A program made the translations under genes and the position numbers. The notes beneath the pieces were generated by a model. The model saw nothing but the letters and a program-made list of their open reading frames with translations, was not told the DNA's origin and did not search any database. Shown here one piece after another: positions 1 through 64,000 of a stretch of DNA of 64,000 nucleotides. Numbering within the stretch: position 1 is the stretch's first letter; each line of letters begins with the position of its first letter. Source of the stretch: Apus apus (Eukaryota > Chordata > Aves > Apodiformes > Apodidae); assembly GCF_020740795.1 (NCBI RefSeq), contig NC_067282.1, positions 151,824,858-151,888,857 of the forward strand. Direction: 5' to 3'.

Positions 1-2522
1 AAAAGTTTAATACCACTGAAAATAATATATATACAAAAGTTCTTGGAGTTTGTTTGGTTTTGTAACATAAAGCACCATTAATTCCACAGTACATTACAAC
101 ACAGCCTACTACACCTTCCAGAAAGCACCCAATACTCCTGAAATTTGATTTAGCACCAAGGGATTACCATCTTATTTAGCACCAAGAAGCCTGTTAAACA
201 TACCCTTTGGTCCCCCTGCCCTCCTCTCTTGTGCATCAGGCACCATCTGGCTGCTTGTGGGCAGCACAGGAGACCTATCACTGGCATTCAAACACCAAAC
301 AGAAAAGGAGGAAAGAAGAAGCTTTTTTTCTGGAGATACTCAGTGTCAGAGAGGCTTGGTTCATTTCAGGGAGATGCAGGGGCATGATACACTGTAAATA
401 GACATTATCTGGGTTTGTAGTCTGTTGAGGAAGAGAGAAGGGATTCGGTCCTGAGCATCACCTCCAGCATGCTGCTTCCTCTCTAGTGCTTGAAATCCTG
501 TCTCTGAGCAATTCCACATGCTTGACCTGCCAAGGGAGGGGAAGAAACTCACAGTCTCCTTTAGTTCCCATGATCTCACCATCATGTGTCTTTGGGAAAA
601 ACCCAGCTATGCCTCAGTGAAACCTTGGTTTTATACTCATTGCCTCAGTGACTCTAGTGGGAAGGATCCAGGTCCATCCAGAAAGTACCTGAAAATCATT
701 CCAGTCTGTACAACTTCCTTAGCAAAGCAGGGAGGGTAGGTAAACAGGGCAAGAGAGAAGATGTCCTGCAATTCTCTCATGTTCCTTTTTAATATTCAGC
801 CTGGGCCCCTGTGCCTTTGCCATCCCGGGCTGAGTGTTCCGGACCTAGTCCTGTATAATGATGCGTCTCTCCTATGGGAGAGCTCTGGTGGTCCCAGACA
901 CTATAGGCAGAGACCATGGCTAATCATGAGGCAGCAGAAGCTAAATAAGTCAGAAGATTTCATTACCAGTGATGGGTAGAGGAGAAATACAGTTTCTCCT
1001 GCTTGTCCTGTCCTGAGACTCAAAAAAAAGAGACAACTCCTGGTACTTCTGTTTACAGGAGCATCACGATATGTGGAAGTAGGTTTCCCAAAGTACTGAG
1101 TCAGCTTTACCTGCTCCCCCCAGGCCTCTCGCAATCCCAGATGAATGTGAGTGAAAGCAGCATGAGGCCAGTACAAATGGTACTAGAAAACCCTACTGCT
1201 CACATTCCTTTCCCACTGCAACACCTATAACTTGACAAAAAGAGCGAGGGTTTGTTTTAAGCACATGATTTCTCAGTTGCTCTGATGAGACTGCCAGAAA
1301 AGGGCACAGAGCATGTGGCAGGGAAGCTTTTAACCCTGGGGCAAAGTGCTGCAGTCTCGCCTCCATGTCTTTTCCATCACAGAAGCAAACAGGTGCCAAC
1401 CTGCCCAACTTTGGAACTTGAACCTCCAGCTGAAGTCCTGACACGGCAGTCCCTCAATACCAATGTGGGAGAACCACCTTCAGGAGGACAAGGTAAAGGC
1501 ACACAGAAGCTGGCACCTGACTCTCTCCTCACATAAGCAAGTGTTAGGGATAACTGCTGATACCAATGGAAGAGCATGGGTGCATCTCTGCCAAAGAAGA
1601 CAACATATTCAGGGTCACTCTTCAGACTAGTTTTCCACAGCTGGGGAACTGAGACCGAGTAGAACCCCAGGGGTGGTTTAGGAAGGAAGTTTGGGAGGAA
1701 TGTCTCCCTATCTTCTTCTGTACTTACAATTCCTGGTTGGAATAGAGTCGTGGGCTCTACTGATTCCATGGCAGACGCCTCTGAAGGGTCTGGCTCAGTG
1801 TCTGGCCCTTTATCTCCTCAAACAGCTTGAGCTGGCATGGAGGAGGACAATCCCACCAGGTCTAGATTTTACAGCCAATCTGGACTCTGTGACCCAGAAG
1901 AGGACCTAAGGAAAGCCAATGACAAACTTCAGAAGGCCAACAGCTCCCTTTTTGGAAAGACAGTATTATCTCTCACTACTCCTACATATTCCTTGTGCTA
2001 CAGGAATCTATCAGATCCCAGTCCACTCTCCAGACTACAGGTGTGAGAGGTGACATGAAGGCCATGCTGCAGGCTACAAAACTGGCATATCTAGTTGAAA
2101 GGGAGAGAAGCCAGGATGCACCTGGACATTGGGGACTTTCTAGCCCTTTACACTGGAGTCATTTGTGTATAAAGCCCTGAGAAGGGACACGTTCCCAGAA
2201 GCAGCATTTTGGCTTTCCTCCTGCTCTTGGGCTCTAAAAGCCAGCCACAGCTTACTGGCAGATTTAGAAGAAGCCAATAACCTAAGCTGGGGTCATGAGG
2301 TGAGAGGCAGAGAGGTGGTAGTGTCACGCTGTAAGTGGGCAGATACAGGCCTGGCTACAAGAGAGAGTGAGGTGGGAGTCAGTGGGGCAATTTTCACACT
2401 CAGTGCCTGAGACTTGACAGGCTCATTTCCAAGGGATTTGCAGTGGTTATGGGCAGTAAAGAGAGAGAGAGAGAAAGGAAGAAGGAAAAGGCCAAAGAGG
2501 CCCCAAGGAGGAGGAGTGGCAG
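1..2522 (-). other. C1QTNF6: C1QTNF6 3' UTR and downstream flank
   Basis: This 2.5 kb lies downstream of the C1QTNF6 stop codon on the minus strand, so part of it must be 3' UTR. I see no conserved reading frame; the short frames on both strands match nothing I know. No minus-strand AATAAA was spotted. ATTAAA variants, read on the minus strand, lie at 788-793 and 6-11, so the transcript end is not resolved. Confidence 0.45.
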
Positions 2523-3070
2523 TTAGTCAAGGCTGGGCTTGACCAGGTACCCATTGAAGGTGATGTACACATCAACATCATCACTGTAAATGGCATTTTC
2601 CCTCTCCCGCTTGTAAAGCCTCACCCAGATCTCATCATTTTCCTGAAGCTCCAGCATGAGGCTCTGGCTCTGCATGATGCTGCGGTCACTGGGTTGGGCA
2701 TATAAGATGACTGCCTCTTCTTCATTGTGCATGATGTGCATGTAGGTCTCCTTGAAGTTCCAGGTATGGACATTGAGGCTGAAATAGTAAAGTCCACCTA
2801 CATAGCAGTAGAATTTACCATTGAACATGTCAAAGTGGCTGTAGAGGTTGACGAAGACGGTGTCAAAGATCAAGACCTGGAAGCCCTCACTGCTGTGTAG
2901 CGCTTTCTTGCGACCAACAGAGAAGGCAGCGTACTGGTGCTTGCAGGGTTCTCCTGCTGTGCCCATCTGTCCTTTACTGCCTTTCTGGCCCTGGGCACCC
3001 CGCTCACCTCGTGGTCCTTCTTTGCCCCATTTCCCCGGCATTCCAGGCTCTCCCCGGTCTCCTTTCTCTC
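2523..3070 (-). CDS. C1QTNF6: C1QTNF6 coding exon 2 (collagen + C1q domain)
   Basis: The acceptor reads CCTGTTATAG followed by GAGAAAGGAGAC. The exon encodes residues 78 (second part) to 259: the 14-triplet collagen stretch, Cys120 and the complete C1q domain, ending KPSLD and TAA at 2525-2523. Confidence 0.95.
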
Positions 3071-4844
3071 CTATAACAGGAAGCAGAGGACACAACTCCT
3101 GTGTGATACCAGAGAGATAAAGCCTAATGAGGAAGCAGAAGATTGCTTAAGGAAGGGACAATGCCAGAAGAAGGAAGGTCCTGAGAGTCATGATATCATT
3201 GTGCTTCATGGGAAAGGAGCTAGCAGAGCTCTGGGTGTGACTGGGGTCTCTTCTCTTATGAACCCTCTCCTCCTCTCTACATTGCTGGAGGCACCAGGAC
3301 CTGTCCCTAGGAGACTTCAACCTAAGAGGGAGGCAAATACCACTGGGGCACTTGACTTCCCTTACCTCCACCACAGCCCCTGCCCTCCTACAAACCTCTC
3401 CTATGACCCAATTCTCCACGTAGTGTGCACACTGTTCTTGCCGTAGGCTGGAGAAGGGGAAGAAGTGCTAATGACTGGATAGGGACAATGAGGTGAGTCA
3501 GAGCAAAAAGATCCAAGCTGGACCTGGCAGAGGGTGCAGTGCAAGTTAGAGGGCTGGTACATTGACATACCAGCATCCTTTGAGCATCTTGTATAATCAA
3601 TACTGGGGTTTGTGCATTGTCTGACACACACTTGGACATGCATCAATACAGACAGCAAGCAGCACTAGAATGTACTTTGTGTATAGAGAGAAGAGATGGG
3701 AGTCAGAGCAGCCTCCAGCACAAGTGACAGCATCCCAAATTTGTGCCTTGCTCTTTTCCTCCTCTCCATCCCCTGCATGGTATTGCAGGTCCCCCTGCAA
3801 CACCCCACTCTAGTCCAGGCCTCTATCTGCCCCAGACACACTTCTGAGCTCTGATGGATTTCAGCTATTTCCAGGCTGGGCAGAGAAAGGGGAGTATCTG
3901 CCCAGCTAGCCGAGAGGAACCACAGAGCAACAACAATCAAGTGGAGCAGGATCCAGCTGGAAACAGGCTTTTGCCCACAGCAAAGGCTAAAAGGGGAGCC
4001 CTGAAGGGAGGAGCTGATCTAAAATAGGGAGCCTTTTCCCATTAGCCAAGCCAGCCACAGCAGGGTGGAACAAGCTGGAGGTCACTGCCAGTTAGCCTGG
4101 AGGTGCTTGCAAATAGCTTCTGACTTCCCTTGACCTCCTCCTGCTCCAAAGTGCATGTAACCCATGGAGCTGGAGAAGGTTTCCCTACAACCTTCCTGGG
4201 GAACAGTGCTTACACTTCAAACCTGCTGATTTTATCACAGAATTTTTCAGCTGTATAAAGACTGCTCCTTCCCTCAGCCACTACAGGACTCTGGAAGTCT
4301 GAGGCAAGGAAGGTGACCTCCTAGCATAGCAAGAAGCTACCACAGCCATTCCTGTGCTAACTGGCAGGAAGAGCTGGTAGCAGGCAGCATCCTAAGACAT
4401 CAAGGTCACCACTTGGATATGCACTGACTTCACTCCCCCTGGGCTAGTCTTGATCACAGCACAAAACATCAAAACCCTGGGCACGGTGTGAGTGGGCACC
4501 TACCCTTCAGGATAGCATAACCAGCATGCCAGAGGCCCAGCTGTCACCTCCACCTCAGTGCCACCAGTACCCGAGCAGGCCTTGGCATCCCAGGGCCAAG
4601 ATGGGCACTTACCCTTCAGTATAGTGATGTTGATATAGGGACGGACCTCCAGCATTGGGTAGGGCAAGCGGTGGTGGCTGGGAGGGAGTGGTGGGACATC
4701 TGTGGAAGAGTCCAGCGGGTCACAACAGCGCTTGCAAGCACCAGGGGCTGGTTCAGTGAGGTTGGGTTCATCAGTGGGTGCCCCAAGCACAACAAGAGGG
4801 AGAAGGAGGAAGACCAGGGGTGGGCACAGGTAAGTTATGCCCAT
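2523..4844 (-). CDS. C1QTNF6: C1QTNF6, complement C1q tumour necrosis factor-related protein 6
   Basis: Secreted collagen/C1q-domain protein (CTRP6). Two coding exons, 4844-4613 and 3070-2523, join in phase 1 (G|GA = Gly78) into 259 codons. In order it has a signal peptide (about 1-21, Leu/Val-rich core), a short variable region with clustered Cys 37, 40 and 41 (CKRCC) that could link subunits, a possible sequon NLT at 28, the conserved stretch [11 protein letters not shown] with a sequon at Asn72, then 14 uninterrupted Gly-X-Y triplets (78-119), Cys120, and a globular C1q domain to the end. Stretches such as [32 protein letters not shown] and RENAIYS match human C1QTNF6 closely, and I recall the same triplet number in human. 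The ATG at 4844 sits six bases inside the exon in a strong context (GTCACCATGG). At least one 5' noncoding exon must lie upstream. The neighbour SSTR3 is on the same strand, as in human. Identity is secure; the transcript ends are not. Confidence 0.95.
3071..4612 (-). other. C1QTNF6 intron between the coding exons
   Basis: A 1.5 kb intron bounded by the donor AAGG|GTAAGT and the acceptor TATAG. I see no repeat, RNA gene or conserved reading frame in it. Confidence 0.8.
4613..4844 (-). CDS. C1QTNF6: C1QTNF6 coding exon 1 (signal peptide to [11 protein letters not shown])
   Basis: The acceptor is at 4855-4851 (TCTTCTCAG), followed by GTCACC and the ATG. The exon encodes residues 1-78 and ends in the donor AAGG|GTAAGT. 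The frame is also open upstream of the acceptor, but that sequence is intronic by the splice signal. Confidence 0.92.
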
Positions 4845-4850
4845 GGTGAC

Positions 4851-5389
4851 CTGAGAAGATACAAGCGTCAGAGTGAGGTATAAGAAGGGATGGACACGGG
4901 GAATGGAGCAAAGATCACTATAAACATCTTTCTGCGGTTGGAGCCAGGGGTAGGATGAAATAGCATTGTCCTGTGGAGGAAGTTTACATGCTGTCCCTGG
5001 AGGTTCAAGGCTGCAATCTGAGAACCAACCACATGAACCAAGAGGATGTCCCACGCCCTTCTGCCTAGACCAGTGGAGACTAGGTGCCAACCCTGGAAGA
5101 AGGCTTGACCTTCCCTCGGCAGACCACTGGAGCCACTAGAAGAATCAGTCCCCAGGCTGGGATAGAGGAAGGAGCCATGGCAAGCCACACAGTCCTTTTA
5201 GCAAAAGTGCATTTCAGGAGGCTGCTCGATCTGCCCCGAGAGCTGTAAAAAACTCCTCCAGTCAGTGGGTATTAACTCTTTTGACCCAACAACCCCCTTG
5301 TCCCACAGCTGTCCGCAGAGAGGCCCCTTCTCCTGTGGGCTGAGAACTGAACTCCAGCCCCCACCTCCTTCCCCCACCAAGTCCCATCC
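4851..5389 (-). other. C1QTNF6 5' intron (inferred)
   Basis: Sequence between the acceptor of the first coding exon and the CpG-rich block. Nothing recognisable is seen beyond the pyrimidine tract of the acceptor. Confidence 0.5.
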
Positions 5390-5790
5390 CTCTGTGCCTC
5401 AGCCCCCCCATCACCGACGCCCAGCTCGTCCTCAGCCGAGCCCCAGCACCTCCCCAGAGCGCTCCTCCGAGAGCGGCGGGCAGCGCCAGACCTTCTGCAG
5501 GCAGACCAGAGGGGAGCTGCTCCGCCGCCGCAGAGGGCGAAGAAAGCGAAGCTGGGAGCAGGCAGCCTGCCGAGAGGGACGCTTACGAAAGAAGCCACGC
5601 AAACAAGCAGAGAAAGCCCCTCTCCCAGCCTCTGCCCCTGCCCTCCGCCTGCCGCCCGGCGCAGCGCGGCAGCTCACCCCGCAGCCTGCGGGCTCCCTGC
5701 CCCGCTCCCCAGCCGCTGCCGGCGGGCTCCCCGCAGCCTGCACCGCCGGCCCCCGAGCCCATGGCTTTAAGAAAGCTGGCTCTTGGCACA
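5390..5790 (-). promoter_or_regulatory. C1QTNF6: CpG-rich block, probable C1QTNF6 promoter and noncoding first exon
   Basis: This block is GC-rich with dense CpG, unlike both flanks, and lies 0.5-0.9 kb upstream of the first C1QTNF6 coding exon. On the minus strand a donor-like site GCGGG|GTGAGC places an exon end at 5678, which could splice to the acceptor at 4851. Long open frames here on both strands are a by-product of base composition. Promoter function and the exon are inferred. Confidence 0.5.
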
Positions 5791-5942
5791 GGCACTGCTG
5801 AGTGCTGGCTGGGTGCTGCAAGCGGGGCCTGGACCTGCTCCCTCCCCTCTCCGCTCCCTCCCTTTCTCTCCCTGGCTTTGGGCGCTCCCCACTGCAAACC
5901 GGCTTGGGTTTCCTCGGCGCCTTTTAACTCTTTCTTCGGTAG

Positions 5943-6125
5943 CGATTTTTCCTTATATATATTTTGTTGTTTGTTTTTTTTTGTTGTTGTCTTGTTTTAG
6001 TTTGGTTTGGGTTTTTTTTGGGGGGGCTGGGTTGTTTGTTTATGTTTGTTTGTTTGTTTGTTTTGGTTGTTGGTTGTTCTGTTGTTGTTTGAGTTTGGTT
6101 TGTTTGTTTGATTGATTGTTTCTCT
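5943..6125 (+). repeat. T/G-rich low-complexity tract, (GTTT)n-like
   Basis: Runs of T interrupted by G, with many GTTT and GTTTG units and one run of seven G. Strongly strand-asymmetric simple sequence just upstream of the CpG block. Confidence 0.85.
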
Positions 6126-9100
6126 CTGCCTTTTCTCTTCCAAACAGCTGAGCCCTGGGCAGCAAACTGCAGGGAGCACAGATTGCACCCTGTGTAAAGG
6201 GTGGGCAGGCAGCAGGGCAGTGTCCCACCATGAGCATCTCAAGGTGGGTAAGGTGGGGTGCATCGCTGCAAAAGACAGATTTCCCTTCAGGTGGGATGGT
6301 GCAGGACTCTGCTCTCACTCCCGTGCCTTAGTCCCTTGTCCCATGCAGTAGCCCTTAAGCTGGCTGGCCCTGCTCTCTCCATGTGTGCTGGTCCCACCCT
6401 TAGTCCTCAAACTTCTTAATCTTCCATTATCTCTTGCATTATTTCTTCTGCACGTCACTGCAGCCTCTTGCCTGAGGCATGATATTTCTAGCAAGCTCAT
6501 CTGCTAAGTGGGAAAGGCATCAATTTCTTCCCTCTCTGGTCATCTACTTTCCCTAGACAGAACCCCAAGCCTTGCACTCCAGAGCATGTCATCCCCTGGT
6601 CATATCCAGAGGTCAGGTCCATTTCATTCCCTGGTCGTGTTCCCTGGTCAGGTCCCTGGCTGAGCAGCTCGCACGAGAGGGGTGTGCCTTGCATGAAGGA
6701 AAGCCAGCAAAGCTGAGGATCTGGAGCAAACCCTGATGTGATCTCTGCACTCAGCCTGGCCCAAAGCTGACGTGCTATGTGGCTGCACCAGAACCTGGGA
6801 ATGAAGGCATTTTGTGGTGAAGGCGTGTGAGGGGAAACACAGGAGGCTTTTCTTACGTTGTAGAATCAGCCAAGAAGAGGATTTGGGGGGGTCTTACCCT
6901 GTAGCAAACCAGATTTGTAAACTTCTCCCTGGTGGCATGCACATACATATCTTTGGGATGCTGAAGGAAGGATGGGCAATAGCTCTCTTCTGTGGGGACC
7001 AGAAGTGCCAAATCAGCACTGGGCCTCCTGCAGTTTCTGAGAGAAGCTGGAGAAGGCTCCAAGGTTTCCAAGGGGGAAGGGCTTTGTGCGTGTCTACGTG
7101 TGCTTGGACTTTTTTCTTTGTTTTCCTTCTCCCATTTGTTTGGTTTGGGAATGGGAGGCCCTGCTTCCCAGAGAGTGGCTGGCGTTTGGCAGGACCCCAG
7201 CACCACTGGAGAAGCAAGCGGAAAACTCTGGGAAAATATGTGCTGCAAGCTGGGGGGAAGGGAGGAAGGGGGGCTGGGAGGCCTGGAGATATTCTCAGGC
7301 TGCCTGTCAGACTGGAGCTCAATGAACATGGAGCGAACATGCCTCCTAGTCAGGGCGGGAAGAGGACCAAGAAATTAGCTGCTGTGCTCATGAGTTCCAT
7401 GCTGGGTTCCAGCACTGACACGTAATGAGACCAACTGTAAATCCCCCACGTTTACCTGTGCCTCAGTTTCTCCTTTTGGAAAAGGAGAGGGGGAAGGGTT
7501 GGGGCAACACTTATTGCTAATGGAGCCTTGCCAGCTAACAGAAGTGGGTTTTTTGTGATCAGTTGTGTTGTCTACTCCTGTCTGCTGCTTCTGGAGATTT
7601 CGGCAGCTGATAGTACTATTGTTGAAAGCCCATAAATTTTCTGGGGTGCATGAAAACTCAGAGACTGGCAGTGAAGACAGAGCTCCTCTTTGTCCCATCA
7701 AAACTATTGCAGTAGCTCCCCCCTTAGGTTTTCCTGTGTGGCTTATTTCCAAGCATGACATTACCCTCTTTTGCAGCTCTGTGCCTTATGTCTTGCCCCC
7801 TCTACCTTTGCAAGGGGAACAGGTAGCAGGGAGGACCATTGTCCTTGTTTCCATCTCATCTTTCCATCTGCAGTCCTGAGTTACTCACAACCAAGCAAAC
7901 ATTCTTCATGGAGAACCTCATCAGCTGGGCCTTTGCCTTTTTCTCATCTGACTGCAAGAACAGCCTACAGTGGGCAGTGAGCAGGACTTTGCATTTAATG
8001 TCTCATTGGAGCTGATCAGAGACCCATCGGGAGCCAGCAGACAAAGCCTCGTGCTGGTGGCATTGCCCAGATAGGCAGCAGTTTATGCCAGTAAAGACAC
8101 TTTTTTCTCCCTGAAGGGGACTCACTGTACCAGCAACATTTTGCCAGGGCAGCCCCATTTGCAAGAGATTTTGGCTTCTATGGCTGAGTGCTCAAAGACA
8201 GGAGTTTTGAGAATGCTGTCCAAAACCCCTGTGCCAGCCATGCTTTTAAGTGTAACCCAAGCCTGAAGGCACCTCTTGTGCTCAACAATCTTCCCACTCC
8301 CTCATCACATACTCTGCTTTGGAGGCAGCCCAGGGAATCTCTGGCAAGATTGGACTACAACAATCCCTGCTGAAAAGCAGCTGCTTCATCTTCCTTCTAC
8401 ATTTCCTCCCTTCTCCTGCAATGCTCCCCTCATGGAGCACAGTAGGAGGACAAAGCCTGACTGATCCCCAGTGACCATCTCCATCCTATTAACCCTGTTT
8501 ACCACAGGTACAGACAGAAATTACTTTGATGTTTCCTTCCCTTTCTACCTCCTGTGTACAGCTGAGCTCCCCCCTGCACATGTGGACCCCCTGCCCTGCA
8601 ACACACACACACACACGCCTACTTTCATCCACCCACTAACACCCACACAACTCATCCTTCAAGGCTCCTCCCTCACCAAAACCTCTGGAGCAAAGGTATC
8701 ATCCCCACCAAGAGGCAGAAAAACAGCCTATTTTCTTTCCCTTCCTGGCTGCTTCTCCTCCACAACAGCTGCTTTGTCTTTCCCCTTCTTGCTTGCCCTC
8801 TGCCCCACTCTCCAAGAGCATTGCAAGCCTGGAGAGGAAGCAGAGGACCTCTTACCTCCGCTCCCCTCCGGAGGGGTCCAGCGCTGGGTTATCCGTATCC
8901 TCAGCTGCTCCTGGTTAGGAGCACGGGGAGGGAGGGCTGGCAGGGCCCAGCTGACTTCAGCCAGATGCTGGCCAAGTCTCTTATGTAATTACTGTCTATT
9001 CCATCCTGCCTTCAAGGCCTTTTGCGAGTGCCTTCCCCCTCTGCTCTGGCCCGTATCAGCTTGGCTCTTTCCCTCCTTTCTTCCCTCCCTCCTTCCACCC

Positions 9101-10329
9101 ACCCCACACAGCATCACCATTTGTTCAGCCCCACAGCTGATTCCTTTTGGAAGCAAAGTTCAGGCTTGTAGCTACTGCTACTGCTACCCTTGAAAGAGAG
9201 CTCACACTTTCAAGCGGTGGGAAGCGATGGGCAGTGCTGCTCCGTGCTCACCTCCTCTCCGTCACTGCCTGACTGCAGCTGGGTCCCTCTGGCTTGCCTT
9301 TCCTGCCTGCAAACAGGGAGGGGGGCACCTGAGTCATAGAAAGGTGGCACTGTGTTTTTATGCTTTGGTACTTTGGAGCGGCCCCAAGTTACCCAGTAAC
9401 AGCAGCAGATCCTCTGCTGTATGGGTATGGCTGAGCCTCTCCAGACAGGCTGCAGAGCGGATTGGAAAGGCAAATCTTTTCCAGCCTGTGGACTCCACGG
9501 CTGTGCATGAGGCTTGTGTAACAGCCAGCCCTTGTTACTCAAGAGCACCAGCATGGTATGAAATTACTGGCTTAGAATATCCTGTACTTCTCTGAGGTTG
9601 GGCAGGCCTGTTGGACGTCAGCTGCGTGGCTACATTTCTCTCATAACTTCTGCCCATGTGGGGCCTGGACCAACCAGGAACAGCACATTCCCTGACTTTC
9701 CACAGGCTGCCGCCAAGTTTGAGGGCACTTCTGCCAGCAGGGATTTCTGCTGCAGGCTGCTCAGCAGCCTGGACTGTCTCACACACAGAGCAAGGCCTGG
9801 CAAAGCTGTACATTTTTTGCTGTGCATTGTTGAAGCGCCACGTGGCTGAGGAGCAGCTGGAAGAGCTGTTCACCTGTACTTGTCACTAGAGTCAAGCTGA
9901 TGTTAGACCTGGCAATGTCCAGCACTGAGCATGTAAGCAGCAGCTTGTCTTCCACTTCCTACTGCCCCCACAGCTAGTCCAAGGCACCTCATGTCTGCCA
10001 GACACAGCTGAATGGTCTATAGGAGACTCGCTGACAAACTGCCAGCTGGAGATGCCTTGCAGCTAAGGATGCATCACTCAGGTTGCCCCTCTCCCCATAA
10101 GGAGCTTTTCCAACTTGAGTCTCCCATTTCCTACCCCTATTTTGTGACTCTGCCAGCAAGACCAGTGAGACAAGACACTGCTGAAATGGATGCCTTGCAG
10201 TATCTACAGTGCCTCTTGAGGGTCCAGCCGAGAGCTGGCTCTCCATGGGTCTCCAGGCCCACTACCCCGCGTGGTGCATACATGGGATTTCCGAGAAAAC
10301 ATCAGGCTCTTGACAGAAGTCCCCACAAC
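6126..10329. other. Intergenic, no gene recognised
   Basis: About 4.2 kb with only short or compositionally biased frames. The longest, on the plus strand at 8471-9193, runs through a CA repeat and Pro/Ser/Leu-rich sequence and resembles no family. No CR1 copy is seen here. Confidence 0.7.
8600..8616. repeat. (CA)n microsatellite
   Basis: Uninterrupted AC dinucleotides, about eight units. Confidence 0.9.
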
Positions 10330-10492
10330 ATCCTTGTTCCTGCAGTTAGCACACCGCGGGGCGTGCAGGGGGGCTGGGACCAGCCATCTGCCCAGCACCC
10401 CCGCCGGGCACAGCCCTGCCTCAAGCCCGAGGCACTTCCAGGTGGGGAAAGAGCAGGTGTGCAACAAGCGGGCAGGGCTCGGCCGCAGCCTG

Positions 10493-10560
10493 CCCGGCTC
10501 CCCTCCCGGTGCCCTCCCGTCTCCCTGCCCGGTTCCCTGCCCAGTCCCCTCCCGGTGCCC
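10493..10560 (-). repeat. G-quadruplex minisatellite, unit about 11 bp
   Basis: Twelve C tracts of three or four on the plus strand (G tracts on the minus strand), separated by loops of only 1-4 bases. The spacing repeats a diverged unit of the type CCCTCCCGGTG about five times. It satisfies the G3+N1-7 quadruplex pattern three times over. Confidence 0.8.
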
Positions 10561-10630
10561 GGCCGGCGGCTGCCGACTCCCCCCTGCAGGACGAGCCGCG
10601 CAGCACCCGTGCTACCGCCTCACCACCAAG

Positions 10631-10661
10631 TGACTTGGGTGATTTGGGTGACTTGGGTGGG
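10631..10661 (+). repeat. 9-bp tandem repeat (TGACTTGGG)3, also a G4 motif
   Basis: Three copies of TGAYTTGGG are followed by TGGG, giving four GGG tracts on the plus strand with loops of 6, 6 and 1. Confidence 0.8.
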
Positions 10662-10858
10662 CTCACTTTCCTTTGTCCCCTCTGCAAATCCCCCCCCCGC
10701 TGGCAGCTTAGCCGCTGCTGCGGTTAAAGACCACCGAGGGGAGCAGTGAAGGGGCACAGTCCGTGAATCAAGGCATAAATATTTCCTCTTTGTCATTGCA
10801 TAGGAGGACATGCTGCAGCACAGGCGTGTATCTTTAGCTGGCTGCATTGACGTGCTCT

Positions 10859-10872
10859 GTGTGTGTGTGTGT
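10859..10872. repeat. (GT)n microsatellite
   Basis: Seven GT units at the edge of the GC-rich island. Confidence 0.8.
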
Positions 10873-11637
10873 TTGTGCATGACGGGGTAAGTGTGAGATC
10901 TGAGCGAGCCGGCCGCGCTGTGCGTGGCGTTTGCATATTTTATGCTTGGGAAGGCAAAGAACACCAAGTTTTCATGAGCAAATATTTGCATATTTTCCAC
11001 TCGTTCGAGCAGATAAAACATTTTGATTCTCTGTTGCATCCTCAGGAGAGCCAGGAGCATCTTCTTTTCATGGGTGTTTCCATTTCTTCTACCTCGGTGG
11101 CTCTTTTATCTACGGGACAACTTATTCCAACAACTGATTAACTGCTTCCTGGCCCCTCCCCACACCTCCTTGTTCCACAGTCTTGTAGTAGTTGTTGCTT
11201 GAGCTGAGCTGCTGTGTTTCCCTGTTGATGGCAAATACAAGCAGTTCCCTAACAACGGCTTCAAATGACATTAAGTGTGGGCTGTGTTAGTAACAGCCTG
11301 GAAACGCACCCTCGCCTACCCATGCTGGAACCCCTTCCCAAAAACCATTCACTGTCCTTCCTGTTTCTCTTCTGAAGATCCCTTGCAGAGCAGAAGGGAT
11401 GGGTGGATCTGAAGCTGCCCCAGGCAACTGGTGGGCTGGCAGAAGTGGGCTTGGGTGTGCACACACGGTGGGGCAGTGTGTGGAGGGTCATTTGCAAGGT
11501 CAAGTTGTCATCTCCCGGTTTTAGTCCGTGCGTGGGCTGTGTGTGTTGTGTCTTGCATTCATGTTTAGGCCAAGGGATACATGCAAGCTGAGGTATGCAT
11601 GCATCTCTGTGGGTGGCCACATATGGTCTCATGCACA

Positions 11638-11790
11638 GATAGATATATTGGAACAAAGCACCCACAGATATTAATATGTATATACACATATATATATTTA
11701 TACACACTCACACAGTCACATGTACCCACACACACACACATGCAATCACATAAATACTCATTAGTGTGCGTGCAAACACAGCACATACAT
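11638..11790. repeat. TA/CA-rich low-complexity sequence
   Basis: Alternating TA and CA dinucleotide stretches (for example ACATATATATATTTATACAC and an uninterrupted CA run near 11730). A similar, weaker stretch lies near 14420-14470. Confidence 0.7.
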
Positions 11791-13284
11791 ATATCTCTCT
11801 AGATCTGCTCTTGTGCACTCTGACGTGTGCACATGAGCTCTCTGAGCAGCTGGCAGAATTGGCTCTAACACCCCATCTATGATCAAACGTTAGCTGGGAA
11901 GAGGCATTGCACAATGCTGCTGAAGTCATTGCGGCCTTTTCTAGTCCTGCAGCTCTGATGTCTACGTGACAAGAATAAAACCTTTTGTGCAGCACAGGGC
12001 TTGATGGAGCCCTTATCTCCGTGTCTCTGCATCCAGAATAGAAAAATCCATTTCCATATCTGACTGGAACAAATCCCCCAGAGCACGGCCAGAATTTCAC
12101 TTAGCCACTGTGCAGGGTCCTGGTGGCCTCTGGGTTGTCTGAAGTCAACCACACCATCGTTAGGAGAGGGAAAGGGATCACAAAGGCAGCCAGATTAATG
12201 CTATCACTACAAAGCTGGAGGATCCCCAGGAGGGAGACAGAGCTGAGGACAGCAAGCAGGGGTCAGGAGGCACCAAGGTACCCACCATCATTCCAAACAT
12301 CCGCTCCTATGAAAAACAAGCTTTTAATCTTTGTAGAATTTTGTAGTGCTTGTTTTCACCTCACACATTTCAGACTAAAAAAAAGCTTTTTCTTTTCCTT
12401 CCCCCAGTCTTATTTTTGGTTCGTCTCCATTTTTGTCCCTATTCCCTGAAAAATAGACTGGGGTGTAGGGGGGAGAAGAAAACACAAGACAAAAAAATAC
12501 GATAGTTCTGACTCTCTTCTTTTAAACTCCTGTTTAAACTAAAGATCTCCTGTTTTCTGCAGGTGTCCCTGGAAAACATTTTGTTTTCCACAGCAGGCTC
12601 CCCTGCAGAGCTGCCTTGCTGGTAAGCTGAGACTCCATGCATCAAAATGATGTCTCCTTGGCGCACTTGCTCGGTGCTGGCATTGCAGTGCTTGGGCTCT
12701 TCAGAGATGTAGGTATTTTAAGAAGCCACTCAGTCGGTGGAGTTTCTTGAGTGGTGACTTGCAGCAGATGGAGCTCAAAGGTGTGCAAAATGAAGTCTCG
12801 GCTCAATTCAGTGGTGAAGGAGAGTCTCTGGTAAGTGTGTTCGCAGCCAGGGAACTCCCTGTCTCCCCACAGCAGCTGGGTAGCCACCTTGTGGAGAAGG
12901 AAACCCTTCCTATACCTGCACGCCACCATCTGAGCTGCCTCCTGCAAGGTCATCATTCACTGTCACATATATTCTTCACTGCCTGGTCTTCAGCCATGAA
13001 CAATGCTACATTCTTCCCAGCTAATAGCATTTCTCCTCTGTCCTGCAGGGCTTTCTGCACCAGTGGTGCCCAGCATTCACCTTGTCCTGCTCCTCCCTCC
13101 AAGAGGAGCAACACAGACCCCCATTTAAAGTGCTCATCTAGTTGATCACTCAGTAGCCAGGCCTTTTAATGTTCTTACTGCTTGTTGCTCTGTGTAGAGG
13201 GAGGAGCTTTTGCAGTTCATCTTCATTCTGCTAGGATTTCCTGACTGCTTCACCCAGTGGATGCTGCAGGAGCTCCTCAAGGGG

Positions 13285-13316
13285 AAAAAAAAAAAAAAAA
13301 AGGGTAAAAAAAAAAA
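13285..13316. repeat. Two adjacent poly(A) runs
   Basis: Seventeen A, then GGGT, then eleven A. No retroposon body is recognisable next to it. Confidence 0.85.
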
Positions 13317-14940
13317 GATACTTTTTTAGTCCAACAGACTGTGTATCCCACACCCATGAATAGTTTGGGTGCTTCCCTCACTGGGGCCCACAGTGAGGGC
13401 TCCACAGGAGCTGATGTGGGGATGGAAGAAGGAGAGGTGAAAAGGCAGCAGAGGATAGAAAATGGCTGCCAAGCACTTTATTTTCCTCATTAGTTGAGCT
13501 GGTACTCCTGTGTGTCTGGCTGCCCAGGCTCAGGGGAGCAAGCCCACTTGGTAAGAGAAGCAAATCAATAGCTGTCTGGTATTCCTGGTAGCTCAGATCC
13601 TGAGGCTGAGCCTACAGGTATGCCCAGCTTGGCACTGGTATCCCAGGCTCAAAGACAAAATAAAAGAAGATTCATAGGGACAATCATCACCTCTGTAAGA
13701 AAAGTGATGGCTATACCCGTGTCTGAGAGCACAGCTGAATGTCTTTTGCTTGGTCATATTTGCAGTTCCTTCCCAGACTTCCTCTGCTCTCTGTCCTGGC
13801 TAGGATATGTCTCCTCACTTGATGCTCTGCTATGCTCTTTTCCTGAACTCAGATGTCCTGCATTCCTGTTCCCCTGATGCCTACCAGGCCTTCACTTCTT
13901 CTCACATCACCGTAGGGTGACCTTGTCTCTTGCTTCCTCATAAAGTGATTCTGTTCCCATACTCTGCTGCTGCTGCTGCTTGTTCTGCTTTCTAATCCAG
14001 GGCGTTTGTCTTCTGTTCCATTGCACCTGGCCCCATGCCATCCCTTCCCACCTTATGCCTTCTCTCAAGCCACCCGTGAAACATCTTTCCATCACCCAGC
14101 CAGGTGTCATCACTGACCCTCTATGGACTAGCTCCTCCAACATCTCCTGACCTCAGGGATGCACGTCTCTTCCTGGAGAGGAGCATTCATGGAGAAATTC
14201 AAGGTGTGGCAACAAACATTTAGCAGAGCCTGCAGGAATGAAGCCAAAGTAGAGGGAGAGACCTTCACCCAACCTTTTGCCACATTGGTGCTTCTCTAGC
14301 CAGCACACAGATGGGCCCACCCACAACTTCCCTCCAACAAGTGATGCACAGAAGCAAGCACTCATCCACCACTCACAGCAACTCACAGACTCTTGCACTC
14401 TTACCCAGGCATGCCCATTTCTGTATATACATATACACTTGTATGCCTACACAATCATATCTGTACCTAAACATCTCACAGTTACTTAAATACTCTTCCC
14501 CACCTGAGCCTGTGTACACTTAAACACAAGCATTCCCCCTGAGGCACATTTGCACACATTTATACACACCCCACGGCCATTCACAGTTAGCATCAGTGCC
14601 CAACCCATGCACATCTCCCACCAGCACTGCCTCCCTGGTCTCTCACCCTCTTCAGCCGTTCTCACATACGTACAGTCCTGTGGTCAAATACCCTACCATT
14701 CCCCATAAGACAAATCAACTCACACACTTGGAGGTCCCATGAACTCTCTCTGCTCCCTGCCCCTGTCCTCTACTGATACATGCCTTCATCTTCTATACCA
14801 GCCAAACATTACTCCATACAGACACCAACTCATCTCCAAGACATCGTGTGTTCTTAGGAAAGCCAAATCTATAGCACCCCCTTCCCTAAATACACAGAAT
14901 GATTCGGTCCAATTGGCCTTTTAAGTCCAAAAGCTTTTTG

Positions 14941-14946
14941 TTTATT
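14941..14946 (-). terminator. SSTR3: Probable SSTR3 polyadenylation signal
   Basis: TTTATT on the plus strand is AATAAA on the minus strand, about 850 bases past the SSTR3 stop codon. It was the only canonical signal I spotted in that stretch. Confidence 0.6.
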
Positions 14947-15795
14947 TACAACACGGCTTAGGGAGAGGAGAAGGGAAAGGCCATTTCAGCTTATAAGAAA
15001 CCCTGCCTCCTACCCATACCTCATTGTCTTCTTCTCTACCCTTCTTATACCTTCCACCAGGATGCAGAGGCATCAGGAAAACCCTGAAGAACAAAAGGCT
15101 CAGGAAAGAAATGTTCCATTTGCTCTCCCAGGTAGATCTCATCAAGCTGCCAAGAGTTCATGAGAGCCCTAGAGAGAAAGCAGAGGCTTTGAGCAGTCGG
15201 TGTGGTCTCCAACCACAAACAGCATTGGTAGGAAAGCTCTCCCTAAGACTGACTGGAGACCTAGAGAAGGGTCAGCCATTCATGCAACTGGCTGGTATGT
15301 CTTCACTGCAGACATCCTTCCTTCCTGTTTTTCATTTGGGGTTTTTCTTTTAGGGCAAACGGCTTCTTATGTGTATAAGGAAGATAATCAAGGCACTGGG
15401 ATGCCTTTTTGTTGCATATGCCTTTTGAGGACTTCCTTGAGGTGTCACAATCAAACGGCAGCTGATGTCCTTCACAGCTGGATGATCTAAAGACATACCA
15501 TGCAAGCTAGAGCTGACCTTGCTCTTCCCATACTGTCAGTGCCCATCACCTCTTCAGGTCTCCCTGGATGCAATCCTCCCTTTATGTGGTACCACACAAA
15601 CCCCAGGTGTCCCTTCCAAAGCCAAGAACAATGCTTTTCCCACAAGTTCATGAAGCCCTCTTCATCTTCAAACAGAGTCTTGGCCTTTAATATTCCCTTG
15701 AATCAATGTCTCCCGTTGCCTTTGAAGCAGAAATGCACAGAGGATGAACAGGATCCTATGTCCCAGTGTCTCTTTCCCCTGCACCATCCCTTTCA
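14947..15795 (-). other. SSTR3: SSTR3 3' UTR (inferred)
   Basis: Sequence between the SSTR3 stop and the AATAAA at 14946-14941. No other feature seen. Confidence 0.55.
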
Positions 15796-17019
15796 TCATA
15801 AATAACTGACATGCAACTTGCTGCTCTTTTCGCATCCCACAGGCTCCTCAGGGAGTGGTTTTTGCTCATTGCTTTCTCCTTCCCCACTGCTTAGAGGGTG
15901 TTGCTGCCTCTCATTACCATTCTGGGTGATCTTGCTGATCTCACCCTCTTCCCCTTCATCATCAGTCTTCTCTGGGGGGCATGCTGGCACCTCCTGGCTC
16001 TGGACTCGGCGGGATGGCCTGAGGATGGCCCTCCGGAAGCCCTGCTTGAAGCGGTAGGAGAGGAAGCCATAGATGATAGGATTGGCACAGCTGTTGGCGT
16101 ATGGCAGCACCACCACGAGGAAGTAGACACCAAAGAGGGATGGCTCCTCTGGCAGTGGGCAGACAACATTGATTATGTTGAGGACGTAGAAGGGGAGCCA
16201 GCAAAGGACAAAGACAGCCACAACAGCCACCACCATACGAGTCACCCTGCGCTCTGAAAGCTTGTGCTTGGAGGACAGAGCCCTCACCCTTCTGCCAGAG
16301 GAACGAACCTTCACAACGATAAGAAGATAGCAGAGACAAATCACTAGCAGTGGCCCAAAGAAGCCCAGGGTGGCAGTGTAGACGATGAAGCCAGCTCTCC
16401 ACACTGAGGCAGGCTCTGGCCACTGAATGTGGCATGTGTTCATCCCTAAGGGGACATCTGAGAAGACCACCACGGGCAGCACTACCACGGAAGAGAGCAC
16501 CCACACAGTTGCACTCACAGCCTTGGCCACCCGTGCTGTCCGCCATTTGGAGGACTTCCCTGGATGGACCACTGCCAGGTAGCGATCAACACTCATCACT
16601 GTCAGGCAGAAGATGCTGGTGAACTGGTTAATGGCATCCACAGCCATCACCAGGCGGCACATGAAAGACCCAAAAGGCCAGTAGGACAGGGCATTTTGTG
16701 CAGCCAGGAATGGCAGGCCCAGCATGAAGAGCTCATCAGCTAGAGCCAAGTTCAAGATGTAGACATTGGTCACCGACTCGCTGACGGAATGTCGCAGGAC
16801 CACGTAAATGACTAGAGAATTCCCAGCCAGCCCCACCACACAGACAATGAGGTAGACCAGGGGGATGAGGACACCGCTGACAACCACGCCAGGGCTGGGG
16901 GTGGTGGAGCTGTTGGGGGTGGTGGAGCTGTTGGGGGTGGTGAAGCCAGCCCAGCTGCTAGAGGCATTCCCCTCCTCCAACACTGCCGGTGTGGGGAGGC
17001 TGAAAGCAGAAGTGTCCAT
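15796..17019 (-). CDS. SSTR3: SSTR3, somatostatin receptor type 3
   Basis: Class A GPCR for somatostatin that couples to Gi/o and inhibits adenylyl cyclase at the plasma membrane and, in mammals, the primary cilium. One coding exon, 407 codons (I recall 418 in human). The N-terminus has sequons at Asn18, 30 and 36. Seven hydrophobic segments follow, from about residue 45 to 320. Seen: Asp95 (2.50), Cys121 and Cys196 for the extracellular disulfide, Asp128 in TM3 (the somatostatin salt-bridge position), DRY at 145-147, CWLPF in TM6 and the somatostatin-receptor signature [12 protein letters not shown] at 307-318. The tail is acidic and ends VSYL, close to the mammalian PDZ-type end ISYL. TM segments match human SSTR3 nearly throughout, so SSTR2 and SSTR5 are unlikely. 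The third loop lacks the mammalian APSCQ motif. The acceptor CTTCCAG at 17080-17074 puts the exon start at 17073, so there is a 5' noncoding exon upstream. Complement strand, neighbours as in human. Confidence 0.97.
16901..16936 (-). repeat. SSTR3: 18-bp exact tandem repeat inside SSTR3 N-terminus
   Basis: Two identical 18-bp copies (GTGGTGGAGCTGTTGGGG on the plus strand) plus a six-base partial third copy. In frame they encode two copies of the hexapeptide NSSTTP, each carrying an N-glycosylation sequon. Confidence 0.9.
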
Positions 17020-17073
17020 AGCAGAGGCAGGGAAGAAGGCAGGGGGAGTGTCCTTGCAGGATCAGTTAGCAAT

Positions 17074-20013
17074 CTGGAAGTGAGAGGAGAAGAAAAATGC
17101 CATTGAAACAGTAGACATGACAGCTGAGCAAGCTACAGATAAAATCACCACATGATCAGTGTGTAGATGAAGAGCTACACACCGTATAGAAAAGTCAAGG
17201 CAGGTTTGTGGATGCCGGCAGCCAGTGGAAGATGTAGGACAATATTGACCCCATCTAGTCCTGGGAGGTACAGCTGGCATGGAGAGACCAAAAGGGACAT
17301 GGCACAATGTGCAGACAATGGATCCTTTCCCCTAGAGATGGATCCTCTTGGGAAAGAACCACAGGTTAGGGACAGAAAATTTGTCATTTTCTGTTAATGG
17401 CTCCCAATACTCAGGACATAGTCACCCAGGGCCTCATTTAGGAGGGTGAGGTGCCTTATGAATAAAAGAGGGAAGAGCATCCAGTGATTAAGTGCAGTTC
17501 CAACTGTGGCTCCCCCACTCACAGAGTATCCTCTTGCTTGTGGAAGGTCTGTTTCATCAGCCATTTTACTATGAGGATCTTAGCTCCACCAGCAGAAATT
17601 AAAGCACCTCTACTCTCAGTCCAAGCCGAGAGGCTGAGCTCAATGCCTCCATTGGAGGGTAGCTAGTTTGTGCTATGCCAGTTTGAGAGTAAAGGAAGTG
17701 CCAGATTATTTTGAGTACACCGAGAAGGATCAGTTCAGATCTCTCTCTTGTCCCTTTCTCTCTTGTTTTCTCTCTCTCTCCTTCTGGGCCCTGACAACGC
17801 ACTGCTAATGGAAGAGGCTCTGCCTGTCCCAACTGTTTGCAGCACCAAAGCAGTGTCTCAACCCTCCTAATCTGAGGTGCCCAATTGCCCATCACATCAG
17901 GGTTTGGCATGGAAACAGCACTCAGCTCATTCAGAGAGAGCCTTGAACAAACAAGCTCTCCACCAGCTCTCTGCTGACCGTGGGTGAGAAGCTGCAGGAA
18001 GAGAAGAGACAGATAAGGGAAGGACGTGCCTTTTGTCTTTTGTCAGGGCTCCACGATATGTGAGGAACAGAGAGCAGCATATATTCCAGATCAGAGGCAC
18101 CCTGGCAAACTTTTGCAGGAGAATCACGATGCTTTCAGGATCACTCAGACTCTGGCAAAATTTTCTGGAAGTGTGGACTGGCGGGGTCACTGTCTTCATG
18201 AACTAGCTCCCTGTAAGTGAGGATGATTTAATGGAAGAGAACAGGGACTGTAAGGCTTGCCTTTACCCACCCTAGCACATCTCTTATATCTCTGAAGCTT
18301 CTTTTTATTGAAGTGAATACTGAGGACCTTAAAGGAAAGGTCTTCCAATATTTACTACTTTCAGGAGGCCAGAAATACTCCTGAGACTTTTCTACTAGAG
18401 GAGATTCTGCATAGCATCACAGCTTTGTTCATTCACATCATGGTATCACAGCTTTTATTGGGTTTTGTAGATGTCATTCCAACTGCTGGAAAGCTTAGGG
18501 GAGACCTGAGCTTTGGGTGGGTTCCTTGGATATCAGACAGGCATAAATGCTTCTTGCTGTACTTCAATGAGCTTTGAAGGACAGGAATTGTTGAGACTTT
18601 TTTTATTTACAGGTACCTTGGGCTGTGACACACTGACCTTTCTAAGGCTCTTTCCTTTGATATTGTTTTTCCAGTGCTGTTCCAGTGACGCAAGTCACTT
18701 GTTGGAGGAAAGGGGAGGGCAGTGGCTGCTCTGGGGACAAAGATCCCTGTGCAAAGGGTGGCAGAGACCAGAACATTATGTTCATAAAGAGATGGTCCTC
18801 TAAAAGGTAGGGGCATAGTTATGAATTCCTTCAGATGTTCCTCCTGCAGGCACAGGAATTTAATAAAAAATAATAATAATTTAAAAAAGTGTTTGCAGAC
18901 AGAGCCCTACAAACATCAACATGGATGAGGAAACTCATGCTGGGGATGGAGAGCACATGGGGAAGAGTCTGGGGTCCAGACCTCAAAGCTGCTTGCTCAG
19001 GCTGTGGTTTAGCAATAAAGTAAACACAGCTTCAAGGCTCCAAAAGCCCTATAAAAAATGCATGCAACACAATGATTCACCATAAATTCATTCTCCTGCT
19101 CAGATAGCTGTAGTGAAGAAACTTTGTCTTTAAGCAGGTATGGTCTGTCTCTGCCATTCTAACTTTGTCAAGTACCATTTACCAGCTCAAACGCCGTATC
19201 AAACATTCTGGCCATTTTGACAGAAAAAAACCCGCTAGACTCCAGTGTCTCAGCTGGGTTGGATCCACTCTGCTGGCTGCTTTGGCAGCACCCACATGGG
19301 TAGGAATTGGTGAGGAATCTTGGCCTCAGACTGAAAAGTGTGTTGTCATCTGTTTGGGGTCTGTCTCTAGTGATTTCAAGCAACCTGGTCTAGTGGGAGG
19401 TGTCCCTGCCTGTGCAGAGGGGTTGGAACTAGATGAACTTTAAGGTCCTTTCCAACCCAAACCGTTCTGTGATTCGACGTGGACTGCCCCTGCTGTAAGA
19501 GGACTGGGATCCCCTAGCAGGTGCTGCCAGAATATACCTGGTCTGCATCTGGAGAGCAAAGGGAAGGTAGAGAGGTAGGAGGAGATGGGAAATTGGTGCC
19601 ACTGCTTTCTTTATGAAAAAAATAATAAGAATAAAAAAAAACAATAAATCATTATTTCTTCATTGAATGAGAGGAGGAGGAAGGTGGTAAAAGCTGAGCC
19701 TAGACCTGATTACAAAACAGGAGGGAACACTGAGTCCAGTAAGAACCTGCAACCCTCTTGCCACCCTCCCCTCCTGCAACCTTTTTTTCCCACGGCCCTG
19801 TCCCAGCTCAGGACACCCCAGCCTTACCTCGGGGCTGAGCTCTCTGGTGGGAACCAGCTTGGACTGGGGAGTCGGGAGGGCCTGGGGCTGGGGTGCGGGG
19901 GTGCTCAGCAGGTTTCCTTCCCCGGGACTGCAGAACTGCAGAGTTAACTTCTGCATGGACTCACGCCCGAGGGAGGCATCTGGGAAGAGCGGGCAGAGCC
20001 GCCTGGTACTTAC
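17074..20013 (-). other. SSTR3: SSTR3 5' intron (inferred)
   Basis: Bounded by the acceptor CTTCCAG at 17080-17074 and a good minus-strand donor GACAC|GTAAGTACC at 20013. It contains one CR1 fragment. A second donor-like site (CCGAG|GTAAGG, exon end 19828) could mark an alternative or internal noncoding exon. Confidence 0.5.
19376..19477 (+). mobile_element. CR1 LINE 3' fragment
   Basis: Matches the CR1 3' end: AGCAACCTGGTCTAGTGGGA, then the GGTTGGAACTAGATGA block and TTCCAACCCAAACC, ending in TTCTGTGATTC. A 5'-truncated copy of about 100 bp, inserted in the sense opposite to SSTR3. Confidence 0.9.
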
Positions 20014-20364
20014 GTGTCGTTGGGATGTACATTTTCCTCTGCAGCAGCGGGTGAATCCGTGTCATGTTTGGTTTTTTTCCCCCCCCTTCCCCTTCCTTTC
20101 AAGCAACCGAGTGAAGCAGTCCCAGGAGGGAGTGAGTCCCACCGTGCACTACCAGAGACGCGAGTCCTTCTTCCTGGACCTGCCCATCGCCCCCCGTCCG
20201 CAACCGGGGTGGGTCCGGGGCCCACCCCCCGTGCCCCGCCGGTGTCGACCCTCCGGGGACGTGCGACCCTCACCCTCACACCGGCGGGTCTCTCCCCCGC
20301 GCTCCCCTCGCCATCTGCGGGGGAAGGGGCTTCGTCTGCCGGGCTCGGGCAGCCGGAGCGGAGC

Positions 20365-20400
20365 GGGGGATACCGGGGGGCGGGGGTTGGGGAGAGGGGG
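20365..20400 (+). other. G-quadruplex motif
   Basis: Five G tracts (5, 6, 5, 4 and 5 long) with loops of 5, 1, 2 and 3 bases on the plus strand, in the core of the SSTR3 CpG island, so on the non-template strand's complement for SSTR3. Confidence 0.8.
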
Positions 20401-20446
20401 ACGACACGGATGCCGGCAGCCAATGGGCACCAGGCACGGAAACACC

Positions 20447-20660
20447 GGCAGAAGAAGGAGGGGATGGAGGATGGGGCAGAAGAACGGAGAGGAGCGGGGG
20501 GGAGAGACCGGGACGGAGAATCAAAGGGGGAGAGGGATGCTGCAGGAAGAGGGGAGAGGGGAGCGCGAAGGAAGGGAGGATGGAGGAATGGGGAGTGCGG
20601 GAAAAGGAGCTGGGGACAGCGGAGGGGAGAGGGAGAGAAAGAAGAGAGGGATGCAGAGAG
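20447..20660 (+). repeat. Polypurine (GA/GGGA-rich) tract
   Basis: Over 200 bases with few pyrimidines on the plus strand, rich in GAGAGG, GGAGGA and GGGGA words. Pyrimidine-rich on the SSTR3 sense strand. Confidence 0.75.
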
Positions 20661-20924
20661 CAGCGGTGCGGTGGGAGGGCGGCGTGGCGGGAGGGGGCCT
20701 CGGCTCGGCTCCCCCGGGCGGGAGGAGTTGTGGCAGCGCAGAGCGCCTTGGAAATGCCCGCGGGAAGAGAGGAGAGGGACTCCCTGTTCCGAGGATCTTG
20801 CGGGCAGGACCCGTGCTGCTCAGAGGTGCAGGGACATGGCAAAGTCTTCTGGCTGGCAAGGTATTCAGAAAGCAGGGTGTGTGTGTGGGGGGGTTGTTGA
20901 GAGGTGGATTTAAGTTCCTTCTCC

Positions 20925-21204
20925 CAAGTAACAAATGATAGGGCAAGAGGAAATAGCCTCAAGTTGTGCCACGGGAGGTTTAGATTGGATAACAGGAAAA
21001 ATATCTTCACTGCAAGGATTGTCAGGCACCAGAACAGGCTGCCCAGGAAAGTGGTTGAATCAACATCCCTGGAGATACTTAAAAAACATGTAGATCTGAT
21101 GCTCAGGGACATGGTTTATTGGTCGACTTGGCTGTGCTAGGTTAACAGTTGGACTCGGTGATCTTAAAGGTATTTTCCAACAAAAATTATTTTCTGATTC
21201 TGTG
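20925..21204 (+). mobile_element. CR1 LINE 3' fragment
   Basis: Begins like the CR1 reverse transcriptase C-terminal and 3' region (GGGCAAGAGGAAATAGCCTC, then TTTAGATTGGATAACAGG) and continues through CCAGAACAGGCTGCCCAGG to TTTTCTGATTCTGTG. A 5'-truncated copy of about 280 bp, directly beside the SSTR3 CpG island. Confidence 0.9.
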
Positions 21205-24130
21205 CTGAGCACACAAACCTTTTCTGCTCTACCCTATAAGCACCTCTAGCTGTATGGAGCTGAGGGCAGATAGACAAACAGGGGGGCTGTCTCTCTCTAC
21301 TCTCTTCCTCCTCCTCCCTGAACAATCTCATGCCTTTTACATTTCCTTTGGGGAAAAGTCCCAATTCAATAGCCCAAAACTCTCTCACCAGATATCATCT
21401 CTGTTGCAAGGAGTGGACCCAGAAGAAATGGGACAGGGCAAGAAATTCAGCTCCCTTGTGGGAACAGTTCAGCTTCTTTGTGTGAGAAGTTCTCCCAAGA
21501 AGGAAATCAGGATTGCCCCATCCCATTCTATTCCTTGCACAAAGTGCTTCCCTGTAGTCTTCACCCTCTTCTCTGCCTTGCAGCCAACACCAATGACTCC
21601 TTGTGCTGTTCAGTCGCAGAGCTCTTGATGTTTGGCACTGCTGTTAGGAGCATTTGAGCTCCTAGGGTCAACTCCAGCCCTAACAGAAGCAGGGATTATC
21701 TCTCAGAGCAGAACATAGGACGGGGTCTAAAACATGGCCCTTAACATTATTTGGTTGAGCAATTTTGTGTCCAGCCAGTACTGCTCAAAAAGTGAACAGG
21801 TGAAGGCAGTGCAGGGCTTACAAAGCTGTCAGGAAGCCTTAGTCTAGGTCTTGGCCATAGTGCTGTCTGGATACACACTGGAGAGATGAGGCATCACTGG
21901 AGAAGGAAAGGCAGGGGCAGCACCCAGTGGCTATCTTTGTCATGGCAAGGCAGGTATCCGCAGCATCATGCAGAAAGCCCATGAGCTATCATCTCAGAAG
22001 GAACAAAGCCATGCAACAGCAGAGCTTTACCCAGGCCAGCTACCCTTTGCAGGACTAGTTAGCATAAGCACAGTCATAGGATCACAACTTCCAGGTCTCC
22101 AGTTTGCTTCCTCAATCCTCAGAGTCCTGCCTCATCCTCTGCCTCAACTCCAATGGGGTTGTGCAAGCTACTTGAACTGTGTTATAAGGAGAGCTTAGCC
22201 TGTGTCCTTCCACAGGCAGGCAGATACATGAATTTTGTTTAGGCACCTGGTGAGCCTCTCCTCTCTCATTGCTATATGTGACAGGGAACAAAACAGACTG
22301 AGAGGGCTCCAAGCCAGGGCTTGGAGACTGAAAGGGAAGTAATAACCCACTGGGAATGCATTGGTTTGAGTAACATTTAGGATGGTTTAAGAGAAGCTAG
22401 ATCTCAGTCTTTGTATCCCTTATCCTTTCACTGGTATATGCCCACAGCAGAGACTTGATTTCTGCTCTTCTAGACTTGTGTTAACACAATTTACATTGCA
22501 TTTACACGGGGCCTGCGCAACTCATCCAGCAGCTCCTATGCAATGCAGACACTTGTGGAACTCGCTGCCACAGAATGTCCTCCAGAATTGTTCTGGATCT
22601 TATCGGTGGATAATCTTTCACATCGCTGAATCAACTGCCTTAGTCAGATCTGACCATGAACTGAATTTGCAGAAATTTCCCTGGCTACCTCAGGCTTCAC
22701 TGTGGCAGGTTGTTGCCTACACCACATATGTAGCCTCCTCAGTGCAGGAAGCAGCCTTTGAAACTCAGAAGCGGTGCTGCACTGGGGAGTGGAAAGCTGG
22801 CTCAACTCCACAGTTTCTTTGTGCCCTCCAAGGACTGAAGGATCTTGCAGTGCCAATCATTGCACCCTGAGCCCTCCTCCCACCCACATGCAGTGGCAGT
22901 GGCAGCCACCCCATAACATTCCTTACTCTCATGTCCCTGCAATGCACCAGGAAAGCAGGTGCTCACAGCTGCCAGATCCATACCACTGGGACCGCTCTCT
23001 TCAGCTTAATTTTAGTGACTTAGAGGCAATTTGTCTGAACTGGTGACTCATTCCTCGCTCTTTTTTTTTCCCCCTGCCCTCCCCCTTCCTGTTCTCACTC
23101 TGCCTGTGCCTGGCAGTGTGAGCAAGTGCTGGTACTGATATGACTGTCTGTGACGTGAGCTTAGGAGCATTAATGCAGACATGTTTTGATGAAAGGGTGT
23201 CCCCAGCAACCCACAGGGGCAGCCCCACAGAGGGGAGTCTAGGCCTGGGTGTCCCCTCCCAAAGCCTGCACCTCATCCTCTGTGTGACCCTGGGGGGAGA
23301 CACCTTTTTCCTTAGAACACACAGAGGCTGAGAAGGGGATGGGCGAAAGCCAAGGTGGGATCACCCTGCTGTCTTTGGCTGGCACATGATACTTGCACCT
23401 TACACAGGAATGCTCACAACACAAGAAGGACATGGAGCTGTTGGAGGAAGTCCAGGGGAGGACCATGGAGATGGTGAGGGGGCTGAAGAACCTCTCCTAC
23501 AAGGACAGGCTGAGAGAGTTGGGTTTGCACAGCCTGGAGAAGAGAAGGCTCCAGGGAGACCTTATTGCTACCTTCCACTACCTGAAAGGGCCTACAGGAA
23601 AGCTGGAGAGGGACTTTTTACAAGGGCATATAGTGATTGATAGGATGAGGGGGAGTGATTTCAAACTGAAAGAGGGTAGATTTAGATTAGATATTAGGAA
23701 GAAATTCCTCACTATGAGGGTGAGGAGACACATAAAATGCTAGCCCAGGGGAGCTGTGGATGCCCCTCCCTGGAAGTGTTCAAGACCATGTTGGATGTGG
23801 CTTTGAGTAATCTGGCCTAGTGGGAGGTGTCCCGGCACATGGCATGGGGGTTGGAACTAGATGATCTTTGAGGTCCCTTCCAATTCAAACCATTCTATGG
23901 TTCTATGAGTGCAGGGGGCTCAGCTGAGAATGTAGCAACTCGGTGCATGAATCAGCCCAGTCTCTTCATCCTACAACATCTGGGGCTCCCTGGTAGCAAG
24001 CTCAGTGTGATGCTGCCTGGGTTACTACTGCTGAAGGAGAGGCACAGCTGGCAGGTGCCTCCAGCCCATCCATCCTGTGGCTCACTGCTCCTCAGCTGTG
24101 TTCCCCAAGATGCAACACATCACAGACAGG
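21205..24130. other. Intergenic between SSTR3 promoter and RAC2 3' end
   Basis: Apart from the CR1 copy at 23414-23908 I see no gene. A stretch at about 22549-22600 faintly resembles a much older CR1 (see findings). Confidence 0.65.
23414..23908 (+). mobile_element. CR1 LINE 3' fragment, about 490 bp
   Basis: A readable CR1 tail: GAGGGGGCTGAAGAACCTCT, GGACAGGCTGAGAGAGTTGG, AGCCTGGAGAAGAGAAGGCT, then the AGATTTAGATTAGATATTAG block and CCCTTCCAATTCAAACCATT, ending TTCTATGGTTCTATG. Truncated at 5'. It still shows short remnants of the ORF2 C-terminal frame. Confidence 0.95.
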
Positions 24131-24148
24131 ACAAGAACGTATGGTCTG

Positions 24149-24154
24149 TTTATT
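24149..24154 (-). terminator. RAC2: Probable RAC2 polyadenylation signal
   Basis: TTTATT on the plus strand (AATAAA on the minus strand), 977 bases after the RAC2 stop, followed on the minus strand by a GT-rich stretch within 40 bases. Confidence 0.6.
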
Positions 24155-25130
24155 GGGTCTTACTTACTACATTGTAACCTGGGGGATAGTGAAGAAGTAA
24201 GGGGCAGCTGAGGTGGGGCGAGTGTGGGGAAGTTGTGCAAACGGACAAAGGAGTGCTACAGACTCACAACAGTCTTTCAAGCCAGCAGAAGTAAAAAGCT
24301 CACTGGCTGCCATAAGGTACTGAGCTCCGGGATGCTGGAGCCATCAGCTCTGGGATGCTGGAGCCATTGCTCTCCTGCGTGCTGGGCAAAGCCTGGCATC
24401 AGGATGGGGCCGGGATCTGTAGCCAAAAACATGACAGACCTTGTGAAACCAGCTCTGCTGTTTTCCTGCTTTCCCTCCCTCCACCCCAGTGATGATGGGA
24501 GAATGAAGGGGCAGAGTCTCAGTTAAAAAGATCTCACTCCTCTCCCCTCAGTCTCTGGCCAGCTTTGCCTCTCATCCTGAAATCTTTCTCCTCTCTCTGC
24601 TGCCTTGAGCTGAAGGGTAAGGGCAGACTAGGAAAACAGGAGTAAAGGAGTGCTGGGGCTGCTGCCTGCCAACGAACAGCACCGCAAATACCCCCTTGAG
24701 GTGAGCAGGGCCTGGTAAGAGGAAGGGCCATGAGCCAGCTGTCATGGGAACGGACTTTTTTTTCCCTATAGGCAAAGGAAAGAGCTTCCCAGCTCTCACA
24801 GCAGGTCATTCCCAGGGCAGCCTGGATGCAGTTCCAGTTCTTCTCTGTGAAGGCAGAGGTGGAAAATCCTGGGCTGCCTTGGACCAGGAGATGGGGAAAA
24901 ACCTTCCTATGGACAGACAGCAAGGAGGAGGAAGTGGTTTAGGGGTCTATGTGCCCCATCATACTATGTCCTGTCCTTTCGCCAAGCAGGACTGCTGTCT
25001 CCCTCTCCCTCTCTGAAGGGGACCCATCCCATCTGGCACAGCAGGACACAGGAACGCAGCAGCCTTGACCTTTCAGGAGCAGGAAAGGGCCACTGGTGTC
25101 ACTCCCAGGGATCATTTCAGACCTACTTGC
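24155..25130 (-). other. RAC2: RAC2 3' UTR (inferred)
   Basis: About 1 kb between the RAC2 stop codon and the AATAAA. It contains a 23-bp tandem duplication at 24323-24368; nothing else recognised. Confidence 0.6.
24323..24368. repeat. 23-bp tandem duplication in the RAC2 3' UTR
   Basis: Two adjacent copies of a 23-bp unit containing GGGATGCTGGAGCCAT, differing at two positions. Confidence 0.85.
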
Positions 25131-34265
<9,135 letters not shown>

Positions 34266-34480
34266 GTCTCTGGACCCGTGGCGGAGGACTAGGCCAAGGC
34301 GAACAGCCGCGGGAGACGGGCAAATCTGGGTACCAGCCCTCACGCTGCCGCGAGGAGCAGGTTGCAGGGAGGGAGGAAGTGGAAGAGGGAACTTGACTCG
34401 ATGATCACCCTCCGGGCCCTCCTCCCTCCCACCGCAGCAGCAGCTCTGCGGCCAAGGCCGTTAGCCGAAGGCGGGGCGTG
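34266..34480 (-). promoter_or_regulatory. RAC2: RAC2 5' UTR and probable promoter
   Basis: GC-richer stretch upstream of the ATG with several CpGs and no TATA box seen. A PU.1-type ETS motif GAGGAAGTG lies at 34374-34382 on the plus strand, about 110 bases upstream of the start codon. PU.1 control of a leukocyte gene is plausible but inferred. Confidence 0.45.
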
Positions 34481-36921
34481 CGTGGCTTCAGGCTTGGGAT
34501 GGTGACTGCTGGCATTTGGGTTCGTTTTTTTTCTCTCCCCACGCATCTCGCCCACTCCCTTCCCACCCCATCCCATCCCAGTGAATGGCTGGGGGCACCT
34601 GCCTGGCTTTACGGGGAACTGAACAAGGGTTAGAAGAGGGGGAGGGGGAGAAAGTGGAGGGGAGGATTTCCTCCCTTCTTTTATCACCCAAACTTTGGAA
34701 GAGGAGTAAACAGGCAAAGGTATCTGAAGTGGGATTAGGGAGGTGACAAAAGGCAATAAAGATTTTTTTCAGGTCTTCCCAGTATTCCTGAGCATCAATG
34801 ACAAACTGTCACAAGGAACAACGTTGAACAAGGAAGTTAAGCAGCTTCTAGGAAGGAGCAGCCACCCCTCCTCTTCTGTGTTTATAAACTCCTGCTGCTG
34901 TTCCCCACCTGCTCAGATTACTAGTATAAAGCTTTGTGGGAATCTGCATGCTCACCATGAAGTGGAGCCAATGCATCAAGGGATGCAATGACCTGTTTTC
35001 TCTCCACTGCTAGTACTGTGAGAGACAAAGCTGGTGGATGAGAGGAGCCCCTCCCTGCAAACCAGCTTCTCCCTTTCCACTCTTCCCTACCTCTCTGCAA
35101 AAGCAGCCCGTGAGAGCTGCTGCCAGACCTCTTCCATCTTGTCCTCAGAAGATAAAAAGAGTTTTTGAGCTAAGCAGCAAGGAAAAGAAGGAAGCAGTCA
35201 TCCCCAGAGACAAGAAGGTGAAAGATCCCAGGGGGCTCCACTCCTTCCTTTCCCTTCAAAATGAGGAGCTGCCTCCTCTTCCTTCCTTCTCCTCTCATGC
35301 AATGTTAAGCCTGGAAGAGTGCAAGTGTGTGCACATCTGTGTGCTCCAGCCTGAACTGATGGGTGGATGGGCTGGAGATGCACCTTAAAGCAGAAGGGAT
35401 GTCATCACACAAAATTAATTAGACTTTCCAGGCTTTTTCAGGAGGCCAGTTAGACCAACAAGAGTGGGTTTCAGCTGGGATGTTCCTGAAGGAATACATT
35501 CTGAGGAAAAGTGTTTCTCCAAATTTTGGTGACCTTTGCACTGCTGTAGGCACAGGAGGCTGTTATGACTGACCTACTCGGAAGGAGAGCTCTCCCATCC
35601 ATCACTCAGTGCTGGCCTCAACCCAGAAACCTTCAGCTGTGGAATGTTTCCAAGTCTTGTAGCTATTTCAGAAGCACAAAGTGACCAGCTGTACTAGGTG
35701 TTCCCTCTGCGGGTGGTAGAGAAGGGGGAAGAAGGAAACCCACTGACACATCTGCAAGTGAGAGCAGGAGCAGGCCATAGAAATACATGTCAGAGAAGGA
35801 CAGAAGGAAGAGTGACAAAGGCTGTTACAAAGAGAGCAGGAGCAGGTGCTGGAAAGAACAGGCAGGTGTAGAAATACAGTGGGCAGGGGGATTGGGACTC
35901 AGTCAGAAGAGAAGACAGGTATATCTGGTTCTAAAGAATGCTACCAGGGGATGGAAAAAACCACTTACCACTTGAATTAGGGCAGGAATCCTCAAACAAA
36001 GCATTGATACTAGAGCTGGCATTGTGCCACATTCTACCTCCTGATCCTAGCCCACTAAGTGTCAAGACGTGCCTTCAGGCCACAGAAAGAGGTGTACAGT
36101 TAGCCAGCAAAAAACGTGCAACCCGTGGGCACTTTGTTAGCACGAGGGGCACAGTTATTAGTGAAAAAATCTGAGCTTTGATGACAGTCCCTTTGCCAAA
36201 AAGGTCTGGAAAGCTTACATCTCCACTGGAAATTTTTGGGACATCTGAAATGGTAATCTGCTCCTTGTGCAGTTAGATATATTGAGAGCTTTCTGTGGGA
36301 GACATCTGGGTGACAACTGAGGGCCCCAGGGAGATGGGACAGGTGGAGTCCTGAGGGAGGATGGAGACTGAGGAGAAAAGGGCTGGAGAGAGGTGGACAA
36401 TACATTGAGTCTTACCTGGGACAGAGTAACAGTTATGTGAGGACACTGGGGAGAGGGATGCGATTCAGACTATGGGATTCAGGACAGAAAACTGGCCAGT
36501 GGCACATGTGGTGGTGGGCCTGAACAAGGATCACTGGCCTCATGACTGCCAGTGTGTGCTTTTGTCCTTGTAGTCTGGCATATGGGCCTGTGAGACTGGC
36601 AGTGTGGAAGGGAGTGGGGAAGAAGAAATTAAGTTAAAATCAGTCAGGAAGGAGGGACAGTTATTGAGACCCCATGTCCAGGTGAGCCCCATATCAAAGA
36701 CACCTTAGTTCTGTATACCCAACAATGAGCTGTGGATGTCCTGGAAAGAAAGTATATCTCCATTCCCCTTCTGGGCAAATTACTTTTGGAAGATAATCAT
36801 CTGTTACTGCTATGGATAGTCAGTTCTTGTTCAAGTTAGAGGTCTGTGTTGTGAAGCTATAAACATCCTTCCTCCACCAGTGCCACTGTAGAGGGACAAT
36901 AGGGATCTACATAAAAGCTTT

Positions 36922-36967
36922 TAGGGGTTTCCTTTCCATCATATTAGGGGTTTCCTTTCCATCATAT
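36922..36967. repeat. Exact 2 x 23-bp tandem duplication
   Basis: The unit starts TAGGGGTTTCCTTTCCATCA and both copies are identical over 23 bases. Confidence 0.95.
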
Positions 36968-39900
36968 TTAATTTATTAAAAATGGGATTTTCTGTTCGAA
37001 TAACACATATTATAATCACTCTGAGAACAACTGGCACCTGCTGTATTAAAATCTCTCAGTTATACCTGCTGCAGGGAAGGAAAGGAAACTGCAGGAAATA
37101 ACTCTGTAGCCCCTAACTGAACATGTACAGATCTCTTGCTGCTTTGATGTCCTCTCAAACCACCAAGAGGTGCTCTAGACATGGGTTTCCTTCTGCATGT
37201 GCAGCAGGGCTGAGGGAAGGCAGGCACTCATCTTGGGTTTCTTGTTCCCTTTGCTGCGTTTGAGGAAGATGCTAATGGGAAAAAATTGCTCAGTGAGACA
37301 GTTCTGCTCTGAGAGACTCTCAGGGCCCTGGGCTGGATCACCTCCCAGTGACCCATCTGTGCTGGGTGTGCACAGCACCCATGTGGGCAGCAGGCAAGGG
37401 AGGAAATGCATGATACCATTTTTCCTCCCACAAGGACCCAAAACAGTGAGGAACTGGAGTGACTCCATCTCTCCCCCGCTTTCTGTGGGGTTCTGGTCCC
37501 TCAGGGAGGATGGAGAAAGACTAAGGGGGCTCTTTCAGAAATGACCTTTGCACTTCACAGCTCTACCCAGGAGGGCAGGAACTGCGGGCGTGGAGGCTTG
37601 TTCTTCAGCATAGACGGAGTAGCAGGGGGAATCCCTTCCTGGCAGGAGCATGAGGCTCATTTATTTGCACTCAAAGGACATGGCCACAGCAGGTATTCCC
37701 ATTAGTCAGGGCCCTGATAGGATTTATTTTATGTGAGCTATTGCTCAGGCAACGCTGGGTGGCCAGGAGACCTTTTCTGTGTGTGCTGGGCCTCCACCAG
37801 GAAAGAGAGCAATTTCCTTCAGCCTGGCTGGGCTGCAAACTGTCCCTGCTTGCTACATTCCCCTTTTTGTGTCTTCCCACTTCCCCATTCAGGCAGCTTT
37901 ATACCATCTGCAGCCTGCTTTTAGTTCTTGCTTTGCTGGCTCTCTTCTCTACAGCTCCCACCCCTCCCCGTTGCGCCCCTGACTGCTGTGGTTTCTCAGT
38001 GGCTGCCATGCTCGCCTGCAAAGCCTGCCCTGAATTCAGAGCTCAGATCATATCTGAAGTGGGGTGATGCACCTCAGGCCATGATGTGCTGCAGGCCCTG
38101 GTAAAAGCTGTAGAGTTGCTTCATACAGGGTCTGTTTTGTAACATGGCCGTGCCAAAAGCTTCTCTAGCCTAAATTTACCTGGTCAAGCAAAAGCTAAGG
38201 AAAATAATGAAGTTTCCAATCTAGCCTCACTGAACTACCCACATTTACCCAGTAGGTCATAAGCAACTCAACTTGCAAATAGTGTTTACTGTGTCTTGGA
38301 CCTGTCTTACTGCTCATGGGCTTTTCTGGAGACCAGCCCTACTGCATTCAGGGGCAGGGGGTCCATTCCTGATAGACTGTGTTGTGGAGGCTCCTCTATA
38401 TTTACGCTGTGCCTGCACTTAGCCTTTCCAGTTTTCGGCAAAAATAGCAGGTCCACCATCATCCTCTTACCTGGAGCACCGAAGGATACCCACCTCCTCC
38501 ACCATTTCTCCACTATGTACCCAGGTAAGCAGAAGACCCTGGCACAGACCTTTGGGCATCAAGTTCTTTGTGATGGCTGATTCGCATTTGCACTTCCCTC
38601 AGTTGAGAAGTTTTTCAGAGATTCTAAATAATTATGTCTTGGCCTTATCTGGTTCTCTGTACTTCTGCAAGTCCCCAGTGATTCTGATATGGGTTTCCAG
38701 TCTTAAGACCGTTCGTTCTCAGCCAGTGACAACCCCCATCTTGCTGATACCACTCTGTTGCTTAGTGGAGATAAATACAGACGAATATCTGACTGTGCAT
38801 ACTTTCCCACAACGTGTTCAGATGGTTCAACAGCATTTTTCACCTGCCTATTGTAGAGGGAAGGTATCAGGGACTAGAGATTACATGTGGTAAATAGTAA
38901 CTTGAATGTCAACTGCTTCACTTGACTCCTCTGCCTGCCACCACTCTTTGTATGTTATCGAATGTTAGATATACTATGTTTTGTAAAACCTGATCTAATA
39001 CATATCTTTACTAGTAAGCTGTGGTATCTTCTAGAACGGCTGCATCAGGGGGATGAAAAGAGCTGTTTAAAGTCCCAAGGAAAGCTATAGATGCTCTGTT
39101 TTACAAGACTAATATTTCCTGAACGACCAAAGTAAAATAGTTTGTTTGATTTCTACAATTTTTTTTTAAAGACATAAAGCTTCAATCTTGCTGCACTTCA
39201 GAATTCAACAAAAAAATCCCTCAAAACAGCAAATCTCAACAAAAAAAATCTTCATTCAAGTTTATCAGACTCTTAAGTGATGCTTCTGTCATCTTTATAA
39301 GAGGGTGTCTTTTTTTTCCCCTGTGACCTTTTATACTCACCATCTCTCTATCTTCAAAATAGACTCCAGTTCCTTGAATTAGTAAATGCAACTGAGAACA
39401 GGCTGTTCCAGGTATTCTGCACTTACTTGCTGCCAGCACATTTGCATCCTGAGCTACTGCTCTGGCTGTCACAGTCTGTGTTGCTCCTCACACTGGACAA
39501 GAATTATTTTCTTCCAAATCCTGTCATTGTCTCTGCTCTAGTTCTGTTTTACCTTGCAACAAAATACTGTCTGTGCAGTGCTTAATCCCCACAATACCAT
39601 TTAAGAAGTGTAATGCTCTCTCCTGACATCCTGCAATCCCTAAGCCCAACCTGAATGGCAGTTGACACCTCCTGAGGTGGCTGGTGAATTTGTACAAACC
39701 TGTGCTGCATCTCTGTGGATAGTTGCAGGAGTACAGTTTGACGTTCAGCACAGAGGAATATTTGGCATTGGCTTTGTCACTCTCTTTACCCCCTTGAAAA
39801 CAGTCAGAAATATTTATATTTCCTTCATACTGACACAATTATTTTAAGCCAATGCCAAGTATTAGAAAAGTGCACCCACCCTGTCAGTTTGGTATTTCCC

Positions 39901-41009
39901 TTTGTGACCACCGGAACAGCAGATATTTCCAGGCTAAGCCTCTGTGTACAGTCAGGGAACATGCTGAGAGAAAGAAAAGCTTGTGGCACAGGAGGAACAG
40001 CGAGGAGCCTGGAGTATTGTTCTGCAGCAGTCTGCCCATGCTTGATGAGATGAGGACTGCTGGTCCAGCCCATGGCACATGCTCCCATCTCTTGCCTGCA
40101 CAGCCCCGGCCTGAAGTAACCACAGCTGGGAAGGATGTGCAGTGGCAGTAGCAATTACTGGATCTAATCCCAGTCCTGTACCAGAATTCCTTATTTCCAG
40201 GGATCTGATTTTTCCTGTCCCTGTTCCCAACAGCTCTGGAGAGACAAGAGAAATGCTTTACCTGTGAGGTGTTGGATGTGAAGGGGAGGAGTAGGAGGGG
40301 ACAAAAAGGGACAAATCCCACCCCAATCCAACTCAAGACATATCTGACCTGTCCCAGTCACCTTCACTCACCTGGATATTGTGTAGCCCCCTCAACACCC
40401 ACTCCCACCCGGTCCTCTTGTTCCCTTGTTGGCACTTCTTGCACAGCTGAGAACTTTGCTTGCACCTCTGAGCCATGTATGGAACCTCTTGGAGCAAGGA
40501 CTGGCCATTTACAGCTCTACACTTTGTCCTATTAAAATAATCTCTGTCACCTAGAAAATGTTCTTTTGCTCTTTCTCCAGTCTCTCACTTTTCCACAGCA
40601 TGTATTTCTTGATGAGACAAGGCCTTGATCTCATATGGATTGCTCCTTTCCCAGATACTGCAGCAGTCATCATAGTGGAGTTTTTTAATGTACCGACCAC
40701 AAGTTTGTCCAGAAGGATGAAGATGCCAGAATCAGTGCCCAATAGAAGAGTCAGTCCCCTGAATGTGAGGATAGGTTGAATGTGAGCATAAGTTGATTTT
40801 TGCTGCATGTCAAATTCTCCTTGCTTCGTCTGTATTTGACCTAGTCTGTATCTGTGCTGGCCTTGTTGACAACACCATTAGGAGAACCCATGTGCTCTGA
40901 GACACTGGCTATGAGCTAGCTCTGACCAAACTGCACAGCATTTAAATCTTATCTCCCCTCAGATCCACTTGATGTTTCTATGCCCTTGGGGTATAATTAA
41001 TTTGTATGT

Positions 41010-41195
41010 TCTTTCTTGCTTTCTTTTGAGCTTGCTAGCTTTCCTGCTTTTTTTCCTCTTCTTTTAATCCCTCTTTTTTTCCTCTCCTTCCTTCCTCTTC
41101 TTTTTTCCTCTCTTCCCTCCCTTCCTTCCTCCCTCCCTCTTGTTCTACCTTATTCTCTCTGCCTTTGCTTTTTCCTTTGGTTCCCTCCACCTTTT
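41010..41195 (+). repeat. Polypyrimidine (CT-rich) tract
   Basis: Nearly 190 bases of C and T with few purines (TTCCTTCC, CCTCCCTCCC and TTTTTTTCC words). Confidence 0.85.
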
Positions 41196-43989
41196 TTCTC
41201 TGGAAATAATGAGAAGGTTGTATTGTAGCCCTTTAATGGTATTTTCATGGCATGACCACTTACCTTAAGGGCATTTCCAGACACATTGCTGGCTGGGATG
41301 GTATTTGTATCCACCTGGGTTCACGACAGATCCATATTGTCTGTCTGGGCTGCTCACTTGAATTCACCTCTCACTTGGGTCTACATTTCCTCAAGAGAGG
41401 AACTGGTTGTTTTGCTCCAGGGTAAGCCTGGAAGCAAGATAGTTTCTGTGCCATGTGAGTGGTGAGGGACTAAGGACCTGGAGAGGGAGACATACTTAGC
41501 CTGCACTTTGGAGAGAATGGGGAGGTGGTCTAGGCTAAGTTGAGTTATATGATCTTGTCTCACTTCTTGGGTACTCTCATGAGAAAAGACCACACAAGTG
41601 TTTCATTCTTACGTGAAGTAGAGCTATGCAGTTTTTTAATGGTACTTTTCCAATTCAGAGTCTTATGGCTAAAATAGCCAAAACCTTTTAAAGTGCATCA
41701 AGGGCAACTGCTGTTAAAAGCAAGGCTACCAGGACCAGGAGAATGCAAGTAGTGGAGGTGATCACTGAACTGAATTAGTAGGTAAGGTGTCAAAACAGGG
41801 CAGTGAAGGATTCCAATGGGCAGGCAAGAGAAGCCGTAAGAAGGAGGCATCGAGGTGTTCAGAGATGAAGCAAGTATGGATTAGAGACACAGGTACAGCT
41901 TTTGCATTGCTCTCTGCTGGAGTGGCTGAGAGTACTTCTGCAGTGCACAGAGGCATCAGTTTTGGTGTTTGCAGGGTGCTTGTGGTTTCACCTGCCCACA
42001 GACACATGTCTAAGAACAGCTGATCAAGCTGCCTTTATATATGTCACCTACCTTTGAGGCAGGCAAGATAAGGTCTTTCAAGAAAGTGCTTTAAGTTGTT
42101 GTGTCTGCTTGATGTCAGTTGCAACACTGCTGAAAAATTAATTTTTGTGGAGAACAACAATGGAAGGACTTGAAGTGACAGGCTGGAGCCAGCCCCAGTG
42201 CAGGAACTGGGACACTGAGCCAGATTGGGGGGCAGTGAATTCTCCTCTGATGTGGCCCAGACTCTCATGACAGAAATTGAGTTTACAAGAGGTGGGCTCT
42301 TGGCAATTTGTGACCCAAAGGCGGGCCCCTGATAAATTTTAAGGATGAACATTGGGTGTAATGAAGGACAGGGCAGACGTGTAATTGTTCAAAATCAGTT
42401 TGCATTAGCAAAGCTTGCTCTCTTCTTCCTTTTATCCCTCCCAAATAAGCTGCTAGCTTCTTCTTTGAAGAAAGTGTGTGCTAAATTTTTGCCACTGACT
42501 TTTACTAAAGATCATAGGTTATTTGTGAACTTGCCTGTAGTTGCCTGTGTGGAATCTTCCTGAATTTCTGCCACTGTTTGACATCTTTAAGGTTGGAATA
42601 TCTCTCACTCTTCACTGAAGGTTCATTGCAGCACTTTTCTTCTCCAGTAACAGCAATGAACCTATAGCATAACCACGGGTAACAGCAAATGCAAGAGACT
42701 GAGCAGGAGGGAAGACCATGTGTGCCTTTCTCTGTGAAGCTGAATGGCCCTAGAGCAGTGAGCCTTAGCCAGAGTGTTCAGGCAGGTCCTGCCTTTTACA
42801 CCAACCCTTTTCAAGGGCAAGTTATTCTCTCCAGAGGATCTCAGACCAGACTCAGTTAACAGGAATGGGGAAAGGTAGTAGCTCTTCCTTTCCTAGTGAG
42901 TCAAGGACCTTTAGCCTCACAGAAGCCTGTTCTACATGGTGGCAAGTGTACACAGATGCTAGCTCCCACAGCATATTAAGTCAGAGGGTAAGTTCTTATT
43001 TTTCTACACATGCAGTGCTCTTGCAACTCTACCTTGCTGTCTCATGGAAAGATGGTAGGAGTCAGGATCAGTTTTCCTGTCCTGCTCAAGGCCTACTGTA
43101 AGTGCAGCAACAGTTCAGGGACCTCAGGATGTAGAGTGCCTCAGAGGTATGTAGAGAGGAGCTGCCCCTCTACAGCTTCAGTCCTGCTGGAGGAGGCAAT
43201 AACCCTGTTTGGGCATCACACCTGGTTGAAATTTTGCCTTGACCTGTTTATTCACAGTCACTAGTTCTTCTGGCTCTGACATGGTGCTCTCCTGCACACT
43301 TCTTTTTTCCCCACATTGCCTACATCAAAGATCTACTACATAAATCAATTAAATGCAACTAACTCAAGGGTCTGTGTACAGCCTTCTGGGGCTGTGTGGA
43401 GGGGGTAGAGGAAAATGAGCATCTCTCTGCCTCTCAGATGAACAGAAGTTCGTTCAAATCTGTCTTTCTAATGCCAGCTCTCCCACTGGCAGGAATATTG
43501 CTTAACATTGAGAGAGGGTTTTTTTCCTCCTTGGATTTAGGAGGTTTCCTGAGAAAAACAGTTTGTTAAGGGGAAAAAAGGAGCAAGACTCAGACTACTA
43601 GCCACCCAGTGGGCCATGCAAGAGGGAAAAGAAGAAAAATACTCTCTTCTCATCTCCATTAACCATGCTCCAGTTTCAGAGTGTTCATTCCCCCACAAAC
43701 TGCTGCAGAATTGACAGGAAAAATCTTTCCTTTAAAATGAAACCACTTCCCGAATCAGATGGGTTTTCTAAATCAAGAACTTCCCTTTTCTCTCCTCACA
43801 GTATCTCAGACAAAAGCCCAAAGTACTCTCAGCCTCTCAGTGCTCATTTCAGTCCCCTCAAACACAGATGCTTCCCTCCAAAAGCTGTTGGCATGAAAAA
43901 GCATTTGTGGATTCCATTTCAGAGGAAGACAAGGAGCCCCTCTTAGCTCAGAGTGGTAGGCACATCCAGTTTCCTTCACTGATGCAAGC

Positions 43990-44169
43990 TCATGAGATGT
44001 GGTCTGAGGGATGAGGAGAGGAAGGGCGGAGCCACAGGGCAACCCGCCCCCCCGATGCTGCTTCAATCTTGGTCACTGGCTCCAAGCTGTTTCAGTTCTG
44101 TGAAGCATCTGAAGAAGCAGAAGGCAAGAAATAACAACACTTTGTTGAAAATACATTGCACTCTTCAGG
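43990..44169 (+). promoter_or_regulatory. CYTH4: CYTH4 5' UTR and possible proximal promoter
   Basis: Directly upstream of the CYTH4 ATG. A purine-rich ETS-like site next to a GC box (GAGAGGAAGGGCGG, 44016-44029) and a short run of CpG/CCCCCC lie at 44016-44055. No TATA box is seen. Where transcription starts is not visible. Confidence 0.35.
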
Positions 44170-44188
44170 ATGGACTTTTGTCCTGCTG
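44170..44188 (+). CDS. CYTH4: CYTH4 coding exon 1
   Basis: 19 coding bases, MDFCPA plus one base of Gly7, then GCTG|GTAAGC. Its similarity to the human start MDLC and the exact frame to exon 2 identify it. Too short to stand alone, so slightly less certain than the others. Confidence 0.85.
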
Positions 44189-47100
44189 GTAAGCCCTGAC
44201 TGTCTTTTGCCTTGTTTTCTGTGAGGGCTGTGCAGTCAGTTTGATGGGGCAGAGCACACCATGAAATTCCACCAGCTAGAGTGGATGCTGCAGCTGGTAG
44301 CTGGAGGAATGAGACGGTGGAAGATCCCTGGTGGTGCAGTTAATTGCTTGTCAGCCTTGAGCACTAGGCGTGCTTTTCTTTTTACTTGCTCTCCTGTAAG
44401 CAAACTCGTGTCACATCAGGAGAAATTTCCCCACTGATTTGAATGGCCTTCGTGCTTGAGAGTGTCTGTTGCTGATGCTCCCGAGATGAGCTAGAAACTA
44501 ACTCAGGGGCATCAAGGGTATATGTGACACTTGGGATGAGCTCCTATAAGCTTTGGCTTCTCCTCATGCAGCTCTAGCATTGCTCACAAGTTTCTCAGTG
44601 GTGTTTCCTTGCAGCCCCCAAGAGCTGGTTTGCCTTTGCAGAGCCTCTCATGCAGTTTGGTGTCCCAGTGCAACATGCTTGCAAGGCTTTTGGTACTGAG
44701 GCCTCTCTTGCTTATGTTTATGTTAAAGGTAAATGACTGTTTTAAGGTTCTAGCAACTCCAAGTGACCTGCAGGTGTGCCTGCCTGGTCCTGAAATAATC
44801 TCAAAAGGCAGATGTGGGTGGGGGAAGATGAGCCACATCTGAGGAACTGAGAGCGAGCTCCGGTTTTATTTCCTGCTTTGGCAGGTGGTGGATAAAGTGG
44901 TTGGGATTCAGCATGGAAAGGCATACTGCCAGGCTGAACATCTGTAGCCTCTGGCTGAGGAAGCTCTGAGCGTGTGCCTGTGCAAAGGCAGCAACAGGGA
45001 GAGCCGAAGGGGAATAGGCTGAACAAGGGCCAGGAAGAAAAGAGATCATCCTGCAATGGCTCTGCTACATCTGACTCCCTCTTCACAAGCTTTTGAGTAT
45101 AGGATATAGAGCACAGAGTGAAGGGAAAAAGCAGTGCCCGCTTTCAAGTTCTGCACTTTTTAGCTCCTAGGTGGGTAGCCAAGGAAAGGACATGCTTAAA
45201 CTGCACACCAGCCTTGCTTGTGGGACCTTTGGGATCTGAGATCCCACCAGCATCTGGCCATGTATGCTGGGGAAGGCAGGTCTTTTCACATCACCCAGCC
45301 CTCACCTCCTGAAAGTAACTGTAAATAAATCTTCTGCAGGAGAAGCTGTGCAGGAGGATGGGGATACTTCATGTTTTGCTACTTATTTTGAAGGGTGAAT
45401 TCTACAGCAACTGAGGATCTCAGAACTGATGGTCTGGCTCAGTCATTTACTCAAGTTATGTGTTACTGAGTTAATGACACCTTTAAAGTTAGACACTTCA
45501 GTAGCACAATGAGATCCTGCTCAGGGACATTGCGGGTTTGCCCAGCTCTGGCTAGAGGCAGACCCCGAAGACAGGCAATGCCTGAAGAGATACGCTGGTT
45601 CTGAAGGATATCTTTGCTCCTTCCCAACCTGTTACTTAACAACTGGGGGGGAAAGTGGGTTTGTGTTATGCTGCTCTACCTTGAGAGGCAAGGCTGCCCC
45701 CAGATACAGGTTTCCAGTGAGCTTTAGAGCCTTGGATGTGTTTCAAGTTTTGCAGCTATGGTGGGATTTTCCTACAGGTCAAAGGTGCACATATACCTTT
45801 TCCTGGAGTTGCTCCTACCTGGAGATACTATGGTCCTGTTAGGTACCTGTCTGCCCCAGCTGCATGCAGCTGAGACCTTTGTGTGTGGGGAGACTGCTGT
45901 CTCTGCAGTGGAAGTCCTCTTCCAGTTTCCCTCGGGACCGTCTAGTGACTATCTGGGTGAGACCACAGAGCCTGCATGCCAAATCCTTGAGCTGGGTGTG
46001 TGGGAAAGCAGGCTTGTACCATGCTATCATGTGCTAGGATGTGTGGGGTGAATGCCATAGGCAAAAGTGGCTGGAAGCTCTCCTAACTGCTGTACGTTGT
46101 CACATGGGATAAGGGGATCAGGACACAACATAAATTCTTCTTCAGACAGAGCTGGAATGCGCAAATGAAACTAGCATGAGGTTCACGTTGAATTTCTTCT
46201 GACACAAACTGGAAGAGAACTGTGGAGTAGCTGCAGGATGGATGCAGGTTGAGCTGGAGGGAACTGAGGAGCTGGAAGGCTTCCTGTTATCTGCCTGGTA
46301 CCAACCTGGTACCTGGCTGGGTAGGCGATGGTCTGTACTGGAGATGACACAGCAGCCATATCAAACAAGAAAAGAAATTTCAGATTATTTTTTTCCACTA
46401 GACTGCCTCACCCAAGTGCCCATTGGGCTGCTCTACTTGTCTGCTGCCATGGGTGGAGGCACTCAAGCCCTTCAGCAGCCACACTCGGAGCCCCACGTTG
46501 CCTTGCAAATGGGCCAGCTGAACCTCTGCTGCTACCCTGTGGGTGGGTAACACGTGGGTGGTCTGTAACAGTGCTACAGTCATTCTTCATCATCTTCCCC
46601 TGTTGTTTCTGTAGTCTGCCCTTCCAGTTCTCCTGGGTAGTCCCTACTTTCCTCTGTGCTCCAGAAGCTACCTTCCTATTCCTATACTTCTGCTTGGGAT
46701 TGAAAGCCCCGGTTGGTACCTGGATGTCTCTGCACAGCCCTTTGCAATGGGAAATGAGGCCAGCAAGCACAGCAGTACTCTTTGCTGGCTACCTGGGTAC
46801 CCAGACTTTAGGGTAACTCCAACTTGTCTCCTGATGGGGAGACTGAGGACATAAGTCACCACAATTGGGACTGAAGTCTGTGTTCTGAGTGACAGCACTA
46901 AAAATACAAGCCTAAGCAATTCCTTAGAAACTCTCGGATCTTTCTGTCTGGGTCTGCTCTGAGTCTGGGGAAGCAAACTCAAGAGCAGGTGCAAGCCCCA
47001 CATTGTGATACTGATGTGCTTTCCTCTCAACATCTGGTCTCTGAAAATAAATTCATGTTCTCTCTGGAGAGGATGCTAACCAGCTTTTTATCTTGTGTCT

Positions 47101-50100
47101 GAACTGGAAGACTTCAGCATTGCTTTGTCTGACAGTGTACACCTGAAATCTGCATGTGTTTTCATGGGGTGTTCTTCATCTGGGTGAAATTTCCCCCTGT
47201 GCAGAGAACCCTGACCAGGGCTATGCTTCATGTGTGTCCTGACCTAGCCCTAGAGGGAAGTGGAACTTGGTGGTACTGAGGACTTTGATGAGGCTGGAGC
47301 CTTTCCTCAGTCCCGAGGTGCAGGGTTAAATTCCCTCTTCCATTTCAAGTGTCTGGAGCAATCCAGGCAGTGCTTCGCTCAGAGTCCCTCTTCTGCTGGC
47401 TCGGCTCATTCTCAGTGTGAAGGATGGAAAGGCAAAGCAGCTTGCTCTCATTATCTCATTGCTCCTTGCTCAGCTGCCTCTGCTGCCTTCTGTGCCTTTC
47501 TCTGGACTGTTCCCCAGACAAATCTGTGTGCACTGACCCCAGCTGCAGACCACAACATGTGCAATAACATTGATGAACGGCCTCAAAACAGCCTTGAGCA
47601 GAGCTTTAGGCCTTCTCATGCAGGCTCTGACCTCAGAATTACTTTCCAAAGCAATCAGGGGTATAAGCTGTTTAGGAAACTTAGGAAACCTTACAAGGTC
47701 CACTCTGCACCTCAATCTACATTGCTCTGAAAGTTTGATCCATTCCTATATTTTTCCTTGCTATTTCACCCTTTCCAGTTTTTCTATCCCTTGCTTCCCT
47801 CCCATTCTCCATGACTTGTATGTTTTTTTCTCCCCTGCCCTCTCCATGCACACAGTCCTTCCCACACTTCTCTCATTCTGACAAACTGGGCAGGTGAAAC
47901 CCTTGGGAGTTGGGGTTTCAGATGTTCAGGAGGACTGAGCTATTTACAGTCTCGGTGGGGGTCTTGTGGGTGAGATGGTGTCTTTTGCAAGCCTCACATC
48001 TCTTTGAGATGCTTTGGGCTGCTTCAGTAGACACAGAACAACTGAAACAAAGCAACCAGTCACACCACAGACTTTGCTGATGGGGTGGGTGAAGAGGAGG
48101 TTCCTCAGGTATGTCCTAGTATGGTGCTTTTGTAGAAAGCAATAAAGGACAAAGGGTCCTAGTGATAATTTGTCAAGGATTCACCTCAGTGATTCTACAA
48201 TTACAAGCTCCTGTAGGGGGTGAGAGAGACAATGCTGGGGACACAGAGAGCCTGGGCTCATCTCCCATGGATGCCAGAACTGCGGGAGACAGAAAATAAG
48301 CTACGAGACACAGGCAGCACTCGCAGGCACAGGGCTGGCATTCAAGTGGCAGTCAGCAACCTAAAAAGCAGCAAAGCCACTGCACAGTGGTTTTTTTGTG
48401 TTTGTTTGGGGTTTTTTTGTTTGTTTCTTTTTGTTAGGCTTTGGGTTTTTTTTTCCTTTTTTTTTTTTCTTACTTGCTTGTTTGTTTGATTGTTTTCCCC
48501 TCACACACAGATTTGGCCATTGCAAGCCGCTGGGTTTTGCAGGTTTTTCTCCCCTCTTAACAGGCTCTAGCAATCAGTCAGCTTCTTTCAGCTCTTCAGG
48601 AGGGCTGATTGCAGAATTGGGAAGGGTCATGGGGGACCTTCCCAACCTTGGCTTCATGCTGGCTCTTTGCCCAGTGCTTTCCTCCTGGAGGCTCAGCAGC
48701 CTCTCCCCAGGGAATACAAAGCTTGAAAACAGCAGAAGGAGTGACAGAGAGAGACTGAAGACTGATAAAAATTATAGGATAGACTTAGCACATGGAAACT
48801 CAACAAGCCTTCAGGCTGGGGGATGGATTAGGATCAGGGAAGGCAGGTCCCTCTGAGCTGTTGCGGCCATGACAGGAAAGAAGCACGTGGGCTCTGGGAT
48901 GACTGCCCTTGCCCCCTTTTCCTTCTGCCTGTTTTGGCTGGTTCCTTCCCCTTTTTTCCCCACTCTTATTTATAGCAGTGGTTTTGCATATGAGATCCAC
49001 ACCAAGATAATTTCCAAGGCAGCTGGTGCCACTTCTCCTTTTTCCAGGAAGACGGGAGGTGTGGGGGATTTTGGCTTATGAAGCAGTGGAGCAGGGCATC
49101 CAGTGATCTGACCTTGGCTTCCTGGGGAAGTTTTGTCTTGCACTGTTTTCTTGCAGCAAGGACCCTGACTGCAAGCTCTTCAGTGACCTCCTGGGAGCTC
49201 CAGTGCTCTCAGCCTTCTGTGAGACTCTGTTTTCAGGTGGGGCTTACCACCTGCTTTGCTTCTCCAGGGTTGCAGCCTCCTCTTTCTCCTTGCTGAGAGG
49301 CTGTGCTTCACCTGAATTATATTTAGCAGCAGTGCTGTCACCTCAGTTTGTCTAGGTCTTTTATGAATCATTTTGTGGCCTCCTTGGCTCTGCTGGTATC
49401 TCTTTGACTTCCTGTACATTGCAAGGAAACCTACTTGTATTTCTGCATTGTCTGTGGTCCACAGAACAACGGCCTCCTACAGATCCTCCCTCTGCAGCAA
49501 GGCTTTTATCTCCCCAGATCCTGCCCTCAAGCTTGAAAAAGCTTGATTCTGTCTCTTAAGCCATTTCTGTCTCTTGCCATGGTGGATCAATCCACAAAGC
49601 CAGTGGCTCCTCAGGGGAGGTTTGGATGTAGATGAAGTATTCAGGTCACAGCTTTCCTGAGATAAAGGGTCTTGTACATAAGGGTGACTGACATAAAAAC
49701 CACGAAAGAGCATTTGGTAAGACCTCTTCACGGTGCTTGCAGTGAGGAAAATCAGCTGAGTAGGTGGGGTAGATTGCAGCAGGGTTCAATCAGAGGCCAC
49801 TAGCACAGTGGCTGGCTGCTAGGAGGGGTATATGGGTCTGTGCTGCCCACTCTGGACTGAGAACCATTTGTAAGGCAAAGCTGAGGTGCAGTGGCTGCAA
49901 CAGCAAAGAACAGGCCAGATTGGATGGGACGTTGAGCAACCTGGTCTAATGGGAGGTGTCTCTGCCCATGCAGGGGGGTTGGAACTAGATGATCTTTAAG
50001 ATCCTTTCCAACCCAAACCATTCTATGGTTCTATAAAGACAGATGCTTGAACACAGAAATCAAAGTTGCTGTGGCATCACCCTAGGAGAGGATAGATGCT

Positions 50101-53100
50101 AACAGGTTGAGGCAGCTTTTCCTGTGATATGTTGATCCCTGTACTATTCTCACAGGCATTTATTTGTTCTTCCAGGGTCAACTGACTTGAGTGAGGCTGA
50201 AGAGGTTGAAATAGAGGCAATCAGGCAGCACAGACAAGAGCTTTTGGAGGACATTAAGGTAAGGACCATCCTGTTCCTGCTGTCTGCCTAGCCTTCTCAA
50301 AACTATCTTCACCAAAAAATGCCTTCACATAACAGTCCAGGCCATGAAGAAGTGTTGCTGCACAAGAGACCTTTGGTCTGGGATGATCCAACTTGAACCC
50401 TGAGCTTCAAGCTGCCCTGGCATATTTGCCACCAGTGTTCATCTGACCTGTGGTATTCTCTGCTGAAGGAGTCTTCAACTGCCATAATAGGATATTTGAG
50501 AAAGGCTGGTCAGCTCATTAGTAGGGATGAGCTGGGATTGCATATTTAGGATCAAAGAAATTAGTATGACTTTACTAAGTCATCTTGGCAGTGATCTGGC
50601 TCAGGATTTATTATTTTAATTACTGATTATCTGCTAATGACATATCAGTCCTAGCTACCTGCTGCATCCCCCTGTGTTATTCAAGGTTTTGTTTGGTTTG
50701 TAGATCTCTAGCAAGTCCTTCATGAAGGATCCTGTCTCTTTAGAGAGGTGTGATGGCAGCACCTTCCACACATCTTTCCATGGTTGAACTGGATTTTCTT
50801 CTTTTCTTTTAGCAGACACAAACATTTCTCCACTGACTCCTAAAATGTCCGAAAGTGACAGATTCAAAATTAGTCAGCAATACCACATCACAGTGGTATC
50901 ACAGTCACAGTTCTGCACGGTGCTGTAGACTTTCAACTCTGCTCTGTCTCCACAACCATGGAATGTGGGCTCCCATTTAAGAGTGAATCTTTGGACTTGC
51001 ACTGATTTTCCCACGACACGAAGATGTCCAGGTGCTCAGGAAATAAGGGCAATATTTCCTTGCATAAAGGATTAAGCCAAACTACCTGTAATTTCTCAGC
51101 TTCCAATATTCATCACCCCTGCTGCAAAATCAGAGTGGTGCCTTGTCTCTTCTTGCAAAACATGCTATGAATGTATGTGCGTGTGGTTTGCTTGTCTGTG
51201 GTTCTTATCACTTCAATTTTCAGAATAGGCAATGGACACTGTAGGAGGCAGGGTACTTGAATAGAAATACTAGATTTGTTGCCCACTATGGGCAGAGAGA
51301 AGCTGCTAGACTACGGACTATACAGACACATACTCTAAATCCCAAAGCCATTAGCCAGTGGAGTATGCATTGTCTGGTGGAGCTGGATGAGTTTAGGTGG
51401 AAAGGTACCTAGAACTAGAGAAATCTTCCCAGGTGAATTTCTTCAGAAAACATATAGCAATACCCTTAAACACAAAGACCTGAGGGGATGTCTGGAGGGG
51501 TAGAAGGAGGAAGGGAAGAGGATGGATTGAGACTTGCCTAAAGGCAGCAAGGAATAAAATAACAAAACTGATAATAATTTTAAATTCAGGAGCTAAGATC
51601 ACAGCATTGTTACATTTTTGCAATACCTGAATCTTAGTAAGGAGCACTCCCAGCTCTGGAGACTGATGAAACACAGCAGAATGAAGGCCAAACCAAAACT
51701 GAAATCCAGAACCTCATTTAAATTATGGGATATTGCATACTGCAACCACATCCTCCCTCCTTGTTGAGTCAGGATTTGTCATAAAACAAATCTTCTTCCC
51801 TGCCTATTCTGGCTTGCATGAGGAAGAATTTCGGTGGTTCCTGGAAGACAGCTGTGATGCACTCTGGCTCTGAGGGGGACCATAACCACAGGATGGAAGC
51901 AAGGAGATACAGACGTTCATAACCTTGGTAACACAGAATATCTAGCCAAGGTGGCCACAGTCTGTCACAGGCCTACAGGAAACTGAATTCTACAATTCAG
52001 TTGAAAAAAAAGGCAGTAATTATTTGTCTTTTATTCCTCCTCTCTTCTTTCTTCTAACAGGTATCTGCTCACTGTTATTGAACAATAGGTGCTTTGAAAA
52101 CGCTGTATTTCACAATGTGGCCACTTCAGGTTCATACTGACCTCCCAGTTACTGGTTCCACTTCCCCTTTCCTGGATGTGTAGAAGGTCTTATGCAAAGT
52201 AAAAGCTAGAAGGAAATGGGCACAATGGAAGATGTCTCACATGTGACATTGTTTGAGGAACTGAAATCAATGCTGGAGTGAGTTCTCTGACTCTCCACAC
52301 TGGCTAGGGTTCATTTAACAAACCTGATTAACAACAGACATGAGAACATCCTTCTGCCTCTGTTTCCCATTATTTTCAGCTTAAATCCAGCAGTCAGCCC
52401 AGAGCAGTGCTCATTTCATAAACATCCTTGGCTGGTCATGATATCTGACTTGTCCTTTTCCTTTAATTGAGGAAAGAAGTAAGACATGCTCTGTATTTGT
52501 CCACTGTTTTTCCTTTCATCACCTTCATCTTCCAGATATTTCTTTTGCAGAAGCTGAAGGAAGAGATTGCTGAAGTGTTTGCAGAAATTGAGTGTTTCCA
52601 AAATGCAGAGGAGAGGCCAAAGGCAGACAATAATCCTGGGGAGCAAATCAGGCAAGTGGGAAACAATGGGTATTCCTTTGTTTAGAAAGTCTCTCTGCTG
52701 GTGTTGAGAAAACAAAAATACCAATAGGATCTGGATCACAACAAGGACGGGGAAATGAGACCAGGAATGCCCTTCTCTCCTCTGATATTCTTTTTATTCC
52801 TGGATAGTCAGATACCTGTCCTTGAGATTTCTGAGGTACCTTGTGAGTGAACTGAAACATGGCCCTTTCTTCTAAGTCTGCCTTTCCTTCTTCTTTGTGT
52901 TTACAGCAAACTGTCAGAGAGGGATAAATTTCTGTCCCTGGGCCGGAAGAAATTCAATATGGATCCTGAAAAGGTAGGATTTGCTCATTTCACCAATAAC
53001 GGTAAAACTGGGAATAAGAGCTTCTGTTGGCTAACTTGTCCAGTTGCAGCTACCCATGCCAAAGGAACTAGGGCATGGGACTGTGGGACTGGTTTCCTAC

Positions 53101-56100
53101 CTCACAAAGGCTCCAGTTAGTACAAACTTCCTTCCTGTCCCTGAATAAGGTCTCCTGATATGCTCAGCTGTGTTGCCTCTTCCCACCATGATCCTATAGG
53201 CCATCCCACGGGATGCAGCCCAAAACTAAGAGAAATAAAGACAGGATGGTTTAACTGTCAATAGGTCAAGAGAGCCTAATCTCCTTCAGCCCAGCTCTTC
53301 TTGTTTGTGGGAGGCTAAGAACTGCCCATAGTGGAGGAGGTTGAATTAAGAAGATGAGCTGTTTGAGAGAGTGCCAGGTTTCTTGGCTCATTTATAATGA
53401 AGGAGGACCAGCTGCCTCTGTAATTTTGGAAGTAGTTTTGGTAGTACTGTTTGGACTGTGGAGTGAATCCAGGTTTTTTACTTTCTGGGACCCTGATCAG
53501 TGGGGTTCAGACTTCAGCCCTCTGCAGAAAGCTCTAAAATTGTCATGAATAAGTAGAGAAGATGTGAGAAAGACAATTTCCTCTTCTTTCCTCCTCACTG
53601 GTGCACCTTTTTTTTTGAGCTCTGTAAGGAAGACCACAAGCTGTGACTGAACAATTGCTCATCACCAGCTAACAACCCCAGCCAGCATCTTGGGAGGCTG
53701 CTGGTCTGAGTGACAGCTTTTCATGCTTCCTCCTCTGCCCTGCTGAGACCCTCAAGACAGTATCTTTTCCCCAGTGTCTGCACCACAGCTGGAGTGCTTT
53801 CCAGTCCCCTAGACATCCCTCCACCCATGGGAGCTGTCTCAGAGCAGTGATATCAGTACTTACAGCCTGTGTGAGAGCAGGTTTCATTTTGCCTTTCCAC
53901 TGACCTTGGTTTGAGGCCCTAGAGGCATCTCTCTATGGCACTGTGCCATGCTGTGCAGAAACACCTGAGCTCGTTCTGACCCAAACCAGTTTAGCTTTGT
54001 TGGTTCAATGCTGATCAGCCTGATCAAAACGCTGTTCTGTGTGCCTGTATTTTTACTTTAGAAAAAGCATATGAGGATCTCTCTTTATTGCTCCCCTTTT
54101 GCTACGTGCCACAGGCTGAGAGGTGCTGCAATCCAAGGAACTTTCTTTGCCCCTCCTTGCTAAGGTGACGCTTCATCCATGCAATGCCCTACCTTAGAGT
54201 TCCTATCTCCAAGATCTCAGGGCAAGTTCCTGAGGCTAAAGGAGGTAAGCGTCAGCAATCCAGCTGAACAAAATCTTCCGGGAGAAACATTTTCTTCTGG
54301 AAAATGGAGCCCTATCGTCACTGCAAGGCTTTTCAAGATTAAATTGAATTTACCAAAATTCTGTCTGGGGAAAAAGAAGGAAAATAATGTGGAAAAACCT
54401 CACAAATATTTCAATTTCTTCTTTCGAAACTCCTTTTTCTTTGGGGCATTTTAGAAATACTTTCTTATATATTACAAGGCAAAGTGAATTGATTCTGTTG
54501 AAATAGAACATTTTGATGGATCTAAAACAATTTTCATTCCTTTATTGTATTTTGTGAGGGGAATAGCAATGTGGTCTGGAGAATTGCAGTGGGTTTTGGA
54601 TATTGCTAAGAACCTGAACAAAATCTCAACTTTCTGTGACTTTGAAAATAATGAAATTCCCTCTAAAATAGTATTTACTCTTTGCACAGCCCAACTCAGA
54701 CCCTCTATCTTTCATTAAAAAAAAAACCAACATACTCCATCCTTGCTGACTGATGGGGCTGGAGCTTAAAAGACTGCCCACTTTTCTGTTCTGTGGCATA
54801 GAAGAAAATAATTTTGCGTTGTCTCAAGCCTGTATTTTTGTCTGAATGCATTTTTTAATTGTGTAATTTTTTTTAAACAAACATTTTTTCTTTAAGTTAA
54901 TTTGGAAAAAAAAAAAAAAAAAAGACATTCAGGAATAGAACACTGACATATTTTCACTGAAAATATTAAAATGAACAAACTACTTTTACTTTGCCCTAAA
55001 TCTACTGAGCTTTTGGACTTTTAGCCTTCATTTCCCTTTTTCTGTTTGCTTGAGTCTCCATCCCAGCAAAACATTTATCCAAATCTAGGGATGAAATGGA
55101 AGTGGGACTGACCCAGCATGGTGGATGAAGAGGGATGGAATAAGGGTGGCTGTGGTCTCCCAAGAAGAGACTGCAGAGTAACAAAGGAGGCAACATCATC
55201 AAAGCCAAAGAAGGCTGAGATCGAGTTGTTGGGGTCCTGCTTTCTCATCAGCCCACAGAGCTGTCTGACTTCACTAGCTTGCTTCTCTTTCCCTAGGGGA
55301 TACAGTACCTGACTGAGCACAAGGTATTGTCCTCAGACCTGCAGGATATCGCCAAATTTCTCCACAAGGGTGAAGGCCTGAACAAGACAGCCATTGGGGA
55401 TTACCTGGGTGGGAGGTGAGCAACCCAGCCAGGATGAGGAGGCCCTTTGGAGGCCCTGTCCTGCCTAGCCCCTTTCAACTACCATTTTAGATGACCCCTG
55501 GCACACTTCAGTCAGGTGCTGGGGTTGAATGTGCCTCAAACTGCAGTGGGCTGGGTGGGCAGTACACCCCAGGGTGTGGGCTTTGGAGTGCGGCTAAGGC
55601 TGGCTGTATGGGCTACCCATCCTTCTGCCTGCAATGGGGTCAGTCTTCCCAGAAAAGTGCATGCATCTTGGCTTTTTGTTGGTCAGAGGGGAAGTGGGGG
55701 GTGGGATGGAGCCAGGTGCATGTTATCACAACAAGGGGCATCCAGACGGAGTAGGGTCAAAACTCTCTTCTGACCTTTTCCCTGTATCCTCTCCAGGGAC
55801 CCCACAAACATTCAGATCCTCCAAGCCTTTGTGGCATGTCACCAGTTTGCCAACCTCAACCTGGTGCAGGCACTGAGGTGAGTGAGCACGCCGGATGCAG
55901 GGGATGGAGCAGGAGCCTGCTCAGCCACCGGGTCTTACCACCCAGGAAGGTTGTGAAGCCCTACTGGGTTGGAACAGGGATTTCCAAGGCCCTGCTGTGT
56001 GTGTTGGCTCTCAGACATGCTCTGTAAGGTGTTAATGCCTTTTTCTGAGGGAACTCTTTCATGGCCCCTTGGCTGGCCTGGCTATATGCAGAGAAGGTGG

Positions 56101-59100
56101 GGAAAGCAAGGTGGATCATCATGGCTTCAGTGCCTGGGGGAATGGGGCAGGTTATTTTTTGCACCAGGAAACAGGCCTGTCCACAGTGCCTATTATGTCA
56201 GTGACAAAGTGACTGTCTCATGTCATCCTGTTTTCTGATGGGCCAGCCTCCTGGTGGGACTCTCTCTTGAGGTCCCTGCTGCCTTGCAGGGCACTCATTA
56301 AGGAACAGGAGGCATGATTTCCAGGATGCTTAGTCCTGCTGCCTCTTTTTAGTTTGCTTGAGGCTGATGAGCCCAGGCAATTTATAGAGGAGGAGACCTC
56401 CTGCTTCATACACTCTCTTGTCTTCCCAGTGTGGTGGGATTACTTATTTTATTTTAATGGTGTCCCAGGGGTTGAGGGAAAGGATAAAAGGCCCTTGCAC
56501 ATAATCTGACTAACCCTCTGGCATGCTGCTCCTGATAGACAGTTCCTGTGGAGTTTCCGGCTGCCTGGGGAAGCGCAGAAGATTGACCGGATGATGGAGG
56601 CCTTTGCCAACTGGTACTGCAAGTGTAACCCGGGAGTATTCCAGTCCACAGGTAGTTATGGGGAAAAGAAGGCCTATAAAGCTGAGCTCCACTGTTTGCT
56701 AGAGAGGGGAGCCTTCCTTTTCCATTCACAAAGCGCAGAGGGCATCACTTGGAACCCTGGACATTTCCTCTTAAGCTGAAGGAGGCAGCCCGGTTCCTGT
56801 GAAGCTTTTCAATAGGCTGAGGGTCTTCAGTCCTCCTTTTGCTACTGTGCTCCAGTCCATCCCCACAGGCAATAGACTGGAGAAGTCCTCCCAGACCCTC
56901 ATCGCAGCAAGGAGAGCACTGACAGACATGGGTCTGTAGAAACTTTGCTGCTGGCAGAGTCATTATCAGACCAAATCTATCTGACTTGCCCCATTACCCT
57001 GAGGGGATGGAATCACCTCCATCATAGGAAATCAACTCTGTCTCTCTTAACAGAGGGGACATCTTCCTTTTCCTCCTACAGCTGAGAGCATGATGCTGTT
57101 CTCCAGTGACTGGACACAAAGCCACCTGTTAGGGTGTGGATTGATCTGCCCTCTAAGACAAGTGCCACCCATCCTATTTTGTTTTCTCATTGCCAGATAC
57201 CTGTTATATACTCTCCTTCTCTATCATCATGCTTAACACCAGCCTGCACAACCCCAATGTGAAAGACAAACCCGCCTTTGAAAGGTTTGTAGCCATCAAC
57301 AGAGGCATTGACAATGGAGGAGACCTGCCAGAAGAGCTCTTAAAGGTAAGAAGACCTCCTGTTTTCTCATCAGTCCCTCTTTTCTTTTGGCTTGGGGTCC
57401 ACTGAGAAGCAAAGGTGCACAGGCCTGCTGACCTTCTACCATATAAGGGGATGGGCTGTGTGAGGAAAAAGGGCAGTTTGTACAAAAGCAAAGCTGGAAA
57501 GTGTGGAAAACGCTTTGGAGAGGGGCTGTGTTGGTGAGGACATGGAGCAAGAGAGATGGGGTGGGAGACATTCAGGGAACAGCACTATTATTTTTAAGAA
57601 AGTTTGTGTTTCTAGTGTGTCCTTGTGGAAAGAGGAACAGATACACTTGCTGTGTGAGAGAGGAAGACACAAGCTTTGTGTGTCCGTGTGTCACGTAGAT
57701 ATGAGGCTGTGTGAATGGAGCACCCACCTCTGTGGGAGGCAGCTGGGCATTTGACTCTTTTGGCCAGCTTTGAAAGTCCCAGCCCCTAAGGGGACTGTCT
57801 GTTTCTTGTGTGTCTGTGTGTGTGAGAGGCAATCTACAGTGGCCCACATTATTAATCCCTTTCCCTCATTTGTACCTAAATGTCTCAGCTGATTCTAGTG
57901 TTCACATCAGTCAGGACACCAATGCCTGACCTCTCTTGCACTAGGATATATCTTTGAGTGAGTAGAACCAACAAGTCCCAGGTGGGTGTCAGGATCTCTT
58001 CCAGAATCTCTTCCAACATCTGTAAAGCTCTCAGCAGGCCCGTGATGTCTCTGATGCCAGAGGATGAAGATGCAGAGGGAGAGAGAGAGACAAGGGATGC
58101 ACCTATTAATAAACCTGAAGCTACCATTTTCCCAAGGGCTCAGTAGGCAAGGAACCTCTGCCCTGTGAGACAAGATAGATAGGGACATCCTGCCTACATG
58201 TGTCTAGCTTCACCCAACCAGCCTGGGGAGAATAACTTGTGTCTTATATCAAAGAGGCTTCTTACATCCCACACTTGAGTTTTTTGAGCAGCATCCCCTC
58301 AGGGGAAAGGCTTTAGATTTTTCTCCAGAATGTTGTTTCTTCCAGGCAATTTGAGGGAATCTACAGGAGCCTGTACTCTCAGTTTTTCTCTGGGATTTGT
58401 GTAATAAATGATGGCAAATCCAATGTTGTGAGCAACATTTCAGTACCCCTTGAAAGCTGGTAACCTGCCTCCCTGTTGCTCTGCTATTACAAATGTCACA
58501 GTGTCCCTCTCAGTGGAAATGCCTTGGTTCTATGAAATATGCCTCCTGGTGGTCATGCAGATGTGTGTATTGGTCTCTACATGCAAGATCCTAGCAGAGC
58601 ATTTGACACTACCAACCCAGGACCTAAATGAGGCTGCAGTCTCTGCTGTGTTGTCCCCAGCACTGTCTCAGTGCTACCCACGGCAGAACTTGTGGAACAT
58701 GCTGGGGTCAGTCATTGCAGCCTCTTTTGATATGGGTACTCACTTTTGTGTCTGTGGCTTTCCAAAAGGGGTCTCTTTTTTTGACACAGGAAGCAGAAAC
58801 GAGCTGGTGATTCCCCTTGAGATCCTGCAAGGTGTAGACTGAGGCCTATTGTACCCCAGTGCTCACCCCTCACCATCCACCCCCTTGCCCCTGTGGAAAC
58901 AGAGTGATGAACCAGATAGACCCAGGAGGGTTGTGTACAAACTTTTGTCAGAAATCTTTCTCTCTTTTTCCCCTCACCAATGCCCTGGGGCAGAATCTGT
59001 TTGAAAGCATCAAGAACGAGCCATTCTCCATACCTGAGGACGATGGGAATGACCTCACACATACTTTCTTCAACCCTAACCGTGAGGGCTGGCTCCTGAA

Positions 59101-61429
59101 ACTAGGTAAGGGGGAGGATGCCCCTCAAACCTCTGAATTCCCTGCCTGCCACCACAGATCTCCCCCAGGAACCCACCAGCATCTCCACCCTCCTTCACTC
59201 CGGTCTGCTGTGGTGGGGAGAGGCTGACACCTGCTGTTGAAACCAGCAGCCTACCCTCTCCTCCCAGTCTCCTGCAGACTCTAGCTGCTCAAAAAGGGAT
59301 TTAGACAGATATCCCTCACCCCCTCGCCTCCCCATTTCCATCAGAGTAAAACTGGCTCCCTGTGTGTGCCTGTCCACAATCCAGCATCACCAACAGTGAG
59401 CACCAGGGTTGGTTGCCTCCTTAGGGCTGATCTACAGGGAGAGCCGGGAGGGTGTGCCTGTGTGCGCATGGCTGGAGCTTGGGAGAGCAGGGGTAGGGAC
59501 ACAGGAAGGACAGCAAAATAGGTGACTAATGGCTCTTGGACCTTGCTGCCTTTAGGAGGACGTGTGAAAACCTGGAAACGCCGTTGGTTCATTCTGACCG
59601 ATAACTGCCTGTACTACTTTGAATACACCACGGTAAAGGCTTAAGTCCTGGTTGGGAAACTGTGTCCTGGGGGGTTATGAGCCTCTGAGGGGCCAGGGAA
59701 GAGCAGAGGGTAGGGGGCAACTCCTCCAACCCTATGCTCTCAGACCAAACTCAGACCTCCTTTGTCTCCTGTGATGTTTCCTCACCTCTGGTGTTGAGGA
59801 GGAGGGAGACTGGACACTGCAGCTCTTGCTGGGGTCTCCTCTTAACAGAGCTTCCCATTGTGAAAATGGAGACGGACTCCCCAGGCATACGCTGCCCTTG
59901 TCACCTTCACAAAGACACACGTATGGGAAAACAGAGAGGCTGTAAATAGTAGCATAGATAATGGGGAGCATGCTGAGAGTTAATTCATGTTCCTTTGCCT
60001 TCAGGACAAAGAACCTCTGGGCATTATCCCCCTGGAGAACCTGTCAGTCCGGAAGGTGGATGATCCCAAAAAGCCCGTAAGTCTCCTTTGCTTGGTACTC
60101 TGCCAACACAGGCTCTCAGGCTGTAAGAGGGAAGAGGGGGTTGACACACTCTATTCTTACTATGCCTCTCAGAGGGAAGGTGCCATTCCACACTGCTTTG
60201 TCACCCCTTCCAAACATGACAGTATTTAAAAGTTATTATATTTTACCAGGGAAGATCTGGTGTGAACAGAGATGTATTGTTTGGCTGGGTGCATCATATG
60301 TGTTTGTGTGTGTCTGTGTATCTGTGTCTGTGTAGGGGGGTGCATCAGAGATGAGTGCACACAGCTGACTCCCCACACATTTTGCACCAAGGGATGTGGG
60401 TTCAATTTCTCTTCCCAGGACTCTCCATGATGAGGTACAGCATGTGTAGACCAGATAGTGTTACGGTGTTAGGAAACTTGCTCAGGAAGTGGCACTCCTT
60501 TCCTGTGCATCTCCTATGGATAATCACTTTTTGATGTGGCATTACCTTGGGAGAACTGCCTTCTGTCTGTGTGGTGGCAGGCAGAGGGGAGGATGTTCAG
60601 GAGTGGAGCAGAATGACAGATCCCATAAGGTGTTTTTTGGTAACTGTTGATGCTCCATCTCTCCATAATACATGTTAAGTGTCTAGCCCTTCACCCCACA
60701 GAGAGGGCCTGGAGATGTGACTCATAGCACAATTCTTGGCTCTGTTGCATTTCAGAGACAGAATGCTCTCCTCCCCTTTGGAACCTCTCTGAGCCTGTCA
60801 CCCATGGTTGAAGGCAGCACTGTTTCATTGGTCCACCCTGTCCTCCCCTAATGCTTCATTTTACTCCCTTTCTAACAGAACTGCTTTGAGCTCTTCAATC
60901 CCAACTGCAGAGGGCAAAAGATCAAAGCCTGCAAAACAGATGGGGATGGGAAGGTGGTTGAAGGCAAGCATCAGTCCTACAAGATCTCAGCAGCCACACC
61001 AGCAGAACGTGATGAGTGGATTGAGGCAATACGGTGAGGAGAGCAGAACTGGAGGCCTGAGCTTGCCTTTGCTCAGCCCCAGGGACAAATGGTCATGCAG
61101 TTGATTTGGCTACCAGAGCTCTAAAAAGAGGGTGGAAAGAAGTGTTTGCAGTCTAAAAACTGCAGCACCTCTTGACTTCAGAGTGTTTCAAGGTCCCTTC
61201 TGGAGAATCTCTAGTGACAGCTAAATTCTGTGGGTCTGCAGATCTCCAGTCCTACATTTTGGTGAAGGGTCTCTCTGTGCAAGTTCAGTTAGGTTGCCTC
61301 TGATGTTCTCCAGCATTAAATATCTTACCTTTACTCTCATTTCTTCTTATTTCCAGGACTAGCATCACACAGGATCCTTTCTATGATCTGGTCTCTGCCC
61401 GTAAGAAAAAGATTGCCAGCAAAAACTGA
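44170..61429 (+). CDS. CYTH4: CYTH4, cytohesin-4 (ARF guanine nucleotide exchange factor)
   Basis: Cytohesin that loads GTP on ARF proteins at PIP3-containing membranes; leukocyte-enriched in mammals. Thirteen coding exons give an open frame of 406 codons, or 394 (the length I recall for human) if exon 3 ends 36 bases earlier. Order: MDFCPAG, an N-terminal coiled coil (about 12-60) with [20 protein letters not shown], the Sec7 domain (about 66-253) with [26 protein letters not shown] and the catalytic glutamate in [14 protein letters not shown] (Glu168), a linker [18 protein letters not shown], a PH domain (about 271-388) with the diglycine phosphoinositide loop [14 protein letters not shown], and the basic tail [20 protein letters not shown] and [14 protein letters not shown] fit cytohesin-4 better than 1-3. 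ATG has A at -3 and G at +4. All donors are GT except exon 3. Identity is certain; the exon 3 end is open. Confidence 0.96.
48388..48499 (+). repeat. T/G-rich low-complexity tract
   Basis: T runs broken by single or triple G, with GTTTG units, similar in composition to the tract at 5943-6125. Confidence 0.85.
49921..50034 (+). mobile_element. CR1 LINE 3' fragment in CYTH4 intron 1
   Basis: GAGCAACCTGGTCTAATGGG, then GGTTGGAACTAGATGATC and CAACCCAAACCATTCTATGG, ending TTCTAT. A 5'-truncated tail of about 114 bp in the CYTH4 sense, 140 bases before exon 2. Confidence 0.93.
50176..50258 (+). CDS. CYTH4: CYTH4 coding exon 2
   Basis: Acceptor TTCTTCCAG, donor AAG|GTAAGG. Residues 7 (part) to 34, ending [11 protein letters not shown] in the coiled coil. 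The 34 residues of exons 1-2 equal the human count I recall. Confidence 0.95.
52551..52651 (+). CDS. CYTH4: CYTH4 coding exon 3, ending at a GC donor
   Basis: Acceptor TTCTTTTGCAG. Residues 35-68 (part) of the coiled coil and linker. The end chosen is ATCAG|GCAAGT, a GC donor otherwise matching the consensus, which keeps phase 2 into exon 4. The junction expected from related cytohesins is at 52615 (GAGAG|GCCAAA), also GC but in poor context. A GT at 52670-52671 (AATGG|GTATTC) is in phase but weak, and the GT at 52656 gives the wrong phase. Confidence 0.7.
52907..52973 (+). CDS. CYTH4: CYTH4 coding exon 4
   Basis: Acceptor TTTACAG, donor AAAAG|GTAGGA. Reads in phase 2 as (S)[18 protein letters not shown] then DPEK; the other two frames have an early stop or lose GRKKFNMDP. 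Confidence 0.95.
52974..55296 (+). other. CYTH4 intron 4
   Basis: A 2.3 kb AT-richer intron with an 18-base A run at 54906-54923. No repeat family recognised. Confidence 0.8.
54906..54923. repeat. Poly(A) run
   Basis: Eighteen consecutive A without a recognisable retroposon in front. Confidence 0.85.
55297..55415 (+). CDS. CYTH4: CYTH4 coding exon 5
   Basis: Acceptor TTCCCTAG, donor GGGAG|GTGAGC. Residues 91-130 (part), Sec7 helices with [19 protein letters not shown]. The last Gly replaces Glu of human YLGERDP. Confidence 0.96.
55797..55877 (+). CDS. CYTH4: CYTH4 coding exon 6
   Basis: Acceptor CTCTCCAG, donor CTGAG|GTGAGT. Residues 130-157 (parts), [10 protein letters not shown]. Confidence 0.96.
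56539..56651 (+). CDS. CYTH4: CYTH4 coding exon 7 (catalytic glutamate)
   Basis: Acceptor CCTGATAG, donor CACAG|GTAGTT. Residues 157-195 (parts) with [20 protein letters not shown], holding the Sec7 glutamic finger. Confidence 0.96.
57197..57345 (+). CDS. CYTH4: CYTH4 coding exon 8
   Basis: Acceptor CATTGCCAG, donor AAAG|GTAAGA. Residues 195-244, [20 protein letters not shown] to [10 protein letters not shown], the ARF-binding part of Sec7. Confidence 0.96.
57346..58993 (+). other. CYTH4 intron 8
   Basis: A 1.6 kb intron without recognisable repeats or conserved frames. Confidence 0.8.
58994..59105 (+). CDS. CYTH4: CYTH4 coding exon 9
   Basis: Acceptor CTGGGGCAG, donor ACTAG|GTAAGG. Residues 245-282 (part), Sec7-PH linker [15 protein letters not shown] and the first PH strand REGWLLKL. 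Confidence 0.96.
59556..59632 (+). CDS. CYTH4: CYTH4 coding exon 10 (PH domain, diglycine form)
   Basis: Acceptor CCTTTAG, donor CACG|GTAAAG. Residues 282-307, [20 protein letters not shown] then YFEYTT. The split Gly plus the first full codon give two glycines. An overlapping TAGGAG pair could remove one. Confidence 0.95.
60005..60076 (+). CDS. CYTH4: CYTH4 coding exon 11
   Basis: Acceptor GCCTTCAG, donor AGCCC|GTAAGT. Residues 308-331, [20 protein letters not shown] then PKKP. Confidence 0.96.
60879..61033 (+). CDS. CYTH4: CYTH4 coding exon 12
   Basis: Acceptor TTTCTAACAG, donor ATACG|GTGAGG. Residues 332-383 (part), PH strands with [18 protein letters not shown] and the start of the C-terminal helix. 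Confidence 0.96.
61357..61429 (+). CDS. CYTH4: CYTH4 coding exon 13
   Basis: Acceptor TATTTCCAG. Residues 383 (part) to 406, end of the PH helix and the polybasic tail [10 protein letters not shown], then TGA at 61427-61429. Confidence 0.96.
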
Positions 61430-62362
61430 GGACTAACCTGGTGACTGGCAGCAGGAAGATGTGGTTATTGGACAGCTTCCCTTCCTCACTGGATTCTTCC
61501 AGTGAAGAAATCTGGGAGCATTGGTTCCCTCTGCCTCCCACTTGGCAGGAAGATAATGGACAGGACAACTTGCCAGATTTGCTTCTTCCCTTTCCAAACT
61601 GAAGGCAGAGGTGCAGGGTGCAAGCCCCTGAGGACTGTCAGAACCCTGGATATGGTGTTTCCTATGTCCAAATTTTAGAGGCTGAACAGCAACTGGCCTT
61701 TGGGTTCTCCCATACACCCTCAGGCATGTAGGACAGGATTTGAGGAGAGACAAGAATGTCTTCAGGATGTCTCCAGCCCCTCCCACCATCAAACCAGGCC
61801 TGGAGATTTTTCTGGGAGGGACCATGTAGATGCTCTAGGAGCAGCAAAGCATCGTCCAGTCAGGTGCAGTGCAAAAAAGCTCCAGTGGTTTCTTTTCCAT
61901 GAACAGATGTGTAGTGGTTGTGGAGAAGGGACCACTAATGTTTAAGAACCCCCCTGTGAAACAAAAGGCCAGGGAAGATAAGAAGCCTTGTGTTCAGAAG
62001 AGCTGTTCAGAGAGATAAGGAGCTGTCTCTACCTCTCTCTACAGCCATGAGGGTTGTAATTCTGGGAAGTCCCTGCTCTGTAGCTGAATCACTGGTTTTA
62101 GAAAGTTAAAAATGTTGGATTAAGAGATACGGGGTAACTAAGTGACGAGAGGCTCCAGGAAGGTGGCTCTAGGTCTTTTGTCTGTGTTTTGAGGCTCAGG
62201 GACCACCACAGGTCTCCTTAGGGAAGAAACCCAAACGCTGGCTCTCCTCCTGGCTGGTGGCACAAATTCCTTCCTTATACCATCCCAGGGGTCTGATCTT
62301 TGTATCTGAAAGACCTGCAGCCAGAAAGGCACAGAAGTTTGGAGGTGCATACACACCACAAG

Positions 62363-62379
62363 CACACACACACACACAC
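62363..62379. repeat. (CA)n microsatellite in CYTH4 3' UTR
   Basis: About eight CA units. Confidence 0.85.
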
Positions 62380-62428
62380 GCAGAGGCGTTCCCATCTCCA
62401 CGCATCAAAGGGGTTTTGTCTCTTGTGT

Positions 62429-62455
62429 AATAAATAAATAGATAAAAGAAATAAA
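62429..62455 (+). terminator. CYTH4: CYTH4 polyadenylation signals
   Basis: Two overlapping AATAAA hexamers (62429-62434, 62433-62438) and a third at 62450-62455. Confidence 0.8.
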
Positions 62456-62479
62456 AGTGCTGGAAACAAGCCCAAAACT

Positions 62480-62700
62480 CAGGGTGACGCGATCGCTTTG
62501 GTGACAAAGGCAGAGGACGTGCCGGGTTCCCGCACGCCGAGTGCGGGCGGGCTGGGCGCGGGGCACGGGCGGGCAGCGATGGGCAGCGCGGGAGGCGGGA
62601 GCAGGTCCTGGGACGGCAGGGAAGGTGCAGGGAGCTGTAACACTGCCAGCTGGGAACCGGCACGGAGGCTAATCATCCGGAGTTACACCCGCAGGGGTAA
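62480..62700. promoter_or_regulatory. Small CpG-rich patch beyond the CYTH4 3' end
   Basis: Abrupt rise in CpG (ACGCGATCGC, GGGCGGGCTGGGCGCGGGGC) starting within 50 bases of the last CYTH4 poly(A) signal. On the plus strand a GT at 62697 and a good acceptor (TTCCTTCCTGCAG, exon start 62801) could outline a small first exon. No protein family is recognised. Function unknown. Confidence 0.35.
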
Positions 62701-64000
62701 AGGAGGCAATAAGCGGTGACTGTTTCATCCCTCACCTTTCGCGTCTCCTCGAGTACCCAGCCGTGCTGTCTCAGCCTCTTGCCTTTTTTCCTTCCTGCAG
62801 AGGGCTCTATCTACCAGGCAATCCAGAACAGGGCCAGCACAGCCCGATTATGCATTCTGGTTATTTTTGCCCGAGCCACAGGAACATTGAATTAATGTCA
62901 AGAGGCAGGGAACGTATCTGGGAGTTGAAGCAGACGCTCACCCTGGAGAAGGAACGTGAAGGTTTTCTTCTGCTCGCGCCTGCAAAGGTCTCCTGCATTG
63001 AGTCTCTGTGTCACAGATGTGATACAGAGTGAGTTTGCTGCCTGCTGCTCTAGAGCACGTGTGTTCACACACACATACTCACTCTTGCTTCGGGTTCAAT
63101 GCACGGAGGCAGGGTCCTGTCCAAAGGTGGGAGGAGAAGTTGAAATCTGGCCCTTAATCTTGGCAGCATCTCCAAAATATGTAAGAGAAATATCAATATG
63201 CATTTGGTTGGTGAAAGATGCCCCAGAGCCTAGGATTTGGGTGAGAAATGTCTGCTCTAAAGTCAGGTTCATGCTCTGTGTGACAGAAGCCATCAAAACA
63301 TAGCCTGGAGCCACTTTTCTACCCACAAGCTGGTGGTTGGGTGAGGGAATCCAGGCCAAGCCCTCACTAGAATTTACCTGGATCATTCCTTTGACAGCAG
63401 GGTCTATCCAAGCTTTTCCCAGTCCCTTCTCATCCCAAATGCTTGCAATTCTCTTCAGGCTGGCTATGCCCTTCCTCCTCCCTTCTTCCCCCAAATACCC
63501 ATGCATTGCAAAGCAGAATTATTCCTAGTGGGGACAGGGTGGGGAGGACAACTTGTGAGAGGTGAAACAATGCACAGAGATGGGCAATCTCCATCCATTA
63601 AACTAACCACAAGAGTCAGGTGGAGATGGACCAGGTTTTCTCTCTCCTAGAAACCGAAGTAGAGAAAGAGACAGTAGGTTTGAGTTTCCATTGCCTTTCC
63701 TTAGCTCCAGAACTGAAAATTCAATTCCAGACTCCCTGCCATACCGTACCCAAATCTCCTCAGTGCCATGAGCACAGTGGCAGCTGATGTTGCTCACCAG
63801 CAACACAACACAGTCACTCACTGGGCACTGTTCCTGACCTCATGCCTGCTGAATACCAGTGCATTTGGTATTGGCCAAGGTGTCTCAGATCAGGTCTGTA
63901 AAATGACCATTCACTCATACCCATGTGCTTTGCCAGCCATGCTTGGAGTCCTGGCAAATTTATGACGGGAAAGACTTGTACAACGACCATGGCACCACCA
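62701..64000. other. Downstream flank, no gene recognised
   Basis: 1.3 kb without a recognisable gene or repeat. The longest frame (minus, 63506-63096) has no family support. Confidence 0.65.

Follow-up and report, generated by a model that had tools for sequence, protein, structure and literature searches.

A predicted GC splice donor 36 bases downstream of a lost ancestral donor would lengthen exon 3 of CYTH4 in Apus apus

About 0.8% of the splice junctions in human protein-coding genes are GC-AG introns, and the genes that carry them are described in the same source as more prone to alternative splicing (PMC7242645). In such introns the remaining donor signal lies nearer to the consensus than usual (PMC2490688). 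The CYTH4 intron discussed below resembles the U2-type GC-AG introns described in PMC7242645, PMC7072748 and PMC2490688 in its C at +2, its near-perfect flanks and its AG end, and differs from them in that its donor lies 36 bases downstream of the ancestral exon boundary and is a predicted one. A second parallel is the camel whey acidic protein gene (PMC6350295), in which a cryptic site within an intron likewise adds 12 nt (4 residues) in frame to an exon in a species-specific way; this gene also has a GC-AG intron, there a separate feature. In the camel it is the acceptor side of exon 3 that is extended, in the upstream direction, with sequencing or measurement of the cDNA and the protein, whereas the CYTH4 extension is predicted from genomic DNA. 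The CYTH4 event was undescribed in the titles or abstract openings among the matches listed in our literature search, and it is likely to be a new instance of GC-AG introns and shifted exon ends of the kinds already described.

The window, by which we mean the whole 64,000-nucleotide stretch of Apus apus DNA that was analysed, holds the following gene model; positions are those of the window.

44170..61429, + strand: coding part of CYTH4, ATG through stop in 13 exons, with the joined frame open
44170-44188 and 50176-50258, + strand: coding exons 1 and 2
from 52551, + strand: exon 3, its end under study, its start preceded by a polypyrimidine tract and AG
52907-52973, + strand: exon 4, where the Sec7 region begins; acceptor place and phase match both paralogues
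55297-55415, 55797-55877 and 56539-56651, + strand: exons 5 to 7
57197-57345, 58994-59105 and 59556-59632, + strand: exons 8 to 10
60005-60076, 60879-61033 and 61357-61429 (stop included), + strand: exons 11 to 13

In this 13-exon model all 12 acceptors are AG, and GT is present at each of the 11 donors other than that of exon 3. The gene has the coiled coil, Sec7 and PH domains of a cytohesin together with the exon structure of the family, and the 406-residue version of its protein matched solved cytohesin-3 (6u3e) over residues 9-405 (E = 2.1e-190). Within the Sec7 region (window 55297-55415) the protein has GDYLGGRD against GDYLGERD in solved cytohesin-3, with Gly instead of Glu among residues that are conserved. 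Orthology to CYTH4, as against the other cytohesins, is tentative and was judged from genomic context: two further cytohesin loci lie elsewhere in the genome, and this one has a GPCR gene and a C1q gene as neighbours, which fits the human gene order around CYTH4. The GPCR neighbour (window 15799-17058, - strand) is one uninterrupted frame of 420 residues whose rhodopsin-type domain is recognised by Pfam 7tm_1 (E = 1.3e-69), presumably SSTR3 by synteny; the other (window 2526-3146, - strand) carries a C1q domain (E = 1.4e-36) and a collagen stretch (E = 6.2e-9), and is presumably C1QTNF6, again by synteny. The Pfam scan for neighbouring genes covered 9 of the 92 open reading frames in the window. 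What we take to be the end of a CR1-like repeat lies near 49980-50035.

The CYTH4 protein was also searched against the same genome (a 1.10-Gb assembly in 110 contigs, the first of which, of 206 Mb, contains the window), which gave two more loci that have cytohesin-like exons, one on contig C15 and one on C18; weaker matches were set aside by their low identity as other Sec7 or PH proteins. We read the C15 locus as a probable CYTH3 because its exon-4 peptide occurs in solved cytohesin-3. The C18 locus is read as a probable CYTH1, its identity to the peptides of three human cytohesin-1 exons being 93-100%. In both of these genes exon 3 is 65 nt long and agrees with CYTH4 in its start, its phase, that ancestral length and the position of the exon 4 acceptor. 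Unlike CYTH4, both have kept a strong GT donor at the end of exon 3, with an in-frame stop directly after it. The further paralogue exon ends that could be projected from CYTH4 fall at GT donors in 19 of 19 cases. The donors of exons 7 and 9 in the CYTH3-like gene, GTTGGT and GTTAGT, carry T at +3, a position occupied by A or G in the majority of the 32 donors collected from the three genes.

Because two paralogues have GT at the homologous base, the ancestral boundary of CYTH4 exon 3 lies at 52615 (in the motifs below, a slash marks the cut). Here the CYTH3-like gene reads GAAAG/gtaagt and the CYTH1-like gene GAGAG/gtgagt, while CYTH4 reads GAGAG/GCCAAA, just as the earlier note had it: GAGAG ends at 52615 and no GT follows. 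The features around this boundary are as follows.

52551..52615, + strand: the 65 nt of exon 3 that are ancestral, encoding the end of the coiled coil; length, start and phase equal those of exon 3 in both paralogues
52616..52621, + strand: position of the lost ancestral donor, now GCCAAA (paralogues gtaagt and gtgagt; flank score -1.8)
52616..52651, + strand: predicted extension of exon 3, 36 nt or 12 residues, open and in phase
52649..52657, + strand: predicted GC donor CAG/GCAAGT (flanks 8.3 bits, share 98.5%, U1 energy -6.9)
52652..52906, + strand: predicted GC-AG intron 3, 255 nt, with GC at 52652-52653 and AG at 52905-52906
52667..52675, + strand: rival in-phase GT donor TGG/GTATTC, cut after 52669 (flank score -6.2, U1 energy -5.4)

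That CYTH4 has lost its normal exon 3 donor, as had been proposed, is well supported by these comparisons: both paralogues have GT exactly there, and cytohesin-3 shows a gap of 12 residues opposite the extension. The loss involved more than one base change, since four of the six bases of the old hexamer depart from GTRAGT.

Joining exon 3 to the acceptor at 52907 from 52615, 52651 or 52669 gives 394, 406 or 412 residues, respectively, each open to the stop codon, while skipping exon 3 or retaining intron 3 leads to a stop. The value of 394 residues for the ancestral joining agrees with the earlier note, which gives the same length, and the same spacing from CF to GRKK, for human CYTH4; the comparisons made here rest on the paralogues in this genome and on solved cytohesin-3. 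The note was also right about the GT at 52656: in the joined frame a cut after 52655 meets a stop in exon 4. An open frame past 52615 is in itself no evidence for an extended exon, because 45% of starts remain open for 22 codons.

Six in-phase GT or GC positions occur between the start of exon 3 and the first in-frame stop (52683). They were scored with a donor matrix based on 32 GT donors from CYTH4 and its two paralogues, a set that comes from one gene family, leaves out the CYTH3-like exon 2 donor and the exon 1 donors of the paralogues, and was combined with human dinucleotide frequencies (98.6% GT-AG and 0.8% GC-AG of protein-coding splice junctions, as given in PMC7242645). The strongest candidate, CAGGCAAGT at 52649-52657, has flanks of 8.3 bits, more than 31 of the 32 real GT donors, the single higher one reaching 8.4. 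None of the remaining five candidates exceeds -0.7 by the same matrix, in which the lowest of the 32 real donors has 0.4. Weighted support among the six is accordingly concentrated at 52651 (98.5%), with 0.55% for 52669 and 0.09% for 52615. Predicted U1 duplex energies give the same order less decisively (-6.9 at 52651, -5.4 at 52669 and -3.1 at 52615); the 11 other CYTH4 donors range from -5.2 to -10.3, and nine of them are stronger than the 52651 site. With GC at its start, AG at its end and flanks near (A/C)AG/GCAAGT, the predicted intron 3 has the features of the U2-type GC-AG class.

We therefore consider it very probable, from the sequence comparisons and donor scores, that exon 3 of CYTH4 is joined to the exon 4 acceptor mainly through a U2-type GC donor after 52651, which would give a protein of 406 residues with 12 extra. 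The earlier claim of a near-perfect GC donor in phase 36 bases downstream is borne out, and its use, which the note inferred, is strongly predicted by both the matrix and the U1 energies. The suggestion that such a donor might be alternatively spliced found no positive support, as the other five candidates lie below all 32 real donors, even if U1 energy taken alone would still admit 52669; its basis is the general tendency, cited above, of genes with GC-AG introns.

It is the placement of the GC motif, not its count, that is unusual. The window shows no enrichment of MAGGCAAGT (2 matches against 2.87 expected, with at least 2 in 79 of 100 shuffles). On both strands, 44 of 127,400 starts are followed, within 22 codons and ahead of any stop, by an in-phase GC site with the U1 energy of the predicted donor; 22 of these come from the CYTH4 site itself and 22 from the sole other copy of the motif, so that the background is about 22 in 127,400. 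GT sites of the same strength under the same conditions follow 4,358 of the 127,400 starts (3.4%). A coarser grid that includes the tested site gives 6 of 18,200 starts for GC and 621 of 18,200 for GT. A 14-nt inverted repeat (79%) pairs 52593-52606 in exon 3 with 52652-52665 at the GC donor. RNA structure as a means of hiding a donor was considered and rejected: the segment 52580-52680 folds no better than shuffled sequences (z = 0.20; 110 of 200 as good).

How the present arrangement arose is a separate matter. Decay of the ancestral donor followed by recruitment of a cryptic one is a possible history among several, alongside earlier alternative use of the downstream site. We give a lesser but appreciable weight to the view that the 406-residue form is correct and was reached by another route, either insertion of 36 nt before the old donor or a GT to GC change at 52652 in an exon that was already long; by either route the donor would never have been abandoned for a cryptic one. 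This view overlaps with our account of the present state, and its weight is not to be added to those of the other readings. The four departures from GTRAGT at the old site go beyond a single decay step and speak for it, and changes of GT to GC in place are common, with 298 against 40 in the reverse direction in primates and rodents (PMC2490688). Against it, the extension shows no sign of having come from a tandem duplication, with local similarity no better than in shuffled sequences (996 of 2000 were equally good), and a 601-base segment around it matched the genome once, at its own position, in a search that skips very common words; these two tests leave room for a unique or old insertion. 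A degenerate pattern for exon 3 had no exact match in genome_contigs or viral_contigs, which says little, since only prokaryotic or viral sequences make up these two sets. Phage records searched for distant DNA similarity likewise had no match, and phmmer with the 33-residue exon-3 peptide alone returned nothing useful.

The other readings concern the present splice site and fare worse. The GT after 52669 is in phase, its product of 412 residues (18 extra) is open to the stop, and it has the canonical dinucleotide where the preferred site has GC; its U1 energy of -5.4 also resembles those of two real CYTH4 donors (-5.5 and -5.2). Its flank score of -6.2 nevertheless lies under that of the lowest real donor, and with its share of 0.55% we regard it as improbable as the main or a frequent donor. 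It is more improbable still that the old boundary at 52615 continues in use as a GC donor, AG/GCCAAA, yielding the ancestral 394 residues: the site is in the ancestral place, starts with GC and would give a gap-free length against the aligned region of cytohesin-3, but its U1 energy (-3.1), flank score (-1.8) and share (0.09%) are all low, and GC donors are said to require better rather than worse flanks (PMC2490688). It is likewise very unlikely that the missing donor reflects a mistake in sequencing or assembly, or an uncommon allele of the sequenced animal, even though a single assembly stands behind the sequence, as no single-base error would turn GTRAGT into a hexamer differing at four of six bases, and the rest of CYTH4 is open with GT at all 11 of its other donors.

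Returning to the predicted GC donor after 52651, we propose that U1 would recognise CAG/GCAAGT despite the one mismatch at +2, because the near-perfect flanks would make up for the C; this step we regard as strongly indicated. Removal of the 255-nt GC-AG intron would then place 12 additional residues between the coiled coil and Sec7, and use of the donor would probably be constitutive. In the alignment of the 406-residue model with cytohesin-3 (6u3e), a 12-residue gap coincides with the extension, in the coiled-coil–Sec7 linker, where the earlier note had placed it.

In Grp1 the linker between the coiled coil (18-53) and the core (63-399) was modelled as flexible (PMC6948192), and the predicted insertion is for that reason probably tolerated. 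The extra residues may do no more than make a flexible linker longer, and any effect on dimer geometry or on autoinhibition by the coiled coil would be mild at most. For cytohesin-2, PMC3841123 reports that the coiled coil lowers membrane association and binds regions further towards the C terminus; by analogy, and speculatively, a longer CYTH4 linker could weaken such a contact or leave it alone. A bolder version, which we think doubtful, is that a bird lineage fixed a longer Pro/Gly/Asn-rich CYTH4 hinge by way of a GC donor that is obligatory and lacks a good alternative, loosening the membrane restraint by the coiled coil and tuning Arf activation in the cells that express the gene.

The shift is an ordinary kind of change of gene structure. 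If confirmed, it would give a small and clean example, in a conserved signalling gene, of an exon boundary that moved into an intron where a GC donor is used. It would also be a caution for automatic annotation, in which missed GC donors may make an exon seem short or broken. Finally, if confirmed, it would offer a natural test of what length of linker between the coiled coil and Sec7 is tolerated in cytohesins.
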